Source: Streptomyces formicae (GTDB lineage Bacteria; Actinomycetota; Actinomycetes; Streptomycetales; Streptomycetaceae). Taken from it: a stretch of DNA of 64,000 bases. Within the stretch, counting starts at the first letter, position 1; each line of letters begins with the position of its first letter. The position numbers and the translations under genes were made by a program. The stretch spans positions 1,736,001-1,800,000 of the forward strand of contig NZ_CP022685.1 of the NCBI RefSeq assembly GCF_002556545.1, read 5' to 3'. Of the stretch, positions 1 through 64,000 are shown in pieces. The notes beneath the pieces were generated by a model. The model made no database searches, was not told the DNA's origin, and was given only the letters and a program-made list of their open reading frames with translations.

Positions 1-284
1 AGGATCTTGCGGTCCACCTCGATGTTGGCGGCCTTCAGACCCTGGATGAAGCGGTTGTAGGTGATGCCGTTGGCGCGGGCAGCGGCGTTGATGCGCTGGA
101 TCCACAGCTGCCGGAAGTCGCCCTTGCGCTTCTTGCGGTCGTTGTAGTTGTAGACCAGGGAGTGGGTGACCTGCTCCTTGGCCTTGCGGTACAGGCGCGA
201 CCGCTGGCCGCGGTAACCGCTGGCCGCCTCGAGGATCGCCCGACGCTTCTTGTGGGCGTTTACTGCCCGCTTGACGCGTGCCAC
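1..284 (-). CDS. rplT: 50S ribosomal protein L20 (partial, 3' end beyond window)
   Basis: L20 binds 23S rRNA early in large-subunit assembly. The GTG start at 284 follows an AGGAG ribosome binding site and opens with the basic L20 N terminus (MARVKRAVN, then HKKRRAI). About 94 of the roughly 125 usual residues are present before the window edge cuts the gene. It is the last gene of infC-rpmI-rplT, 97 bases after rpmI. In other bacteria L20 represses this operon; no L20 operator was recognised here. The identification is secure; only the C terminus is missing. Confidence 0.97.
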
Positions 285-381
285 TTTTTAACTCCTTGTA
301 GCGGGGCCGTGGTTGGACTCACACGACCCGGTATCGATTGGGTCCCGGTCAGAGGTCAGGTGCCGTGTCCGGCACCCGAGC

Positions 382-576
382 TCACTTGCCGAGAAGCTTC
401 TTGATCTTCTTGGCGTCGCCCGGGGCCATCTCGGCGTTGCCGGTGAGGCGACGCGTCAGACGGGACGACTTGTGCTCGAGCAGGTGGCGCTTGCCGGCGC
501 GCTCACGGAGCACCTTGCCGGAGCCGGTGACCTTGAAGCGCTTGCTGGCACCGCTGTGCGACTTGTTCTTCGGCAT
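382..576 (-). CDS. rpmI: 50S ribosomal protein L35
   Basis: L35 is a small basic large-subunit protein. The 64-residue product starts [20 protein letters not shown] and ends in a lysine-rich tail, which is the family's full normal length. It sits between infC and rplT on the same strand, the standard order. An A/G-rich ribosome binding site (GAGGAGAGAACGG) precedes the ATG. Regulation is presumably through the shared infC leader. Nothing unusual is seen. Confidence 0.98.
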
Positions 577-684
577 AGCGCCGTTCTCTCCTCGTCAGTG
601 GCACTCCGATGCCCGGTCGTGGAACCGGGCATCCGGGAGCACCAGATGTGTCAGTTGGCATCCCCTGGACTCGCGTCCGGGGGA

Positions 685-1347
685 TCAGGCCTCGGCGGGA
701 GCCTCAGCCGGGGCCTCGGCGGGAGCTTCGGAAAGCTCCTCGTCCTCGGCGGAGTTCTGCGAGCGGCCCGGGTTGGCCTTCGCGTCCGCCTTGCGAGCCG
801 CCTGGGCCTCACGGGCCTCGGCCATCGCCTCGGTCTTCTTCTTGTGCGGACCGAGAACCATGATCATGTTTCGGCCGTCCTGCTTCGGGTTCGACTCGAT
901 GAACCCGAGGTCCTCGACGTCCGAAGCGAGACGCTGCAGCAGTCGGAAGCCCAGCTCGGGGCGGGACTGCTCGCGACCACGGAACATGATCGTGATCTTG
1001 ACCTTGTCGCCCTGCTTGAGGAACCGGACGACGTGACCCTTCTTGGTGTCATAGTCGTGCGGGTCGATCTTCGGCCGGAGCTTCATCTCCTTGATGACCG
1101 TGTGCGCCTGGTTCTTGCGCGCCTCACGGGCCTTCATGGCCGACTCGTACTTGAACTTCCCGTAGTCCATGAGCTTGCACACAGGCGGACGGGCGTTCGC
1201 CGCGACCTCGACCAGGTCAAGGTCGTACTCCTGCGCAAGCTCCAGGGCCTTGGCAAGCGGAACAATCCCGACCTGCTCGCCGCTGGGACCGACAAGTCGC
1301 ACCTCGGGAACGCGAATCCGGTCGTTGATGCGGGGCTCGGCGCTGAT
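685..1347 (-). CDS. infC: Translation initiation factor IF-3, predicted AUC start
   Basis: IF-3 binds the 30S subunit, prevents premature 50S joining and proofreads the start codon and initiator tRNA. The 220-residue product has the N domain ([15 protein letters not shown]), a lysine-rich linker and the C domain with [12 protein letters not shown]. It ends in a low-complexity tail of repeated Ala-Pro-Ala-Glu found in Streptomyces IF-3. No ATG, GTG or TTG lies sensibly placed before the conserved N terminus. The best start is ATC at 1347, directly after a strong GAGGAGG. Rare AUU/AUC starts in infC are known to allow autoregulation because IF-3 discriminates against them. The longer ATG frame from 1506 would run through the leader terminator and is rejected. 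First gene of infC-rpmI-rplT. Confidence 0.93.
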
Positions 1348-1728
1348 GGATCCTCCTCGGTAGCACCACGCGACCGTCTGGCGGACAGCCGCGTTACGTC
1401 TGTTATCTCGACCAACCGAGCGAGGCCACAAAAAATGCCCCGACCGATCACTGAAGGGGCTCCACGTACTACCGGAGCACCTCCGCGGTGATCGCGGGGC
1501 GCACATCGGGCGGCCCGAAGCCTCGGGGCTTCGACCGCCTGACCGGTGACCCGCCGCTCCGGGGAGCGGTCAGGTGGGAGATCGGAGCCTCCACTTGTGG
1601 GCCGGATCCTTGCGTTGGCACGCGGGTCTCCGGCCGGTCGTTACACAAGGTTAGCAGTACCCCGGCCGTGCCGCTAACCAGTGGCCCTTCGGCTCGGGCC
1701 GCGGGGAGCTCGGCTTATCGTGTGGGAC
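1348..1728. promoter_or_regulatory. Divergent leader/promoter region between infC and the DUF1844 gene
   Basis: This 381-base gap holds the infC leader (minus) and the promoter of the plus-strand DUF1844 gene. It contains a terminator-like hairpin with a T-run in the infC direction (1430-1460), a second hairpin with arms CGGAG/CTCCG at 1473-1485, and an inverted repeat with arms GGTTAGC and GCTAACC at 1649-1655 and 1673-1679. I see no protein-coding gene in it. The inverted repeat lies where the divergent promoters should be and could be an operator, but no regulator is identified. Confidence 0.6.
1430..1460 (-). terminator. Leader attenuator upstream of infC
   Basis: Read on the minus strand, GCCCC (from 1460) pairs with GGGGC (to 1437) and is followed by ATTTTTT. 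No gene ends upstream on this strand, so the terminator sits inside the infC leader. That points to transcription attenuation of the operon. Leader attenuation of infC-rpmI-rplT is known in other bacteria; the ligand or sensing mechanism here is unknown. Confidence 0.6.
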
Positions 1729-2115
1729 ATGAGCGACGCGACCCCCTCCCCCGAGTTCCCGACCGGCTCGGCCCCTGATTCTCCCGATTTCGACACCCTG
1801 ACCCGTGACATCGCGGACGTCCCCGCGGTCGAGGTGATCACCACGGTCGCGGTCCACCTGATGAGCGCGGCCGCCGTGAACCTGGGCCTCGCCGAGGGCG
1901 GCGAGGGCCACAAGGACCTGGACGAGGCCCGCAAGCTGATCCACTCCCTGGCCGGGCTGCTCGACGCGTCCGCCACGGAGATCAGCTCCTTCCACGCGGC
2001 CCCGCTGCGGGACGGCCTGAAGTCGCTGCAGCTGGCGTTCCGCGAGGCGTCGCTGGTGGCGGACGAGCCGGGTCAGGGGCCCGGCGAGAAGTACACGGGC
2101 CCGGTCTTCGGCTGA
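1729..2115 (+). CDS. DUF1844 family protein
   Basis: A 128-residue conserved actinobacterial protein. The start MSDATPSPEF follows a disordered Ser/Pro segment. The core contains the DUF1844 helices (VEVITTVAVHLMSAAAVNLG and the DEARKLIHSLAGLLD stretch). No enzyme motif, signal peptide or membrane segment is visible. The function is unknown. It is divergent from infC, a conserved neighbourhood in Streptomyces, and converges on the SseB gene with a 16-base gap. The frame is open upstream to 1681, but the ATG at 1729 fits the family. Confidence 0.85.
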   Translation: MSDATPSPEFPTGSAPDSPDFDTLTRDIADVPAVEVITTVAVHLMSAAAVNLGLAEGGEGHKDLDEARKLIHSLAGLLDASATEISSFHAAPLRDGLKSLQLAFREASLVADEPGQGPGEKYTGPVFG

Positions 2116-2131
2116 GACCCAGGCGCCGTTC

Positions 2132-2866
2132 TCACGGCGTGCGCACGTAGAGGGGCTCGCCCGGTGGCGTCGCCTCGGCAGGCAGCAGTGCCAGGTCGAG
2201 GCCGCGCACCAGGCGGGCCCTCAGTGTTTCGTCGGCGGCGATGCGCCGGGCCACGCGCCGGGCGGCGTCCGCCGGGTCGGCCGCGGCGTCCAGGACCAGG
2301 GCGAGGGTGCCGTCGGAGCTGCCGGGGCCCAGATGGGCGCGGAGCACGGCGGGCTCGGCGGCGACCGCGGCGCGCACGGCGTCGGTGACGGCCGGGTCGG
2401 CGAGCGGGTCGGCGCTGGCGCGGCCCTCGGCGAGCGCGAGCAGCGCCGACCTGCCGAGCTCGTAGGGGACGGGCCCGGCGAGGTCGAGGACGATGGTGTC
2501 GGCCCGCTCGTGGGCGGCGGCCTGGAGCGCCTGGTGCAGGGGAACGGCGACGGGGCGCGCCGCCGGGTCCCACAGGGCGAGGGCCTCGGTCGAGGTGAAG
2601 GCGGGCAGTGCCTTGCGGTCACCGGCCTTCAGCGTCGGGACCGCCATGTCGCTGGTCTTCTCGCGACGGAGCCCGTTCTCGTCCTCCTCGACCTCGCCGA
2701 GTACGGCGACGACGGGGACGAGGAGGCGGGCCCCCGCCAGCGCTTCGAGGACCGGGCCGTGCGCCGTGCGGTCCTGCGACCAGGCGGCGAGCGCCTCGGC
2801 AAGCCGGGGGTCCGCCGTCCCGTCGTCGTCGGAGAAACCGGGGTCGGGAATGTTCTTGTTCGCCAC
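2132..2866 (-). CDS. SseB family protein
   Basis: A 244-residue soluble protein starting with GTG (MANKNIPDPGF). The SseB fold is recognisable from ARLLVPVVAVLGE near residue 46, the ALPAFTSTEALALWDP segment near 86-101 and a C-terminal beta/alpha domain. SseB proteins are widespread; their role is poorly defined and this one carries no catalytic motif. It starts 9 bases after the stop of the mycosin-like gene and is probably cotranscribed with it. Streptomyces often encode SseB proteins near type VII-associated genes, but no ESX core gene is present here. Confidence 0.8.
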   Translation of the reverse strand: MANKNIPDPGFSDDDGTADPRLAEALAAWSQDRTAHGPVLEALAGARLLVPVVAVLGEVEEDENGLRREKTSDMAVPTLKAGDRKALPAFTSTEALALWDPAARPVAVPLHQALQAAAHERADTIVLDLAGPVPYELGRSALLALAEGRASADPLADPAVTDAVRAAVAAEPAVLRAHLGPGSSDGTLALVLDAAADPADAARRVARRIAADETLRARLVRGLDLALLPAEATPPGEPLYVRTP

Positions 2867-2875
2867 GCCCCGACC

Positions 2876-4060
2876 CTACAGAGGCAGGCCCGGGCGCCTT
2901 CTCGCCGGGCCGCGCCTGCCCCGCCACAGCCAGACGGCGGCGGCGAGCAGGGCCACACCGGTACCGCCCGCGACCGGGCCCACCCAGCCGGCGGGTCCGT
3001 CGTCGAGGTCGGCGGGGTCGGGTCCTCCGCCGAAGTACTCCGGTGCGTACGCCGACGCCCGCAGCCCCTCCGGCTTCAGCTTGGCCGCCCGGGTGAGGGC
3101 GGCCGCCGGGTCGACGAGGCCGTAGCCGCGGGAGTCGTCGCGGCCGCCCGCCGGGGCGTCCCGCGCGGTGTCCTCCAGGAGCTGCTTGATCTGCGCGGGG
3201 GTCAGGTCGGGGTGCGCGGCGCGGATCAGGGCGACGGCGCCGGAGACGAAGGCGGAGGCCGCGCTGGTGCCCCAGCCCTCGTAGTACTCGCCGTCCGGGT
3301 CGGCGATGACGATGTCGTCGCCGGGCGCGGCGACGGTGGCGTACCAGCGGCGGGTGGAGAAGGCGGCGCGCTCGCCGTTCTCGTCGACGGCGGTGGCGGC
3401 GATCACGCCGGGGTAGGCGGCCGGGTAGGAGACGTGGTCGCCGAGCTTGCCGCCGTTGCCCGCGGAGGCGACGACGGCGACGCCCTTCTTCAGGGCGTAC
3501 TGCACGGCGGCGTCCTCGGCCGGTTCGGGGTGGGCGGACTTGGAGTCGTCGCCGAGCGAGAGGTTGATGACGTCGGCACCGTGGTCGGCGGCCCAGCGGA
3601 TGCCTTCGGCGAGGGCGTTGCCCCGGGTGCTGCGGGCCTTCTTGCGGGCCTTGTCGCCGTCCTCCAGGATCACGCGGACCGGCAGGATCCTGGCCTCGGG
3701 GGCGATGCCGAGCACGCCGTCGCCGCGCCCCGGGCCGTGCCCGTGGCCCGCGATGATCCCGGCCATCGCGGTGCCGTGCCGGGCCCAGGGACGATCGCCG
3801 CGGCCCGCGCCGAAGCCGACCATGTCCTTGCCCTCGATGACGTTGCCCGCGAGGTCGGGGTGCTGGGCGTCGACGCCGGTGTCCAGGACCGCGACGGTGA
3901 TGCCCTTGCCCTTGGTCGTCTGCCACGCCTGCGAGGTGTGCATGGCCTCGAGGCCCCACTGCTGGACCCGGATCCCGTCGTCGGCGTACGCGGTGGTGGC
4001 GGGAGCCAGGGTCAGGGCGGCGGCGACCGCCGCGACGAGGAACGGCCGACGGGTCCTCAT
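2876..4060 (-). CDS. Mycosin-like S8 serine protease, type VII secretion-associated type
   Basis: A 394-residue exported subtilisin. An N-terminal signal peptide ends near ATTAYA (residue 26). The catalytic triad is visible as Asp60 (VAVLDTGVD), His95 (RHGTAMAG) and Ser266 (GTSAASA), with the oxyanion Asn at 202. One C-terminal transmembrane helix near 358-376 precedes a basic tail. This layout of signal, S8 domain and membrane anchor is that of MycP mycosins, which stabilise and cleave substrates at ESX machines. The ATG overlaps the stop of the upstream gene by four bases (ATGA), so translation is coupled. No EccC, EccB, EccD or WXG gene is in the window, so the partner machine is either elsewhere or absent. 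Confidence 0.87.
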   Translation of the reverse strand: MRTRRPFLVAAVAAALTLAPATTAYADDGIRVQQWGLEAMHTSQAWQTTKGKGITVAVLDTGVDAQHPDLAGNVIEGKDMVGFGAGRGDRPWARHGTAMAGIIAGHGHGPGRGDGVLGIAPEARILPVRVILEDGDKARKKARSTRGNALAEGIRWAADHGADVINLSLGDDSKSAHPEPAEDAAVQYALKKGVAVVASAGNGGKLGDHVSYPAAYPGVIAATAVDENGERAAFSTRRWYATVAAPGDDIVIADPDGEYYEGWGTSAASAFVSGAVALIRAAHPDLTPAQIKQLLEDTARDAPAGGRDDSRGYGLVDPAAALTRAAKLKPEGLRASAYAPEYFGGGPDPADLDDGPAGWVGPVAGGTGVALLAAAVWLWRGRRGPARRRPGLPL

Positions 4061-5769
4061 GAGCTCTTCTCCGCTGCCGCGATGGTCTTGCGCAGGCCCC
4101 GCTCGACGCGGTCGGCGATGCCCTTGGCCTCGTAGCCGAGTCCGGACTGGGCGGGCGCCGACGTGGTGTCCGCGCCCATCGCCTCGGTGGCGGACTCCGG
4201 TTCGGTGACGGCGCGTCCGTCGGCGAAACCGGAGACGGCGTACGCGACGACGGGCGCGTCGGGGAGCACGGACACGATCCAGGAGGCGCGCTGCGCGTCG
4301 CCGAAGCCCTCGGCGGGCGTGCCCTTCGCGGCGTACGGACGGGGCATCAGGTCGGGGCGCCGGTCCAGGCCCTCCTCCGTGAAACGGGTCCGCAGCGAGC
4401 GCATGCCGTCGGCGTTCGCCTTGGTGAACAGCAGGCCCACGGTGGTGACATGGCTGCGGGTGGCGTCGGTGTAGGTGGCGCGCAGCAGCCGCAGACAGCC
4501 GACCGGGGCGAGCGCCTTCTTCAGGAGCGGGTCGAAGGCGGCCGCGCAGCCGCTGTCGGGGGCGATGGCGATCCGCGTCCAGGAGCGGTCGGCGCCGCCG
4601 GGGCCCGCGCCCTCGCCCTTGAGGACGGGCGGGAAGAGCGTGTCGACGGGGGCGCTGTGCCAGAGCTCGCCGGCGGCCGCGTACGCACTGCGCGTGCCGC
4701 TCGCGGAACCGGACTCGCCGGTCAGCCAACTCCCGGTCACCGCGCCGCCGATGAGGCCGAGCCCGATGACGAAGCAGGCCGCGGCGGCCGCCGCGCGGGG
4801 GCGCGGGCCCACGGGCCGCAGCCGCGTGGTGCTGTCGTCGTACAGCGCGGGCCGCGCGAACGACACGAAGGGCCGGCCCGTGCCGGGTCCCGGCGTCAGG
4901 TCGACGGCTCCGACGGCGCGGCGGGCGGCCGTCGCGCGGGGCCGGTTCTCGCCGGTACGGGGGGTGGGCGACTCGCCGGTACGCGGAGCTGGCGGGACGT
5001 CGGCCGTACGGGGAGCGGCCTCGGGCGGCGCCGACTCGTCGGTGACGGGGCGCAGTCGGGCCGTGGTCTCCTCGGGCGGCACACCGCGCGCGGGCGGCAG
5101 GCCGCTGCCGGTGCGGGTGGGTGCGGCGGGCAGCACGGGCGGGACCGGGGGCGCGGAGGGCTGTGGGGGTACGGACGGCTGGGGCGGTGCGGAGGGCTGC
5201 GGGGGCGGGGACGACTGCGGGGACGGCTTCGGGGCGAGGGGCGTCATCCGCTCGGCCTCGCCGTCGATCACGTCGTCAATCACGTCATCGGTCGCGTCGT
5301 CGGTCGCGTCCTCTATCGCGTCGCCGACCGGGACTTCGGACGGGGCTTCGGACGCGTCGGCCTCCTCCGCGGGTGCCTCGGGGATCCGCGGCGGGGCGTC
5401 GGGCAGGCGGGCCGACGCCGGGGGCGGTGGCGGGGTCTCGGGGAGGGCGCCCGCGGCCTCGCGCTCCGCGCGGGCCTGTTCGAAGGGGGCCAGCAGGTCC
5501 TCTATCCGGGCCGCCTCGCCGGGTTCGTCGTCGGCCGTGGCCGATGCCTCGGCCGCCGCGCGCGGGCGCGGGCTGCCGAGGACCCAGTCGCGGTCGACGG
5601 GGGGCGGGACGTCGGGGAAGCGGGCCGAGGGGGCGGGCGGCGGTTCCGGGTCGCGGTCCCGGTCGGCGGCGTCCGGCGGGGTGCCCGGACGGGCCGGTGG
5701 CGCAGTGCCGGGGCGGGGCGGCGTGGTGGGGCGCGGGGGAATGGGGCTGCGAGGCGCCTCCGTGCTCAT
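4057..5769 (-). CDS. Proline-rich single-pass membrane protein next to mycosin
   Basis: A 570-residue protein I cannot assign to a named family. Residues 1-300 are disordered and rich in Pro, Ala, Ser and acidic residues, including an Asp/Ile/Ala repeat near 150-170 and PPQPS-type repeats near 187-205. One transmembrane helix lies at about 325-349. The C-terminal 220 residues form an extracytoplasmic domain with paired cysteines (DSGCAAAF and PVGCLRLL). The topology is probably N-in, C-out. It is translationally coupled to the mycosin-like protease, which suggests a shared membrane complex or substrate relation; that is inference. The gene's imperfect short DNA repeats match the protein repeats. 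Confidence 0.75.
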   Translation of the reverse strand: MSTEAPRSPIPPRPTTPPRPGTAPPARPGTPPDAADRDRDPEPPPAPSARFPDVPPPVDRDWVLGSPRPRAAAEASATADDEPGEAARIEDLLAPFEQARAEREAAGALPETPPPPPASARLPDAPPRIPEAPAEEADASEAPSEVPVGDAIEDATDDATDDVIDDVIDGEAERMTPLAPKPSPQSSPPPQPSAPPQPSVPPQPSAPPVPPVLPAAPTRTGSGLPPARGVPPEETTARLRPVTDESAPPEAAPRTADVPPAPRTGESPTPRTGENRPRATAARRAVGAVDLTPGPGTGRPFVSFARPALYDDSTTRLRPVGPRPRAAAAAACFVIGLGLIGGAVTGSWLTGESGSASGTRSAYAAAGELWHSAPVDTLFPPVLKGEGAGPGGADRSWTRIAIAPDSGCAAAFDPLLKKALAPVGCLRLLRATYTDATRSHVTTVGLLFTKANADGMRSLRTRFTEEGLDRRPDLMPRPYAAKGTPAEGFGDAQRASWIVSVLPDAPVVAYAVSGFADGRAVTEPESATEAMGADTTSAPAQSGLGYEAKGIADRVERGLRKTIAAAEKSS

Positions 5770-5938
5770 GCTCCCCCGTCTCCTCGCGCTCGGCCGCCGG
5801 AACGCTCGGCCCGGCGAGGCTCCGTGCGCGTCACTCTACGGGCAGACGCAGGTCGCGAGGGAACCCCGTCCGCGCCCCGGGCGATCTGCCCGGATCATCC
5901 CCCTACCCTCGGGTAATCGTGTCTGGCAAGCTTCGGCC

Positions 5939-7141
5939 ATGACTGCCCGAGCCGCAGACCGCGCCCGGTACGACCGGGCCACCGCACACCTCGACGCCCC
6001 CGTCGCCATCGTCGACCTGGCCGCCTTCGACGCCAACGCCGACGACCTCGTGCGCCGGGCGGGCGGCAAGCCGATCCGGGTCGCGAGCAAGTCCGTGCGC
6101 TGCCGGGCCCTGCTCGAACGGGTCCTGGCCCGCGAGGGTTTCGCCGGGATCATGTCGTACACGCTCGCCGAGTCGCTGTGGCTGGCCCGCTCCGGCTTCG
6201 ACGACGTGCTGCTCGCCTATCCGTCGGCCGACCGGTCCGGCTTCGCCGAGCTGGCCGCCGACCCGAAGCTCGCGGCGCGCGTGACGGTGATGGTCGACGA
6301 CCCGGCCCAGCTGCGCCTCATCGACGAGGCGAGGGACGGCGGGACAGAAGAGGTGCGGGTCTGCCTGGAGTTGGACACCTCCTTCAAACCCCTCGGCGGC
6401 AAGGTGCGCATCGGCGCGCTGCGCTCTCCGCTGCACTCCCCCGTCCAGGTCGCGTCGCTGGCCCGCGCCATCGTGCGGCGGCCGGGGTTCAGGCTGGTGG
6501 GCGTCATGGCGTACGAGGGTCATGTGGCCGGGGTCGGCGACGCGGTAGAGGGGCGTCCGGCGCGTTCGCGGGCGATCCGGCTGATGCAGGCCGCGGCCCG
6601 CAAGGAGCTCGCCGAGCGCCGGGCCGAGACCGTCGCGGCGGTGCGGAGGGTCGCGCCCGACCTGGAGTTCGTGAACGGCGGCGGGACCGGCAGCGTGCAG
6701 CACACCGCGGCCGAGCGCGCGGTGACGGAGATCGCCGCGGGGTCCGGGCTCTTCGTGCCGCGGCTGTTCGACAACTACACGTCGTTCAGCGGGCGTCCTG
6801 CCGCGCTCTTCGCGCAGCCCGTGGTGCGCAGGCCGGGCGTGGGGATCGTGACGGTGCTCGGCGGCGGCTATCCGGCCTCGGGCGTCGCGGGCGCCGACCG
6901 CTCACCGGTGCCCTACCTCCCCGAAGGGCTGCGGTACGACCCGCAGGAGGGCGCGGGCGAGGTGCAGACACCGCTGCACGGCCCGCCCGCCGACGACCTG
7001 TTGATCGGCGACAAGGTGTGGTTCCGGCACGCGAAGGCCGGTGAGCTGTGCGAGCGGTTCGACACGCTGCGTCTGGTCGAGGGCGACGTGGTGACGGCGA
7101 GCGTGCCGACGTACCGGGGCGAGGGCCACACCTTCCTCTGA
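5939..7141 (+). CDS. PLP-dependent amino acid deaminase/aldolase (alanine racemase-like N domain)
   Basis: A 400-residue fold-type III PLP enzyme. The N-terminal barrel carries the PLP-lysine motif VASKSVRC near residue 43, where Lys forms the Schiff base. Later landmarks are GVMAYEGHV and NGGGTGS, a phosphate-binding glycine loop. The C-terminal domain ends with the metal-binding region typical of D-threonine aldolase/D-serine dehydratase relatives (GDKVWFRHAKAGELCERF). Likely activity is deamination or aldol cleavage of a hydroxy amino acid; the substrate is unknown. No clear ribosome binding site precedes the ATG. It is divergent from the proline-rich gene and forms no operon. Confidence 0.85.
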   Translation: MTARAADRARYDRATAHLDAPVAIVDLAAFDANADDLVRRAGGKPIRVASKSVRCRALLERVLAREGFAGIMSYTLAESLWLARSGFDDVLLAYPSADRSGFAELAADPKLAARVTVMVDDPAQLRLIDEARDGGTEEVRVCLELDTSFKPLGGKVRIGALRSPLHSPVQVASLARAIVRRPGFRLVGVMAYEGHVAGVGDAVEGRPARSRAIRLMQAAARKELAERRAETVAAVRRVAPDLEFVNGGGTGSVQHTAAERAVTEIAAGSGLFVPRLFDNYTSFSGRPAALFAQPVVRRPGVGIVTVLGGGYPASGVAGADRSPVPYLPEGLRYDPQEGAGEVQTPLHGPPADDLLIGDKVWFRHAKAGELCERFDTLRLVEGDVVTASVPTYRGEGHTFL

Positions 7142-7183
7142 CCCGCGCCCTCCGTACGGCGTCACGACGGTCACCGCGTCACG

Positions 7184-8134
7184 TCACGGCGTCGGCCCGA
7201 CGTCGCTGCCCACGCCGCCGCCGGTCGCGCTGTCGTCGACCGACCTGATCCCCCGGGTGATCTCGTCCATGACGGAGACCGGCGGCGCGCCGTCCCCCGC
7301 GCCGACGGCGAAGCGGACGATGACCGGTGACTCCGAGCCGACGCTGGACGCGAACGCGAGTGACTGGACGTAGCCGCCGTCCCCCTTCGCGGTGTGGACG
7401 CGCCAGCGCACGTAGTACCCGGAGCGGCCCGCGACCGCGATCTGGCCCTCCTTGAGCTTCTCGTGCCGCGTGATGCCGCCGTAGGGATGCTTGTCCAGCT
7501 TGTCCGTGTCGTAGGCGGCGTCCGCGGCGTCCTTGATGTCGCCGCGGGCGATGACCTTGGGGTCGGTCTCGTCGGAGTCCGTCACGGTGCTCGACGTGAC
7601 GACGCCCTCGCGGCACAGGCCGGAGTCGCCCGGGCAGTCGACGATGTCCGGGGTCTGGATGGTGGCGCCGCCCCCGATGGTGTCGGAGTCCTTCTCCCAG
7701 CCCTCGGGGACGGGGAGCGTGATGCCGTTGAGGTCGTCGACGAGGGTGTCCGGGTCGGGGTCGGCCGTCGAGGTCGCCGACGACTTCGTCGCCGTCGGCT
7801 CCGTGCTGCTCGCCACGGGTTCGCTCGGCGCGGGGGTGGCGCCCTGCGGGTCCCCGTCGTCGGTGAGGACGACGGCGCCGGTGACGATCGCTCCGACGAG
7901 GACGACACCGGCGACGGTCAGCGCGACGACCTTGGCGCGGCCGCCGCCGGGCCCGACCGGGGCCATCACCGTGGTGACGGCCGGGTCGGCCGGGCCGAAC
8001 CCCTGCTGCGCCGCGGCCTGTTGGGCGGCTTCGGGGGTACGGCGGTGCTCGGTCCACGCGGTCCCGTCCCACCAGCGCTCGACGGAGGGCTGGCGGGGGT
8101 CCGGGTACCAGCCGGGCGGCGGCGACATGCTCAT
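7184..8134 (-). CDS. DUF2510 domain membrane protein
   Basis: A 316-residue protein. The N terminus has the DUF2510 signature, PPPGWYPDP followed by a WWDG(T)AWTEH motif around residues 4-30, common in actinobacterial membrane proteins. A transmembrane helix lies at about residues 70-92. After a Ser/Thr/Pro-rich linker comes an extracytoplasmic domain with paired cysteines (DCPGDSGLC). The function is unknown. Two in-frame ATGs are present (8134 and 8128). It converges with the PLP enzyme across 42 bases in which no strong terminator was seen. Confidence 0.82.
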   Translation of the reverse strand: MSMSPPPGWYPDPRQPSVERWWDGTAWTEHRRTPEAAQQAAAQQGFGPADPAVTTVMAPVGPGGGRAKVVALTVAGVVLVGAIVTGAVVLTDDGDPQGATPAPSEPVASSTEPTATKSSATSTADPDPDTLVDDLNGITLPVPEGWEKDSDTIGGGATIQTPDIVDCPGDSGLCREGVVTSSTVTDSDETDPKVIARGDIKDAADAAYDTDKLDKHPYGGITRHEKLKEGQIAVAGRSGYYVRWRVHTAKGDGGYVQSLAFASSVGSESPVIVRFAVGAGDGAPPVSVMDEITRGIRSVDDSATGGGVGSDVGPTP

Positions 8135-8189
8135 CCCGGCACTCTAAGCGCTCCGCCTGAAGCCCACGGACGGAACGGCGGAGGGAACA

Positions 8190-9503
8190 TCAGTAGACGG
8201 AGTCCTGCTGGTCCGGCACCACCGAGCCGTTGTCGCGCAGCACGGGCCCCTTGCTCCCGTCGTGCTCGTTGTACGCGGCGGTCGAGCAGGGGTAGGTGCC
8301 GCTCTTCTGCGGCAGCGGCTCGATGAACATGGGGTTCACGACCCAGCGGCCGTCCGCGTTGTCGTAGGCCCGGCACATGAACTCGCTCTTGTTGCGGTTC
8401 AGGACGAGGTGGGCACCGGTGGCGTCACCGACGAACGTCACGTCCGTGTCGGCGTCGCCGCCGCCGAGCGCGATGCGGTGCCTGAAGTCCTGCTTGTCCC
8501 AGGCCGCCTTGCCCTTGATCCCGTAGATCTCCTGGTTGATCCAGCAGCGCTTGCCGTCGATGTAGGGGATGGCCTCGCCCTTGTTGACGGGGACGTCGCC
8601 GCAGCCCTGGTTCCAGGTGGTGATGCGGCCCTTGCGGTCGAGGACGGAGCGGATGGCGACCGTGTGCTCGCGGTCGATGCCCACGCCCTTCGACCAGACC
8701 TCGGTGACCGGCTCCGAGCCCGCCGAGACGATGTAGACGTCGAACCCGGCCTTCTTGAGCGTACGGATCAGGTCGCGCTGCTGGTCGTAATAGCGGACGT
8801 AGCCGGGGATCTCGTGGGTGCCGACCTTCTGCGTCGCGCCGATGGGGGCGGCGAGCGCCTCCTTGCGGGCCTTGGCGGCGTAGGACTCGAGCTCGGGCAC
8901 GGTGTGCCCGGCGAAGAGCTGCGGCACCCAGGCGTACTGCGGGACGGTGTGCCGGTGGTCCCACGTCCCCGCGAAGGCGGCGGCGCCGCTCATCGTCCTG
9001 CCGTCCTCGCGGACCTCGAAGATCTCGTCGGCGCAGGCGGTGTTGGTGGAGGTGGGCAGCGGCTTGCCGACGGGCACCTTCGTGCCGCACGCCTTGGTGA
9101 GCGCGCGGTCGGCGTCGTCGGTCATCCACTTGCTGGTGGACTTCCAGCTCTTCGGGCGCAGGATCTTGTCGTGCCGCAGCGACCAGGCGATGGTCGCGTC
9201 GGTCACGTCGTTCTTGGTGACGGTGTTGTCCCAGTCGAACGCGGCGACGGGGCGCTTGCTCCTGCCGTGCCCCAGGTCCGGGTTCGCGCAGGTGCCGCGC
9301 TCGTCGATGGTCCGCTGGAGCTTGGCGCGGTTCTCGCCGTACCAGCTCAGCTTCTTCGACAGCTGCGGGCAATGACTCCCTGCGGTGCGGGAGTTCGCGG
9401 GGTGCGCGGCCGTGGCGGCGGCCGCGGGAAGAGCCGTGGACGCGGCCGCCGCGAAGGTGGCGGCCGTGGCCAGGGTCAGCGCCAAAATGTTTCTGTTACG
9501 CAT
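8190..9503 (-). CDS. Secreted HAD-family phosphatase, copy 1
   Basis: A 437-residue exported hydrolase. The signal peptide covers about residues 1-29 (ALPAAAA end). HAD motif I is DWDNT, with nucleophile Asp90 and acid/base Asp92. Motif II is the IVSAGSEPVTEV stretch, and the GGGDADTDVTF segment carries the motif IV acidic residues. Six or more cysteines suggest disulfides outside the cell. Large exported HADs of this kind include phosphorylcholine-phosphatase-like enzymes; the substrate here is unknown. The next gene upstream is a full paralogue, 22 bases away. Confidence 0.86.
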   Translation of the reverse strand: MRNRNILALTLATAATFAAAASTALPAAAATAAHPANSRTAGSHCPQLSKKLSWYGENRAKLQRTIDERGTCANPDLGHGRSKRPVAAFDWDNTVTKNDVTDATIAWSLRHDKILRPKSWKSTSKWMTDDADRALTKACGTKVPVGKPLPTSTNTACADEIFEVREDGRTMSGAAAFAGTWDHRHTVPQYAWVPQLFAGHTVPELESYAAKARKEALAAPIGATQKVGTHEIPGYVRYYDQQRDLIRTLKKAGFDVYIVSAGSEPVTEVWSKGVGIDREHTVAIRSVLDRKGRITTWNQGCGDVPVNKGEAIPYIDGKRCWINQEIYGIKGKAAWDKQDFRHRIALGGGDADTDVTFVGDATGAHLVLNRNKSEFMCRAYDNADGRWVVNPMFIEPLPQKSGTYPCSTAAYNEHDGSKGPVLRDNGSVVPDQQDSVY

Positions 9504-9525
9504 GCGAGTGGACCGTACATCAGTC

Positions 9526-10836
9526 CTACCGCGCTGACGATGCCGTCGACGCCCCGTACACCGTGTCCCGCTGATCGGGGATCACCGAGCCGTCCGCGCG
9601 GCGCACCGGACCCGCTCCGCCGTCCCGTTCGGTGTAGCCGGTGCTGGCGCAGGGGTAGGGGTCGGTCTTCTTGCCCTTGGGCTCGATGAACATGGGGTTG
9701 ACCAGCCAGCGGCCGTCGCCGTTCTCGTAGGCGCGGCACATCAGCTCGTTCTTGTTGCGGTTCAGGACGAGCCGGAGTGCGGTGGCGTCGCGCAGGAAGG
9801 AGATGTCCGTGTCGGAGTCGCCCGCCGCGAACACCTGGCGCCGCGCGGCCGGTTGGACCTTCTCGGCGGCCGCGCCGCGCACGCCGAAGATCTCCTTGTT
9901 GATCCAGCAGCGCTTGCCGTCGATGTACGTGATCATCGAGTCGTCGCCGTCCCGCACGGTGCCGCAGCCCTTGAGGTGCGCGGTGTGCTTCCCGTGCGCG
10001 GTGACGTTGCGGATGCCGATGGTGTGCTCGGCGTCGACGCCCACGCCCTTGCCCCACACCTCGGCGATCGGCTCGGGGGACGCGGAGACAACGTAGACGT
10101 CGAAGCCCGCCTTCTTGAGCGTACGGATCAGGTCGCGCTGCTGGTCGTAGTAGCGGACCCAGCCGGTGACCTTGCCGGTGCCGACCCGCTGCTCGGTGCC
10201 GATGGGCGCCGCGAGGTTCTCCTTGCGGGCGGCGGCCGCGAAGTGCTTGACCTGGCGGGTGGACCAGCCGCGGGTGAGCTGGGCGAGCCAGGCGTACTGC
10301 GGCTCCATGCGGCGGTGGTCGAAGCCGTCGAAGGCCGCCTTGCCCGCGGTGGTGGCGCCCTCGCCGTAGACGGAGAGGATCTCGTCGGCGCAGGCGGTGT
10401 TCCGGTGCGTGGGCAGGGTGGTGCCGGTGGCCGGGCACGCCTTCGCGAGGGCCTTGGCCGCGGACCCCGTGAGGTAGCGGCTGGTGGTGCGCCAGTCGCC
10501 GCGCTCGGGGGTGCGGATCTTGCCGTTGCGCAGCAGCCAGAACATGGTGGCGTCGCCGATGTCGTTCTTGATGACGGTGTTGTCCCAGTCGAAGGTGGCG
10601 ACCGGCTTGGCGCCGTGACCGTCGCCGCAGCGGCCGTACCGGTCCACCATGTGCTGGAGTCTCGCCTTGTTGTCTCCGTACCAGCCCTCGGAGACGGTCA
10701 GCGTGGGGCACTTCGCGGCCTTCGGCCGGGAGTGCTGCGTTGCTTCCGCGGTGGCCTGGACGGTCACGAGACCGGCTCCGGCGACGGCGAGTACGGCGGT
10801 GGCCGCGGCGGCGCGGCGCTTGAGGTTCACGAACAC
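9526..10836 (-). CDS. Secreted HAD-family phosphatase, copy 2 (tandem paralogue)
   Basis: A 436-residue exported protein, paralogous to the downstream gene over its whole mature length. Shared blocks include YDQQRDLIRTLKKAGFDVY, DGKRCWIN and NPMFIEP. The signal peptide ends near residue 31. Catalytic Asp83 and Asp85 are in FDWDNT, and motif IV is GDSDTD, closer to the canonical form than in copy 1. The two genes lie 22 bases apart and are probably an operon. The tandem duplication suggests two related phosphoester substrates or dosage. A strong terminator for the preceding SDR operon ends just upstream, so this pair has its own promoter. Confidence 0.86.
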   Translation of the reverse strand: MFVNLKRRAAAATAVLAVAGAGLVTVQATAEATQHSRPKAAKCPTLTVSEGWYGDNKARLQHMVDRYGRCGDGHGAKPVATFDWDNTVIKNDIGDATMFWLLRNGKIRTPERGDWRTTSRYLTGSAAKALAKACPATGTTLPTHRNTACADEILSVYGEGATTAGKAAFDGFDHRRMEPQYAWLAQLTRGWSTRQVKHFAAAARKENLAAPIGTEQRVGTGKVTGWVRYYDQQRDLIRTLKKAGFDVYVVSASPEPIAEVWGKGVGVDAEHTIGIRNVTAHGKHTAHLKGCGTVRDGDDSMITYIDGKRCWINKEIFGVRGAAAEKVQPAARRQVFAAGDSDTDISFLRDATALRLVLNRNKNELMCRAYENGDGRWLVNPMFIEPKGKKTDPYPCASTGYTERDGGAGPVRRADGSVIPDQRDTVYGASTASSAR

Positions 10837-10854
10837 ACTCCCGTGTCTACGCAG

Positions 10855-10886
10855 GTCAGCCGGGCGTCGTGCGACGCCCGGCTGAC
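10855..10886 (-). terminator. Strong hairpin terminating the SDR operon
   Basis: A perfect 14-base-pair stem (arms starting GTCAGCC and ending GGCTGAC, loop GTGC) lies 26 bases after the SDR stop codon. It separates the gamma-glutamylation genes from the phosphatase pair on the same strand. There is no long T-run, as is usual in Streptomyces. Confidence 0.75.
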
Positions 10887-10911
10887 GGATGGATGGCCCT
10901 GGGGTGAACTG

Positions 10912-11691
10912 CTAGAGCGGAGTGACGTACGCCCCGGTGAGACCGCCGTCGACGAGGAAGTCCGTGGCGTTCACGAAGGAGGAGTCGTCGCTGGCGAGGA
11001 ACGCGACGGCGGACGCCATCTCCTCGGCCTCCGCGAAGCGACCCACGGGAATGTGCACGAGGCGGCGCGCGGCCCGCTCGGGGTCCTTGGCGAACAGCTC
11101 CTGGAGCAGCGGGGTGTTGACGGGCCCGGGGCAGAGCGCGTTGACGCGAATGCCCTCGCGGGCGAACTGCACGCCCAGCTCGCGGGACATGGCGAGGACG
11201 CCGCCCTTGGACGCGGTGTAGGAGATCTGCGAGGTCGCCGCGCCCATCCTGGCCACGAACGAGGCGGTGTTGATGATGGAGCCCTTGCCCTGGCGCCGCA
11301 TGTAGGGGATGGCGGCCTTGCAGCACAGGTACACGGAGGTGAGGTTGACGTCCTGGACGCGCTTCCACGCCTCCAGGCCGGTGTCCAGGATGGAGTCGTC
11401 GTCGGGCGGCGAGATGCCCGCGTTGTTGAAGGCGATGTCGACGGAGCCGTAGGTGTCGAACGCCGTCTTGAAGAGCGCCTCGACCTGCTCGGCGTCGGTC
11501 ACGTCGACCTTCACGAAGGTCCCGCCGACCTCGTCGGCCGCGGCCTTGCCCGCGCTCTCGTCGATGTCGCCGCAGACGACGTTGGCGCCCTCGGAGGCGA
11601 GGCGGCGCGCGGTGGCGAGGCCGATGCCGCTGCCCGCGCCCGTGATGACGGCGGTGCGGCCCACGAGGCGGCGGCAGATGTTTTCTGACAT
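10912..11691 (-). CDS. SDR family NAD(P)-dependent oxidoreductase
   Basis: A 259-residue classical short-chain dehydrogenase. The cofactor loop TGAGSGIG is at residues 17-24. The NNAG motif is near 89. The catalytic Ser144, Tyr158 and Lys162 are in place (SYTASK). It lies four bases downstream of the aldehyde dehydrogenase and two genes from a glutamine-synthetase-like ligase, so it likely oxidises a gamma-glutamylated alcohol to the aldehyde. In an ethanolamine route this would be gamma-glutamylethanolamide to the aldehyde used by the neighbour. That role is inferred from context. The ATG at 11691 is chosen because the fold begins at once after it. Confidence 0.9.
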   Translation of the reverse strand: MSENICRRLVGRTAVITGAGSGIGLATARRLASEGANVVCGDIDESAGKAAADEVGGTFVKVDVTDAEQVEALFKTAFDTYGSVDIAFNNAGISPPDDDSILDTGLEAWKRVQDVNLTSVYLCCKAAIPYMRRQGKGSIINTASFVARMGAATSQISYTASKGGVLAMSRELGVQFAREGIRVNALCPGPVNTPLLQELFAKDPERAARRLVHIPVGRFAEAEEMASAVAFLASDDSSFVNATDFLVDGGLTGAYVTPL

Positions 11692-11695
11692 GGGT

Positions 11696-13048
11696 TCAGG
11701 CCTCCGTGCTGATGAAGACGTTCTTGGTTTCCGTGAATGCGGCGAGCGCGTCCGGGCCGAGCTCACGGCCGAGCCCGGACTGCTTGTAACCCCCGAACGG
11801 GGTCCAATAGCGCACGCTGGAGTGCGAGTTGACGGACAGGTTGCCTGCCCTGACTCCCCCGGACACCCGCAGGGCCCGGCCGACGTCACGGGTCCAGATG
11901 GAGCCGGAGAGGCCGTAGTCGGTGGCGTTGGCGAGACGGATCGCGTCGGCCTCGTCGTCGAAGGGGATGACGACGGCGACGGGTCCGAAGACCTCTTCCG
12001 TGGCCACCGGGGAGTCCGGGTCCACGTCGGTGAGCAGCGTCGGCGGGAACCAGAAGCCGGGGCCCTCGGGTGCCGTCCCGTGGATGCCGTCGCCGGGGGT
12101 GACGTGGGCGCGGACGCGGTCCAGCTGGGTCCTGGAGATCAGCGGGCCCATCTGGGTCTTCTCGTCGGACGGGTCGCCCACGACGACGGACTCGATCGCG
12201 GGCGTCACGACCTCGATGAAGCGGTCGTACACCGAGCGCTGGACGAGGACGCGGGTGCGGGCGCAGCAGTCCTGTCCCGAGTTGTCGAGGTACGACATGG
12301 GGGTGGCGAGGGCGGCGGCCTCCACGTCGGCGTCGGCGAAGACGATGTTCGGGCTCTTGCCGCCGAGTTCGAGGGTCAGGCGCTTCACGCGGTCGGCGCA
12401 CGTGGCCATGATCTGCTTGCCGACCCGGGTGGAGCCGGTGAACACGATCTTGGCGACGCCGGGGTGTTCGACCAGCGCGTTGCCCGCGACGCCGCCCTCG
12501 CCGGGCAGGACCTGGAAGAGACCTTCGGGCAGGCCCGCCGCCAGGGCGAGTTCGGCGAGGCGGAGCGCGGTGAGCGGGGTCGTCTCAGCGGGTTTGAGGA
12601 TCACCGCGTTGCCCGCGGCGAGCGCGGGGGCCGTGCCCCACGCGGCGATCGGCATCGGGAAGTTCCACGGGGCGATGACACCCACGACCCCGAGGGGTTC
12701 GAGGACGGTGACGTTCAGACCGCCGGGAACGGGGATCTGACGGCCATTCAGGCGCTCGACTCCCCCGGCGGAGAAGTCGAGGAGGTCGCGGACGTTGCCC
12801 GCCTCCCAGCGCGCGTTGCCGATGACGTGTCCGGCCTCGCGCACCTCCAACTGGGCGAGTTCTTCAAGGTGTTCGTCCACCTGGGCGGCGAAGCGGCGAA
12901 GCAGCCTGGCCCGGTCGGCGGGGGCGGTCGCGGCCCACTGTTCCTGGGCCCGCGCGGCACGGGCGACGGCGGCGTCGACGTCCTGCGGGGTGGCGGCGGG
13001 GACGGTGGCGACGACCTCTTCCGTCGCCGGGTTCAGTACCTCAAGCAA
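11696..13048 (-). CDS. Aldehyde dehydrogenase, probably acting on a gamma-glutamyl aldehyde
   Basis: A 450-residue NAD(P)-dependent aldehyde dehydrogenase. Conserved marks are the APWNFP cofactor segment near residue 126, FTGST near 203, the general base Glu227 (LELGGKSPN) and the nucleophile Cys261 in GQDCC. It is slightly shorter than the usual 475-495 residues at the N terminus but complete in the catalytic parts. It sits between the GlnA-like ligase (7-base gap) and the SDR (4-base gap). In the parallel Puu pathway such an enzyme oxidises gamma-glutamyl-aminobutyraldehyde; here a gamma-glutamyl aldehyde from ethanolamine or another amine is likely. Confidence 0.93.
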   Translation of the reverse strand: MLEVLNPATEEVVATVPAATPQDVDAAVARAARAQEQWAATAPADRARLLRRFAAQVDEHLEELAQLEVREAGHVIGNARWEAGNVRDLLDFSAGGVERLNGRQIPVPGGLNVTVLEPLGVVGVIAPWNFPMPIAAWGTAPALAAGNAVILKPAETTPLTALRLAELALAAGLPEGLFQVLPGEGGVAGNALVEHPGVAKIVFTGSTRVGKQIMATCADRVKRLTLELGGKSPNIVFADADVEAAALATPMSYLDNSGQDCCARTRVLVQRSVYDRFIEVVTPAIESVVVGDPSDEKTQMGPLISRTQLDRVRAHVTPGDGIHGTAPEGPGFWFPPTLLTDVDPDSPVATEEVFGPVAVVIPFDDEADAIRLANATDYGLSGSIWTRDVGRALRVSGGVRAGNLSVNSHSSVRYWTPFGGYKQSGLGRELGPDALAAFTETKNVFISTEA

Positions 13049-13055
13049 GGGTGCC

Positions 13056-14426
13056 TCACATGCGTTCGAAGGAGCGGCGGAGCTCCCAGTCGGTCACCGC
13101 GGAGTCGAAGGCGTCCAGCTCGACCCGCGCCATGTTGCGGTAGTGCGCGACCACCTCGTCACCGAAGGCGGCCTTGGCGATGGGGCTGTTCTCCCAGAGC
13201 TCGGCGGCCTCGCGCAGGCTGGTGGGGACGTGTTCGTAGTCGCCGGTGTAGGCGTTGCCCGTGCACTCGTCGGGCAGTTCGAGCTTCTGCTCTATGCCGT
13301 ACAGGCCCGCGGCGACCAGGCCCGCGACCGCGAGGTGCGGGTTGACGTCGCCGCCGGGGAGGCGGTTCTCGAAGCGCAGCGAGCGGCCGTGGCCGACGAC
13401 GCGGAGCGCGCAGGTGCGGTTGTCGTAGCCCCAGGCGGCGGCGGTCGGCGCGAACGTGCCGGGCTGGAACCGCTTGTAGGAGTTGATGTTGGGCGCGTAG
13501 AGAAGGGAGAAGTCGCGGAGCGCGGCGAGCTGGCCCGCGAGGAAGTGCCGCATGACGGGCGACATGCCTCCCGGGTCGTCCGGGGTGCCCGCCATGACGT
13601 TGGCGCCGTCGGCGTCCTGGAGCGAGAGGTGGATGTGACAGGAGTTGCCCTCGCGCTCGTTGAACTTCGCCATGAAGGTGAGCGAGACGCCTTCCTGGGA
13701 GGCGATCTCCTTGGCGCCGGTCTTGTAGATGGCGTGCTGGTCGCAGGTGACCAGGGCCTCGTCGTACTTGAACACGATCTCGTGCTGGCCGGGGTTGCAC
13801 TCGCCCTTGGCGGACTCGACGGTCAGCCCGGCGGCCGACATGTCGTTGCGGATGCGGCGCAGCAGCGGCTCGATCCGGCCGGTGCCGAGCACCGAGTAGT
13901 CGATGTTGTACTGGTTGGCCGGGGTCAGGTCCTGGTATCCGGCGTCCCAGGCCTGCTCGTAGGTGTCCTTGAAGACGATGAACTCGAGCTCGGTGCCGAC
14001 GTGCGCGGTGAAGCCCAGTTCGGCGAGGCGCTCCAGCTGGCGGCGGAGGATCTGCCGGGGCGCGGCGACCACGGGCGAGGAGTCGTTCCAGGCGAGGTCC
14101 GCGATGAGCATCGCGGTGCCCTCGTTCCAGGGGACCCGGCGCAGGGTGGAGACGTCGGCGTGCATGGCGAAGTCGCCGTAGCCGCGGTCCCAGGAGGACA
14201 TCGCGTAGCCGTCGACGGTGTTCATCTCGGTGTCGACGGCGAGGAGGTAGTTGCAGCCCTCCGTGCCGTGTTCGAGGACCTCGTCGAGGAAGAAGCGGGC
14301 GGCGAACCGCTTGCCCTGGAGCCGCCCTTGCATATCGGGGAAGGCCAGGACGACAGTGTCGATCTCGCCGCTCGCGACGAGGGCCTTGAGCTCCTCGACG
14401 GCGAGCGGGGGTGTGCGGTCTGCCAC
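13056..14426 (-). CDS. Glutamine synthetase-like gamma-glutamyl-amine ligase (GlnA4-type)
   Basis: A 456-residue member of the GS superfamily with ATP and metal sites intact: GTELEF, FMAKFNEREGNSCHIHLSL, NSYKRFQPGTFAP and FENRLPGGDVNPHLA. The usual RxPDxxxNPY is altered to a Gly-Gly form, and no adenylylation-type tyrosine segment is evident. Such GS-like enzymes glutamylate amines instead of ammonia. In S. coelicolor the GlnA4-type enzyme makes gamma-glutamylethanolamide, and this neighbourhood (SDR, ALDH, FadR-type regulator, permease) resembles that locus. The ribosome binding site AAGGAGG is strong. The substrate is inferred; polyamines remain possible. Confidence 0.9.
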   Translation of the reverse strand: MADRTPPLAVEELKALVASGEIDTVVLAFPDMQGRLQGKRFAARFFLDEVLEHGTEGCNYLLAVDTEMNTVDGYAMSSWDRGYGDFAMHADVSTLRRVPWNEGTAMLIADLAWNDSSPVVAAPRQILRRQLERLAELGFTAHVGTELEFIVFKDTYEQAWDAGYQDLTPANQYNIDYSVLGTGRIEPLLRRIRNDMSAAGLTVESAKGECNPGQHEIVFKYDEALVTCDQHAIYKTGAKEIASQEGVSLTFMAKFNEREGNSCHIHLSLQDADGANVMAGTPDDPGGMSPVMRHFLAGQLAALRDFSLLYAPNINSYKRFQPGTFAPTAAAWGYDNRTCALRVVGHGRSLRFENRLPGGDVNPHLAVAGLVAAGLYGIEQKLELPDECTGNAYTGDYEHVPTSLREAAELWENSPIAKAAFGDEVVAHYRNMARVELDAFDSAVTDWELRRSFERM

Positions 14427-14501
14427 GGGAAAAGCCTCCTTGGGTCAGCCGGGAGCCATAAGGTATTGCGGAGAACCATTGCTTGGGAAGGGGGTACGGG
14501 C
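14427..14501. promoter_or_regulatory. Divergent promoter region between GlnA-like ligase and FadR-type regulator
   Basis: The 75-base gap must carry both divergent promoters. On the minus strand GCAAT occurs twice in the same orientation about 14 bases apart (GCAATGG and GCAATAC), a candidate pair of half-sites for the adjacent GntR/FadR regulator. The strong AAGGAGG in front of the ligase lies at its left end. The operator assignment is a guess from position. Confidence 0.45.
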
Positions 14502-15251
14502 ATGTCGCACACGGAAGAGGGCATGGCGGCGTCCGCATCGGACGACGAGCGCCTGACGGCGGTGCTGCGCCCGGTGCGGGCGGGCAACGGCTTCGAGGAG
14601 GCCCTGGAGCAGATCCTCCAGGTGGTCAGGCTCGGCCTGGTGCCGGGCGGCGAACGCCTGCCGTCGGAGCGGGAGTTGGCGGACCGGCTCGGCATCAGCC
14701 GCGTCACGCTGCGCGAGGTACTGAAGGTGCTTCAGGACCAGGGCCTGGTGGAGTCGCGGCGCGGGCGCTACGGCGGCACGTTCGTGCGGCCGCGCCCCGA
14801 GGCGCCCGGCGAGGACGAGCTGCGCCGCCGCATCAAGGACGTCGACGTGGAGGACGCGCTGCGCTTCCGCGAGGTCCTTGAGGTGGGCGCGGCCGGGCTC
14901 TGTGCCACGCACGGGCTCACCGGCGAGCAGGCGGACCGGCTGCGCGCGGCGCTCGCCCAGACGCATGACGCGCCCCTGACGGAGTACCGCCGCCTCGACA
15001 CCCTCCTGCACCTCACGCTCGCCGAGCTGTGCGGGTCGCCGACGCTCACCGCGCAGTACGCCGCGGTCCGCGCCACGGTCAACGACCTCCTCGACTGCAT
15101 CCCGCTGCTCGTGAGGAACTTGGAGCACTCGCAGCGTCAGCACACCGCGCTCGTCGACGCGGTGCTCGACGGGGACGCGGACGGGGCGCGGGAGATGATG
15201 CGCGAGCACTGCGCGGGGACGGCGGCGCTGCTGCGGGGGTTCCTCACATGA
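14502..15251 (+). CDS. FadR/GntR-family transcriptional regulator of the amine-utilisation locus
   Basis: A 249-residue regulator. The winged helix-turn-helix spans about residues 48-98, with LPSERELADRLGISRVTLRE followed by GLVESRRGRYGG. The C-terminal FCD domain (about 115-245) is all-helical and includes histidines near HLTLAELCG and EHCAG that can bind metal or ligand. It is divergent from the GlnA-like ligase operon and lies upstream of the permease, so it probably controls both. The stop codon overlaps a 14-base tandem repeat. The nearest known analogue is EutR of the S. coelicolor ethanolamine pathway; orthology is inferred from context. Confidence 0.88.
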   Translation: MSHTEEGMAASASDDERLTAVLRPVRAGNGFEEALEQILQVVRLGLVPGGERLPSERELADRLGISRVTLREVLKVLQDQGLVESRRGRYGGTFVRPRPEAPGEDELRRRIKDVDVEDALRFREVLEVGAAGLCATHGLTGEQADRLRAALAQTHDAPLTEYRRLDTLLHLTLAELCGSPTLTAQYAAVRATVNDLLDCIPLLVRNLEHSQRQHTALVDAVLDGDADGAREMMREHCAGTAALLRGFLT

Positions 15252-15291
15252 GGAGCGGTACGTGAGGAGCGGTACGTGAGGAGCCGTACGT
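15250..15291 (+). repeat. Three tandem 14-base repeats at the regulator's stop codon
   Basis: The unit GAGGAGCGGTACGT occurs at 15250 and 15264, and with one change (GAGGAGCCGTACGT) at 15278, followed by a partial GAGGGG. The array begins inside the stop codon of the FadR-type gene and runs into the permease leader. Each unit resembles a ribosome binding site followed by GTACGTGAG. It may be slippage-generated or an operator array; neither can be decided from sequence. Confidence 0.85.
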
Positions 15292-15420
15292 GAGGGGCCG
15301 TTAACCAACAGGTAACGCAGAGGGCTTGATTTCTCGACCGCCGCACGGCAAAGGTATGGATCCGTTCCATTGAGTGCCCTGAGCTGATCCATATGCCTGC
15401 CGCCGCATAGGAGCCGTGCC

Positions 15421-16866
15421 ATGACCGTGGAGTCCACCAAGCCGAGTGCCGCCGAACCGGCGGACGACTACCTGGAACGCAGGACGCTCCGCAGGGGCAG
15501 CGCGGGCTGGCTCCTGCTGACCGGACTCGGCGTCGCCTATGTCGTCTCCGGCGACTACTCCGGCTGGAACTTCGGCCTCGCGGAGGGCGGCTTCGGCGGT
15601 CTCGCCATCGCGATGGGCCTCATGGGCGTGATGTACGCGTGCATGGTCTTCTCGCTCGCCGAGCTGTCGTCCGTGCTGCCCACCGCGGGCGGCGGCTACG
15701 GCTTCGCGCGCCGGGCGCTCGGCCCGTGGGGCGGCTTCCTGACCGGCACGGCGATCCTCATCGAGTACGTCCTGGCACCCGCGGCCATCTCCATCTTCAT
15801 CGGCGACTACGTCGAGTCGCTCGGCCTGTTCGGCCTGACCTCGGGCTGGCCGGTCCACCTCGCCTGCTTCGTCGTCTTCATCGGCATCCACCTGTGGGGC
15901 GTCGGCGAGGCGCTGCGGTTCAGCTTCGTCGTCACCGGCATCGCGGTGGCCGCGCTGCTCGTCTTCGCGGTCGGCGCCTTCATGGACTTCGACGCGTCCA
16001 AGCTCAACGACATCCCGGTGGAAGCGGACGCCTTCGGCGCCAACTCGTGGCTGCCGATGGGCCTGTTGGGCATCTGGGCGGCGTTCCCGTTCGGCATGTG
16101 GTTCTTCCTCGGCGTCGAGGGCGTGCCGCTGGCGGCCGAGGAGACCAAGGACCCCGCGCGCACGCTGCCGCGCGCGATCCGCTGGTCGATGGCCATCCTG
16201 GTCGTGCTCGCGCTCCTCACGTTCTTCGCCTCGGCGGGCGCGCGCGGCGCGAACGCCCTCCAGGACGCGGGCAATCCGCTGGTGGAGGCGTTGCAGCCGG
16301 GCGGCAAGGCGACCACGCTGAGCCGCATCGTCAACTACGCGGGCCTCGCGGGCCTGGTGGCGTCCTTCTTCTCGCTGATCTACGCGGGCTCGCGCCAGCT
16401 CTTCGCGCTCTCCCGCGCGGGCTACCTGCCCCGCTTCCTCTCCCTCACCAGCAGCCGCAAGGCCCCCTACCTGGGGCTCCTGGTCCCGGGCGCGATCGGC
16501 TTCGGCCTGGCGGCGGCGACCGGTGACGGCGCGCGGATGCTGAACGTCGCGGTGTTCGGCGCCACCATCTCGTACGCCCTGATGTCGCTCTCGCACATCG
16601 TCCTGCGCCGCCGCGAGCCGGACCTGGAGCGCCCCTACCGCACGCCGGGCGGCATCCTGACGTCATCGGTGGCCCTGGTGCTCGCCTGCGCGGCCCTGGT
16701 CGCGACGTTCCTGGTGGACGTGACGGCGGCGCTGATCGCACTCGGGGTGTACGTCGTCGCGATCGGCTACTTCGGGATGTACAGCCGCAAGCGCCTGGTG
16801 GCGCGGGCGCCGGAGGAGGAGTTCGCGGCGCTCGCGGCCGCGGAGGCAGAGTTGGCACGCGACTGA
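15421..16866 (+). CDS. APC-family amino acid/amine permease (ethanolamine permease-like)
   Basis: A 481-residue cytoplasmic membrane transporter with about 12 hydrophobic helices. The N-terminal helix block around LLTGLGVAYVVSGDYSGWNF and the AELSSVLPTAGGGYGFARR motif resemble the ethanolamine permease subgroup of the APC superfamily. Later helices contain LGVEGVPLAAEETKDP, a typical APC loop. It follows the FadR-type regulator by 169 bases and has its own GGAG ribosome binding site. A small inverted repeat (ATGGA/TCCAT, 15356-15370) lies in its leader. It would import the amine glutamylated by the adjacent ligase. Confidence 0.88.
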   Translation: MTVESTKPSAAEPADDYLERRTLRRGSAGWLLLTGLGVAYVVSGDYSGWNFGLAEGGFGGLAIAMGLMGVMYACMVFSLAELSSVLPTAGGGYGFARRALGPWGGFLTGTAILIEYVLAPAAISIFIGDYVESLGLFGLTSGWPVHLACFVVFIGIHLWGVGEALRFSFVVTGIAVAALLVFAVGAFMDFDASKLNDIPVEADAFGANSWLPMGLLGIWAAFPFGMWFFLGVEGVPLAAEETKDPARTLPRAIRWSMAILVVLALLTFFASAGARGANALQDAGNPLVEALQPGGKATTLSRIVNYAGLAGLVASFFSLIYAGSRQLFALSRAGYLPRFLSLTSSRKAPYLGLLVPGAIGFGLAAATGDGARMLNVAVFGATISYALMSLSHIVLRRREPDLERPYRTPGGILTSSVALVLACAALVATFLVDVTAALIALGVYVVAIGYFGMYSRKRLVARAPEEEFAALAAAEAELARD

Positions 16867-16906
16867 GCACGACGGCGAAGACGGCGAAGAGGCGAAGGAG
16901 AACACA

Positions 16907-17590
16907 GTGAGCGGCAGGCCGCTGATCGGGGTCAGCACCTATCTGGAGTCCAAGGTGAGCTGGGGCGTGTGGGAGCTGCCCGCGGCCCTGCTGCCCGCGG
17001 GGTACCCGCGCCTGGTGCAGGCGGCGGGCGGCCTCGCCTCGATGGTGCCGCCGGACGATCCCTCGTACGCCGCCGACGTCGTCGCCCGCCTCGACGGCGT
17101 GGTCGTCGCGGGCGGGCCCGACGTCGAACCCGTGCGGTACGGCGCCGAGCGCGAGGAGCGCACCGGGCCGCCCGCACGGGAGCGGGACGCCTGGGAACTG
17201 GCCCTCATCGAGGCCGCGTTGGCGTCGGGGAAGCCGCTGCTCGGCATCTGCCGCGGCATGCAGCTCCTGAACGTGGCGCTCGGCGGGACGCTGGTGCAGC
17301 ACATGGACGGGCACACGGCGGGGACCGGCGTCTTCGGCACGCACGCGGTCACGCCCGTACCCGGCACGCTGTACGCGCGCGTGGCCCCCGAGGAGACGGC
17401 CGTGCCGACCTACCACCACCAGGCGGTGGACCGGCTCGGCAAGGGCCTCGTGGTGTCCGCGCACGCGGCGGACGGCACCGTCGAGGCCGTCGAACTCCCG
17501 GGCGCTTCCTGGGTGTTGGGCGTGCAGTGGCACCCGGAGATGGGTGAGGACACGCGCGTCATGGCAGCGCTGGTCCGAGCCGCTTCCTGA
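16907..17590 (+). CDS. Gamma-glutamyl-gamma-aminobutyrate hydrolase-like class I glutamine amidotransferase
   Basis: A 227-residue peptidase C26 enzyme. The nucleophile is Cys115 in GICRGMQ, and the His209/Glu211 pair is in GVQWHPE. PuuD-type enzymes of this family cut the gamma-glutamyl bond, releasing glutamate. This would be the last step of the pathway: removal of the glutamyl group from the oxidised amine. It starts at GTG 40 bases after the permease and is probably cotranscribed with it. Its last 32 bases overlap, on the opposite strand, the end of the APH-type gene. Confidence 0.9.
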   Translation: MSGRPLIGVSTYLESKVSWGVWELPAALLPAGYPRLVQAAGGLASMVPPDDPSYAADVVARLDGVVVAGGPDVEPVRYGAEREERTGPPARERDAWELALIEAALASGKPLLGICRGMQLLNVALGGTLVQHMDGHTAGTGVFGTHAVTPVPGTLYARVAPEETAVPTYHHQAVDRLGKGLVVSAHAADGTVEAVELPGASWVLGVQWHPEMGEDTRVMAALVRAAS

Positions 17591-18524
17591 GCCAGTCGAG
17601 GGCGGCCGCGCCCTGGGCGGCCTGGAAGGCGCGCAGGGTGGGCAGCCCGGGCGGATCGGGCTGCAGGGATCCCCGTACGAAGTAGCTGGCGAGGGCGGCG
17701 AGCGTGGCGCTCACGCCCGCCGGGTCCGCGTCCCTGCCCACGGGGTGGGCGGTGAACACGTCCTCCGGGTCGGGTCCGCCCTGGGCGCGCACGCACGGCA
17801 GCATGACGAGCAGGTCGAACCAGGGCGCGGCGCGCACGACGTGCGGCCAGTCCACGAAGACGACCCGACCCTCGGCGGTGATCAGCATGTTGTCGGCGCG
17901 CAGGTCGGCGTGGGCGAGGGTGTCGCCCGACGCGAACTCGGTCCAGGGGGCGGCGAGTTCGGCGAGGGCGGGCAGGTTGCGGCGCGTCCACGGGTCGAGC
18001 CGTTCGCGTACCGCCCCTTCGGCCTCGATCAGCCGCTGCCAGCCCCGGAAGCTCTCCCCTTCCGTATCCACGACGGATCGCGCCTCGATGGGCGCGGGCG
18101 TCAGCGCGTGCGAGAGCTCCGCCACCGCGTCGAGCACGAGGGCGAACTCGTCGGCGCGCCAGGGCACGTGCGGCTGGCGCCCTTCGACGTCCTCGAAGGC
18201 GAGGGCGACCCACGCCCCGTCGTCGTAGGACGCGAGGAGCCGGGGCGCGGGCACGGAGTCCGGCAGGGCGGCGGAGTGCCGGGCCTCCGCGCGGTGCAGC
18301 CGGGGGCTGCCGGGGTTGGCCTCGGCGCTGACGGCCTTGACGAAGGCGCGCCGCCCGTCCCCGAGCCGCACCCGGGCCGCGACGCCCGGCGAGAAGCCGC
18401 CGTGCTGCGTCGTCGCGGCCACCACGGTCCCGCCGAGCTCGGCCTCGAGGGCGCTCTTCACGTGCGCGGGGAGCTGCTCCCAGGGGGCACGGACGCCGGT
18501 GGCCGGGGGCGCGGTGGGAATCAT
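17559..18524 (-). CDS. Aminoglycoside phosphotransferase (APH)-family kinase
   Basis: A 321-residue protein of the APH/choline kinase superfamily. The catalytic loop is LAHADLRADNMLI (Asp as base, Asn for metal) followed by the FVDWPH segment, which supplies the metal-binding Asp of the DFG equivalent. The nucleotide-binding lysine is in AFVKAVS. The substrate is unknown; most Streptomyces relatives are not proven resistance enzymes, and nothing here indicates resistance. Its 3' end overlaps the gamma-glutamyl hydrolase by 32 bases in opposite orientation. Confidence 0.85.
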   Translation of the reverse strand: MIPTAPPATGVRAPWEQLPAHVKSALEAELGGTVVAATTQHGGFSPGVAARVRLGDGRRAFVKAVSAEANPGSPRLHRAEARHSAALPDSVPAPRLLASYDDGAWVALAFEDVEGRQPHVPWRADEFALVLDAVAELSHALTPAPIEARSVVDTEGESFRGWQRLIEAEGAVRERLDPWTRRNLPALAELAAPWTEFASGDTLAHADLRADNMLITAEGRVVFVDWPHVVRAAPWFDLLVMLPCVRAQGGPDPEDVFTAHPVGRDADPAGVSATLAALASYFVRGSLQPDPPGLPTLRAFQAAQGAAALDWLRKRLGPALP

Positions 18525-18605
18525 GCCCCATGATGGGCAGGGCTCCGGGGCGGGCGCCAGGCGTTTTCCCCGGGCCTCACTGCCCCCCGGAGGGGGAAGC
18601 GTCGG

Positions 18606-19052
18606 CTACTCGCCCTCCCCCGCCGTACGCGAAGCCAGCCGCTCGTACCGCTGCCGCGCGGCCTGCGGCGTGCCGAGCCCGAGGCCGAAGGCGATCTCCG
18701 GCCAGGTCATGCCGCGCCCCCGCGCCATCTGGAGCAGCCCGGTCTCCAGTTCGTCCAGCTCGCCGCGGACCATCGGCAGCAGGGTGAGGGCGGCGGTGAT
18801 GTCCGCGTGGTCCACCTCCGGCTCCCCTTCGACGGGCCTGGCCGCGCCGCTGAGCAGGAACGCCACCAGCCTGACCGCCTCGTGCGGACCGAGCACGGTG
18901 GGGTGGACCTGCCGCGCCCGCTGGTCCTCGTCGGCCGCGTGCCGCTCGGCGACGCGCATCAGCGAGGCGTAGACCCGGTGGGCGCGGGCCTGTTCGGGGT
19001 GCGGGGGCGTGAAGGGGTCGGCGGCCTGGGGCTGCTCGGGAGTCGACGGCAT
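18606..19052 (-). CDS. Small putative DNA-binding protein with C-terminal helix-turn-helix
   Basis: A 148-residue soluble protein. The C-terminal third reads as a sigma-like or MarR-like helix-turn-helix (MTWPEIAFGLGLGTPQAARQ, then RYERL). The N-terminal half is helical, with no catalytic signature. Similar small proteins are common in Streptomyces and unassigned. The start at 19052 (MPSTPEQPQ) is preferred because a further in-frame start at 19088 would place a -35-like TTGACT inside the gene. No ribosome binding site is obvious, so it may be leaderless. Confidence 0.7.
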   Translation of the reverse strand: MPSTPEQPQAADPFTPPHPEQARAHRVYASLMRVAERHAADEDQRARQVHPTVLGPHEAVRLVAFLLSGAARPVEGEPEVDHADITAALTLLPMVRGELDELETGLLQMARGRGMTWPEIAFGLGLGTPQAARQRYERLASRTAGEGE

Positions 19053-19405
19053 GGATCCAGCATGGACTGACACACGGCACGGAGTCAACAGTTCATTGTG
19101 AACACTTTGTTTGCACGATCGAAGAGGGATCGAAGAGGGATCGAAGAGGGCACGTCACCCCCTGCCGTAAATCGTGTGACGCACCACCGCGAACGGAGTT
19201 ACCCTCGGCCTCATGAACGTCACCGGCCCACGCACCACCGCGACCGCGCGAGCGACCAGCTCGCCGGTTGCCGCCGCCTGACCTTCCCCTTCCCCTCGGC
19301 GACCGGAAACGGCCCGCCGATGGTGCATGGCTCCCGCCCTGACTCCGGTGATCGCGCGGATCCGTTATCCGGCGCCTCCCGCGTTCACGCGAAGGAGCCC
19401 CCACC
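19053..19405. other. 353-base intergenic region with short repeats
   Basis: This is the divergent gap before the alanyl-tRNA synthetase-like gene. It carries an inverted repeat GTTCA-TTG-TGAAC (19091-19103) near a TTGACT that could be a -35 for the minus-strand gene, and three tandem 11-base repeats at 19117-19149. The right half holds no open frame with a convincing start and no recognisable RNA structure. The downstream gene has a GAAGGAG ribosome binding site near 19390. Confidence 0.5.
19117..19149 (+). repeat. Three perfect tandem copies of an 11-base repeat
   Basis: The unit GATCGAAGAGG occurs three times without change at 19117, 19128 and 19139. It is intergenic, between the divergent DNA-binding protein and the alanyl-tRNA synthetase-like gene. 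The copy spacing of 11 bases is about one helical turn, so it could be a regulatory array; slippage is the alternative. Confidence 0.88.
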
Positions 19406-20572
19406 ATGAACACCGAAGACATCATCCGTACGTTCGTCGAGTACTACGAGGAGCGCGGACACCGCCGCACGACCGGCTCCACGCTGCTGCCGCCGCCCGG
19501 CGACCCCGTCCTGTTCACCACCTCGGGCATGCACCCCCTCACCCCGTATTTGGAGGGGCGCCCGCATCCGCTCGGCAGCCGCCTGGTCAACGTGCAGCGC
19601 TGCCTGCGCACCACGGACCTGGAGGAAGTCGGCGACCCCACGCACCTGACGGTCTTCGAGATGCTCGGCACCTGGTCCCTCGGCGACTACGAGGGCCCGC
19701 AGAGCCTCAGTTGGGGATACGACCTCTTCACCGAGGGCTTCGGCGTCGACCCGGGCCTGCTGCACGCCACGGTCTTCGGCGGCGACGACCAGGTGGGCCT
19801 CGACAGCGCCTCCCTGGAGGTCTGGCAGGAGCGTGGCGTTCCGGTCGAGCTCACCGTCGAGGACAACTGGTGGGACAACGGGCCGACCGGACCCTGCGGC
19901 CCCGACTCGGAGATGTTCCTGTGGACCGGCGAGGGCCCTCCCCGGTCGACGCCCACCCGCGACGACCGCTGGGTGGAGGTGTGGAACCACGTGATGATGC
20001 GTCACCGCAAGCTCCCCGACGGCTCCCTCGTGCCGCTCCCCCAGCGCAACGTCGACACCGGCCTCGGCCTGGAACGCCTCGCCTCGCTGTTGCAGGGCCG
20101 CACGTCGGTGTTCGAGTGCGACGTCTTCGCCCCCTGGCGCCGTCTCGTACCGCCCCTGTGGCCGCTGGACGAGGCCACGCTGCGGCTGGTCTGCGACCAC
20201 CTGCGCTCGGCCGTGGTCGTGATCGGCGACGGAGTGCGTCCCGCCAACACCGGCCGCGGCTACGTCCTGCGCCGGCTGGTGCGGCGCCTGCTCACCGCCC
20301 TGTGGCGCGACGACCCCTCGCGCACCGTCGGCGACCTGCCGGACGAGCTGTTCCTGCACACCCGGGACCACTTCCGGCAGGACACCGGCCCCGACGAGGT
20401 GCGCCGCGTGCTGTGCGAGGAGGAGCGCAAGTTCCTGGGACTCCTGGAACGCGGCAGGCAGGTGCTCGCCAGGCCCCGGTTCCGCGGTCCGCTGGACGAG
20501 GAGGACTTCCACTACCTCCACGACACCCACGGGCTGCCGCGCGAGCTGGTCATGAACCTGCGGCAGCAGTGA
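19406..20572 (+). CDS. Freestanding alanyl-tRNA synthetase catalytic-core protein
   Basis: A 388-residue protein matching only the first ~400 residues of AlaRS (normally about 880). Class II motif 2 is FEMLGTWSLGDYEG (84-97), the specificity loop VDTGLGLER has Asp217, and the tRNA-recognition/motif 3 part is RGYVLRRLVRR (284-294). The reading frame ends after the DTHGLPREL equivalent of the family's DTYGFP. It therefore lacks the editing domain with its zinc site and the C-Ala domain. The usual GPCGPCTE is GPCGPDSE. It is intact, with no frameshift. It may charge tRNA-Ala without editing, make aminoacyl-adenylates for a special pathway, or have lost tRNA activity. Neighbours give no pathway. 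Confidence 0.85.
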   Translation: MNTEDIIRTFVEYYEERGHRRTTGSTLLPPPGDPVLFTTSGMHPLTPYLEGRPHPLGSRLVNVQRCLRTTDLEEVGDPTHLTVFEMLGTWSLGDYEGPQSLSWGYDLFTEGFGVDPGLLHATVFGGDDQVGLDSASLEVWQERGVPVELTVEDNWWDNGPTGPCGPDSEMFLWTGEGPPRSTPTRDDRWVEVWNHVMMRHRKLPDGSLVPLPQRNVDTGLGLERLASLLQGRTSVFECDVFAPWRRLVPPLWPLDEATLRLVCDHLRSAVVVIGDGVRPANTGRGYVLRRLVRRLLTALWRDDPSRTVGDLPDELFLHTRDHFRQDTGPDEVRRVLCEEERKFLGLLERGRQVLARPRFRGPLDEEDFHYLHDTHGLPRELVMNLRQQ

Positions 20573-20577
20573 GACAA

Positions 20578-20612
20578 GGGGGCCGGGGAGGGGACGGGGA
20601 CGGGACAGGGGG
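20578..20612 (+). other. G-tract cluster with quadruplex potential
   Basis: Six G-runs of 3-5 bases (20578-82, 85-88, 90-93, 96-99, 20602-604, 608-612) are separated by 1-3 bases, on the sense strand just after the stop of the AlaRS-like gene. This meets the standard G3+N1-7 pattern. It lies between two convergent genes, where a terminator would be expected and no hairpin is seen. Confidence 0.7.
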
Positions 20613-20614
20613 AC

Positions 20615-21595
20615 CTACGCGTCCCGCGCCCCCGGCCCACCCCGCGTCAGCCCCAGCAGATCCCTGCCAGGACCCGCGGGGCGATGTCCCGTCGGCCAGA
20701 CGGCGCGCAGCTCCCTGCCCAGGCGTACGTCCGCCAAGGGGATCTCGACCAGGCGCCGGGCCGCGAGTTCCTCGCCCACCGCGAGCTCGCTGAGGACCGA
20801 GGGGCCCGCGCCGCTGACCGCGGCGGCCTTCACCGCCGTCGTCGAGGAGAGCTCGATCAGCGGGCGGGCCAGGCCGCCGAGCGCCGCGTCGAGCACCTGG
20901 CGGGTGCCCGAGCCCTCCTCGCGCAGGATCAGCGGTGTCGCCGCCAGCTCCTCGGCGGCCAGCGGCTTGTGCCGCCGCGCCCAGGGGTGCGTCGGCGCCG
21001 TCACCACCACGAGCCTGTCGTGCGCGATGACCACGCCGTCCAGCGCGTCCGGCACGGTGAGCCCCTCGACGAAACCGAGGTCCGCCTCGCCCGCGAGGAG
21101 GCGCTCGGCAACGGCCGTCGAGTTGCCCGCGAGCAGGGACACGGCCGTGTCGGGGCGCTGGGTGCGCAGCGCGATCAGCCAGCCGGGCAGCAGGTACTCG
21201 GCGATGGTCATGCTGGCCGCGACCCGCAGCCGCGAGTCCCGCCGGTCGCGCAGCGCCTGCGCCCCCGCGTCGAAGGCCTCCGCCGCCTCCACGATCCGCC
21301 CCGCCCAGTCGGTGACCAGCGCGCCCGCGTCCGTCAGCCGCGAACCGCGCGGCGAGCGGTCCACGAGCGCGACGCCCAACTGCCGCTCCATGGCGCGGAC
21401 CCGGCTGCTCGCGGCGGGCTGGGTGATGCCCAGCTCCCGCGCGGCCCGGCCCAGGCTGCCGAGCCGGGCCACGGCCAGCAGGAGTTGCAGCGCCCCGAGG
21501 TCCGGCACCCGGTGGGCGAGCAGGGCCTCCGGGGTCCTGGCACGGTCGGTCCCGGCGGGGGCTTCGGAGGCGGCGGGCTGCGGAGACATACTCAT
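20615..21595 (-). CDS. LysR-family transcriptional regulator
   Basis: A 326-residue LTTR. After a disordered 28-residue head, the winged helix is at about 32-90 (LGSLGRAARELGITQPAASSRVRAME). The C-terminal periplasmic-binding-like effector domain spans about 115-310. It is divergent from a TDT-family transporter across 70 bases. An LTTR-type palindrome overlaps its own start codon, implying autoregulation and control of the transporter. The effector could be a dicarboxylate or sulfite, judged from the transporter family. Two start codons are possible (21595 and 21589). Confidence 0.9.
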   Translation of the reverse strand: MSMSPQPAASEAPAGTDRARTPEALLAHRVPDLGALQLLLAVARLGSLGRAARELGITQPAASSRVRAMERQLGVALVDRSPRGSRLTDAGALVTDWAGRIVEAAEAFDAGAQALRDRRDSRLRVAASMTIAEYLLPGWLIALRTQRPDTAVSLLAGNSTAVAERLLAGEADLGFVEGLTVPDALDGVVIAHDRLVVVTAPTHPWARRHKPLAAEELAATPLILREEGSGTRQVLDAALGGLARPLIELSSTTAVKAAAVSGAGPSVLSELAVGEELAARRLVEIPLADVRLGRELRAVWPTGHRPAGPGRDLLGLTRGGPGARDA

Positions 21596-21609
21596 AAAGT
21601 CAGTTTATG
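21593..21609. promoter_or_regulatory. LysR-type operator (T-N11-A) between the regulator and TDT transporter
   Basis: Perfect dyad CATAAA-GTCAG-TTTATG. It contains T at 21595 and A at 21607 separated by exactly 11 bases, the LTTR box pattern. It is an AT-rich island in GC-rich sequence and overlaps the regulator's ATG. Confidence 0.72.
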
Positions 21610-21665
21610 GCCCCATAGGGGAATGGTCCCTGGTGACCGGTGGGCGCGCGCGGGACCGTGGACTC

Positions 21666-22805
21666 ATGGTCACCACCGCCCACCCCGCGCACACCGTGCA
21701 CCCCGCGCCCGCGCCCACCGCGCGCCGCGCCGCCGCCGTCCGACACCTCGGGCCGAACTGGTACGCCTCCGTCATGGGCACCGCCATCATCGCCAACGCC
21801 GGTGCCACGCTGCCGTACCAGTTCACCGGGCTGCGCACGGCCTGCACCGTCGTCTGGGCGCTGTCCTTCGTGATGCTCGCCGCGCTGCTCACCGGCCGCG
21901 CCGCGCACTGGATCCACCACCGCGACCAGGCCCGCGCCCACCTCCTCGATCCGGCCGTGGCGCCGTTCTACGGCTGCCTCTCGATGGCACTGCTCGCGGT
22001 CGGCGGCGGCACCCTGATCGTGGGCGCGGACTGGCTCGGTACGGGCGTGGCGGTCCCCTTGGCCACCGTGCTGTTCACCGCCGGTACGGCCATCGGACTC
22101 GCGGCCGCCGTCGCCATCCCCTACTTGATGGTGGTCCGCCACAGGATCGCCGCCGACCAGGCCACTCCCGTGTGGCTGCTGCCCGTGGTCGCCCCGATGG
22201 TGTCGGCCGCCGTCGGCCCGTTGTTCGTGCCCCACCTGCCGGCCGGACAGGCGCGGGAGACCCTGCTGTACGCCTGTTTCGCGATGTTCGGACTGAGCCT
22301 GCTCGCCACCCTGGTGATGCTGCCGGTGATCTTCGCCCGCCTGGTGACCGCGGGGCCCCTGCCGCTGGCCCTGACCCCCACCCTCTTCCTGGTGCTCGGC
22401 CCGCTCGGTCAGTCGACCACCGCCGCCAACAAGTTCGCCGACTTCGCGCCCGGCGTCGTCCCCGCCCCGCTCGACCGCGGCTTCCTGGCCTTCGCCGTGC
22501 TCTACGGGGTCCCCGTGATCGGCTTCGCCTTGATGTGGCTGGCGCTCGCGGCCGCGATGGTGGCCCGCGCCCGGCGCCGCGGCATGGGCTTCGCGATGAC
22601 CTGGTGGGCCTTCACCTTCCCCGTCGGCACCTGCGTGACCGGCACCGAGGGCCTCGGCAAGCACACCGGCCTCGTCGCCTTCGACTGGCTGGCCACCGGC
22701 CTGTACGTCCTGCTCCTGACCGCCTGGGCGATCGCCCTCGCGCACACCCTGCGCGGCCTGGTCAGCGGCAGGCTGCTCGCGGCGCCCCGGCCCGCCAAGG
22801 GCTGA
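21666..22805 (+). CDS. TDT-family transporter (TehA/SLAC1-like)
   Basis: A 379-residue membrane protein with about ten hydrophobic helices. The opening HLGPNWYASVMGTAIIANA motif is typical of the tellurite-resistance/dicarboxylate transporter family, whose members export sulfite, move malate or act as anion channels. The C-terminal GTCVTGTEGLG region is also conserved. Substrate unknown. It is controlled in all likelihood by the divergent LysR regulator. ATG at 21666 is the first start in frame after the operator. Confidence 0.87.
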   Translation: MVTTAHPAHTVHPAPAPTARRAAAVRHLGPNWYASVMGTAIIANAGATLPYQFTGLRTACTVVWALSFVMLAALLTGRAAHWIHHRDQARAHLLDPAVAPFYGCLSMALLAVGGGTLIVGADWLGTGVAVPLATVLFTAGTAIGLAAAVAIPYLMVVRHRIAADQATPVWLLPVVAPMVSAAVGPLFVPHLPAGQARETLLYACFAMFGLSLLATLVMLPVIFARLVTAGPLPLALTPTLFLVLGPLGQSTTAANKFADFAPGVVPAPLDRGFLAFAVLYGVPVIGFALMWLALAAAMVARARRRGMGFAMTWWAFTFPVGTCVTGTEGLGKHTGLVAFDWLATGLYVLLLTAWAIALAHTLRGLVSGRLLAAPRPAKG

Positions 22806-22820
22806 CCCGCGAAGGCGCGC

Positions 22821-23603
22821 TCACAGGGCCGGTGGGTAGGCCGCCCGCAGCGCCGCCCCCAGCACCGCGGGCGCCTCCGCCAACGAGGGCCCGTACCAGG
22901 TGAGGTGGCGGCCGCTGACCAATGCGACCGGCGTACGCGCGGGGAACGCCTCGGGGCCGTCGTCGCGGGTGAAGCGGTAGGGCTCGTCGGGCAGCACCAC
23001 CAGGTCGAGGTCCGCGGCCCGCAGCTCCTCCAGCGGGATCCGCGGATAGCGCTCGGCGTGAGCGGCGTACGCGTTGTCGACGCCCATGCGCGCGAGGAGG
23101 TCCCCCGCGAAGGTGTCACGTCCCAGGACCATCCACGGCCGCCGCCAGATCGGGATCGCGGCGCGCAGGCGGATGTCCGGGCGAGGGGGCCCGCCCGCGC
23201 CCTCGAGGTGCGGGGGCGGCTCCCACCACGCGGCCTCGGCCTCCTCGAGCCATCGGGGCCGCTCCGCGCCGCATGCCGCGAGGACCCTGGCCAGCTCGCG
23301 GAACGCCTGGTCCAGGTCGCGCACCTCCGTGACGAGCACCTGGAGCCCCGCCGCGCGCAGGGCGGCCAGGTCGGGCGCGCGGTTCTCCTCCTCGTTGGCG
23401 ATCACCAGGTCGGGCGCGAGCGCGAGGATCCGGGGCACGTCGGGGTTCTTGGTGCCGCCCACCCGGGTGACGTCGAGGCCGGCCGGATGGCTGCACCAGT
23501 CGGTCGCCCCGACCAGCGCGCCCGGCACGCTCACGGCGACCGCCTCGGTCAGCGAGGGCACGAGCGAGACGACCCGCGGCGGGGTCCCCGGGCGGAGCAC
23601 CAT
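22821..23603 (-). CDS. Helical-backbone metal receptor (BtuF/FecB-like) without a signal peptide
   Basis: A 260-residue protein with the type III periplasmic-binding fold seen in cobalamin and siderophore receptors: RVVSLVPSLTEAV at the start, GATDWCSHPAG, a central DLVIANEEENR strand, and LVVLPDEPYRFTRDD near the end. Most members are exported or lipoproteins, but this one begins directly at the fold with no signal peptide or lipobox. It would therefore stay in the cytoplasm. Its ATG overlaps the stop of the XRE-cupin gene by one base (TGATG), so the two are translationally coupled. Role unknown; a cytosolic cobalamin- or heme-like ligand binder is one guess. Confidence 0.83.
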   Translation of the reverse strand: MVLRPGTPPRVVSLVPSLTEAVAVSVPGALVGATDWCSHPAGLDVTRVGGTKNPDVPRILALAPDLVIANEEENRAPDLAALRAAGLQVLVTEVRDLDQAFRELARVLAACGAERPRWLEEAEAAWWEPPPHLEGAGGPPRPDIRLRAAIPIWRRPWMVLGRDTFAGDLLARMGVDNAYAAHAERYPRIPLEELRAADLDLVVLPDEPYRFTRDDGPEAFPARTPVALVSGRHLTWYGPSLAEAPAVLGAALRAAYPPAL

Positions 23604-24178
23604 CAGCGCCCCCCGTCGTCCACCGCCTCGATGTGGTCGCCCACGGCGACCACCAGGACCCGGGTGTCCGGCACGGTGGCCCGCCAGCGGTGCCGCACCC
23701 CGCCGGTGAGGAACAGGCTGTCGCCGCGCCCGAGGCGGTAGGCGCGGCCCTCCGCCTCCATCTCCACGGCGCCCTCGACGACGTACATCAACTCGTCGTT
23801 GCGGTGCTGGAATTCGCGGCCCTCGTCGTGGTCACCGATGAATTCGAGAACGTGCAGTTGATGGTGACCGCGGGTCAGCTCGCGCACCCGTGCGGCCGGT
23901 TTCGAGGTGTCCAGATCCGTGTCGTCGTCGGCGCGCACCACCTCGACCGTGCGGGCCGGGTCGGCGGCGGCGAGCAGCTCCACGTCGGTCGTGCACAGGG
24001 CGTCGGCGACCCGCTGCAAGGACCGCGTGCTGGGACGGGCGCGCTCGTTCTCGATCTGGCTGAGGAACGGCACCGAGAGGCCGCTGCGCTCGGCGACGAC
24101 GGCGAGGGTGAGCTCCAGCTGCCGGCGGCGGCGCCGCACGGCCGAGCCCACCCGGAGGGTCTCCTTGTGCTCGTCCAT
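23603..24178 (-). CDS. XRE-family regulator with C-terminal cupin domain
   Basis: A 191-residue regulator. The helix-turn-helix is at about residues 10-65 (LAVVAERSGLSVPFLSQIENE). The cupin sensor is at about 105-185, with HRNDELMYVVEGAVEME and the GDSLFLTGGVRHRW second motif; the histidines could bind metal. Such proteins sense small molecules and repress catabolic genes. It is coupled to the metal-receptor-like gene downstream, which may supply or modulate the ligand. A TAGGGT near 24227-24232 on this strand could be its -10 element. Confidence 0.9.
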   Translation of the reverse strand: MDEHKETLRVGSAVRRRRRQLELTLAVVAERSGLSVPFLSQIENERARPSTRSLQRVADALCTTDVELLAAADPARTVEVVRADDDTDLDTSKPAARVRELTRGHHQLHVLEFIGDHDEGREFQHRNDELMYVVEGAVEMEAEGRAYRLGRGDSLFLTGGVRHRWRATVPDTRVLVVAVGDHIEAVDDGGR

Positions 24179-24283
24179 CGCCTCGGCTCCCTTCAGCGCA
24201 TCGGTCCACTCTCAACCCTGAGGGGTTCTCTGCACCCTACGCATGTTCGCCAAACGGTTTTGCCCCGTTGACCCGACCGGGGG

Positions 24284-25273
24284 TCACAGCTTGTGCCAGT
24301 AGAGCAGTTGCCCCGACTCCCCGGGGGCGGAACCTTCCTCGGGCACGAACAGGCTGACGAGCAGGGCGGGTTGCCCGCGCGGATCGGTGAGCAGGGTCGC
24401 CGAGGGGTTGGCGAAGGCGCGGCTGCCGCCGTGCGTGCGGATGTCGAGCCGGTCAGCGCGTCCGCTGGAGGGGTCGTACGCGTAGGTGGCCCAGCTGCCG
24501 AAGTCGCCGCGCCTGCGCTGGCCCTCGATGAGCACCACGCGCCGCCCGCCGAGTTCGACGGGCGCGCGGTCCCCGATGTTGCCGCCGTTGCCCCACCGGC
24601 GCAGCGCGCGGTCGAGCCGTCGGTCGGGCTCGGCGTGCCAGTGCCGGAACCCGGTGAGCGTGGCGCGCAGCTGGCGGTCGGTGTCACAGCCCGCGCGGTA
24701 GTGCCCGGTGAGCTGGATGGTCGCGCCGCGTACGGAGGTGATGCTCGGCGTGCCCTCGGCGCAGCGCGAGAGGGTGAGCGGCGCGTCGAAGGCCCGGTGG
24801 GCGCGCCCCGCGAGCAGCGCCCGCTGATCCTCGTACGCCCGCACCGCGATGTGGTTGCGCGGGTCCTTCTCGTACGCGAGGACGTAGCCGCCCCGTCCGT
24901 CGTGCGCGAGCGAGGGCTGGTGGGTGCCGGGCCCGAAGTCGTGGCGGCGCTGCCAGTGGCGCAGGTCCGTGGAGGTGGCGACGGCGGCGTGGAAGCGGCC
25001 GTCGGCCAGGAGCGTGTGGTAGACGGCGAGGTAGGTGCCGTCCTGGGCCTGCTGGATCTGGGCCGCGTCCATGGTGCGGCCCGTGTGGTCCCGCGCGTCG
25101 TAGCGGTGCCCTTCGGCGGAGGGCACGTCGTCGGCGAGCGCGGCCAGCCGCGCGGTGGCGGGCGAGGCGGGGGTGGCGTCCGCCCGCGCCAGCTGCGAGA
25201 CGAGCAGGGCAGCGGCGAGGGAGAGGACGGCGGCGACGGTGAAGAGCGCCGTCCTCGGCTGCCTTGCGGTCAC
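24284..25273 (-). CDS. Secreted protein with predicted beta-propeller fold
   Basis: A 329-residue exported protein. The GTG start at 25273 is followed by a signal peptide ending near SQLARADA. The rest has repeated blade-like segments (DGTYLAVYHTLLADGRFHAAV, STDLRHWQRRHDFGPGTHQPS, DGRGGYVLAYEKDP) like those of five-bladed glycoside hydrolase or sialidase-type propellers. I cannot identify a catalytic triad, so no substrate is proposed. A longer frame to 25390 exists but would place the signal peptide internally. It lies downstream of the betaine transporter operon, separated by a strong terminator. Confidence 0.7.
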   Translation of the reverse strand: MTARQPRTALFTVAAVLSLAAALLVSQLARADATPASPATARLAALADDVPSAEGHRYDARDHTGRTMDAAQIQQAQDGTYLAVYHTLLADGRFHAAVATSTDLRHWQRRHDFGPGTHQPSLAHDGRGGYVLAYEKDPRNHIAVRAYEDQRALLAGRAHRAFDAPLTLSRCAEGTPSITSVRGATIQLTGHYRAGCDTDRQLRATLTGFRHWHAEPDRRLDRALRRWGNGGNIGDRAPVELGGRRVVLIEGQRRRGDFGSWATYAYDPSSGRADRLDIRTHGGSRAFANPSATLLTDPRGQPALLVSLFVPEEGSAPGESGQLLYWHKL

Positions 25274-25356
25274 GGGCGGGGTCTCCCGTTCGCACGGTCG
25301 AGGTTCGGGTGGGGCCCAGTCGAGGTTAGGGACCGGGCGGCCCCGCCGGAACGCCG

Positions 25357-25396
25357 GAAGGGGTGGGCTTCGCCACAGGGCGAGGCCCACCCCTTC
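25357..25396 (-). terminator. Terminator of the glycine betaine transporter operon
   Basis: A perfect 12-base-pair stem (GAAGGGGTGGGC with GCCCACCCCTTC, 16-base loop) lies 43 bases after the transporter stop codon on the minus strand. It separates the operon from the secreted-protein gene. Confidence 0.7.
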
Positions 25397-25439
25397 GGGG
25401 TGATGACCGCGTGCTACTGCCGCGCGGCCGTCGTTCCGG

Positions 25440-28049
25440 CTACTTCGCGGAGGTCATCTTCGACTCGAAGCCCGGGTTCTTCTTGAGCCAGGCGTCGACG
25501 GCCTTGGGCTCGTTGTTCTTGCCCGCCTTGTTGATCTCGTTCTCCAGGCTGGCCAGCTCCTGCTCGCTCATCTTGAAGTTCTTGAGCCACTTCGTGAGCT
25601 GCGGGTACTGGTTCGGGAAGTCCTTGCTGGAGAGCGTGCGGATCGTGTCGCCCTTGCCGAAGCCGCCCTTGGGGTCCTTCAGCTTGGTCAGGTCGTACTC
25701 GTTGTACGCCCAGTGCGGCGACCAGAGGAGCACCGCGACGGGCTCCTTCTTGGCGTAGGCGGCCTTGAGCTCGGAGAGCATCGCGGGGGTGGAGCCCGCG
25801 GCGATCTCGTACTCGTCCTCCAGGCCGTAGCCGGGCAGGACCTTGTCCTTGAGCGCCTGCATCACGCCGGTGCCCGGCTCGATGCCGATGATCTTGCCCT
25901 TGAACTTGTCGCCCTTGCCCTTGAGGTCCTCCAGGGACTTCACGCCCTTGACGTAGGACGGGACGGCGACCTCCAGGGACGTCGGGCTGTACCAGGAGCC
26001 CAGGTCGTTGAGGTTCGCCTTGTTCTTGTCCCAGTACGTCTTCTGGGCGGTGGGCAGCCACGCGTCGAGGTTGAGGTCGAGGTCGCCCTGCGCGAGACCG
26101 GTGTAGGCGGGGCCCACGTCGGCCGGCGTCAGGTCCATCTTGTAGCCGCGCTTCTCCAGGACGCGCTTCCACAGGTTGGTGACGGCGATGTTCTCGTCCC
26201 ACGCGAAGTACGCGGCCTTCAGCGGGCGCTTGTTCTCGTCGCTGCCCGAGTTCTTCGGCAGCGGGGCGAGCTTGTCGACGACGCCCGAGTTCTTCTTCAG
26301 CCAGGCGCGCACGGCCTCCTGCTGCTGGCCCTTGCCCGCCTTGTTGATCTCGGCCTCAAGGCTCGTGAGCTGCTTCTCGCTCATCTTGAAGTCCTTGAGC
26401 CACTTGCCGACCTCGGGGTTCTCGTCCGAGAAGCCCTTGCGCGCCAGCGTGTGCACGCCGTCGCCCTTGCCCCAGGCGCCCTTCGGGTCCTTGAGCTTCT
26501 TCAGCTTGAAGTCGCTGTAGGCCCAGTGCGGCGACCACAGGGTGGTGACGATCGGCTCCTTCTTGGAGTACGCGGCCTTCAGCTCGGCCAGCATCGCCGG
26601 GGTCGAGCCGTCGACGACCTTGTACTCCTTCTTCAGGCCGTACGCGTCCAGGACCTTGTCCTTGAGCAGGCCCATCATTCCGGCGCTCGACTCGATGCCG
26701 GTGATCTTGCCCTTGAAGGTGTCGGCGTTGCCCTTGAGGTCTTCGAGGGAGTTGACGTCCTTCATGTACGCGGGAACGGCCAGCTCCAGCGAGGTGGGCC
26801 CGAACCAGGAGCCCATGTCCTCGAGGTCCTTGCCGTACTTCTTCCAGTACGAGGCGTGCGTCGTCGGCAGCCAGGAATCCGTCTGGAAGTCGATGTCACC
26901 CTGCGCGAGCGAGGTGTAGAGCGGACCGGCCTCCAGCTGGCTGGTCGTCACCTTGAAGCCGCGCTGCTCCAGGATCTCCTTCCAGAGGAAGGTGGAGGCG
27001 ACGCCCTCGTCCCAGGGGATGTAGCCGACCTTGAGCTCCTTGCCGTCGCCGACGTTCTTGGCGTCGGCCACGGACTCGGACTTGGTGCCGCCGAAGATGC
27101 CCATGCCGCCCGCGACGAGCGCGAGGACGACGACGCCGACCATCGCGACGACGGGCCGGGGACGGTAGTTCCAGATGTTCAGGCCCTGCGCGGCCCGCAG
27201 CTTGGCGAGCGCGCGACGGCCCAGCGGCGAGACCTGGCCGCCCAGACCGCTGGTGACGCGGTCCAGGTAGATGGCGAGGATCACGATGGAGACGCCCGCC
27301 TCGGCGCCGAGACCGACGTCGAGCTGGCCGATGGCCGCGTTCACGTCGGCGCCCAGGCCCGGCGTGCCGACCATGCCGGTCAGCGCCGCCATGGAGAGGC
27401 CGAGCATGATGACCTGGTTGACACCGGCCATGATCGTCGGCAGCGCGAGCGGCAGCTGCACCCGGAAGAGGGTGTTGCGGGGCGTGGTGCCGAACGCGTC
27501 GGCGGCCTCGACCAGCTCCTTGTCGACCTGGCGGATGCCGAGTTCCGTCATGCGCACGCCGGGGGCGAGCGCGAAGACGATCGTGGCGACGATGCCCGCG
27601 GGGGCGCCCATGCGGAAGAACAGCAGCGCCGGGATGAGGTAGATCATCGCGGGCAGCGTCTGCATGAAGTCGAGGACGGGCCTGACGATGCCGCTGACCG
27701 TCTTGGAGCGCGCCGCCCAGATGCCCACGGGCACGGCTATGACCAGCGCCACGAAGGTGGAGACGAGCACCAGGGACAGCGTCATCATCGCGTTGTCCCA
27801 CAACTCAAGGGACACGATGAAGGCGAAGCCCACGAAGGACAGCACACCGCCGAGCAGACCGCGCAGCCAGAACGCGATGACGGCGAGGATGCCCGCCATC
27901 AGGAGCGGCTCGGGCGCGGAGAGGACGTCGTAGACGCCGTCCCACATGTTCTGGAAGATCGTCTTGATGAAGTCGAACAGCCAGTCCATGTGGGTTCTGA
28001 GCCATTCGACCGAGTCATTGACCCAGTCGCCGAAGGGAATCCTAGGCAC
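25440..28049 (-). CDS. Glycine betaine/proline ABC transporter permease fused to two substrate-binding domains
   Basis: An 869-residue osmoprotectant importer subunit. Residues 1-320 form the permease with the EAA loop near ELVEAADAFGTT (178-189) and a final anchor helix at about 300-320. Two consecutive OpuAC-type binding domains follow, at about 337-600 and 609-869. Both keep the tryptophans of the betaine cage: PWDE/DSWLPT/GSWFGP/LWSPHW in the first, AWDE/DAWLPT/GSWYSP/LWSPHW in the second. Known OpuA proteins carry one fused domain; two would give four per dimeric transporter. Its start overlaps the ATPase gene by eight bases. Osmotic induction is likely but no site was seen. Confidence 0.94.
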   Translation of the reverse strand: MPRIPFGDWVNDSVEWLRTHMDWLFDFIKTIFQNMWDGVYDVLSAPEPLLMAGILAVIAFWLRGLLGGVLSFVGFAFIVSLELWDNAMMTLSLVLVSTFVALVIAVPVGIWAARSKTVSGIVRPVLDFMQTLPAMIYLIPALLFFRMGAPAGIVATIVFALAPGVRMTELGIRQVDKELVEAADAFGTTPRNTLFRVQLPLALPTIMAGVNQVIMLGLSMAALTGMVGTPGLGADVNAAIGQLDVGLGAEAGVSIVILAIYLDRVTSGLGGQVSPLGRRALAKLRAAQGLNIWNYRPRPVVAMVGVVVLALVAGGMGIFGGTKSESVADAKNVGDGKELKVGYIPWDEGVASTFLWKEILEQRGFKVTTSQLEAGPLYTSLAQGDIDFQTDSWLPTTHASYWKKYGKDLEDMGSWFGPTSLELAVPAYMKDVNSLEDLKGNADTFKGKITGIESSAGMMGLLKDKVLDAYGLKKEYKVVDGSTPAMLAELKAAYSKKEPIVTTLWSPHWAYSDFKLKKLKDPKGAWGKGDGVHTLARKGFSDENPEVGKWLKDFKMSEKQLTSLEAEINKAGKGQQQEAVRAWLKKNSGVVDKLAPLPKNSGSDENKRPLKAAYFAWDENIAVTNLWKRVLEKRGYKMDLTPADVGPAYTGLAQGDLDLNLDAWLPTAQKTYWDKNKANLNDLGSWYSPTSLEVAVPSYVKGVKSLEDLKGKGDKFKGKIIGIEPGTGVMQALKDKVLPGYGLEDEYEIAAGSTPAMLSELKAAYAKKEPVAVLLWSPHWAYNEYDLTKLKDPKGGFGKGDTIRTLSSKDFPNQYPQLTKWLKNFKMSEQELASLENEINKAGKNNEPKAVDAWLKKNPGFESKMTSAK

Positions 28050-29160
28050 CGCTGCTCACCTTGCCCACGTTCTTGCCGTTGTCCTGCTCGGGGACGGCGG
28101 CGGCCGCCGCGTCCTGCGGCTCCCCGGGCGTCTCCGTCTTCATCGGCTCGCCGAGCACGGCGAGCAGCCTGGCCCGCGGCACGACACCGATGAGCTCGCC
28201 CTCGTCGTCGGTGACGGCGACGGCCACACCGCTGGTGGAGCAGGGCGTGAACAGCTCGATGATCGGGGTGTCCGCGGTGACCGTCGCGGGGGCGTCCGCC
28301 GCCACGAAGTCCTCGTCGGGATCGGCCATGATCGCGCCCGCGGTCAGCACCCGGGAGCGGTCGACGTCCTGCGTGAACGCGGCGACGTAGTCGTTGGCCG
28401 GGGTGACGAGGATGTCCTCGGCGTTGCCGATCTGGACGATCTGCCCGTCGCGCATGACGGCGATCTGGTCGCCCAGGCGCATGGCCTCGTTCAGGTCGTG
28501 GGTGATGAAGACGATGGTCTTCTTCAGCCGCTTCTGGAGCACCAGGAGCTGGTCCTGCATGTCACGGCGGATCAGCGGGTCGAGCGCGCTGAACGACTCG
28601 TCCATGAGGAGCAGGTCGGCGTCGGTGGCGAGCGCGCGGGCCAGGCCCACGCGCTGCTGCATGCCGCCGGACAGCTCGTCGGGCCAGGACTTCTCCCAGC
28701 CCTTCAGACCGGCCAGCTCCAGCGCCTCGGTGGCCCGCTTCTCGCGCTCGGCGCGCGGCACGCCCTGCACCTCGAGGCCGTAACCGGCGTTCTCGAGGAC
28801 GCTGCGGTGCGGGAAGAGCGCGAAGTGCTGGAAGACCATGCTGATCTTCTTGGAGCGCACCTCCCGCATCTCCTTGGCGCTCAGCTCGGTCAGGTCCTGA
28901 CCGTCGAAGCGGACGTGACCGGCCGTCGGCTCCGACAGTCCGTTGAGCATGCGCAGCAACGTGGACTTGCCGGATCCGGAGAGACCCATGACGACGAAGA
29001 TCTGGCCCGGCTCGACCTCGAAGGAGGCGTCGATGACGGCGGCGGTGGTGCCCTCGTCGCGCAGCTCCTCTCGGTCGGCTCCGTGGCGGAGTCGCTCCAC
29101 CGCGTCATCGGGTCGTCTGCCGAACACTTTGTACAAGTGCTCGGCCTGCAGCCTGGACAC
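28042..29160 (-). CDS. Glycine betaine/proline ABC transporter ATP-binding subunit
   Basis: A 372-residue ATPase of the OpuAA/ProV type. Walker A is GLSGSGKST (59-67), the signature LSGGMQQ (163-169) and Walker B LLLMDE (183-188). A C-terminal CBS-like module (about 285-355) is the region that senses ionic strength in OpuA, followed by a Pro/Ala/Glu tail. GTG at 29160 has a GAGAGG ribosome binding site; the longer frame to 29310 lacks one. It is the first gene of a two-gene operon with the permease-binding fusion. Confidence 0.94.
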   Translation of the reverse strand: MSRLQAEHLYKVFGRRPDDAVERLRHGADREELRDEGTTAAVIDASFEVEPGQIFVVMGLSGSGKSTLLRMLNGLSEPTAGHVRFDGQDLTELSAKEMREVRSKKISMVFQHFALFPHRSVLENAGYGLEVQGVPRAEREKRATEALELAGLKGWEKSWPDELSGGMQQRVGLARALATDADLLLMDESFSALDPLIRRDMQDQLLVLQKRLKKTIVFITHDLNEAMRLGDQIAVMRDGQIVQIGNAEDILVTPANDYVAAFTQDVDRSRVLTAGAIMADPDEDFVAADAPATVTADTPIIELFTPCSTSGVAVAVTDDEGELIGVVPRARLLAVLGEPMKTETPGEPQDAAAAAVPEQDNGKNVGKVSSGA

Positions 29161-29446
29161 ATACACCTCTCGGGTCGAACCAAGACGGCCCGCCTCCCCC
29201 GCCGGCGGGCCGTGGAACGCAGTGGCTTCTGCCCACTTGCCCGATCGAAAAGTTGAATACTCGACCGGGTTCGCTCCGGATGCGCGCCTTCCCGCACTTA
29301 CACGAATCAAACCGGGGAGTGTTCCAGCTCACATTTGTTGCACTCTCGGCAAGGCTTCTGCGCGATGCGCAACGTGGTCCCGGCGGCGGCACGGAGGGCC
29401 CCTCGCCCCGCGGTGCCGTACGGCTCCACTGTCGGTGCCGTGCGGC

Positions 29447-30388
29447 ATGATGCGCAACGTGACTCAGCGAACTCGACGCCTCATGCTCCTTGACACGGCC
29501 TCCCTCTACTACCGGGCCTACTTCGGGGTCCCCGAGTCGATGAAGGCCCCGGACGGCACCCCGGTGAACGCCGTGCGCGGACTCCTCGACTTCATCACCC
29601 GCCTCGTCCAGGACCACCGCCCCGACGACCTGGTCGCCTGCATGGACGCGGACTGGCGCCCGCACTGGCGGGTCGAGCTCATCCCCTCCTACAAGGCACA
29701 CCGTGTCGCGGAGGAGGTCCCCGAGGGCCCGGACGCCGAGGAGACCCCGGACACGCTCGCGCCGCAGGTCCCGATCATCGAGGACGTGCTCGACGCGGTC
29801 GGCATCGCGCGCGTGGGCGTACCGGCGTACGAGGCGGACGACGTGATCGGCACCTATGCCGCCCGCGCGACGGGCCCGGTCGACATCGTCACCGGGGACC
29901 GCGACCTCTACCAGCTCGTGGACGACGAGCGCGGCATCCGCGTCCTCTACCCCCTCAAGGGCGTCGGCTCCCTCCAGATCACGGACGAGAGCTGGCTGCG
30001 CGAGAAGTACGGCGTGGACGGCCCGGGCTACGTGGACCTGGCCCTGCTGCGCGGCGACCCGAGCGACGGCCTGCCCGGCGTCCCCGGCATCGGCGAGAAG
30101 ACGGCGGCCAAGCTCCTCGACGCGTTCGGCGACCTGGCCGGGATCATGGCGGCGGTGGACGACCCGAAGGCGAAGCTCACGCCGTCGCAGCGCAAGCGGC
30201 TCGACGAGGCACGTCCCTATGTGGCGGTCGCGCCGCAGGTCGTCCGGGTCGCGGGCGACGTGCCGCTGCCCGACGTGGACCTCGCGCTGCCCCACGAGCC
30301 GCGCGACCCCGCCGCGCTCGACGAGCTGGCGGCCCAGTGGAATCTGGGCGGTTCTCTGCAACGGCTGCTCTCCACTCTCCACGCCTGA
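29447..30388 (+). CDS. Freestanding 5'-3' exonuclease (Pol I N-terminal-like/FEN)
   Basis: A 313-residue nuclease of the 5'-3' exonuclease family, equal to the N-terminal domain of DNA polymerase I without the polymerase. Active-site acidic clusters are visible: MLLDTASLYYRAYFG, ACMDADWRPHWR, YEADDVIGT, DIVTGDRDLYQL and a helix-hairpin-helix GVPGIGEKTAAKLL. Likely roles are RNA primer removal and flap cleavage in repair. Three starts are possible (ATG 29447, ATG 29450, GTG 29459). A near-match to the PafBC promoter ends at 29451, which would suit a leaderless GTG at 29459. It is divergent from the betaine operon. Confidence 0.9.
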   Translation: MMRNVTQRTRRLMLLDTASLYYRAYFGVPESMKAPDGTPVNAVRGLLDFITRLVQDHRPDDLVACMDADWRPHWRVELIPSYKAHRVAEEVPEGPDAEETPDTLAPQVPIIEDVLDAVGIARVGVPAYEADDVIGTYAARATGPVDIVTGDRDLYQLVDDERGIRVLYPLKGVGSLQITDESWLREKYGVDGPGYVDLALLRGDPSDGLPGVPGIGEKTAAKLLDAFGDLAGIMAAVDDPKAKLTPSQRKRLDEARPYVAVAPQVVRVAGDVPLPDVDLALPHEPRDPAALDELAAQWNLGGSLQRLLSTLHA

Positions 30389-30392
30389 GGTG

Positions 30393-30411
30393 TTAACTTA
30401 GGCTTGCCTAA
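30393..30411 (+). promoter_or_regulatory. Iron box (DmdR/IdeR-type operator)
   Basis: This 19-base site matches the actinobacterial iron-box consensus TTAGGTTAGGCTAACCTAA at 15 of 19 positions, with the core TTAGGCT...CCTAA intact. It lies 29 bases before the start of the siderophore-interacting protein, the expected kind of target. DmdR1 is the Streptomyces regulator known to bind such boxes. Confidence 0.85.
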
Positions 30412-30440
30412 GTATTTGTGGATCAGGGGAGGCCGTCGCC

Positions 30441-31277
30441 ATGGCAGAACGTCCGGCACGCAAAGCACCGCAGACCCATGTCGCCCACGTGGTGCGCACC
30501 GAGCGACTCACCCCGCACATGCAGCGCGTGGTCCTCGGCGGGGAGGGACTCGCCCAGTTCGCCGCGGGCGAGTGCACCGATCACTACGTGAAGCTGCTCT
30601 TCGACGCCGAGGGCGTCACGTATCCGGAGCCCTTCGACATGCAGCGGATCCGCGAGGAGTTCCCGCGCGACCAGTGGCCAGTGACGCGGACGTACACCGT
30701 GCGCTGGTGGGACCCCGAGGCCCGCGAGCTCGCCGTGGACTTCGTGATCCACGGCGACCAGGGCCTCGCGGGGCCGTGGGCGCGGGACGCCCGCCTCGGC
30801 GACACGATCCGCTTCCTCGGCCCCGGCGGCGGCTACGCCCCGGACGCGGACGCGGGCTGGCACCTGCTCGCCGGTGACGAGAGCGCCCTGCCCGCGATCG
30901 CCGCCGCGGCCGAGGCGCTCCCGCCCGGCGCGGTCGCCCGCGTCTTCGTGGAGGTCGAGGGCCCCGAGGAGGAGCAGAAGATCGCGACCGACGCCGAGAT
31001 CGTCTGGCTGCACAGGGGCGAGCGCCCGGTCGGCCAGCTCCTCGTCGAGGCCGTGCGCGCCCTGGAGTTCCCCCCGGGCGAGATGCAGGCCTTCGTGCAC
31101 GGCGAGGCGGGCTTCGTGAAGGAGCTGCGCCGCTATCTGCGCGTCGAGCGCGAGGTGCCGCGCGAGCGCCTCTCTATCTCCGGCTACTGGCGCGTGGGCC
31201 ACAACGAGGACGGCTGGCAGGCGTCCAAGCGCGAGTGGAACGCGCAGGTGGAGGCGGAGCAGGAGCAGGCGGCGTAA
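30441..31277 (+). CDS. Siderophore-interacting protein (ferric-siderophore reductase, FAD-binding)
   Basis: A 278-residue flavoprotein of the ViuB/SIP family. The FAD-binding part has TRTYTVRWWD and the VDFVIHGDQGLAGPWA segment. The C-terminal NAD(P)H part has LLAGDESALPAI and ends ISGYWRVGHNEDGW. These enzymes reduce ferric siderophores in the cytoplasm to release iron. The iron box directly upstream indicates repression under iron sufficiency. It stands alone, with no siderophore biosynthesis or uptake genes in the window. Confidence 0.94.
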   Translation: MAERPARKAPQTHVAHVVRTERLTPHMQRVVLGGEGLAQFAAGECTDHYVKLLFDAEGVTYPEPFDMQRIREEFPRDQWPVTRTYTVRWWDPEARELAVDFVIHGDQGLAGPWARDARLGDTIRFLGPGGGYAPDADAGWHLLAGDESALPAIAAAAEALPPGAVARVFVEVEGPEEEQKIATDAEIVWLHRGERPVGQLLVEAVRALEFPPGEMQAFVHGEAGFVKELRRYLRVEREVPRERLSISGYWRVGHNEDGWQASKREWNAQVEAEQEQAA

Positions 31278-31333
31278 CCACCTCGCCGAAGCGGGAGAAG
31301 CACCAGGAACGGCCGACGACGCCCGGCCCGCCG

Positions 31334-31927
31334 TCACTCCGACGCGGCGGGCCCGTCCCCCTTGAGACGCGCGTGCAGATGCATGTCGTGCCAGCCGTCC
31401 TCGTGCAGCCCCGCGCCGCGCTTGGTGCCCTCCACCGCGAAGCCGGTCCTCAGGGCGACACGACAGGACGCCTCGTTGGCCATCGAGTGCGTCAACTCCA
31501 GCCGGTGCAGCCCCACTTCACCGAAGGCCCAGGACGAGAGCGCGACGACGGAACGCGACGCGACACCCCGGCCGCGCGCCTGCGGCATGGTCCAGTAGGC
31601 GACCTCGGCCTGGCCGTCGGCGAGCACCATGGCCTTCAGGGCGATCCGGCCCACCAGCTCGTCCGTCCCCGCGTCGGCGACCGCCCAGTACGCGTCACGC
31701 TCCCCGGCCCAGCTCGCGCGCCAGTCCTCGATCCAGCCGAGCACCTCGCTCTCGGAGTCGGCCCCGCGCGCGTGCCAGCGGCTCAGCAGGGGGTCCTGGA
31801 ACGCCTCGTACACGGCGGGCGCGTCGGCGGCCGACCACGGCCGCATGACGAGTCCCCCAGGGACGGCAATGACCGGCTGCTCGCGGCGGGCGAGCGTGCC
31901 GGGCGCGACGACGTCTTCGATCTTCAT
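31334..31927 (-). CDS. GNAT-family N-acetyltransferase (RimJ/RimL-like)
   Basis: A 197-residue acetyltransferase. Motifs include VMRPWSAADAPAVYEAF, the AYWTMPQARGRGVA acetyl-CoA loop (Q/RxxGxG/A form) and the GLHRLELTHSMANEASCRVALRTGF segment typical of RimJ/RimL-like proteins that acetylate ribosomal N termini or related amines. Substrate unknown. Three closely spaced ATGs exist at 31942, 31933 and 31927; the last is chosen because GAGG lies about nine bases before it. Divergent from the pseudouridine synthase gene. Confidence 0.87.
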   Translation of the reverse strand: MKIEDVVAPGTLARREQPVIAVPGGLVMRPWSAADAPAVYEAFQDPLLSRWHARGADSESEVLGWIEDWRASWAGERDAYWAVADAGTDELVGRIALKAMVLADGQAEVAYWTMPQARGRGVASRSVVALSSWAFGEVGLHRLELTHSMANEASCRVALRTGFAVEGTKRGAGLHEDGWHDMHLHARLKGDGPAASE

Positions 31928-32004
31928 GGGCATGGGCCTCATGGTGGCAGCGGGGCGCGGCCCCGGACAGCGATTTTCCCCCCGCCGCATACCCTGACCT
32001 CCTG

Positions 32005-32949
32005 ATGAGACGAAAGCCCCGCGTTCCGCCCGCGCCCCTCCCCCAGCGCGACGGCATCGACCCCGTCCGGATCAAGCTGCCGCCCGACGGCGCGTGGCCC
32101 ACCGTGCGGGACCACCTCGTGGAGCGGCTCGCCGCCGGGCCCGGGGTCATCGACGCCCTGCTGCGGGACGGCAGGATCGTCGGCGCCGACGGGGTCGCGG
32201 TGGTCCCGGACGCGCCCTACGCGCCCGGGACCTTCGTCTGGTTCCACCGGGACCTGCCCCACGAGGTGCCGGTCCCCTTCGCGCTCGACGTCGTCCACCG
32301 CGACGAGCACATCGTCGTCGTCGACAAGCCGCACTTCCTGGCGACGATGCCGCGCGGCTCCCACGTCACCCAGACCGCCCTCGCCCGACTGCGCGTCGAG
32401 CTCGGCATCCCGACGCTCGGCGCGGCACACCGCCTGGACCGGCTCACCGCCGGACTGCTCCTGTTCACCGTGCGCCCCGAGGAACGCGGCGCCTACCAGA
32501 CGCTGTTCAGCGACCGCCGCGTCCACAAGGAGTACGAGGCGATCGCCGCCCACGATCCGGCCGTACCGCTCCCGCGCACCGTGCGCAGCCACATCGAGAA
32601 GGTGCGCGGGATCATCGCGGCGTACGAGGTGGCGGACGCGGAGCCGAACAGCGAGAGCCGGATCGAACTCGTCGAGCACCGCGCGGGACTCGGCCGCTAC
32701 CGGCTCGTCCCCCGCACCGGCCGCACCCATCAACTCCGCGTCCACATGAACGCGTTGGGCCTGCCGATCCTCGGGGACCCGGTCTACCCGGTGGTGGCGG
32801 ACCCGGTGCCGCCGGACGACTTCCGGCGGCCCCTCCAACTCCTCTCCCGCGTCCTGGAGTTCACGGATCCGGTGACCGGCGCCGCGCACCGCTTCGTCAG
32901 CGGCAGAACGCTGGGCGCCTGGTCGGCGTACGATGCCTGGGCTCAGTAA
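32005..32949 (+). CDS. RluA-family pseudouridine synthase
   Basis: A 314-residue enzyme converting uridine to pseudouridine in rRNA or tRNA. The catalytic Asp is in AAHRLDRLTAGLLLF. Conserved neighbours are VHKEYEA and GRTHQLRVHM, with the DPVYP loop following. A degenerate N-terminal S4-like region is present. The exact RNA target cannot be predicted. Its last seven bases overlap the end of the convergent P450 gene. Confidence 0.93.
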   Translation: MRRKPRVPPAPLPQRDGIDPVRIKLPPDGAWPTVRDHLVERLAAGPGVIDALLRDGRIVGADGVAVVPDAPYAPGTFVWFHRDLPHEVPVPFALDVVHRDEHIVVVDKPHFLATMPRGSHVTQTALARLRVELGIPTLGAAHRLDRLTAGLLLFTVRPEERGAYQTLFSDRRVHKEYEAIAAHDPAVPLPRTVRSHIEKVRGIIAAYEVADAEPNSESRIELVEHRAGLGRYRLVPRTGRTHQLRVHMNALGLPILGDPVYPVVADPVPPDDFRRPLQLLSRVLEFTDPVTGAAHRFVSGRTLGAWSAYDAWAQ

Positions 32950-34418
32950 CCCCGCCACCAGGTCAGGAAGCGGCGCCAGGCCCCCTTGGGCCGTTCGTTC
33001 TCGGCGAGGGGTGCGGACGCGGGCTGCTGCGGTGCCTGGGCGGCCACCGGCTCCGGCGCGCGCGACGGCGGCGGGGACGACACGTGCCAGTCCCTGCGCG
33101 GCGCGGGCACCTGCGCCGAGGGACGGGCCATCACGTCCTGCGGCGGGCGCGGCGCGAAGCGCACGGGCAGTTGCACCAGGTGCCGCGACAGGATCGACGA
33201 CGTCCAGCGCAACTCGCTCTCCGGCACGTCGAGTTCGACGTCGGGAAGGCGCATCAGGAGCGCGTCCACACCGGTGTCGGCGATGGCGCGGCCGATGTCC
33301 TGTCCCGGGCACTCGTGCGGTCCGCTGCCGAAGGCGAGGTGTGAGCGGTTGCCCTGCATGTTGGCGGCGAGGTCGGGGCGGACCATCGGGTCGACGTTGC
33401 CCGGCGCGATGCCGAAGATCAGGCCGTCGCCCGGCCTGATCCGCTGGCCGCCGAGCTGGGTCTCCTGCTTGGCGAAGTAGCCGACCATCGCGCTGAACGG
33501 CGGCTCGTCCCAGAGGGACTGCTCGACCGCCTCGGGGACCGTCATCTGGCCGCCGCTGAGCTGGGCGCGGAAGCGCGGGTCGGTGAGGACCATCCGCAGG
33601 ACGTTCGCGATGAGGTTGGCGGTGGCCTCGTACGCCGCGATGAGCACCAGGCGCAGGTGCGCGCCGACCTCGTCGTCGCTGAGCTGGGCGGGGTGCGCGA
33701 TGAGGCTGCTGGTGAAGTCCTCCTCGGGGTGGGCACGGCGCCGTGCCACCAGTCCCATCATCACCTTCATGATGTACGCGTTGCTGGCGATGGCGGTCTC
33801 GGTGCCCTTGATCATGTCGCGGGCCGACTGCACCATGCGCTCGTTGTACTCCTCGGGCATGCCGAGGATGTGGCACATCACCATCATCGGCAGGTGCTCG
33901 GCGAACTGGCTGACGAGGTCGGCCTGGCCGTCCTGGCAGATGTCGTTGAGCAGGTGGTTCGTATAGCGGTTGATGTAGCGGCGGACGCCCCGGTGGTCGA
34001 TGCCCGACATGGCGCCGGTGACGGCGCCGCGCAGCCGCTGGTGCTCGTCCCCCTCGGCGAAGGTGGCCATCGGCTGCCAGGTGAAGACCGGCGCGAGCGG
34101 GTTGTCCGGGCCCGCGGTGCCGTCCCGCACGGCCCGCCAGATGCGCGAGTCGCGGGTGTACTGCGAGGGGGTGCGGATCATGTGGAGGTTCTCGCTGTGG
34201 CCGAGCACCGCCCAGATCGGCACGTCGTTGTGGATCAGGACGGGCGCGACCGGGCCGTGCTCGGCGCGCAGTTTCTCGTAGAGGCCCGCGAGATCGGTGT
34301 CGGCCTCGGGTCCGTACAGACGGCGCAGGCCGTTGGGGCCGAGCCCGTGGGCGGGACAGCCCGGCGGTGGCGCGGTCGCGCCGTCGGTGCCGGGCCAGGA
34401 GGAGGAAGGAGTCGTCAC
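32943..34418 (-). CDS. rarE: Conservon cytochrome P450 (RarE-type), K-helix ExxR absent
   Basis: A 491-residue P450. The heme ligand is Cys370 in FGSGPHECPG. The I-helix reads AAYEATAN in place of AGxxT. Where the K-helix ExxR should be there is EQSLW (299-303), as in the CYP157 family, which is known to lack this motif. A Pro/Ala-rich 60-residue tail follows the P450 fold. It is the last gene of the conservon, 94 bases after the GTPase. Conservon P450s are thought to act downstream of the A-D complex in development; redox partner and substrate are unknown. A ferredoxin gene lies about 24 kb away at 58683. Confidence 0.9.
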   Translation of the reverse strand: MTTPSSSWPGTDGATAPPPGCPAHGLGPNGLRRLYGPEADTDLAGLYEKLRAEHGPVAPVLIHNDVPIWAVLGHSENLHMIRTPSQYTRDSRIWRAVRDGTAGPDNPLAPVFTWQPMATFAEGDEHQRLRGAVTGAMSGIDHRGVRRYINRYTNHLLNDICQDGQADLVSQFAEHLPMMVMCHILGMPEEYNERMVQSARDMIKGTETAIASNAYIMKVMMGLVARRRAHPEEDFTSSLIAHPAQLSDDEVGAHLRLVLIAAYEATANLIANVLRMVLTDPRFRAQLSGGQMTVPEAVEQSLWDEPPFSAMVGYFAKQETQLGGQRIRPGDGLIFGIAPGNVDPMVRPDLAANMQGNRSHLAFGSGPHECPGQDIGRAIADTGVDALLMRLPDVELDVPESELRWTSSILSRHLVQLPVRFAPRPPQDVMARPSAQVPAPRRDWHVSSPPPSRAPEPVAAQAPQQPASAPLAENERPKGAWRRFLTWWRGY

Positions 34419-34434
34419 GTTCGTCGCTCCGTGT

Positions 34435-34494
34435 TCGCGGAAGGAGATCCGGGGTTGCGGAAGGGGTGGCGGGATTGCGGAAGGAGGTGCGGTG
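34435..34494 (-). repeat. Three imperfect 20-base tandem repeats between rarD and rarE
   Basis: The core GCGGAAGG occurs at 34437, 34457 and 34477, exactly 20 bases apart, each within TTxGCGGAAGGxG. The array fills most of the only long gap in the conservon. It could affect expression of the P450 relative to rarA-D. On the mRNA sense strand the repeats are pyrimidine-rich (CTCCTTCCGC). Confidence 0.75.
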
Positions 34495-34512
34495 GAGGGG
34501 CCGGGGCCGCGG

Positions 34513-35136
34513 TCAGGCGCGGGCCACGGTCAGCGTGTGGAGATAGCGCATCAGCGTCATCAGGACGTCCCTGCTCGACTCCCTGCGGCGGGCGTCGCAG
34601 CTCAGGATCGGCACGGCGGGTTCCAGGTCGAGGGCCTTGCGCAGGGTCTCGACCGGGTGGTCGGGCGCGTCGGGGAAGGAGTTGACGGCGACGACGAAGG
34701 GCACGCCGCGCTCCTCCAGACGTCCGATCACGTCGAAGCTGACCTCCAGCCTGCGGGTGTCGATGAGGACGACCGCGCCGAGCGCGCCTTCGAACAGGCC
34801 GTTCCACAGGAACCAGAAGCGCTCCTGGCCCGGGGTGCCGAAGAGGTAGAGGACCAGCTCCTCGGAGATGCTGATCCGCCCGAAGTCCATGGCCACGGTG
34901 GTGGCCGTCTTGGTTTCCGAGCCGTAGTTGTCGTCGACGCCGATGCCCGCCTGGGTCATGGTCTCTTCGGTCGTCAGCGGCCGGATCTCGCTGACCGAGC
35001 CGACCATGGTCGTCTTGCCGACCCCGAATCCGCCCACGACCACGACCTTCACGGCGGCGGCGGCCGTGTGCGGCAGAACGTCCTCGCTGCGCGGGCCGGT
35101 GATCGTGTCGGTGTTCTTAGAGTTTCTGAAGTCCAT
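34513..35136 (-). CDS. rarD: Conservon Ras-like GTPase (CvnD/RarD)
   Basis: A 207-residue small GTPase of the CvnD/MglA-related family. The P-loop GGFGVGKTT is at residues 35-43. The switch region contains TETKTATTVAMDFGR and LFGTPGQERFW. A degenerate base-recognition motif is VNSFPDA. In conservons this protein works with the roadblock protein and the sensor-like ATPase at the membrane to control differentiation. Its start overlaps the DUF742 gene by 20 bases. Confidence 0.94.
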   Translation of the reverse strand: MDFRNSKNTDTITGPRSEDVLPHTAAAAVKVVVVGGFGVGKTTMVGSVSEIRPLTTEETMTQAGIGVDDNYGSETKTATTVAMDFGRISISEELVLYLFGTPGQERFWFLWNGLFEGALGAVVLIDTRRLEVSFDVIGRLEERGVPFVVAVNSFPDAPDHPVETLRKALDLEPAVPILSCDARRRESSRDVLMTLMRYLHTLTVARA

Positions 35137-35545
35137 GCATCACCGCTTCGAGGAGGGACCGGTCGGGGAGCGCGGAGCGGACGATGGGGGCGCGCGCCTG
35201 AATGAGCTCGGTCGCCAGTAACTCCGTCAGGACGACGGTCACGACGCTGAACGGCAGCGCCATGTAGGCCGAGAGTTCGGCGACGGAGAGGGGCGTCGTG
35301 CACAGCCGCAGGATCGCGGAGTGCTCCGGCTGCGCCGTGGGGGACGCCTCGCCCGCCGCCACGATCAGGGTGACGAGGTCGAGCGGCGCGCGCTCGGAGT
35401 CCTCACCCGTGAGGATGTACAGCCGCTCGGGGTTCTCCGGACTGCGGCGTTCGCGCTGGGGCGGGCCCTCGCGGGCCGCCGCCCCGTCCTGGGCGGGGAC
35501 GTCGCTGTGCGGAGGGCCGTGCGAGGAGCCTTGCGGAGGAGTCAT
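35117..35545 (-). CDS. rarC: Conservon DUF742 protein (CvnC/RarC)
   Basis: A 142-residue DUF742 protein. The N-terminal third is disordered. The conserved core begins at RLYILTGEDSE and continues through ILRLCTTPLSVAELSAYMALP, resembling a winged-helix domain. Found in all conservons between the roadblock and GTPase genes; its biochemical role is unclear. It overlaps rarB by four bases (ATGA) and rarD by 20. Confidence 0.94.
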   Translation of the reverse strand: MTPPQGSSHGPPHSDVPAQDGAAAREGPPQRERRSPENPERLYILTGEDSERAPLDLVTLIVAAGEASPTAQPEHSAILRLCTTPLSVAELSAYMALPFSVVTVVLTELLATELIQARAPIVRSALPDRSLLEAVMHGLQKL

Positions 35546-35949
35546 ACGGCCTGCCCGTCACGCCGCGGCGGGCTCGTCAGGTGGGCACCGATGCGTACGA
35601 CGAGGTCCCGCATGCGGGTGCCGATGAGGCCCGCGTCGACGGTCTCGTCGGCGAGCACCGCGAGATAGGCGCCTGCTCCCGCGGCCATCAGGTAGAAGTA
35701 GCCGCCGTTGATCTCGATGATGACCATCTTCATGTTGCCGTCGCTGTGCGGGATCTCCGTGGCCACCGCGGCGGCCAGGCTCTGGAGTCCCGCGCAGGCG
35801 GCGGCGATGCGGTCGGCCGCGTCCGGGTCGCCGCCGTAGCGGGCGATGCGCAGGCCGTCGGCGGAGAGCACCACGATCTGCCGCGTCTGCGGCACTCCGT
35901 CGGCGAGCTCCTTGAGCATCCAGTCGAAATTGGCGCGTTGCTGGATCAC
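35542..35949 (-). CDS. rarB: Conservon roadblock/LC7 protein (CvnB/RarB)
   Basis: A 135-residue roadblock/LC7 fold protein, the MglB-like partner of the GTPase. Motifs are LADGVPQTRQIVVLSADGLRI and the NMKMVIIEINGGYFYLM strand pair. Roadblock proteins act as GTPase regulators or scaffolds. Overlap with rarA is four bases, so the whole A-D set is translationally coupled. Confidence 0.95.
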   Translation of the reverse strand: MIQQRANFDWMLKELADGVPQTRQIVVLSADGLRIARYGGDPDAADRIAAACAGLQSLAAAVATEIPHSDGNMKMVIIEINGGYFYLMAAGAGAYLAVLADETVDAGLIGTRMRDLVVRIGAHLTSPPRRDGQAV

Positions 35950-37571
35950 TTCCAGCCCCCCTCGTCGGCATTGCCGTGGTCGTTCTGACTGGTTCCCTGC
36001 GGAGGGGTGTATCCCTGCGGGGCGGACGGATCAGGATCCTGGGGCTCGTCGCCCTTGACGCCCTTCATGAACGCCTCGATCCACAGGCCCGGTTCGGGCT
36101 CTTCTCGCTTGGGTGCGGGCGGGGGCGACGCGGTCGCGGCGGCGTGCGCCTCGGCGATCCGCTGGGCCTCCGCCTCCTGGGCGTACCGCTCGCTCAGGGA
36201 GATCTTGACGCGGCTGCGGCGCTGCGGCAGGCCGTTCGGCGTCCACTCGGTGACCTCGGGGACGTCGTCCTCCATGGTCGCGGTGAGCGGGGAGCGCAGC
36301 GGCGGCCCCGCGGTGACGACCCGGGGCTTCTTGCGCCGGATGTTGCGCGCGGGCTCCTCGATCGGCCGCCCGCCGTTGTCCACGCGGGGTACGGCGGAGG
36401 CGCCGATGCCGTGGGCGAGACCGGGCGCGGGCCCCGTGGTCATCATCTCGCGCGGCACGATGAGGACCGCGCGTACGCCGCCGTAGGCGGACTGGCGCAG
36501 CGAGACCTGGAGGTTGTACATCTGCGAGAGCCTGCCGACCACGGCCATGCCGAGGCGCGGGGTCTCACCGAGGTCGTTCAGGTCGATGCCTGCCTGCGCC
36601 TGCTCCAGCATGCGCTCGGCCCTGGCCCGCGCCTCCTCGCTGAGGCTGACGCCGCCGTCCTCGATCTCGACGGCGATGCCGGTCTGCACCTCGACGGCGG
36701 TGACGTGCACCTTGGTCTGCGGCGGCGAGTACCGGGTGGCGTTGTCGAGGAGTTCCGCGCAGGCGTGGATGAGCGGTTCGACGGACGTGCCGTGGATGGC
36801 GACCTTCGCGATCGAGTGCAGCTCGACGCGCGGGTAGTCGAGGATCCGGGACATCGCGCCGCGCAGCACGCTGAACAGCGGTACGGGCTTGGGCCATTGG
36901 CGGCCCGGACGGGCGCCGCCGAGCACCGCGATGGAGTCGGCGAGACGCCCGATCAGCGCGGTGCCGTGGTCGATGCGGAGCAGGTCGTCGAAGACCTCGG
37001 GGTTGCGGCCGTGGAACTCCTCCATGTCACGCAGTTCCGCCGCCTGTTGGTGGACGATGGACTGCACGCGCCGCGCGATGTTGACGAAGGCGCGCTGCGC
37101 GGACTCGCGCATGGCCTCCTCGCGGTCCAGGGTGTCGAGCACGGAACGCAGCAATTCACGCTGCGAGTCCGGCAGTTCGCGGTAGGCCTCGTCATTGTCG
37201 ACGACGTTGCGGACCACTTCCACGGGTGATTCGCCCTGGCGCAGTCGCCAGAGCGCCTCGGGCAGGATCTCCCTGCCCAGGCGGACGGTCTCGTCGTCAT
37301 GGGATGCGATGCGCCGTTCGAGGAAGGCGAGCCGCTGTGCGTACTGCGCGCGCAGCCCCCGGATGATCCGGCCGCGCCGCACGGCTTCGGTGCCGACCAC
37401 GACGACCATCAGGGTCGCGACGGCACCGCACAGGCCCACGGCGGGGCGCGCGGTCTCCGTCACCGCGGCTACGGCTGCTCCGGTCGCTGCGGCCATGAGC
37501 ATGGCAGGCAGCAACAGCACACGCGCGTAAGGGATTTCTCGGCCACCGGGAGGCGATTGAACACTCACCAT
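35946..37571 (-). CDS. rarA: Conservon sensor kinase-like ATPase (CvnA/RarA)
   Basis: A 541-residue membrane protein. Two N-terminal helices (about 16-38 and 42-62) anchor it. A long helical nitrate/sulfonate sensor-like region follows, then a GHKL ATPase domain (about 270-400) with the N-box ELLDNATRYSPP and G-box EIEDGG. The tail is Pro/Arg-rich and disordered. Conservon A proteins resemble histidine kinases but have no paired response regulator. The ATG at 37571 has an AGAGGG ribosome binding site. First gene of rarABCDE, which is known to affect aerial mycelium formation in Streptomyces. Confidence 0.93.
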   Translation of the reverse strand: MVSVQSPPGGREIPYARVLLLPAMLMAAATGAAVAAVTETARPAVGLCGAVATLMVVVVGTEAVRRGRIIRGLRAQYAQRLAFLERRIASHDDETVRLGREILPEALWRLRQGESPVEVVRNVVDNDEAYRELPDSQRELLRSVLDTLDREEAMRESAQRAFVNIARRVQSIVHQQAAELRDMEEFHGRNPEVFDDLLRIDHGTALIGRLADSIAVLGGARPGRQWPKPVPLFSVLRGAMSRILDYPRVELHSIAKVAIHGTSVEPLIHACAELLDNATRYSPPQTKVHVTAVEVQTGIAVEIEDGGVSLSEEARARAERMLEQAQAGIDLNDLGETPRLGMAVVGRLSQMYNLQVSLRQSAYGGVRAVLIVPREMMTTGPAPGLAHGIGASAVPRVDNGGRPIEEPARNIRRKKPRVVTAGPPLRSPLTATMEDDVPEVTEWTPNGLPQRRSRVKISLSERYAQEAEAQRIAEAHAAATASPPPAPKREEPEPGLWIEAFMKGVKGDEPQDPDPSAPQGYTPPQGTSQNDHGNADEGGWK

Positions 37572-37927
37572 GTATGCCCTCTGAACACTCGTCTTGGGGG
37601 GAAATCGGGGGGGACTCTGCGGGAACGGGGTAGCGCGGTGGAACAAAACGAACTTTCGAAAGATCTATGAACAAGCGCGCGAATGTATCGCAACTCGTTT
37701 CAACTCGCCGCGCTCCGGGCGAGCTTAGTCCGCCGGAATCATCGCCGAGTCATATTCGGCAACCCCCTGCAGACGCCTCACCCAGGGGCATACACTCACC
37801 CCATTTACACGCTTGGCGATCATTCGAACACATGGAGTGACACCTTCGAACGGCCTTGGCCCGCCGGGGAATTGCCTGCTCCGCACCGTCGTTGACGCCT
37901 CGTATGGACGCCTGTTCCACTCCACGC
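37572..37927. other. Intergenic region between rarA and the cysteine leader peptide
   Basis: The 356-base gap holds the rarA promoter (minus) and the promoter of the sulfur-type gene (plus). It is more AT-rich than its surroundings around 37620-37760. Three TTCGAA hexamers occur at 37655, 37823 and 37845, unusual at this GC content and possibly regulatory. A TTGACG at 37892-37897 and TATGGA at 37903-37908 are near the leader peptide start. No gene is convincing here. Confidence 0.45.
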
Positions 37928-38005
37928 ATGCGACCTCAGCTGCGGCTGGTCACCCGGGACCACATCGACTTCGGTCGGGTGTGGTCCGCCGCGTGTCGCC
38001 TTTGA
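37928..38005 (+). CDS. Cysteine-type leader peptide
   Basis: A 25-residue open frame (MRPQLRLVTRD, then HIDFGRVWSAACRL). It fits the pattern of Streptomyces putative leader peptides that precede sulfur-metabolism genes: Arg/Leu-rich start, H-(I/V)-D-(F/L)-x-R in the middle and S-A-x-C-R at the end. The Cys codon is 23rd of 25. Translation of such peptides is thought to sense cysteine supply. It ends 50 bases before the flavin monooxygenase. GTGGTC at 37981-37986 can pair with GACCAC at 38016-38021, bracketing the Cys codon, which would allow translation-dependent structure switching. Confidence 0.82.
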   Translation: MRPQLRLVTRDHIDFGRVWSAACRL

Positions 38006-38055
38006 AGGCACCGCCGACCACCCCACGTCACCGCAGCAGGAGATGAGGCTTCACC

Positions 38056-39150
38056 ATGCCCGTCGAGTTCCTCGGCATCGCCGCCACCAACGAAGGATCC
38101 GAAGTGACCGCGCGCTCCGGCGCCTCCTTCGACAAGGACTACACCCTCAGGCTCGCCAGGGCGCATGAGGACCACGGCTGGGACCGGGTCCTGTTCGCCT
38201 ACGGTTCGGACTCCCCCGACCCCTCCCCCGCCGCCGCGTACATCGCGGCCCGCACCGACCGGCTCCAGATCCTGGTCGCGCACCGCCCCAACGTCTCGTA
38301 CCCGACGTTCGCCGCGAAGACCTTCGCGACGCTCGACCGGATCAGTGACGGGCGCCTCGCGGTGCACTTCATCACCGGCGGCAACGACCACGAGCAGCAG
38401 CGCGAGGGCGACTTCCTCACCAAGGACGAGCGCTACGCCCGCACCCGCGAGGCCATCCAGATCATCAAGAGGGCCTGGACGTCGCACGAACCCTTCGACC
38501 ACGAGGGCACGCACTACCGCTTCAACGACTTCGTCAGCGACATCTTCCCGGTCCAACAGCCGCACCCGCGCGTCTCGTTCGGCGGCTCCTCGCCCGCCGC
38601 GTACGCCGCGGGCGGGGCCGAGGCCGACATCTACTGCCTGTGGGGCGAGCCGCTGGCGCAGACCGCCGAGCAGATCGAGTCGGTGAAGGCGGCGGCGAAG
38701 GCCGCGGGCCGCACCGACGTCCCCACGATCCAGGTGGCGTTCCGCCCGATCATCGCGCCGACCGAGGAACTGGCCTGGGAGAAGGCGTACGCGACCCTGG
38801 AGCGCGTCAAGGCCCGCAAGGCCGGTGCCGCGCTCTCCCGGCGCCGGCCGCTCGGCGAGCCGCAGAACGCAGGATCGCAGCGGCTCCTCGCGGTGGCCGC
38901 GTCAGGGGACCGGCACGACCGCGCGCTCTGGACGCCCACCGCCGCGGAGACGGGCGGCGCGGGCAACTCGACGGCCCTGGTGGGGACTCCCGAGACGGTC
39001 GCACAGGCCCTGCTCGACTACTACGACCTGGGCGTGGAGATCCTCTCCGCCCGCGGCTACGACCTCCTCGACGACGCGATCGACTTCGGCCGCCACGTGA
39101 TCCCGATCGTCCGCGAAGAAGTCGCGAAGCGGGACGCGACGCGCCCGTAG
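38056..39150 (+). CDS. LLM-class FMN-dependent monooxygenase (alkanesulfonate monooxygenase SsuD-like)
   Basis: A 364-residue luciferase-like flavin monooxygenase. Landmarks of the SsuD group are RPNVSYPTFAAKTFATLDRIS, HFITGGNDHEQQREGDFL and GGSSPAAYAAGG. Such enzymes use reduced FMN and oxygen to split the C-S bond of sulfonates, giving sulfite. A GGAG/GAGG ribosome binding site precedes the ATG. The cysteine leader peptide upstream supports a role in sulfur supply. No ssuABC transporter or flavin reductase is adjacent, so it stands alone. The sulfonate substrate is unknown. Confidence 0.9.
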   Translation: MPVEFLGIAATNEGSEVTARSGASFDKDYTLRLARAHEDHGWDRVLFAYGSDSPDPSPAAAYIAARTDRLQILVAHRPNVSYPTFAAKTFATLDRISDGRLAVHFITGGNDHEQQREGDFLTKDERYARTREAIQIIKRAWTSHEPFDHEGTHYRFNDFVSDIFPVQQPHPRVSFGGSSPAAYAAGGAEADIYCLWGEPLAQTAEQIESVKAAAKAAGRTDVPTIQVAFRPIIAPTEELAWEKAYATLERVKARKAGAALSRRRPLGEPQNAGSQRLLAVAASGDRHDRALWTPTAAETGGAGNSTALVGTPETVAQALLDYYDLGVEILSARGYDLLDDAIDFGRHVIPIVREEVAKRDATRP

Positions 39151-39166
39151 GAGCGCGCCCCCGCAA

Positions 39167-39317
39167 GGGGCGCGGGGAACTGCGCGACCAGCCACGAAGC
39201 ACCTGCGGCCGCCGACGAGCACCACGGAGCCCGCCCCGCAAAGCGCCTGAGCGGCCCACTGGGCGCCCAGTCACGCCCGCAGGCCGGACGTGGCTGGTCG
39301 CGCACTCCCCGCGCCCC
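39167..39317. repeat. Long intergenic inverted repeat between convergent genes
   Basis: The left arm (39167-39196) and right arm (39289-39317) are nearly perfect reverse complements over about 29 bases, differing by one inserted base. The 92-base spacer contains a perfect 14-base palindrome at 39258-39271 (ACTGGG-CGCC-CAGT type). The arm sequence (AGGGGCGCGGGGAACTGCG, then CGACCAGCCACG) resembles a dispersed Streptomyces intergenic repeat. It fills the gap between two converging genes and probably also serves as a two-way terminator. Confidence 0.8.
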
Positions 39318-39333
39318 TGACGGGGCGGACCTC

Positions 39334-42144
39334 TCAGCCGACCGAGCTGTACGCCACCACACCGCGCAACAGCAGATCAACCGCCTTGCGCGCGTTCTTC
39401 GCGACCGTACTGTTCTCGCGCGGCGCCGCCGCCGCGATCTGCCCGAGCACGTCGATGACCTGCTTGCACCACCGCACGAAGTCACCCGCCGGCATCTCCG
39501 CCTCGCGCAGGACCTCGTCGAGCCCCTTGTCGTTGGCCCACATGTACGCCGCCCAGGCGAAGCCCAGGTCCGGCTCGCGCTGACCGACGCCCTCGGTCTG
39601 GCTGATCTTGAAGTCTTCCTCCAGACCGTCGAGACGCCCCCAGATCCGCACCATCTCGCCGAGCGCCGCCTTCGCCGCGCCGGACGGCAGCTTGGGCGCG
39701 AGCGCGTCGTCGCCGACCCGTGCTTCATAGACCAACGCCGAGACGCACGCGGCCAGTTCGGCGGGGTTGAGCCCCTCCCAGATCCCGGCGCGCAGGCACT
39801 CGCTGGCGAGCAGGTCCAGCTCTCCGTAGAGCCGGGCGAGCCGCTTGCCGTGCTCGGTGACCTCGTTGCCCCGCAGGTAGTCGAGCTCGGTGAGCAGGGC
39901 GACGATGCGGTCGAAGGTGCGGGCGATGGTGTTCGTCCGCCCCTCGATGCGCCGCTCGAGCTGCGAGGTGTCGCGCTTGAGGCGGTGGTACCGCTCGGCC
40001 CAGCGCGCGTGGTCCTCGCGCTCGTCGCAGCCGTGACACGGGTGCGCGCGCAGCTCCGTGCGCAGACGGGCGATCTCCTGGTCGTCGGCGGCCGCCGCAC
40101 GCCCCTTGCGGTGCCGGTCGGGGACGATGTGCCCCGCCTTGGTGCGCAGCGCGGACGCCAGGTCACGGCGGGACTGCGGCGAGCGCGCGTTGAACGACTT
40201 CGGGATGCGCATCCGGTCCAGCGCCTCGACCGGCACCGGGAAGTCCATCGCCGCGAGCCTCTTGACCTGCCGCTCGGCGGTGAGCACCAGGGGACGCGGC
40301 CCGTCCACGTGGTCGAAGCCGCGCTGGCCGTTGACCCGCCCGGCGGGCAGCCCCGGGTCGAGCACGAGCGCGAGGCCCGCGTACTTCCCCGTCGGGACGT
40401 GGATGACGTCGCCCTGCTTGAGCTTCTCCAGGGCGGCGGCAGCGGCGACCCTGCGCTGGGCTGCGCCCTGCTTGGCCAGCTCGGTCTCGCGGTCCTTGAG
40501 TTCGCGACGCAGTCGCGCGTACGCGTCGAAGTCCCCCAAGTGGCAGGTCATGGAGGCCTTGTAGCCTTCCAGACCCTCCTCGTTCTTCTGCACCTGCCGG
40601 GAGATCCCGACGACCGACTTGTCGGCCTGGAACTGCGCGAAGGACGTCTCCAGGAGCTCGCGCGAGCGGTGCCGCCCGAACTGGTCGACCAGGTTCACCG
40701 CCATGTTGTACGACGGCTTGAAGCTGGAGCGCAGCGGGTACGTGCGCGTGCCCGCGAGCCCGGCGAGGTGCTCGGGGCTCATGGCGCGCTGCCACAGGAC
40801 CACGGCATGGCCCTCGACGTCGATGCCCCGGCGCCCCGCACGACCCGTCAACTGCGTGTACTCACCCGGGGTGATGTCGGCGTGCTGCTCGCCGTTCCAC
40901 TTGACGAGCTTTTCGAGGACCACGCTGCGCGCGGGCATGTTGATGCCGAGCGCGAGCGTCTCGGTGGCGAACACGGCCTTGACCAGGCCGCGCACGAAGA
41001 GCTCCTCGACGACCTCCTTGAAGCTGGGCAGCATGCCCGCGTGGTGCGCCGCGATGCCGCGCTCCAGGCCCTCGAGCCATTCGTAGTAGCCCAGGACGTG
41101 GAGGTCCTCGTTCGGGATCGAACCCGTGCGCTCCTCGACGATCTCGCGGACCCTCATCCGCGCGTCGTCGTCGTTCAGCCTGAGGCCCGCGTACAGACAC
41201 TGCTGGACGGCGGCCTCGCAGGCGGCGCGGCTGAAGATGAACGTGATGGCGGGCAACAGGCCCTCGGAGTCGAGCCGTTCGATCACCTCGGGGCGGCCCG
41301 GCGTCCAGATCCGTGAGCGCTGTCTGCGCTCGCGCTCGCGGTCGGCCTCGCGGACCATCTTGCCCTTGCGGCGATCGCGCGGGTTGTACGAACGGCTGGC
41401 CTCCATCCGCGCCATGCGCGTGAGGTCGGGGTTGACCGCCTTCTTCTGGCCCTCGCCCTCCTCGAAGAGGTCGTACATCCGACGCCCGGCGAGCACGTGC
41501 TGGAAGAGCGGCACGGGCCGGTGCTCGGAGACGATCACCTCGGTGTCGCCGCGCACGGTGTCGAGCCAGTCGCCGAACTCCTCGGCGTTGGACACCGTCG
41601 CCGAGAGGGAGACGAGCGTGACCGACTCCTGGAGGTGGATGATCACTTCCTCCCAGACGGCGCCGCGGAAGCGGTCGGAGAGGTAGTGCACCTCGTCCAT
41701 GACCACATAGCCGAGGTTGAGCAGCGACTGCGAGCCCGAATACAGCATGTTCCGCAGGACCTCGGTGGTCATGACGACCACCGGGGCATCGGAGTTGACG
41801 CTGTTGTCGCCGGTCAGCAGGCCGACCTTGTCCGCGCCGTACCGCTTGGCGAGGTCGGCGTACTTCTGGTTGGAGAGCGCCTTGATGGGCGTGGTGTAGA
41901 AGCACTTCTTGCCCTGCAGCAGAGCGAGGTGCACGGCGAATTCGCCGACGATCGTCTTGCCCGAGCCCGTGGGGGCGGCGACGAGCACGCCCTTGCCCGC
42001 CTCGAGCGCCTGGCAGGCCTCGATCTGGAAGGGGTCGAGGCCGAATTCGTACATCTCGCGGAAGGACGCGAGTGCGGTGGCCTGCTCGACAGCGCGCTTG
42101 CGCGCCGCCGCGTACCGCTCGGCCGGTGAGAGGTCCTCTGTCAT
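39334..42144 (-). CDS. helY: DEAD/DEAH-box helicase HelY (Ski2/Mtr4-like)
   Basis: A 936-residue superfamily 2 helicase. Motif I is APTGSGKT, motif II DEVH, motif III SATVSN and motif VI QLTGRAGRRGID. A C-terminal region (about 620-936) carries the Ski2-like helical domain, with a CHGCDEREDH zinc-like insertion near 704. In mycobacteria HelY lies beside tatC-tatA-pafC-pafB, as here. Whether it unwinds RNA or DNA is unsettled. A perfect match to the PafBC promoter lies 11 bases before the ATG (42155-42177), which suggests DNA-damage induction and a very short leader. Confidence 0.92.
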   Translation of the reverse strand: MTEDLSPAERYAAARKRAVEQATALASFREMYEFGLDPFQIEACQALEAGKGVLVAAPTGSGKTIVGEFAVHLALLQGKKCFYTTPIKALSNQKYADLAKRYGADKVGLLTGDNSVNSDAPVVVMTTEVLRNMLYSGSQSLLNLGYVVMDEVHYLSDRFRGAVWEEVIIHLQESVTLVSLSATVSNAEEFGDWLDTVRGDTEVIVSEHRPVPLFQHVLAGRRMYDLFEEGEGQKKAVNPDLTRMARMEASRSYNPRDRRKGKMVREADRERERRQRSRIWTPGRPEVIERLDSEGLLPAITFIFSRAACEAAVQQCLYAGLRLNDDDARMRVREIVEERTGSIPNEDLHVLGYYEWLEGLERGIAAHHAGMLPSFKEVVEELFVRGLVKAVFATETLALGINMPARSVVLEKLVKWNGEQHADITPGEYTQLTGRAGRRGIDVEGHAVVLWQRAMSPEHLAGLAGTRTYPLRSSFKPSYNMAVNLVDQFGRHRSRELLETSFAQFQADKSVVGISRQVQKNEEGLEGYKASMTCHLGDFDAYARLRRELKDRETELAKQGAAQRRVAAAAALEKLKQGDVIHVPTGKYAGLALVLDPGLPAGRVNGQRGFDHVDGPRPLVLTAERQVKRLAAMDFPVPVEALDRMRIPKSFNARSPQSRRDLASALRTKAGHIVPDRHRKGRAAAADDQEIARLRTELRAHPCHGCDEREDHARWAERYHRLKRDTSQLERRIEGRTNTIARTFDRIVALLTELDYLRGNEVTEHGKRLARLYGELDLLASECLRAGIWEGLNPAELAACVSALVYEARVGDDALAPKLPSGAAKAALGEMVRIWGRLDGLEEDFKISQTEGVGQREPDLGFAWAAYMWANDKGLDEVLREAEMPAGDFVRWCKQVIDVLGQIAAAAPRENSTVAKNARKAVDLLLRGVVAYSSVG

Positions 42145-42154
42145 CGTGCTTTCG

Positions 42155-42177
42155 AGACTACCGGGGACCACTGACAA
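42155..42177 (-). promoter_or_regulatory. PafBC-type (RecA-NDp) DNA-damage promoter of helY
   Basis: On the minus strand: TTGTCAGTG, eight bases, TAGTCT. All defined positions of the consensus tTGTCRGtg-N8-TAnnnT match. The -10 element ends 11 bases before the helY ATG, in the correct orientation. Confidence 0.82.
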
Positions 42178-42198
42178 CGGACGATCATTATCGGGAGC

Positions 42199-43089
42199 TC
42201 ACGGCCCCAGGATCCGTACGGCCCCCGGCACGCACTCCGCGGTCAGCGGCAGCGCGCCGAGCGGCTCACCGTCCGCGTATCCGGTGATGCCGGGCGCGGC
42301 GAGCTCGACCTTCGCGGCCCGGTACACGGTGACCTTGGGATGGTCGAGGTGCGTGCCCTTGTAGACGCGCGGAAAGACCTTCAGGAGCGTCGTACGGCTG
42401 CAGTCCCCCACCACCGTGACGTCGAACAGCCCGTCGCTCATGTCGGCCGCCGCGCAGATCCTCATGCCGCCGCCGTACGACGTTCCGTTGCCGACCGCCA
42501 CGAGCGTGGCGTCGACCTCGTGGACCGTCCCGCCGTCGAGCACGATGCGGTAGGGCACGGGCCTGAACGCGGCGAGCTCGGCGACCATCGCCAGGTCGTA
42601 CTTGAAGCGCCCGGTGGGCCACCGCATCCGGTTGCCCCGGTCGTTGACCCGCGAGTCGAAGCCGGACGCGAGCACGGTCCCGAACCACGTCCCTTCGACC
42701 CGCCCCAGGTCGACGTCGCGGGTGCGCGCCCCCTTGAGCGCCTCGGCGACCACCTCCCCCGCGGCGGCGGGCTCGCGCACCGGCAGGCCGAGCGCCCTGG
42801 CGAAGTCGTTACCCGTGCCCACGGCGATCACGCCGAGCGGCGTGCGGGTCCCGGCGACGGCCTGGAGCGCGAGGCTCGCCATGCCGTCGCCGCCGACGGC
42901 TATCAGCGCCCCGGTGCCGCCGTCGACGGCCTCACGGGCCCTGCGTAGCGCATCGGGGGCGTCCACACCGATGACCGTGCGTACGGAGAAGCCGCGGGCC
43001 CGCAATGCGGAAGCGGCCGGCTGCGCTGCGTGAGCGCCCCGGCCGCGGCCCGCGGTGGGATTGACGAAGAGGGTGATCTCGCTGGTCAC
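42199..43089 (-). CDS. Diacylglycerol kinase family lipid kinase
   Basis: A 296-residue member of the DagK/YegS catalytic family. Motifs are FVNPTAGRGRG at the start, the nucleotide loop AVGGDGMAS, and AVGTGNDFARALGL. The C-terminal half is a beta-sandwich ending near GYADGEPLG. It likely phosphorylates diacylglycerol or a related lipid at the membrane face. The start is GTG at 43089. A TATGGT -10 element (43096-43101) lies about seven bases upstream, so the mRNA is probably leaderless. It lies between helY and tatC. Confidence 0.9.
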   Translation of the reverse strand: MTSEITLFVNPTAGRGRGAHAAQPAASALRARGFSVRTVIGVDAPDALRRAREAVDGGTGALIAVGGDGMASLALQAVAGTRTPLGVIAVGTGNDFARALGLPVREPAAAGEVVAEALKGARTRDVDLGRVEGTWFGTVLASGFDSRVNDRGNRMRWPTGRFKYDLAMVAELAAFRPVPYRIVLDGGTVHEVDATLVAVGNGTSYGGGMRICAAADMSDGLFDVTVVGDCSRTTLLKVFPRVYKGTHLDHPKVTVYRAAKVELAAPGITGYADGEPLGALPLTAECVPGAVRILGP

Positions 43090-43129
43090 GGGCGGACCAT
43101 ACAAGGTCGGGTCACTTCGCAGGAACCGT

Positions 43130-44071
43130 TTATGTCACGTCGTCGAAGCCGTTCACCCGCTGATCGGACCGTCCGGAGCCCGCCTGCTCGGGCAGCGCCC
43201 TCGGCGGCCGTACCCCTTCGACCTGGTCGATCGGCTCGGGCGTCAGGTCGAGGTCGGACGCCTCGTCGTCGTCCAGCTCGGCGTCGGGATTCTTCCGTGC
43301 CCGCCGCTTGTCGTTCACGATCGAGAAGGCGACGGCGATGAAGTACAGGACGACGATCGGCCCCGCGAGGGCCATCATGCCGAACGGGTCGGTGGTCGGC
43401 GTCGCGACCGCGCCGAAGATGAACACGCCCATGACGACACCGCGCCACCAGCCCGCCATCCGGCGCCCCGTCACCATGCCCGTCAGGTTCATCATGATCA
43501 GGATCAGTGGCAGCTCGAAGGCCGCGCCGAAGATCAGGATCATCCGGACCGTGAAGTCGAGGATCTTGTCCATCGGCAGGATGTTCGCCGAGCCGTCGGG
43601 GGTGATCCCGAGCAGGACGCGCACGCTGATGGGCAGGATCACGTAGGCGAGCAGCGCGCCGCCCGCGAAGAGCGGCACCGCGGCGGACACGAAGGCGTAC
43701 GTGTACTTGCGCTCGCTCTTGTGCAGTCCGGGCGCGATGAACGCCCACAGCTGGTACAGCCAGACCGGGCTGGCGATGATGATGCCCGCCATGACGCTGA
43801 CCTTGACCGTGGTGGTGAACGGCGAGAGCAGGTCGGTGTAGGCGACGACGGCGCACTCGCCGCCCTTGCTCTCCAGGCCGCCGTCAGGACAGCGCGGCAC
43901 CGGGGACGCGAGGAACTTCATCAGTTCTTCGCTGTAGTACGCGGCGGCGATCGACACGATCGTGATCGCCAGCATGCCCTTGGCGAGCCGGTTGCGGAGC
44001 TCGCGCAAGTGCTCCGCGAGGGGCATCCGCCCCTCGGGGTCCTTCTCCTTCTTGCGGGCAGACTTGAGCAA
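43130..44071 (-). CDS. tatC: Twin-arginine translocase subunit TatC
   Basis: A 313-residue integral membrane protein with the TatC six-helix core. Conserved parts are MPLAEHLRELRNRL before helix 1, the FKVSV-like TTTVKVSVMAG segment, PGLHKSERKY and the GAAFELPLILIMMNL region. TatC binds twin-arginine signal peptides and, with TatA, exports folded proteins. The start is TTG at 44071 with a GAGGA site upstream. The C-terminal 60 residues are an acidic, disordered extension typical of actinobacteria. It follows tatA by 47 bases. Confidence 0.95.
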   Translation of the reverse strand: MLKSARKKEKDPEGRMPLAEHLRELRNRLAKGMLAITIVSIAAAYYSEELMKFLASPVPRCPDGGLESKGGECAVVAYTDLLSPFTTTVKVSVMAGIIIASPVWLYQLWAFIAPGLHKSERKYTYAFVSAAVPLFAGGALLAYVILPISVRVLLGITPDGSANILPMDKILDFTVRMILIFGAAFELPLILIMMNLTGMVTGRRMAGWWRGVVMGVFIFGAVATPTTDPFGMMALAGPIVVLYFIAVAFSIVNDKRRARKNPDAELDDDEASDLDLTPEPIDQVEGVRPPRALPEQAGSGRSDQRVNGFDDVT

Positions 44072-44118
44072 CCCACGTCCTCATCTCGTGCGGCAGGCCG
44101 GTCGTCACCGACCTTGGA

Positions 44119-44403
44119 TCAGCGCTGCGTCGTACGGTCGGTCGGCTCGTTGACCGGGCGCGAGCTGGTCACGTCGCCGGGGGCCGCCTGGATGGTGCGC
44201 TGCTGGACGGCGGGGTCGCTCGGCGGGTCGGCCGGCGCGGCCTCGTCCTTCTTGCCTTCGCTCTTCATGGCCTTGGCCTCGCTCTTGAGGATGCGGGCCG
44301 ACTTGCCGAGGGAGCGCGCCATGTCGGGCAGCTTCTTGGCTCCGAACAGCAGGACGATGACGACGAGGATGAGAATGATCTCGGTGGGGCCGAGCCTACC
44401 CAT
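44119..44403 (-). CDS. tatA: Sec-independent translocase protein TatA
   Basis: A 94-residue TatA. The N-terminal helix ([23 protein letters not shown]) ends in the FGAKKLP hinge, followed by the amphipathic helix [14 protein letters not shown] and a charged tail. TatA multimerises to form the translocation path. It is upstream of tatC on the same strand. The 207-base gap before it probably carries its own promoter. Confidence 0.96.
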
Positions 44404-44610
44404 AGCTGTATACCTTCTTCACCGAGGCGACAGGAGTCTGGTTGCTCGGAGAACGGACATACATCCGATCTCCTCGCTGGCAGCGATCGTAACCCCCCGG
44501 GGTAAACGCTCGGCAATCCCCGCGCATACTCCGAGTACGGCCCCCGCCTCGATCCCGGGCCGCCTTCGCAGCGTACCCGCCATCCCTGGGGAGTTGACAG
44601 GTCGCGGAGG

Positions 44611-44808
44611 CTAAAGGGCCTCTCCGCCCGCACGGGCCACACCGGCCGCCGCCTGCTCCAGGTCCTCGGCCGCCCGGTTGATCTTCCGTGTGGTCTCGCT
44701 CACCTGACGTGCGAGGCGCTGTGCCTCCACGAACACCTTGATCGCCAGTACGCCGAGGACGGCGAGACCCAAGAAGCCCGCCGCGATCGCGAGCATCGCC
44801 CAGAACAT
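44611..44808 (-). CDS. Small membrane protein upstream of tatA
   Basis: A 65-residue protein with one N-terminal transmembrane helix (about residues 3-25) and an amphipathic cytoplasmic helix with regular hydrophobic spacing (QRLARQVSETTRKINRAAEDL), resembling a small coiled coil. I do not recognise a family. It lies nine bases after the zinc-ribbon gene and before tatAC. The single-pass plus amphipathic layout is superficially TatA/B-like but lacks the FGxKKLP hinge. Confidence 0.72.
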   Translation of the reverse strand: MFWAMLAIAAGFLGLAVLGVLAIKVFVEAQRLARQVSETTRKINRAAEDLEQAAAGVARAGGEAL

Positions 44809-44817
44809 GCGCCGAGC

Positions 44818-45093
44818 CTAGACGGTGGAGTGCAGACGCAGCGTCCGCACCCCCGCGCCGGTGAGGAGTTCCACGATGCGCTCGCCCGCGGGCTTGCGCA
44901 CCGCGACCCCGCACTCGGGGCAGGTGAAGGAGTAGAAGGTGGTGCGGCGGCTGGCGCCGATCGCCAGGCGCAGCGCCCCCGCGGAGAGCTCGAAGCGGGC
45001 GCGGCAGTCGGGGCAGGCGGCGGTGAAGAGGACGGGCCCGTGCTTCGGCTGCGCGGGCACCCCCGGCAATCCGGACATGGTCGGTGTGCTCAA
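44818..45093 (-). CDS. Small zinc-ribbon protein translationally coupled to pafC
   Basis: A 91-residue protein with two CxxC knuckles: CPDCRARFEL near residue 29 and TCPECGVAV near 60, consistent with one zinc site. The family is not recognised. The TTG start at 45093 overlaps the pafC stop (TTGA) and has GGAG eight to nine bases upstream, which favours it over the internal ATG at 45078. The coupling suggests a role linked to PafBC. A DNA- or RNA-binding adaptor is possible but unproven. Confidence 0.72.
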   Translation of the reverse strand: MSTPTMSGLPGVPAQPKHGPVLFTAACPDCRARFELSAGALRLAIGASRRTTFYSFTCPECGVAVRKPAGERIVELLTGAGVRTLRLHSTV

Positions 45094-46076
45094 CGCCCCT
45101 GCTCCTGCCTGTCGTCCCTGTCGAAGGGCTGCTCGTACGCGTCGAGGGCCTCGCGCGCCGCCTGCCGCGCGCTGTCGGCGAGCTGCGCCGGCGAGACGAT
45201 CCGCCCGTCCCCGCCGAGCCGCAGCGCGAGCCTGCGCAGCGAGGCGGGATCGGGGGTGCGCAGGGTGATCCGCAGACCGCCGTCGGGCAGCTCGTCGGCG
45301 CTGTCGTGCGGGTAGTACTCGGCGACCCAGCGTCCGCCGGGGCCGACCTCGACGACCACCTCGGGGTCCTCGGCGGCGGGCTGCACGAGTCCTTCGGAGA
45401 GGTCGCGCAGCTCGACCTCGGGCGGCGCGGACGGCTCGTCCAGGATCTTGATCTCGGCGACCCGGTCGAGCCGGAAGGTGCGGCGCGCCTCGGAGCGGCG
45501 GCACCACGCCTCCACGTAGGTGTGGCCGACGCTCACCAGGCGGATCGGGTCGATCTCGCGCTCGGTGAGCTCGTCGCGGGCGGGCGAGTAGTAGCGGATC
45601 CAGAGCCTGCGGCGCTCGGAGATCGCCCGGTCGACGTCGGCGAAGACGCCGCCCTCGGACTCGAAGGTGACCGAGAGCCGGGAGCTGGCGCCCGCCGCCT
45701 CGCCCGCCGCGGTCTCCAGCTTGGCGGTGGCGCGCAGGAGCGCGAGGCGGTCGCTCTCGCGCAGTCCGGGCAGGGTGGAGACCGCGCGGGCGGCCACCAG
45801 CAGCGCGGTGGCCTCGTCGGCGGCGAGCCGGAGCGGCGCCGCGACGTCGTCGGGGTTGTGCCACCAGATGCGGTCGCCGTCGGTGTCGATGTCGAGCAGG
45901 TCGCCGCCGCGGAAGCTCGTCCCGCACAGCGGCAGGACGTCGAGGTCGGAGATCAGTTCGTCGGGGGTGATGCCGAAGGCGCGGGCGACGTCCCCCACGT
46001 GGGCGCCGGGGCGCTCGCGCAGATAGGTCACGAGCGACAGCATGCGTCGGGTCTGGTCGATGGCGTTCGAGGCCAT
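45090..46076 (-). CDS. pafC: WYL-domain transcriptional activator subunit PafC
   Basis: A 328-residue regulator. The N-terminal winged helix (about 5-60, MLSLVTYLRERPGAHVGDVARAFG) is followed by the WYL domain with the WIRYYSPARDE/HTYVEAWCRRSE region and a C-terminal extension. PafC pairs with PafB to form the DNA-damage activator PafBC, which in mycobacteria turns on RecA/LexA-independent repair genes. Gap to pafB is 17 bases, so they are cotranscribed. Despite the name (proteasome accessory factor) it is a transcription factor. Confidence 0.93.
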   Translation of the reverse strand: MASNAIDQTRRMLSLVTYLRERPGAHVGDVARAFGITPDELISDLDVLPLCGTSFRGGDLLDIDTDGDRIWWHNPDDVAAPLRLAADEATALLVAARAVSTLPGLRESDRLALLRATAKLETAAGEAAGASSRLSVTFESEGGVFADVDRAISERRRLWIRYYSPARDELTEREIDPIRLVSVGHTYVEAWCRRSEARRTFRLDRVAEIKILDEPSAPPEVELRDLSEGLVQPAAEDPEVVVEVGPGGRWVAEYYPHDSADELPDGGLRITLRTPDPASLRRLALRLGGDGRIVSPAQLADSARQAAREALDAYEQPFDRDDRQEQGR

Positions 46077-46093
46077 GGTCTTTCCGTTCCCCC

Positions 46094-47071
46094 TCAGCCC
46101 TTGGCCACGGCGCGCAGCCGGTCCACGACGTCGGCCCGCAGCTCGGCGGGCTCAAGGACCACCACGTCGGGCCCGAACTCCACCAGCCAGGCATCGAGCC
46201 CGTGGCCGTACGGAATCTCCAACTCGTCCCACCCGTCGCCCAGTTCCCGCACCGAGACGGCCTTGGCGCGCAGCGGGTAGCCCGCGCCCGTCCGCAGCCG
46301 GATCAGGGCGGTGCGGTCGGCGGTCTCCCCCGCCCAGCTCGCGACGGTCTCACGGACCGTGACGACGTCGGGGACGTCGGCGGTGTACTTCCCCGCGCGG
46401 GCCCGGACCTTGCCGGTGATCCGGGAGAGCCGGAAGACGCGCTCGGCGCCCCGGTCCCTGTCCCAGCCCGCGAGGTACCAGTGGCCGCGCCAGCACTCCA
46501 GCGCCCAGGGCTCGACGTGGCGCTGCTCGGGGCGGGCCGCCGTGGCCTTGCGGTAGTCGAAGACGACGGGGCGGCGGTCGCGGCAGGCCAGCATCAGCGG
46601 CTCGAAGGACGCGTCGTGCGCGGGGATGCGCGGTTCGAGGGCGCCGTGCGACTCGTACGGGTCGACGTCCTCGGGCAGCCCGGCCGCGCGCAGCTTCTGC
46701 AGGGCGCCGCTGGCCGCTCCGGCGAGCCTGGCCTGCTGCCAGACCTTCGCGGCGAGACCGAGGGCGGCGGCCTCCTCGGCGTCGATGGTGATGGGCGGCA
46801 GCCGGTTGCTGTCCCTGCGGGCCAGGTAGCCGACGTCGCCGTCGAGGTTCTCCACGGTCTCGATGACCAGGCCGAGCTCGCGAAGGTCGTCCTTGTCGCG
46901 CTCGAACATCCGGTTGAAGGAGTCCTCCGACCCCGCCGCCCGGCCGCCGGGCCCGAAGGCCTCGACGTATGCCTCGATGGAATCGCGCAGCTCGCGCTTG
47001 CTGAGCGGCCGCCGGGTCCCGAGCAGACACAGCGCCAGGTTCATCAGCCGCTCGGCCTTGGCAATGGCCAT
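46094..47071 (-). CDS. pafB: WYL-domain transcriptional activator subunit PafB
   Basis: A 325-residue partner of PafC. The N-terminal winged helix covers AKAERLMNLALCLLGTRRPLSKRELRDSI, followed by the FERDKDDLRELGL linker typical of PafB. The WYL core is RPVVFDYRKATAARPEQRHVEPWALE, then WYLAGWDRDRG. The PafBC complex binds sigma-dependent promoters with TGTCRG at the -26 region. Three such sites are seen in this window. The FKBP terminator upstream means pafB has its own promoter within 47072-47149. Confidence 0.94.
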   Translation of the reverse strand: MAIAKAERLMNLALCLLGTRRPLSKRELRDSIEAYVEAFGPGGRAAGSEDSFNRMFERDKDDLRELGLVIETVENLDGDVGYLARRDSNRLPPITIDAEEAAALGLAAKVWQQARLAGAASGALQKLRAAGLPEDVDPYESHGALEPRIPAHDASFEPLMLACRDRRPVVFDYRKATAARPEQRHVEPWALECWRGHWYLAGWDRDRGAERVFRLSRITGKVRARAGKYTADVPDVVTVRETVASWAGETADRTALIRLRTGAGYPLRAKAVSVRELGDGWDELEIPYGHGLDAWLVEFGPDVVVLEPAELRADVVDRLRAVAKG

Positions 47072-47149
47072 CGACGCCCTTTCTCGGCCTTACAACAGAC
47101 AGTGCTTCCGACCGATGACCGTACCGCCCCGGGGTGTCGTGGCAAAAGC

Positions 47150-47182
47150 CAAGGGTCCATGCCAGACAGGCATGGACCCTTG
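47150..47182 (-). terminator. Intrinsic terminator of the cytoplasmic FKBP gene
   Basis: A perfect 14-base-pair stem (CAAGGGTCCATGCC with its complement, loop of five bases) followed on the minus strand by GCTTTTGCC. It lies 26 bases after the FKBP stop codon and upstream of pafB. Confidence 0.85.
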
Positions 47183-47208
47183 ACGAACAGATCAGGTCAC
47201 GGACGTCC

Positions 47209-47583
47209 TCAGACGGAGACCAGGTCGCAGACGAAGATCAGCGTCTCGCCCGGGGCGATGCGGCCGCCACCGGCGCCGCGGTCGCCGTACGCGAGGTGGG
47301 CCGGGATGGTCAGCTCGCGCCGGCCACCGACCTTCATGCCCTGCACGCCCTGGTCCCAGCCGGAGATGACCTGTCCGGCACCGAGCTGGAACTCCAGCGG
47401 GTTGCCGCGGTTCCAGCTCGCGTCGAACTCCTCGCCGGAGCTGAAGGCGACGCCCACGTAGTGGACCTTGACGAAGTCGCCCGCCTTGGCGACCGCCCCG
47501 TCACCCTCCCAGATGTCCTTGATCTGCAGCTCGGTCGGCGGCTCGCCGACGGGGAAGTCGACCTCGGGCTTGTCAATGCTCAC
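47209..47583 (-). CDS. FKBP-type peptidyl-prolyl cis-trans isomerase (cytoplasmic)
   Basis: A 124-residue single FKBP domain. Active-site residues are in VKVHYVGVAFSSGEEFDASW, GAGQVISGWDQGVQGMKVG and the closing strand AHLAYGDRGAGG...LIFVCDLV. It catalyses prolyl isomerisation and can bind macrolides of the FK506 type. No signal peptide, so it is cytoplasmic. It lies 75 bases downstream of a lipoprotein FKBP with two domains, probably arising from an old duplication. Confidence 0.95.
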   Translation of the reverse strand: MSIDKPEVDFPVGEPPTELQIKDIWEGDGAVAKAGDFVKVHYVGVAFSSGEEFDASWNRGNPLEFQLGAGQVISGWDQGVQGMKVGGRRELTIPAHLAYGDRGAGGGRIAPGETLIFVCDLVSV

Positions 47584-47658
47584 GAAAATGCTCCTGCTTG
47601 AAACGAAAGGTCAGCGCGGACAGTCTTGCATCCCTCGCGGCGGATCACTCAGCGCGGA

Positions 47659-48654
47659 TCACTTCGCGAGGATGTCCACGCAGAAGACCAGCGTCGAGTC
47701 CTTCTTGATCGGGCTGCCCTGCGGCGGCTGGTCGCCGTACCCCAGCTCCGGCGGGATGACGATGAGCACACGGCTGCCGACCTTCTTGCCGGTCAGACCC
47801 TGTGCCCAGCCCTTGACGACCTGCGCGAGCTGGAACTGCGCGAGCTGACCGCTCTTGTACGAGGAGTCGAACTCCTTGCCGTCCGCCCAGAGCACGCCCT
47901 TGTACTGGCACAGGAGGCTGTCGGTCTCCTTGACCACGTCACCGTCGCCCTCCAGCACATAGCTGGCGACGAGCTTCTTGGGGGCGTCGGTCTTCGGGAC
48001 GTCGATCGAGGGGGCCTTGCCGTCGGTGTTCGTGCCGACCTTGGGCAGGTCCTTGTTGGACTGCGCGACCTCCTTGCCCTTCGCCGAGCTCTTGGCGTTG
48101 AAGGAGTCCACGAGGTCGACGACGAACACGAGGGTGTCCGAGCCCTTGATGCCCGCCTGCTTGTTGCCCTCCTCGCCGTAACCCATCTTCGGCGGGATGG
48201 CGAGCTCCACGCGGCTGTCGAGCTTCTTGCCCACCAGGGCCTGGTCCCAGCCCGGGATGACCTTGCCGACGCCGATCGGGAAGACCGTGGGGTTGCCCCG
48301 GTCGTAGGAGTTGTCGAAGACCTTGGCGGTGGCCCAGATCTGGCCGAGGTAGTTGGCCTGCAGGTAGTCGCCCTTGGCGACCTCCTTGCCCTTGCCCTCG
48401 ATCAGCGTCTTCACCGCGAGATCGGAGGACGGCTTGCCCGAGCCCTTGGCGACGGTCGGCTTCTGCCCGAACTTGTCGCCCTTGGTGATCTCGGGCACAG
48501 GACCATCGACGATCTTCGCCGTCGGCGGGGCCGACGCGGAGTTGGTCGGGCTGTCGCTGGGCTTGGACTTGGCCTTGTCGGCCTTGTCGTCACCACAGCC
48601 TGCCAGCGTGAGCAGGCCGGCCGGGACGGCAAGAAGAAGTGAGCGTCGGCGCAC
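47659..48654 (-). CDS. Two-domain FKBP-type prolyl isomerase lipoprotein
   Basis: A 331-residue lipoprotein. The lipobox LTLAGC places Cys20 as the lipidated residue. After a Lys/Ser/Pro linker come two FKBP domains (about 75-170 and 225-331), each with a GWDQALVGKK or GWAQGLTGKK type loop. It would assist folding of exported proteins at the outer face of the membrane. GTG at 48654 has GAGG upstream; a longer frame to 48768 puts the lipobox internally and is rejected. Confidence 0.93.
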   Translation of the reverse strand: MRRRSLLLAVPAGLLTLAGCGDDKADKAKSKPSDSPTNSASAPPTAKIVDGPVPEITKGDKFGQKPTVAKGSGKPSSDLAVKTLIEGKGKEVAKGDYLQANYLGQIWATAKVFDNSYDRGNPTVFPIGVGKVIPGWDQALVGKKLDSRVELAIPPKMGYGEEGNKQAGIKGSDTLVFVVDLVDSFNAKSSAKGKEVAQSNKDLPKVGTNTDGKAPSIDVPKTDAPKKLVASYVLEGDGDVVKETDSLLCQYKGVLWADGKEFDSSYKSGQLAQFQLAQVVKGWAQGLTGKKVGSRVLIVIPPELGYGDQPPQGSPIKKDSTLVFCVDILAK

Positions 48655-48717
48655 GGTGGGGGCCTCGTATCGGTCGATCTTGTGGGTTGGCGTGCGCGCA
48701 ACTCTACGGCGTGAGAA

Positions 48718-48746
48718 GGGCGCCGTACGAGGAACGTACGGCGCCC
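48718..48746 (-). terminator. Hairpin terminator downstream of pafA
   Basis: A perfect 12-base-pair stem (GGGCGCCGTACG and its complement, five-base loop) starts 47 bases after the pafA stop codon, on the minus strand, before the FKBP lipoprotein gene. Confidence 0.75.
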
Positions 48747-48793
48747 GTGTTGCGTTCCCACGACGCAACTGGCCTCACAGAGGCCCCATCGAC

Positions 48794-50155
48794 TCACATC
48801 CCGGCGATGAGCTTCTCCACCCGGTCGTCGACCGACCGGAAGGGGTCCTTGCACAACACGGTGCGCTGCGCCTGGTCGTTGAGCTTGAGGTGCACCCAGT
48901 CGACCGTGAAGTCACGGCGCTGTTCCTGGGCACGCCGGATGAAGTCGCCGCGCAGCCTCGCGCGTGTCGTCTGCGGCGGCACCGACTTGCCCTCGAAGAT
49001 CTTCAAGTCGTTGCAGATGCGGGTGGCTTGACCCTTCTTCTCCAGGAGGTAGTACAGACCCCGTCGACGGTGGATGTCGTGGTAGGCGAGGTCTATCTGC
49101 GCGACCCTCGGATGCGACATGGTCATGTTGTGCTTCGCCCGGTACCGCTCGATGAGCTTGTACTTCATGACCCAGTCGATCTCGGTGCCGATCCGGTCGA
49201 GGTCCTCGGCCTCGATCGCGTCGAGCGTGCGGCCCCACAGTTCGAGGACCTGCTCGACCGTGCCGGTGCGGATGCCCCTGCGGTCGACGAAGTCCACGGC
49301 CTTCTCGTAGTACTCGCGCTGCACTTCGAGTGCCGATGCCTCGCGGCCGCTGGCCAGACGCACCTTGCGGCGGCCCGTGATGTCGTGGCTGACCTCGCGG
49401 ATGGCCCGGATCGGGTTCTCCAGGGTGAGGTCGCGCATGACGGTGCCCGCCTCGATCATGCGCAGCACGAGGTCGGTGGCGCCGACCTTCAGGAGCATGG
49501 TCGTCTCGGACATGTTCGAGTCGCCGACGATGACGTGCAGCCTGCGGTAGCGCTCGGCGTCGGCGTGCGGTTCGTCGCGGGTGTTGATGATCGGCCGGGA
49601 GCGGGTCGTCGCCGACGACACGCCCTCCCAGATGTGCTCGGCACGCTGACTCACGCAGTACACGGCGCCGCGCGGAGTCTGCAGCACCTTGCCCGCGCCG
49701 CACAGCAGCTGCCGCGTGACGAGGAACGGGATGAGGATGTCCGCGAGCCGGGAGAACTCTCCGTGACGGGCAACCAGATAGTTCTCGTGGCAACCGTAGG
49801 AGTTTCCCGCCGAGTCGGTGTTGTTCTTGAAGAGATAGACGTCGCCCGCGATTCCCTCCTCGTGCAGGCGGCGTTCGGCGTCGACGAGCAGGCCTTCCAG
49901 AATGCGCTCGCCCGCTTTGTCGTGGGTGACAAGCTCGGTCACGTTGTCACATTCGGGTGTGGCGTATTCCGGATGTGATCCCACGTCAAGATAGAGGCGG
50001 GCTCCGTTCCGCAGAAAGACGTTGCTGCTGCGGCCCCATGACACAACACGGCGGAAGAGGTAGCGCGCCACCTCGTCAGGCGACAGGCGGCGCTGTCCCC
50101 TGAACGTGCACGTGACGCCGTACTCGTTCTCCAGCCCGAAAATGCGGCGGTCCAT
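48794..50155 (-). CDS. pafA: Pup-protein ligase PafA
   Basis: A 453-residue carboxylate-amine ligase of the GS-like superfamily. ATP and metal residues lie in [39 protein letters not shown] and [10 protein letters not shown]. It links the C-terminal glutamate of Pup to lysines of target proteins. Its start is nine bases after the MFS transporter stop, so it may be read from the transporter promoter as well as any internal one. It is separated from pup, prc and arc by the LacI/MFS pair. Confidence 0.97.
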
Positions 50156-50164
50156 GACTGAACA

Positions 50165-51424
50165 TTACGCCTGATGCCCGGCACTGAAACCGGGTTCGAC
50201 GGCACCGTTTCGATCATTTTCCGATGAACCCGCAACAACCCCTGTTTCCACGGGCGCTTCCAATACCCGCCCTGTGGCCAGCAAAACTAGGAGTGCGCCC
50301 GCGCCCGCGAGCCCCGGGACCGCGAACCCCCAGGCCGTCCCGCCCCACTCGACGACCGGGCCGGCCGCGGCCGTGCCGAGCGAGGCGCCGACCGTGAACG
50401 TCGTCACGAGCCAGGAGAACGCCTCGGTGACCGTCCCGCGCGGGGCGTGCCGGTCGACGATGATGAACGCGCACGCGAGCGCGGGCGCGAGGAAGACGCC
50501 CGCGAGGGCGGCGAGCGCGGTCATGGCGACCGCGCCGGGCGTCAGCGTCAACGGCGCGTAGCAGACGGCGAGCAGGGCCACGAGGACGGTCAACCGCCGC
50601 TCCGGCACACCACTCCACTGCCGCGCCCCGTACACCGAACCGCCGACCAGGGCGCCGAGTCCGAGCGCCGCCATCAGCCAGCCGTACACCGCGTCGCCAC
50701 CGTGCTCGTCGCCGTACGACACACCGGCGACGGTGATGGAGCCCAGCGCCATGCCGATGAACAGGAACGCGCCGAGGAGCGCGAGGAGCCCCGGCGAGCG
50801 CAGGGCCCCGAGCCAGTGCGCCTCCCGGGGCGCCGAGCGCCACGCGCGCGAGGGCCGGGACATGACTACGGAGAGGGCCCCGAGCACACCGACGGCGTTC
50901 ACGACGAGCAGCGCGGCCTGCTCCGACCAGAGGGCGACGCAGCCGGTCACGAGCAACGGGCCGACGGTGAACATCACTTCCTGGGCGATGGCGTCCATGG
51001 CGTACGCCGTGTGGACCTGCTCCTCCTTGCCGAGCACGCTCGGCCACAGCGCGCGCAGGCCGCCCTCCAGGGGCGGCGTGAAGAGCCCGGCCGCGCCCAC
51101 GGCGACGTAGGCCAGGGCGAGCGCGTCGGGACCGGTGAAGGCGAAGACGGCCATGCCCAGGGCGGACAGGAGCGCGGCGGGCAGCTGCACGCGCGGCTGG
51201 CCCCGCAGGTCGACGAGGCGCCCCAGGAGCGGCTGGCCGACCGCGTTGGCGACTCCGTAGACCGCGGCGAACGCACCGGCGAGGCTGTAGGTCCCGCCCT
51301 CGGCGCGCACGAACAGCACGATGGCGATCGCGGCGGTGGCGTTCGGGAGCCTGCCCACCAGCGTCCCGGCAAGGAGCCGCATCGCGTATCTCGTCCGGAG
51401 GATCTCCGCGTATCCGCCCGCCAT
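50165..51424 (-). CDS. MFS transporter upstream of pafA
   Basis: A 419-residue major facilitator with about 12 transmembrane helices. The loop between helices 2 and 3 reads GQPLLGRLVDLRG, a version of the MFS signature. Substrate unknown. It is divergent from a LacI regulator with a strong 27-base palindrome between them, so it is presumably repressed by that protein. ATG at 51424 is preferred to GTG at 51430 for ribosome-site spacing. The 9-base gap to pafA suggests cotranscription. Confidence 0.87.
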   Translation of the reverse strand: MAGGYAEILRTRYAMRLLAGTLVGRLPNATAAIAIVLFVRAEGGTYSLAGAFAAVYGVANAVGQPLLGRLVDLRGQPRVQLPAALLSALGMAVFAFTGPDALALAYVAVGAAGLFTPPLEGGLRALWPSVLGKEEQVHTAYAMDAIAQEVMFTVGPLLVTGCVALWSEQAALLVVNAVGVLGALSVVMSRPSRAWRSAPREAHWLGALRSPGLLALLGAFLFIGMALGSITVAGVSYGDEHGGDAVYGWLMAALGLGALVGGSVYGARQWSGVPERRLTVLVALLAVCYAPLTLTPGAVAMTALAALAGVFLAPALACAFIIVDRHAPRGTVTEAFSWLVTTFTVGASLGTAAAGPVVEWGGTAWGFAVPGLAGAGALLVLLATGRVLEAPVETGVVAGSSENDRNGAVEPGFSAGHQA

Positions 51425-51464
51425 GGCCACCCGCCCCTTCCCCCGGCACCGTCGCCCGAGGTTT

Positions 51465-51491
51465 TACGTATAACGTCGAGCGTCATACGTA
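51465..51491. promoter_or_regulatory. 27-base palindromic operator between MFS and LacI genes
   Basis: The dyad has arms TACGTAT (51465-51471) and ATACGTA (51485-51491), with inner ACG/CGT pairs around TCGAG. It lies three bases before the LacI start and between the divergent promoters. It is the obvious site for autoregulation and for repression of the MFS-pafA transcript. Confidence 0.8.
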
Positions 51492-51493
51492 CC

Positions 51494-52585
51494 ATGAGCG
51501 CTGTCCACTGTCCACGGGAGGCCACCGCTCCGACCCCCGAGGGCACGAGCCGGGAGGTGCCAGTGGCCGGGCCACTACAGGAATCCGGGGGCGCCCGCCC
51601 CACGAGCCGCGATGTCGCGCGCGCGGCCGGGGTCTCCCAGGCCACGGTCTCCCTGGTACTCGGCGACAAATGGCGCGGCCGGGTCGCCGAGCCGACGGCC
51701 GAGCGAGTGCGCCTCGCCGCGCGAGAACTGGGCTACCGCCCCAACCTCGCGGCCCGCAACCTGCGCCTCGGCAGGACCAGGACCGCGCTCCTGGTCGTCC
51801 CCGAACTCACCAACGAGTTCTTCGCCCACGTCTACACCGGCGTGGCCCGCGTCGCCGCCCGGCACGGCTTCGGCGTGGTGCTCTACCCCTCCCCCGACGG
51901 CATCGGCCCCGCCCGCGACCCCTTCGCCTCGGCCCGGGCCTCCCTCGACGGCGTACTCGCCTCCTCCATGGCCTCGGACGCGCTCGCCACCATCCGCGGC
52001 GACGACCTGCCCCTGGTGATGCTGGACAGCGACCCCGCGGGCAGCCTGGGCGCCGCCACCGTCAACCTCGATCTCGCCGACGGCATGCGCCAGGTGACGG
52101 AGCACCTGCTGGCCCTCGGCCACCGCGACTTCCTGCACCTGGCCGCGGACGTGGACTCCTGGACCTTCGACGTGCGCGCAGACGCCCTCGCGAGAGGGCT
52201 GCGCGGCGCGGACACCGTCGTACACCGAGTCGCGGCACCCCTGAACGTCGAGGGCGCCCGCGTCGTCGCCGAGGCCGCCCTGGCCGCCCCGGGGCCCCGG
52301 CCCACCGCTGTCGTCTGCGACGACGACTTCCTCTCCGCGGGCGTCTGCAAGGCGGCACGGCGGCTCGGCCTGCGCGTGCCCGAGGACGTCTCGGTGACCG
52401 GCTTCGACGACCTGACCCTGGCGACCGCCGTCGAACCGGAACTGACCACCGTCCGGCTGCCCGCCGAGCGCTTCGGGGAGCGCGGCATGGAGACCCTGGT
52501 CGCCGTCCTGGAGAGCCGCACCCCCGACGCCACCCCGCTCGACGTCCAACTCGTCGTCCGAGGGTCCACCGGCCCCGCCCGCTGA
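51494..52585 (+). CDS. LacI-family transcriptional regulator
   Basis: A 363-residue repressor. The helix-turn-helix is unusually far in, at about residues 36-60 (TSRDVARAAGVSQATVSLVLG), after a 35-residue disordered head, so an internal start is conceivable. The hinge and NLAARNLR segment follow. The periplasmic-binding-like effector domain covers about 95-355, with VCDDDFLSAGV and SVTGFDDLTLA. Effector unknown, sugar-like by family. Its palindromic operator lies directly upstream. Confidence 0.88.
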   Translation: MSAVHCPREATAPTPEGTSREVPVAGPLQESGGARPTSRDVARAAGVSQATVSLVLGDKWRGRVAEPTAERVRLAARELGYRPNLAARNLRLGRTRTALLVVPELTNEFFAHVYTGVARVAARHGFGVVLYPSPDGIGPARDPFASARASLDGVLASSMASDALATIRGDDLPLVMLDSDPAGSLGAATVNLDLADGMRQVTEHLLALGHRDFLHLAADVDSWTFDVRADALARGLRGADTVVHRVAAPLNVEGARVVAEAALAAPGPRPTAVVCDDDFLSAGVCKAARRLGLRVPEDVSVTGFDDLTLATAVEPELTTVRLPAERFGERGMETLVAVLESRTPDATPLDVQLVVRGSTGPAR

Positions 52586-52616
52586 CCTCAGGCGCCCCCT
52601 CCCCCGCACACGACAA

Positions 52617-52654
52617 CGCCCCGCGCCCCGGCCCTCGGGCCGGAACACGGGGCG
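52617..52654. terminator. Bidirectional terminator between lacI-type gene and prcA
   Basis: Nested stems: an outer CGCCCCG/CGGGGCG pair and an inner CCGGCCC-TC-GGGCCGG hairpin. It lies in the 83-base gap between two converging genes, 31 bases after the LacI stop and 14 bases after the prcA stop. Confidence 0.75.
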
Positions 52655-52668
52655 CACCACGCAGATGG

Positions 52669-53454
52669 CTACTCCACGTCGCCGCCGGAGTCCCGCGCCG
52701 ACCCGGTCCCCGCGTCCGTGTCGGCGTCCGTGTCTCCGGCCGCGTCCGTGGCGCCGCCCTCGTCGAGCAGGCGGGACAGCTGGCGCCCCACGATCCGCTT
52801 GAACTTCCGCTGCTGGGGCCGCGTCCGGTCCAGGACCGCCACCTCGAGCCGCTCCGCGGGGATCTCCCGCTCGCTGCCGTTGGTGTCACGGGAGAGCGAC
52901 TGCACCGCGAGCTTGAGCGCCTCCGCGAGCGTCATCCCGTCCTGATGACGCTGGTCGAGGTAGGAACTGATCTGCTCCGCGTTGCCGCCGACCGCGACCG
53001 AGCCGTGCTCGTCCACGATCGAACCGTCGTGCGGCAGGCGGTAGATCTGGTCCCCGTCCGGCGTGGCACCGACCTCGGCGACGACCAGCTCGACCTCGTA
53101 CGGCTTCTCCGCGTTGCTGGAGAAGATCGTGCCGAGCGTCTGGGCATAGACGTTGGCGAGCCCACGGGCCGTCACATCGTCACGGTCGTAGGTGTATCCG
53201 CGGAGGTCGGCATAACGGACGCCGCCGATCCGCAGATTCTCGTACTCGTTGTACTTACCGGCGGCCGCGAAGCCGATCCGGTCATAGATCTCGCTGAACT
53301 TGTGCAGCGCACGGGACGGATTCTCGCCGACGAACACGATGCCGTCGGCATACTGCATCACGACAAGGCTGCGACCGCGGGCGATGCCCTTGCGGGCGTA
53401 TTCCGCCCGGTCGGCCATGGCCTGCTGGGGTGAGACATAGAACGGCGTCGACAC
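52669..53454 (-). CDS. prcA: 20S proteasome alpha subunit
   Basis: A 261-residue alpha subunit. It starts [22 protein letters not shown], the N-terminal gate segment, and has the typical [18 protein letters not shown] strand pair. The 7-subunit alpha rings gate entry of pupylated substrates into the core particle. A C-terminal 30-residue acidic tail rich in Asp, Thr and Gly is variable among actinobacteria. GTG start; AAGGGA upstream. It follows prcB by 51 bases. Confidence 0.97.
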
Positions 53455-53505
53455 CGGATCCGTCCCTTTCTGTCAAAACTTCAGTCAGTGGCGAATTCGG
53501 AGCGA

Positions 53506-54351
53506 TCAGAGCAGCGCGGCACGCGGGCCGTCGGGCTGTTCCAGACGCTTCTCCAGGATCGAGCGCGCGATCGCGGAGGACTCCTCCTCCGTCAGCCGCC
53601 GGAAACCCTCGTCGGAGATCACGGTGACGATGGGGAAGATCCGGCGGGCCATGTCGGGACCGCCCGTCGCCGAGTCGTCGTCGGCCGCGTCGTACAACGC
53701 CTGGATGACCAGGGTCGTCGCCTGCTCCTCCGTCAGAGCGTCGTGGTAGAGCTTCTTCATCGCACCGCGCGCGAAGACCGAACCCGAACCGGTCGCCGCG
53801 AAACCGTGCTCTTCGGAACGCCCGCCCGTGACGTCGTACGAGAAGATGCGCCCCTTCTCGCGGTCCACGTCGTACCCCGCGAAGAGCGGCACCACGGCGA
53901 GGCCCTGCATGGCCATGCCGAGGTTGCTCCGGATCATCGTCGAGAGGCGGTTCGCCTTGCCCTCCAGCGAGAGCGTGGCACCCTCCACCTTCTCGAAGTG
54001 CTCCAGCTCCAACTGGAAGAGCTTGACCATCTCCACGGCGAGACCCGCCGTGCCCGCGATGCCCACCGCCGAGTACTCGTCGGCAGGGAACACCTTCTCG
54101 ATGTCGCGCTGCGCGATGACGTTGCCCATCGTCGCTCGCCGGTCACCGGCGAGCACCACGCCGCCGGGGAACGTCACGGCCACGATGGTCGTACCGTGCG
54201 GAGCCTCGAGCACGCCCTGGGTGGGCGGCAGCTGCCGGTTGCCCGGCAGGATCTCGGGCTGGTGCTCGGACAGGAAGTCCATGAAGGACGACGAACCAGG
54301 CGTCAGGAAGGCAGCTGGTAGACGCCCGGTGCTACGAGGATTGGCTTCCAC
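53506..54351 (-). CDS. prcB: 20S proteasome beta subunit (threonine protease)
   Basis: A 281-residue precursor. A 53-residue propeptide ends in APHG, and the mature enzyme begins with the nucleophile Thr54 ([17 protein letters not shown]). The usual active-site Asp/Lys framework follows (GDRRATMG). The beta rings form the proteolytic chamber. GTG start at 54351 with AAGGA six bases upstream. Its first 49 bases overlap the end of the endonuclease VII-like gene, so expression of the two is tied. Confidence 0.97.
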
Positions 54352-54602
54352 GAGTTTCCTTCCAGGTAAGCGGCGGCTCGGCGGGTCCTGTCGGGGTCGT
54401 CCCCCAACTTGCCGATGCCCGAATTGCAGTTGAAGCACAGTACGCCACGGACCTTACCCGTCGCGTGGCAGTGATCCACATGGATTGCGGAGGCGCTGGG
54501 ACAGATCCCCCGCACCGGCTTGCCGAGGGCCTCCCGACGGCGCCGGTCGTGCGCCGCGCCGTACTCGGCCACGCACTCCCGGCACCGCGGCAGGTCGGTC
54601 AT
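54303..54602 (-). CDS. Endonuclease VII-like (HNH/His-Me) protein inside the proteasome operon
   Basis: A 99-residue protein of the recombination endonuclease VII family. It has a CxxC pair (Cys7, Cys10), an HVDHCH motif with Asp43/His44, and CFNCN with Cys56, Cys59 and Asn60. This matches the zinc site and catalytic Asp-His...Asn arrangement of T4 endonuclease VII, a Holliday-junction resolvase, though this is shorter than the phage enzyme. It overlaps pup by four bases (ATGA) and prcB by 49. A similar gene sits here in other Streptomyces. Whether it cuts DNA or is only a structural zinc protein is untested. Confidence 0.88.
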
Positions 54603-54817
54603 TGACCGCCTTTTTGCACAAATGAGCGAACGAAGTCCTCGGCGTTCTCCTCGAGGACGTCGTCGATCTCGTCCAGCACGGAGTCCACGTCGTCGCTCAG
54701 CTTCTCCTGGCGCTCCTTGAGGTCCTCGGAGCCCTGCGCGTCCTGCGTCTGCTCCTCGGTCTCCTCGGTGGAGCGCGTCGCCTTCTGCTGCCCGCCGCCG
54801 GTGTCCTTGGTCGCCAT
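54599..54817 (-). CDS. pup: Prokaryotic ubiquitin-like protein Pup
   Basis: A 72-residue disordered modifier. It is rich in Glu, Asp and Gln. The C-terminal half (DDVDSVLDEIDDVLEENAED) forms the helix that docks on the Arc/Mpa coiled coil. The C terminus is KGGQ, so Dop must deamidate the Gln to Glu before PafA can attach it. The stop codon overlaps the endonuclease VII-like start. A PafBC-type promoter lies 37 bases upstream. Confidence 0.98.
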   Translation of the reverse strand: MATKDTGGGQQKATRSTEETEEQTQDAQGSEDLKERQEKLSDDVDSVLDEIDDVLEENAEDFVRSFVQKGGQ

Positions 54818-54853
54818 CTACCTCACCCCGCTCGGTTAGACGTTCTTGATCAG

Positions 54854-54876
54854 ACCCTACAAGCGAGGTCTGACAT
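54854..54876 (-). promoter_or_regulatory. PafBC-type (RecA-NDp) promoter of the pup-prcBA operon
   Basis: On the minus strand: ATGTCAGAC, eight bases, TAGGGT. The essential TGTCRG and TAnnnT elements and their spacing match tTGTCRGtg-N8-TAnnnT; three less-conserved flanking bases differ. An inverted repeat TCAGACC-N10-GGTCTGA (54850-54873) covers the same region. The -10 ends 37 bases before the pup ATG. Confidence 0.72.
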
Positions 54877-54936
54877 CGGCCCCTTACTTCCTCAACGTCC
54901 GGGGACCACCTCGATGATTCCCACACTGTGGGCCTT

Positions 54937-56448
54937 TCAGCCCCCGGACAGCACCCGTACCAGGTCTTCCGCCGTACGGCAGCGGTCCAGAAGTTCCTTG
55001 ACGTGGTTCCTCGTGCCGCGCAGGGGCTCCAGCGTGGGTACCCGTTGCAGCGAGTCACGGCCCGGCAGGTCGAAGATGACCGAGTCCCAGGACGCCGCGG
55101 CCACGTCGTCCGCGTACTGCTCGAGGCAGCGCCCGCGGAAGTACGCGCGCGTGTCCTCGGGCGGCTTGCTCCTGGCCCGCTCGACGTCCGCCTCGTCCAG
55201 GAGCCGCTTCATCTTGCCCCGGGCCACCAGGCGGTTGTACAGGCCCTTCTCGGCCCGTACGTCGGCGTACTGGAGGTCGACCAGGTGGAGCCGCGCGGCG
55301 TCCCAGTCGAGGCCGTCACGGCGGCGGTAGCCCTCCATCAGCTCTCGCTTGGCGACCCAGTCGAGTTCTCCGGACAGGCTCATCGGATCGCTCTCCAGGC
55401 GCCCGAGGACGTCCTCCCAGCGGGCGAGCACGTCCTTGGTCTGCTCGTCCGCGTCGGCGCCGTAGCGCTCCTCCACGTACTTGCGGGCCAGCTCGAAGTA
55501 CTCCATCTGGAGCTGGACCGCGGTGAGTGAGCGGCCGCTGCGGAGCGTGACCAGGTGCTTGAGCGAGGGGTCGTGCGAGACCTGGTGCAGGGTGCGCACC
55601 GGCTGGTCCACCGCGAGGTCCACCGCGATGAAGCCGTCCTCGATCATCGCGAGGACGAGCGAGGTGGTGCCCAGCTTGAGGTACGTCGAGATCTCGGAGA
55701 GGTTCGCGTCCCCGATGATCACGTGCAGCCTGCGGTACTTCTCGGCGTCCGAGTGCGGTTCGTCCCGGGTGTTGATGATGGGCCGCTTGAGCGTCGTCTC
55801 CAGGCCGACCTCGACCTCGAAGTAGTCGGCGCGCTGGCTGAGCTGGAAGCCGTGCTCGTGGCCGTCCTGGCCGATGCCGACGCGTCCCGCGCCGGTGACG
55901 ACCTGCCGGGAGACGAAGAAGGGCGTCAGGTGCCGCACGATGTCCGAGAAGGGGGTCTCCCGCTTCATCAGGTAGTTCTCGTGCGTCCCGTAGGAGGCGC
56001 CCTTGTTGTCGGTGTTGTTCTTGTAGAGGTGGATCGGCTGGGCGCCGGGGAGCTGCGCCGCGCGCTCGGCGGCCTCGGCCATGATGCGTTCGCCGGCCTT
56101 GTCCCACAGGACCGCGTCCCAGGGGTTGGTGATCTCCGGCGAGCTGTACTCGGGGTGTGCGTGGTCGACGTACAGGCGTGCGCCGTTGGTCAGGATGACG
56201 TTGGCGAGGCCGATGTCCTCGTCGGTCAGCTGGCTGGCGTCGGCGGCCTCGCGGGCGAGGTCGAAACCCCGCGCGTCCCGCAGCGGGTTCTCCTCCTCGA
56301 AGTCCCAGCGGGCGCGTCGCGCCCGGTGCATCGCCGCGGCATAGGCGTTGACGATCTGGGACGAGGTGAGCATGGCATTGGCGTTGGGGTGGCCGGGGAC
56401 GGAGATGCCGTACTCCGTCTCGATGCCCATTACTCGCCGTACGGTCAT
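54937..56448 (-). CDS. dop: Pup deamidase/depupylase Dop
   Basis: A 503-residue PafA paralogue. ATP/metal motifs are [42 protein letters not shown] and [10 protein letters not shown]. Dop-specific features are the longer N-terminal region with the flexible Dop-loop around [16 protein letters not shown]. It converts Pup-Gln to Pup-Glu and removes Pup from substrates. It lies upstream of pup but is separated by 119 bases that contain a promoter, so it is a separate or only partly shared transcript. Strong GGAGG site before the ATG. Confidence 0.96.
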
Positions 56449-56617
56449 GCGGCCCTCCTTGCCCGGCGGCGCTCCCCTTCGGGAACGGCGCTCAAGTACC
56501 GCTGGTTCTCCGGTGCGTGTGCGGTGCCCGTCCCCGCACTGCGCGACTCGGCGGTACCGAAGAGCCTAGAACGCCTTTGCGCTGGTGGGGAGATCATTGC
56601 TGTCATTGAAAAACAGA

Positions 56618-56652
56618 CGGCTGCGGGTACCCGTGAAGGACACCCGCAGCCG
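56618..56652 (-). terminator. Intrinsic terminator of arc
   Basis: An 11-base-pair stem (CGGCTGCGGGT and its complement, 13-base loop) lies ten bases after the arc stop codon. On the minus strand it is followed within four bases by TTTTT, a rare canonical T-tract for this genome. Confidence 0.85.
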
Positions 56653-56661
56653 CCCTGTGTT

Positions 56662-58428
56662 CTACAGGTACTGACCGGTGTTGGCCACCGTGTCGATGGA
56701 GCGTCCGGTGTCCGCGCCCTGCTTTCCGGTGACGAGGGTGCGGATGTACACGATCCGCTCGCCCTTCTTTCCGGAGATCCTGGCCCAGTCGTCCGGGTTG
56801 GTGGTGTTGGGCAGGTCCTCGTTCTCCTTGAACTCGTCGATGCAAGCCTGGAGGAGGTGAGCGACCCTGAGGCCCTTCTGGTTCGCCTCGAGGAAGGCCT
56901 TGATGGCCATCTTCTTGGCGCGGCCCACGATGTTCTCGATCATGGCGCCGGAGTTGAAGTCCTTGAAGTACAGGACTTCCTTGTCGCCATTGGCGTACGT
57001 CACCTCGAGGAAGCGGTTCTCCTCGGACTCCGCGTACATCTGCTCGACCACGGACTGGATCATGCCGTGCACCGTGGCGCGCCGGTCGGCGCTGTGCTCG
57101 GCGAGGTCGTCCGCGTGCAGCGGGAGCCGCTCGGTGAGGTACTTGGCGAAGATGTCCTTCGCCGCCTCGGCGTCCGGACGCTCGATCTTGATCTTCACGT
57201 CGAGTCGTCCTGGCCGCAGGATCGCGGGGTCGATCATGTCCTCGCGGTTGGAGGCGCCGATGACGATGACGTTCTCCAGCCCTTCCACGCCGTCGATCTC
57301 GGCGAGTAGCTGCGGGACGATGGTGTTCTCCACGTCCGAGCTGACACCGGATCCGCGGGTGCGGAAGAGGGATTCCATCTCGTCGAAGAAGACGATGACG
57401 GGGGTGCCCTCGCTCGCCTTCTCCCGCGCACGCTGGAAGACCAGGCGGATGTGGCGCTCGGTCTCCCCGACGTACTTGTTGAGGAGCTCGGGGCCCTTGA
57501 TGTTGAGGAAGTAGCTCTTCCCCGCGGGCTGCCCGGTCACCTCGGCGACCTTCTTGGCAAGGGAGTTGGCGACGGCCTTCGCGATCAGCGTCTTGCCGCA
57601 ACCAGGGGGCCCGTACAGCAGGACGCCCTTGGGCGGCCGCAGTTCGTGCTCCTTGAAGAGGTCGGGGTAGAGGTAGGGAAGCTCGACCGCGTCCCTGATC
57701 ATCTCGATCTGGCCGCCGAGGCCGCCGATCTTCTCGTAGCTGATGTCGGGGACTTCTTCGAGGACGAGCTCCTCGACCTCGCTCTTGGGAACGACCTCGT
57801 AGACATAGCCGGAGCGCGGTTCGAGCAGGAGGGCGTCGCCGGGGCGGATGGTGACGTCGAGGAGGGGTTCGGCGAGCCGCACCACTCGTTCTTCGTCGGT
57901 GTGTCCGACCACCAGGGCTCGATCGCCGTCCTCGAGGATCTCCTTGAGGGTGACGATGTCGCCGACGCTCTCGTACTCCATGGCCTCGACCACGTTGAGC
58001 GCTTCGTTGAGCATTACTTCCTGGCCGCGCCTGAGCTCTTCGAGCTCCACGCTCGGGCTGACGTTCACCCGGAGCTTGCGGCCCCCGGTGAAGATGTCCG
58101 CCGTGCCGTCCTCGTTCGCCACGAGGAAGACTCCGAAGCCGGCCGGTGGCTGCGCGAGCCGGTCGACCTCTTCCTTGAGGGCCACGATCTGGTCGCGGGC
58201 CTCGCGGAGCGTGTTGGCGAGCCGCTCGTTCTGCGCGGACACGCCGGCCAGGTTGGTCTGCAGCTCGACGATCCGCTCTTCGAGAATCCTCGTATGACGC
58301 GGAGAGTCGGCGAGCTTGCGTCGCAGGACGGCGATTTCCTGCTCGAGATAGGCAACCTGTCCGGCGGGGTCCTCAGACCCTCGCCCGGGCCGGATGCCGC
58401 GGTTGATGTCGTCGTCGTGGGCTGCCAC
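56662..58428 (-). CDS. arc: Proteasome-activating AAA ATPase Arc (Mpa)
   Basis: A 588-residue hexameric unfoldase. An N-terminal coiled coil (about 20-93) captures Pup. Two OB-fold domains follow (about 97-235). The AAA module has Walker A GPPGCGKT (273-280) and Walker B VIVFFDE (344-350). The C-terminal GQYL carries the penultimate Tyr that docks into the proteasome alpha ring. GTG at 58428 gives the usual N terminus (MAAHDDDIN); a TTG at 58446 is also in frame. It has its own terminator and lies upstream of dop. Confidence 0.96.
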
Positions 58429-58682
58429 GGTCCTCACCTCCTCCAAGGGGAGCTGGACGCTTCCAGACCCTACCTGGGTGGGTGTCGATTGAAACCCCTA
58501 GATCACAAAGACGATGGGGGTGTGTCCGATCTTCACCCTTGCGCTCTCCCTCACGTCAGGGGAATACCCACCCAACAACATCGGAAAGCGGGCGGTTGTA
58601 TCGTCGAAGTGTTCAACACCCGTCAGGGCTGGCCCGACTTGCACATGAGTCGGACCGCTCGACGCAGCAAACGGCAGGAGAG

Positions 58683-58997
58683 ATGACCGTGCGGCACGAC
58701 GCCGAGACCGGCAGTGAGGGCCATGATCTGCTGGAGGTCTGGATCGACCAGGACCTCTGCACCGGAGACGGCATCTGTGCGCAGTACGCGCCCGAGGTCT
58801 TCGAGCTGGACATCGACGGTCTCGCCTATGTGAAGAGCGGCGACGACGAGCTGTTGCAGGCCCCGGGGGCCACAACGCCCGTGCCGCTGCCGCTCCTGCG
58901 TGATGTCGTGGACTCCGCGAAGGAGTGCCCCGGCGACTGCATCCACGTCCGCCGCGTTTCGGACAGCGTCGAGGTCTACGGACCCGACGCGGAGTGA
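58683..58997 (+). CDS. Single-cluster ferredoxin
   Basis: A 104-residue electron carrier. Cluster ligands are Cys26 and Cys32 (CTGDGIC) and Cys82 in the ECPGDC segment, the C-x5-C...CP pattern of 3Fe-4S or convertible 4Fe-4S ferredoxins that often serve P450s. Cys86 is additional. A 40-residue acidic insertion separates the two halves. GGAG site before ATG. No P450 is adjacent; the nearest is the conservon P450. Divergent from arc. Confidence 0.9.
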   Translation: MTVRHDAETGSEGHDLLEVWIDQDLCTGDGICAQYAPEVFELDIDGLAYVKSGDDELLQAPGATTPVPLPLLRDVVDSAKECPGDCIHVRRVSDSVEVYGPDAE

Positions 58998-59016
58998 CCC
59001 GGCGGCCGCCGCGGCG

Positions 59017-59595
59017 TCAGACGCTGCGCGCCGCGGCGGGATCTGTTCGCTCGAATGTGCCGTCGTTCCATCGCCACTTGGCCTTGTCCTCGCGGTCGGG
59101 ACAGCAGCGGGGCACGTTGGGCGAGGAGTAGCCGAGCAGGGTCGCGGTCACCGCGCCGCCGCGTACGGCGAAGTCGCTGACGTTCAGCCGCTCCTTCGGG
59201 TCGACCAGCGTGGCGACCACGCGGGGCTTGCCCGAGCCTGCCCGGGTGATCACGTAGACCGCGTCGGGCGGGGTGCCGGAGCCGGCCTCGCAGTGCACCA
59301 CGGCGACGGTCTCCGGCCTGCCGTCCCCGTCGAGGTCCCCCGATGCCTTCTTCTTGACGACGGACTTGACGGGGCCGCAGTCCAGGGGGAAGTCGACGGC
59401 CGCGGGGTCGGGCGCGGGGGCCGGGGCCGCGGCGGTTCTGCTGTGCGGCTTCGCGCCGGACTGCGCGGCGTTCGCCGGGTCGGGCTGCAGGACGGCCGAG
59501 CCCCCGATCACGGCGGCGAGGGCGGCCGCGGTGGCCAGCCAGTGGATGGGGCGCGCGGTGGTGTGTGCCAGTTCCGGGACGGCGGGGTGCTGCAC
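59017..59595 (-). CDS. Secreted protein of unknown function
   Basis: A 192-residue exported protein. The N-terminal hydrophobic segment (about 17-36) with ANAA just after it is a signal peptide or anchor. An Ala/Pro linker follows. The mature part has DLDGDGRPETVAVVHC, an FG-GAP-like calcium-binding loop, and several cysteines including CCPDRED. I do not recognise a named family. GTG start with GGAG about ten bases upstream. It converges with the ferredoxin gene with a 19-base gap. Confidence 0.72.
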   Translation of the reverse strand: MQHPAVPELAHTTARPIHWLATAAALAAVIGGSAVLQPDPANAAQSGAKPHSRTAAAPAPAPDPAAVDFPLDCGPVKSVVKKKASGDLDGDGRPETVAVVHCEAGSGTPPDAVYVITRAGSGKPRVVATLVDPKERLNVSDFAVRGGAVTATLLGYSSPNVPRCCPDREDKAKWRWNDGTFERTDPAAARSV

Positions 59596-59734
59596 GAGGA
59601 AGTGTCTCCTGTGAGGGCTGTGCCGGTGGGGGAGGTGGCCAGCATCGTGCCATACCTCACAGTGAGGTGGAACACCGGGGTCCGGTGGGTCGTCCGATTC
59701 TGTTGGTACGTCGCTGGTGCCCTGTCAACGAAAC

Positions 59735-59784
59735 GGCGCCGCCGCCGAGTTCCCTGGTCGGTCAGGGAACTCGGCGGCGGCGCC
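59735..59784 (-). terminator. 22-base-pair hairpin terminator of trmI
   Basis: A perfect 22-base-pair stem (left arm 59735-59756, right arm 59763-59784, six-base loop) lies 26 bases after the trmI stop codon on the minus strand. The arms are GGCGCCGCCGCC-rich, then GAGTTCCCTG. This is the longest perfect hairpin seen in the window. Confidence 0.88.
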
Positions 59785-59809
59785 TGCTTCTTGGGCGGTC
59801 AGCGCGCGA

Positions 59810-60712
59810 TCAGCGCGGCGACCCGCCGTCGGCGTTCGGTCCGGAGTAGTCCTCGCCGTACGCGCCCTTGGCGGGGCGGCGGCGGCGCATGGGGGGCTCC
59901 ACGCCGTCCGCGAGGCGGCGGGCGGTGAGCAGGAAGCCGGTGTGGCCGATCATGCGGTGGTCGGGACGGACCGCGAGGCCCTCCACGTGCCAGTTGCGGA
60001 TCATCGACTCCCACGAGGTGGGCTCGTTGAAGCAGCCGATCTCGCGGATGGACTCGACGGTGCGGGCGAGCTGGGTGGTCGTGGCGACGTAGCAGCACAG
60101 GATGCCGCCGGGGACGAGCGCCTTCTTGACGACGTCCAGGCACTCCCAGGGGGCCAGCATGTCGAGGATGATGCGGTCGACGTCACCGTCGGTCAGATTG
60201 TCCTGGAGGTCGCCGACGGTGAGCTGCCAGGCGGGGTGCGGGCCGCCGAAGTAGCGCTCCACGTTGCCCTTGGCGATCTCGGCGAAGTCCTCGCGGCGCT
60301 CGTACGAGTGCAGCATGCCCTCGTCGCCGATGGCGCGCAGCAGGAAGCTGCTGAGCGAGCCGGAGCCCACGCCCGCCTCCACGACGCGCGCGCCGGGGAA
60401 GATGTCGGCGAAGGCCAGGATCTGCCCCGCGTCCTTGGGGTAGACCACGGCGGCGCCGCGGGGCATGGACAGGACGTAGTCGGGGAGCAGGGGTCGCAGC
60501 GCCAGGTAGGCGACGTTTCCCGTGGTACGGACAACACTGCCCTCGGGAGCGCCGATCAGCTCGTCGTGGGGGAAGGAACCCTTGTGGGTGTGGAAGTTCT
60601 TCCCGGCCTCGAGCGTGAACGTGTAGTGGCGTCCCTTGGGGTCGGTGAGCTGGACCTGGTCCCCGACCTTGAAGGGCCCGCGACGGCGGGCGGCACCGGT
60701 CGGTTCGGACAT
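59810..60712 (-). CDS. trmI: tRNA (adenine-58-N1)-methyltransferase TrmI
   Basis: A 300-residue SAM-dependent methyltransferase that makes m1A58 in the tRNA T-loop. The N-terminal beta domain is followed by a Rossmann fold with VVEAGVGSGSLSS as the SAM loop and LTVGDLQDNLTDGDVDRIILDM as the catalytic-acid region. The C terminus is basic and disordered. The homotetramer form is typical of bacteria. In many actinobacteria trmI lies near the proteasome genes, as here. No good ribosome binding site is seen. Confidence 0.94.
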   Translation of the reverse strand: MSEPTGAARRRGPFKVGDQVQLTDPKGRHYTFTLEAGKNFHTHKGSFPHDELIGAPEGSVVRTTGNVAYLALRPLLPDYVLSMPRGAAVVYPKDAGQILAFADIFPGARVVEAGVGSGSLSSFLLRAIGDEGMLHSYERREDFAEIAKGNVERYFGGPHPAWQLTVGDLQDNLTDGDVDRIILDMLAPWECLDVVKKALVPGGILCCYVATTTQLARTVESIREIGCFNEPTSWESMIRNWHVEGLAVRPDHRMIGHTGFLLTARRLADGVEPPMRRRRPAKGAYGEDYSGPNADGGSPR

Positions 60713-60780
60713 GTGACCAGCCTACCGGCCGCGGCGGATCCCACCGACCACGCGAGCCCACTGCCGTGGGGAGGTGGCGC

Positions 60781-62313
60781 TCAGCTGGGCCGTGCCATCG
60801 CCTTGACGAAGGCACGCTCCACGTCCGCCGCGGACAGCACTCCGTAGATCTCGCCCGAGTCCTCGACGACCAGGTACTCCGTGGCGGGCGTGGCCCGCAG
60901 GGTGTCCAGGAGCTCCTCCCCCGCGAGCTCGGCGGAGACCCGCATGCCCTCGGTGATGTCCTGGGCGAGGCCGCTGACCGTGACCCAGGGGCGGCGGTGC
61001 TCGGGCACGGAGACGATGGCCGCCTCGCGGACGACGGACAGGGGGTCGCCGTCCGGGTCGACCACGACGAGGGCGCGGGCCCCGGCGTCGTTGGCCCTGC
61101 GCAGCGCCTCGGAGAGCGGGGTGTCGCCCTCGACGGGGACGGCGCGGCGGGTCAGGGTGCGGGCTCGCAGCTCGGGCAGGTGTTCGCGCAGGCGGGCCAC
61201 GCGCAGGCTGTTTCCCGCGCCGGTCCAGATGATCGCGGCGAGGATCGCGGCGAGCAGCGCGTCCATGACGGTGTCCATGCCGCCGATGTCCTGGGCCTCG
61301 CCGCCGAGCGCGCCCGACTGGTTGAGCAGGGGCAGGCCGATGAGTACGGAGATGGCGAGGGCGCGGCCGACCCAGGCGGCGGCGACGGTGCCGCTCATCG
61401 GCTTGCCGGTGATCTTCCAGACGACGGCGCGCAGCATGCGGCCGCCGTCCAGGGGCAGCCCCGGCAGCAGGTTGAAGGCGGCCACGATCAGATTGGAGAT
61501 CATCAGGCCCGCGAGCAGGACGCCGGGGACGGTGCCCGGTTCGACGGCGCGCATGCCCGCGTAGAAGACCCCGGCGAGCACCAGGGACAGGAGCGGGCCC
61601 ACGAAGGCGAGGACGAACTCGCGTCCGGGGGTCTCGGACTCCTTCTCGATCTCCGAGACGCCGCCGAAGAACTGCAGCTGGATCCGGCGCACCGGCAGCT
61701 TGAAGCGGAGGGCCGCGACGGTGTGGGCCAGTTCGTGGACGAGTACGGAGGCGTAGAAGGCCACGGCGAAGAAGAGCGAGACCAGGTAGCGGGCGCCGCC
61801 GAGCTCGGGCAGGACGCGGTCGAGCTGGCCGCCGAAGACCCAGGTGATGAGGGCGGCGACGAGGAACCAGCTGGGCGCGACGTACACGGGCACGCCGAAG
61901 GGCTTGCCCATGAGCAGTCCGCCGCCGGGGCCGCGCCGCGCCTTGGTGGGCGGTGTTGCCTTGCCCGCCGGGCCGTGGGTGGCGCGGGAGCGCTCGGGGT
62001 GAGGGTCCTGGGGCGCGGCCTTGGTCAGGCGGTCGCGCGCCGGGGCCTCTGGAGTCTCCGAGTTGTTCGGGTCGCTCGGGTCACTCGGGTCACTCGGGTT
62101 GTTCGGGGTTCCATGGACCTCGCGCGTGTCCTGGGTCTCCCGGGCCTTCGCGGTCGCGTTCCCGGGCACCGGCGCGGGTCCTTCCGCCTCGTCGTGCCGG
62201 GGCCGTGCCGTGTCGACCGGACGCGACGGCTCCACGGAACCATCCGTTCCGCTCGGCCGCCGGCCCTCGGCGCCGTCGGACCGCGGCCTGCCGCTCCCGC
62301 CGCTCTCGTCCAC
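60781..62313 (-). CDS. Site-2 protease family (M50) metalloprotease with CBS domains
   Basis: A 510-residue membrane protease. Residues 1-130 are disordered, with an Asn/Asp/Pro/Ser repeat. The zinc site is HELAH (193-197) plus Asp289 in NLLPGLPLDGG. About six membrane helices cover 148-355. Two CBS modules (about 375-505) can bind adenyl nucleotides. Such SpoIVFB-like proteases cut membrane-bound anti-sigma factors or regulators. The GTG at 62313 has an excellent GAGGGG site; a frame extends upstream to an ATG at 62373 but lacks one. Confidence 0.9.
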   Translation of the reverse strand: MDESGGSGRPRSDGAEGRRPSGTDGSVEPSRPVDTARPRHDEAEGPAPVPGNATAKARETQDTREVHGTPNNPSDPSDPSDPNNSETPEAPARDRLTKAAPQDPHPERSRATHGPAGKATPPTKARRGPGGGLLMGKPFGVPVYVAPSWFLVAALITWVFGGQLDRVLPELGGARYLVSLFFAVAFYASVLVHELAHTVAALRFKLPVRRIQLQFFGGVSEIEKESETPGREFVLAFVGPLLSLVLAGVFYAGMRAVEPGTVPGVLLAGLMISNLIVAAFNLLPGLPLDGGRMLRAVVWKITGKPMSGTVAAAWVGRALAISVLIGLPLLNQSGALGGEAQDIGGMDTVMDALLAAILAAIIWTGAGNSLRVARLREHLPELRARTLTRRAVPVEGDTPLSEALRRANDAGARALVVVDPDGDPLSVVREAAIVSVPEHRRPWVTVSGLAQDITEGMRVSAELAGEELLDTLRATPATEYLVVEDSGEIYGVLSAADVERAFVKAMARPS

Positions 62314-62411
62314 GATGTCCCCTCGTTCGAAGCGTCCCTCGCCCCGGGCTGGCGCGGTCACCCGCACGATCATGCAGGGCGAGAGGGTCTGTCGTCGATG
62401 GTATGCGGCTG

Positions 62412-62434
62412 TTGTCAGTGGCGGGTCGTAGGGT
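62412..62434 (+). promoter_or_regulatory. PafBC-type (RecA-NDp) DNA-damage promoter of the RecB-family nuclease
   Basis: TTGTCAGTG, eight bases, TAGGGT: every defined base of tTGTCRGtg-N8-TAnnnT matches. The -10 element ends nine bases before the nuclease ATG, so transcription should start at or next to the start codon and the mRNA would be leaderless. Confidence 0.88.
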
Positions 62435-62442
62435 CTGTCCTC

Positions 62443-63324
62443 ATGGAAACCAGCACCGACGGTGCCGTGGCGGCCGTGCGCCCGGCGTCCCTGTCGCCCT
62501 CGCGCGCGGGTGACTTCATGCAGTGTCCGCTGCTCTACCGGTTCCGGGTGATCGACAAGCTGCCCGAGAAGCCGAGCGAGGCGGCGACCCGGGGCACCCT
62601 GGTGCACGCGGTCCTGGAGCGGCTCTTCGACGCCCCCGCCGGTGAGCGCACCGCGCCGCGCGCCAAGTCGCTCATTCCCGGTCAGTGGGACCGGCTGCGC
62701 GAGGCGAAGCCGGAGCTGACCGAGCTGTTCGCGGACGATCCGGAGGGCGCGCGCATGACGCGCTGGCTCGCCGACGCCGAGAAGCTCGTCGAGCGCTGGT
62801 TCACCCTGGAGGACCCCACCCGCCTGGAGCCCGCGGAGCGGGAGCTGTTCGTGCAGGCGGAGCTGGAGTCGGGCCTGAAGCTGCGCGGCATCATCGACCG
62901 GGTGGACGTGGCCCCTTCGGGTGAGGTCCGCATCGTCGACTACAAGACGGGCAAGGCCCCGCGTCCGGAGTACGCGGAGGGCGCCCTGTTCCAGATGACG
63001 TTCTACGCCCTTGTGGTGTGGCGTCTGAAGGGTGTCGTGCCGCGCCGTCTGCAGCTGGTCTACCTCGGCAGCGGGGACGTGGTCACGTACGACCCGGTGG
63101 TGGCCGATCTGGAGCGGGTCGAGCGCAAGCTGCTCGCGCTCTGGGAGGCGATCGAGCTCGCCACCGAGACGGGCGACTGGCGGCCGCGGCCCACGAAGCT
63201 GTGCGGCTGGTGCGACCACCAGGCCGTCTGTCCGGAATTCGGGGGGACTCCCCCGCCGTATCCCCTTCCGGTGAGGGTGCCCGAGTCCGCCGAGGGCGAG
63301 CAGGGCAGAATGGGCCCGGCCTAG
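62443..63324 (+). CDS. RecB-family PD-(D/E)XK exonuclease with Fe-S-type cysteines
   Basis: A 293-residue nuclease of the RecB/Cas4/AddB C-domain family. The core has LRGIIDRVD (Asp152) and IVDYKTG (Asp166, Lys168), the PD-(D/E)XK triad, with the downstream QMTFYALVVW helix. Four cysteines, Cys28 and the Cys254/257/263 cluster (LCGWCDHQAVC), match the iron-sulfur staple of AddB/Cas4. It is freestanding, with no helicase or CRISPR genes beside it. A perfect PafBC promoter match lies directly upstream. No ribosome binding site, consistent with a leaderless message. Likely role: DNA end or repair processing. Confidence 0.92.
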   Translation: METSTDGAVAAVRPASLSPSRAGDFMQCPLLYRFRVIDKLPEKPSEAATRGTLVHAVLERLFDAPAGERTAPRAKSLIPGQWDRLREAKPELTELFADDPEGARMTRWLADAEKLVERWFTLEDPTRLEPAERELFVQAELESGLKLRGIIDRVDVAPSGEVRIVDYKTGKAPRPEYAEGALFQMTFYALVVWRLKGVVPRRLQLVYLGSGDVVTYDPVVADLERVERKLLALWEAIELATETGDWRPRPTKLCGWCDHQAVCPEFGGTPPPYPLPVRVPESAEGEQGRMGPA

Positions 63325-63338
63325 CGAAGGAGAGTTAC

Positions 63339-64000
63339 GTGGCCATCCGCGTCCTACTGGTCGACGACCAGCCGCTGTTGCGCACCGGGTTCCGGATGAT
63401 TCTGGAGGCCGAGCAGGACATCGCGGTCGTCGGCGAGGCCGGAGACGGCCTGCAGGCTCTGGACCAGGTGCGGGCGCTCCAGCCCGACGTGGTCCTGATG
63501 GACATCCGCATGCCCCGGATGGACGGTGTCGAGGCGACCCGGCAGATCACCGGGCCCGGCAGGGACGGCCCGGCGAAGGTCCTGGTCCTGACCACGTTCG
63601 ACCTCGACGAGTACGTGGTGGAGGCGCTGCGCGCGGGTGCCAGCGGCTTCCTCCTCAAGGACGCCCCGGCCAACGAGCTGGTGCAGGCGATCCGCGTGGT
63701 CGCCGCGGGCGAGGCGATGCTCGCGCCGAGCATCACGCGTCGGCTGCTCGACAAGTACTCCGCGCACCTGCCCTCCGGCGACGAGCCGGTGCCCGACACG
63801 CTGCACACGCTCACCGAGCGCGAGGTCGAGGTCCTGAAGCTGGTGGCCCGCGGCCTGTCGAACGCCGAGATCGCGGCGGACCTCTTCGTGAGCGAGACGA
63901 CCGTGAAGACCCACGTCGGCCACGTGCTCACCAAATTGGGCCTGCGCGACCGCGTGCAGGCCGCGGTGTACGCGTACGAGAGCGGTCTGGTGCGACCCGG
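63339..64000 (+). CDS. NarL/LuxR-family response regulator (partial, runs past window end)
   Basis: 220 residues of a two-component regulator. The receiver domain has the acidic pair Asp9-Asp10, phospho-acceptor Asp55 (VLMDIRMP), Thr85/86 and Lys107. The LuxR-type helix-turn-helix is at about 145-205 (TEREVEVLKLVARGLSNAEIAADLF). GTG start with AAGGAG seven bases upstream, 14 bases after the nuclease. The family length is about 220-225, so only a few residues are missing. Its sensor kinase is not in the window. Confidence 0.95.
   Translation, partial: MAIRVLLVDDQPLLRTGFRMILEAEQDIAVVGEAGDGLQALDQVRALQPDVVLMDIRMPRMDGVEATRQITGPGRDGPAKVLVLTTFDLDEYVVEALRAGASGFLLKDAPANELVQAIRVVAAGEAMLAPSITRRLLDKYSAHLPSGDEPVPDTLHTLTEREVEVLKLVARGLSNAEIAADLFVSETTVKTHVGHVLTKLGLRDRVQAAVYAYESGLVRP

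Follow-up and report, generated by a model that had tools for sequence, protein, structure and literature searches.

We identified an element in front of pup in Streptomyces formicae that is likely to be a functional promoter of the RecA-NDp/PafBC class, driving pup, the endonuclease VII-like gene, prcB and prcA in Streptomyces. This reading is based on what is observed directly, namely the motif with its spacing and placement, its conservation, the set of repair genes preceded by the same motif, and the presence of pafB and pafC. The element is a new member of a known promoter class, and the class itself has already been reported in Streptomyces. The preliminary description of this DNA had suggested that pup, the endonuclease VII-like gene, prcB and prcA are transcribed from such a promoter, and both the motif and its genus-wide conservation speak in favour of a promoter at the head of this compact unit. 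In the following, the window is the whole 64-kb stretch of DNA that was analysed, and PMC2375139, PMC5087735, PMC5656591, PMC6789036, PMC8223512 and PMC11804915 are cited from excerpts.

The element between dop and pup

On the minus strand of the window, TGTCAG-N10-TAGGGT can be read directly from the sequence at 54875-54854, between dop and pup (...GGGGCCGATGTCAGACCTCGCTTGTAGGGTCTGATCAAG...; Table 1). The gap between the two genes measures 119 nt and dop ends at 54937, so that the site is intergenic. It had been described as carrying both promoter elements at the right spacing, 37 bases before pup; elements, spacing and placement stand, while the distance needs correction, as we count 36 nt between the end of TAGGGT (54854) and the pup ATG (54817). 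The pattern TGTCRG-N10-TAnnnT (hereafter the strict motif) has the same spacing as ATGTCAGAC-N8-TAGGGT, and the S. rimosus recA promoter, TTGTCAGTGGC-N6-TAGggT in the excerpt of PMC2375139, equals it in spacing as well. TGTCRG placed at N8 or N9 from TAnnnT gave no match, N10 being the correct spacing. At positions 54750-55050 a simple consensus scan returned neither a sigma-70-type promoter pair nor a housekeeping -35, and a terminator scan of the same stretch also came back empty. TGTCAG at pup is followed by AC and not by the preferred TG, a preference that is not invariant and does not strictly define the class. Scored with a leave-one-out weight matrix, the pup site ranks 59th among the 80 sites of the genome. 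Upstream of the site, at about 54880-54930 on the minus strand, lies a block (GGGAATCAT...GGACGTTG) that is moderately conserved in Streptomyces and, judged by eye, might be a promoter for SigR or another ECF sigma factor.

Pfam places dop, pup, the endonuclease VII-like gene, prcB and prcA consecutively, with arc upstream. Because the ATG of the endonuclease gene overlaps the pup stop and prcB probably starts inside the endonuclease gene, the four genes from pup to prcA look like one unit. The window holds three strict matches in total, and none of them lies before dop, arc, pafA or pafBC, which agrees with the earlier statement that dop and arc are left separate from the site. The two other strict sites flank the proteasome region, and thus three of the 80 genomic sites fall within about 20 kb. 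The endonuclease VII Pfam model is matched only in part here and in several other Streptomyces. In the class sample, many actinobacterial families have this gene immediately after pup, and its pairing with pup thus predates Streptomyces. A link between the pup site and the endonuclease gene was rejected, as the gene lies near pup in many families that have no site, and tblastn failed to detect it in L349, L351 and L352, three loci that do carry the site.

Table 1. Coordinates of the pup promoter element, the proteasome genes and the other strict sites in the window.
Feature	Position	Strand	Basis
TGTCAG, -26-type element of the RecA-NDp/PafBC class	54870..54875	-	direct read and pattern scan
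TAGGGT, -10 element, exactly N10 after TGTCAG	54854..54859	-	direct read and pattern scan
CTGATC, directly 3' of the -10	54848..54853	-	same placement in 107/133 site-bearing Streptomyces upstream regions
Predicted start of transcription (A, seven bases past the -10)	54847..54847	-	inferred from start codons 6-10 nt past the -10 at 21 other sites
Inverted repeat TCAGACC-N10-GGTCTGA, spanning both promoter elements	54850..54873	.	exact
pup, 72 aa	54599..54817	-	PF05639
Endonuclease VII-like gene, 99 aa; ATG overlaps pup stop (ATGA)	54303..54602	-	Pfam
prcB; the inferred GTG start at 54351 overlaps the end of the endonuclease gene	53506..54351	-	PF00227
prcA	52669..53454	-	PF00227
dop, upstream neighbour, without a site in front	54937..56448	-	PF03136
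pafB-like gene with WYL and WCX domains; the name follows from the adjacent pafC	46094..47071	-	Pfam
pafC (HTH_PafC, WYL, WCX)	45090..46076	-	Pfam
Second strict site; a DEAD-box helicase gene has its predicted start 10 nt further on	42155..42176	-	pattern scan and gene prediction
Third strict site; a PD-(D/E)XK nuclease gene has its predicted start 8 nt further on	62413..62434	+	pattern scan and gene prediction

The motif across genomes and at pup

The strict motif marks a real promoter class in this genome, and the evidence for this is strong. The window contains three sites where 0.10 would be expected, a count that none of 100 shuffles reached, and the whole genome contains 80 against 6 for the reversed pattern. 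Gene starts were predicted around all 80 sites with a small codon-usage gene finder, using a clean training set and a control: 68 sites lie outside predicted genes and point at a co-directional gene start within 300 nt, compared with 2/80 control points taken from the same stretches. In 21 of these 68 the start codon follows the -10 by 6-10 nt, as expected for leaderless transcripts whose first base is that of the start codon, and no control point shows this. The counts against the reversed pattern, the placement relative to genes and the recurrence of the site at 76 of 80 pup loci (see below) all argue that the motif is not a product of chance; a chance match is ruled out by the shuffles, the reversed-pattern and locus counts and the control points.

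An earlier run of the gene finder, trained on a set with two doubtful open reading frames from the window, had placed 67 of the 80 sites in this way, and it is this 67-site set that was used for Pfam. All 66 genes other than pup were scanned, with a match in 56 and none in the remaining 10. At least 16 of the 66 carry DNA repair or recombination domains: RecA, UvrA, UvrB_inter (two genes), RuvC, RecD2, RecQ, UvrD and MgsA/RarA, together with AlkZ, O6-methylguanine methyltransferase, UDG, HhH-GPD, an RNase_T exonuclease with BRCT, PD-(D/E)XK, and a RadA-like domain set, for which the name RadA is our reading of the domain combination. Transporters, sigma factors, TerD proteins and ribosomal protein S6 are among the other genes led by the motif. 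After TGTCRG, T (76%) and G (75%) predominate in the 67 sites, and the regulon as a whole prefers TGG. Two further sites with AC in this place (L247 and L290) precede predicted starts by 7 and 6 nt from the -10. Before a glyoxalase-family gene of the same genome (L241; C1:90685-90706, minus strand), TGTCAGAAGTCTGACATACCGT holds a perfect palindrome, TGTCAGA-AG-TCTGACA.

Motif matches occur in all 60 genomes sampled from the order, as does a PafC domain, which scores above the cut-off in 59. Within the genus the excess over the control is large, from 39 against 6 in the genome with the fewest sites, with 80 against 6 in our own. A related genus (g3) shows a smaller excess, and a genome from another family (G150) nearly none (6 against 4). 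One genome of a related genus (G158) holds 219 strict sites against 11 for the reversed control, more than twice the number of its relatives.

At pup itself the conservation that the preliminary description had made a check of its proposal is present. Among 80 named loci (the closest Pup relatives, nearly all from Streptomyces, with one labelled Kitasatospora and one Streptosporangium), 76 have a strict site within 200 nt of pup, always at N10; no other spacing from 4 to 18 was found in these 80 loci. Away from pup, the same loci contain no strict site in 496,216 bases on both strands, and the reversed control occurs once. On a broader scale, 236 of 295 genomes of the genus match a combined pattern that joins the site to the ribosome-binding region of pup; the reversed control matches in none. 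In the first 150 of these genomes pup was found in 149, and 120 match, a number counted by the combined pattern without confirming each position at pup individually. The 29 that do not match were read again (the 29 among the other 145 genomes were left out of this), and 15 have a strict site at another distance, eight a site with one mismatch, four with two and two with three. About 135 of the 149 genomes thus have a strict site at pup, and 14 have none.

For the upstream alignment 165 regions were tried, 29 of which had been picked precisely because they missed the combined pattern; seven were dropped since the start pattern failed or they were too short, and 149 distinct regions were kept. 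The distance from the -10 to the pup ATG runs from 36 to 122 nt, so that the motif stays constant in surroundings that change position. ACC follows TGTCRG in 112 of the 133 site-bearing Streptomyces regions. Taken as a separate genome-wide element, TAnGGTCTGATC has four exact matches in our own genome, including the one at pup, and the control, being of unlike composition, is uninformative. Two variants were seen along the way. In L324 and L027 the site has shifted to about 145 nt upstream of pup and the -10 reads TAGTGT. A Streptomyces clade of eleven loci (L322, L327, L328, L329, L330, L334, L335, L339, L340, L342 and L343) has a doubled -10-like segment, with two copies of TAGGGT or a variant of it at a distance of 12 nt. 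In most of these loci it is the first copy that completes the inverted repeat; in L327 the two read TGTCGGACCC...TAGGGTCCGACGTAGGGTCTGATC. The Pup of this clade scores slightly lower.

Beyond the genus the site has a patchy distribution. Other families supplied 80 pup-upstream regions (13 from the same order and 67 from the same class, one of them, L210, only 26 nt long), of which eight have a strict site and 72 have none; 23 have a site within one mismatch, which the reversed control reaches in 0/80. Six such loci were fetched at length, and in all of them the site lies between dop and pup, with a gap of about 1.4 kb in L353. The canonical TGTCGGTG is present in three of the six and thereby connects the pup form of Streptomyces with the PafBC class. 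In one related genus (f3 g3) none of the eight genomes has a strict site at pup; PafC is above the cut-off in seven of them, and all eight show the genome-wide motif excess. The link between the site and pup has thus been gained or lost on more than one occasion.

Possible mechanism and competing readings

PafBC binding, the start site, induction by damage and a role in feedback at pup are what we infer from these observations. Upon DNA damage, single-stranded DNA would activate PafBC, which would in turn allow RNA polymerase with the housekeeping sigma factor to work from a promoter without a -35 box, in which TGTCRG lies at about -26 and TAnnnT at -10. Transcription would start about 7 bases past the -10. 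Damage would then most likely raise the levels of Pup, the endonuclease-like protein and the 20S core, with dop, arc and pafA depending on other promoters. In this way the regulator of the repair genes would also turn on the machine that later removes the repair proteins.

Food for discussion is the inverted repeat that overlaps the site. As had been noticed earlier, TCAGACC-N10-GGTCTGA is exact; it arises from the ACC after TGTCRG together with the CTGATC after the -10. In the window it has a single match at up to two mismatches; since one or more such matches turn up in 23 of 100 shuffles, the repeat alone is not beyond chance, whereas its conservation is. We consider it rather improbable, though deserving of more attention than any other competing reading, that TCRGACC-N10-GGTCTGA serves as operator for a further regulator, a dimeric one, acting besides PafBC or instead of it; a repressor in this position would cover both the PafBC element and the -10. 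The ACC at +6 to +8, where the regulon has TGG, completes the symmetry with the GGT of the -10. Five pairs of the repeat (2-25, 3-24, 5-22, 7-20 and 8-19) are kept in 127-130 of 131 sequences, and most pairs are invariant. Two genomes without a strict site (L320 and L332) retain the repeat, and the clade with the doubled -10 has the matching C in the 3' arm. Against an operator, the only variable pair is DNA-symmetric in just 49 of the 131 sequences and mostly G-T in the others, and other changes in the 5' arm go unmatched in the 3' arm. Nor does the repeat appear to have a regulon: our genome contains two exact places, pup and one other, and with one mismatch eight distinct places against four for a control pattern, which leaves a genome-wide operator unsupported. 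The pup form is probably a specialised and weaker PafBC promoter, judging from its sequence, to which a second regulator may be added.

Another reading, to which we give slightly less credit still, takes the element for a constitutive housekeeping promoter, in which TAGGGT and the conserved CTGATC set the basal transcription of pup and TGTCRG is a relic or a minor helper. The proteasome is required also in the absence of damage. In the alignment, TAGGGT and CTGATC are the best-conserved bases around the -10 and at least as well conserved as TGTCRG, though the alignment was anchored there; the strict TGTCRG is lost in the 14 of 149 genomes mentioned above, which often keep the -10 region; and the rank of the pup site among its 80 counterparts fits this reading as well. 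Against a housekeeping promoter of this kind, 76 of 80 loci keep TGTC at exactly N10, with no other spacing seen, although the distance to the start codon differs between loci by tens of bases. No housekeeping -35 was found in the scanned stretch, and the outgroup pup sites with the canonical TGTCGGTG likewise point to PafBC. That some other regulator drives pup through the RecA-NDp motif, for example ClgR (ClpR-like), appears very improbable: as cited in the excerpt of PMC5656591, ClgR expression induces prcB and prcA in M. tuberculosis and a ClpR-like protein has been reported to recognise the RecA-independent promoter motif, but the motif class has been assigned to PafBC in mycobacteria (PMC8223512, PMC6789036, PMC11804915).

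If the PafBC reading is true, one signal makes both the repair proteins and the machine that destroys them. So far the adjacency of pafBC and the proteasome genes has been accounted for through protein turnover. With a conserved PafBC-class promoter on pup, a direct link in transcription and a simple negative-feedback circuit would be added, in a genus where PMC9380542 left open the existence of a RecA/LexA-independent damage response. A bolder version, in which PafBC directly induces the Pup-proteasome core operon as a built-in off-switch and the specialised TGTCRGACC...TAGGGTCTGATC repeat lets a second regulator time it, is speculative and, in our view, doubtful.

Comparison with known systems

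According to the excerpt of PMC2375139, S. rimosus, S. coelicolor and S. avermitilis have the RecA-NDp motif as a DNA-damage promoter. In mycobacteria the class has been assigned to PafBC through in vivo binding and structural work, and PafBC is described there as activated by single-stranded DNA and acting with the housekeeping RNA polymerase (PMC8223512, PMC6789036, PMC11804915). An initial motif search in S. venezuelae suggested that the mycobacterial PafBC motif is not conserved (PMC9380542); for Streptomyces in general, the counts in our own genome and in the order sample, the repair-gene set of our genome and PMC2375139 point the other way. Control of pup by PafBC in Streptomyces was not found in the part of the open-access literature that was searched.

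The pup element resembles the RecA-NDp/PafBC promoters of mycobacteria and of S. rimosus recA in TGTCRG, N10, TAnnnT, the lack of a detected -35 and the use of the motif before DNA-repair genes. It differs from them in the ACC after TGTCRG and the CTGATC after the -10, which together form the inverted repeat, and in its target, here a proteasome operon. The SIGffRid motif TGTCAGT-N14-TnG of S. coelicolor and S. avermitilis, found with DNA-repair genes in Streptomyces, belongs to the same class, and its seed TGTCAGT is incompatible with the pup form TGTCRGACC (excerpt of PMC2375139). A parallel is the macrodomain gene SCO6735 of S. coelicolor, where a RecA-NDp promoter conserved in Streptomyces also precedes a gene outside the classical repair set; SCO6735 is a different gene, and its induction, 5-fold after UV, was measured (excerpt of PMC5087735).

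In M. smegmatis pafBC likewise lies near the proteasome genes (PMC5656591, PMC8223512). The preliminary description had held this neighbourhood to be without an understood reason, which is true in part: the adjacency itself was rightly noted, but it is not wholly unexplained, given that RecA and further proteins under PafBC control are described as being cleared by the proteasome of M. smegmatis once damage has occurred (excerpt of the review PMC8223512). In M. smegmatis cells without PafBC, the protein levels of Dop, Mpa, PrcA and PrcB were unchanged under the conditions reported in the excerpt of PMC5656591. No PafBC effect on the levels of proteasome components was seen there, whereas here a promoter of this class precedes pup, and the link to pup would accordingly be specific to lineages other than M. 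smegmatis.
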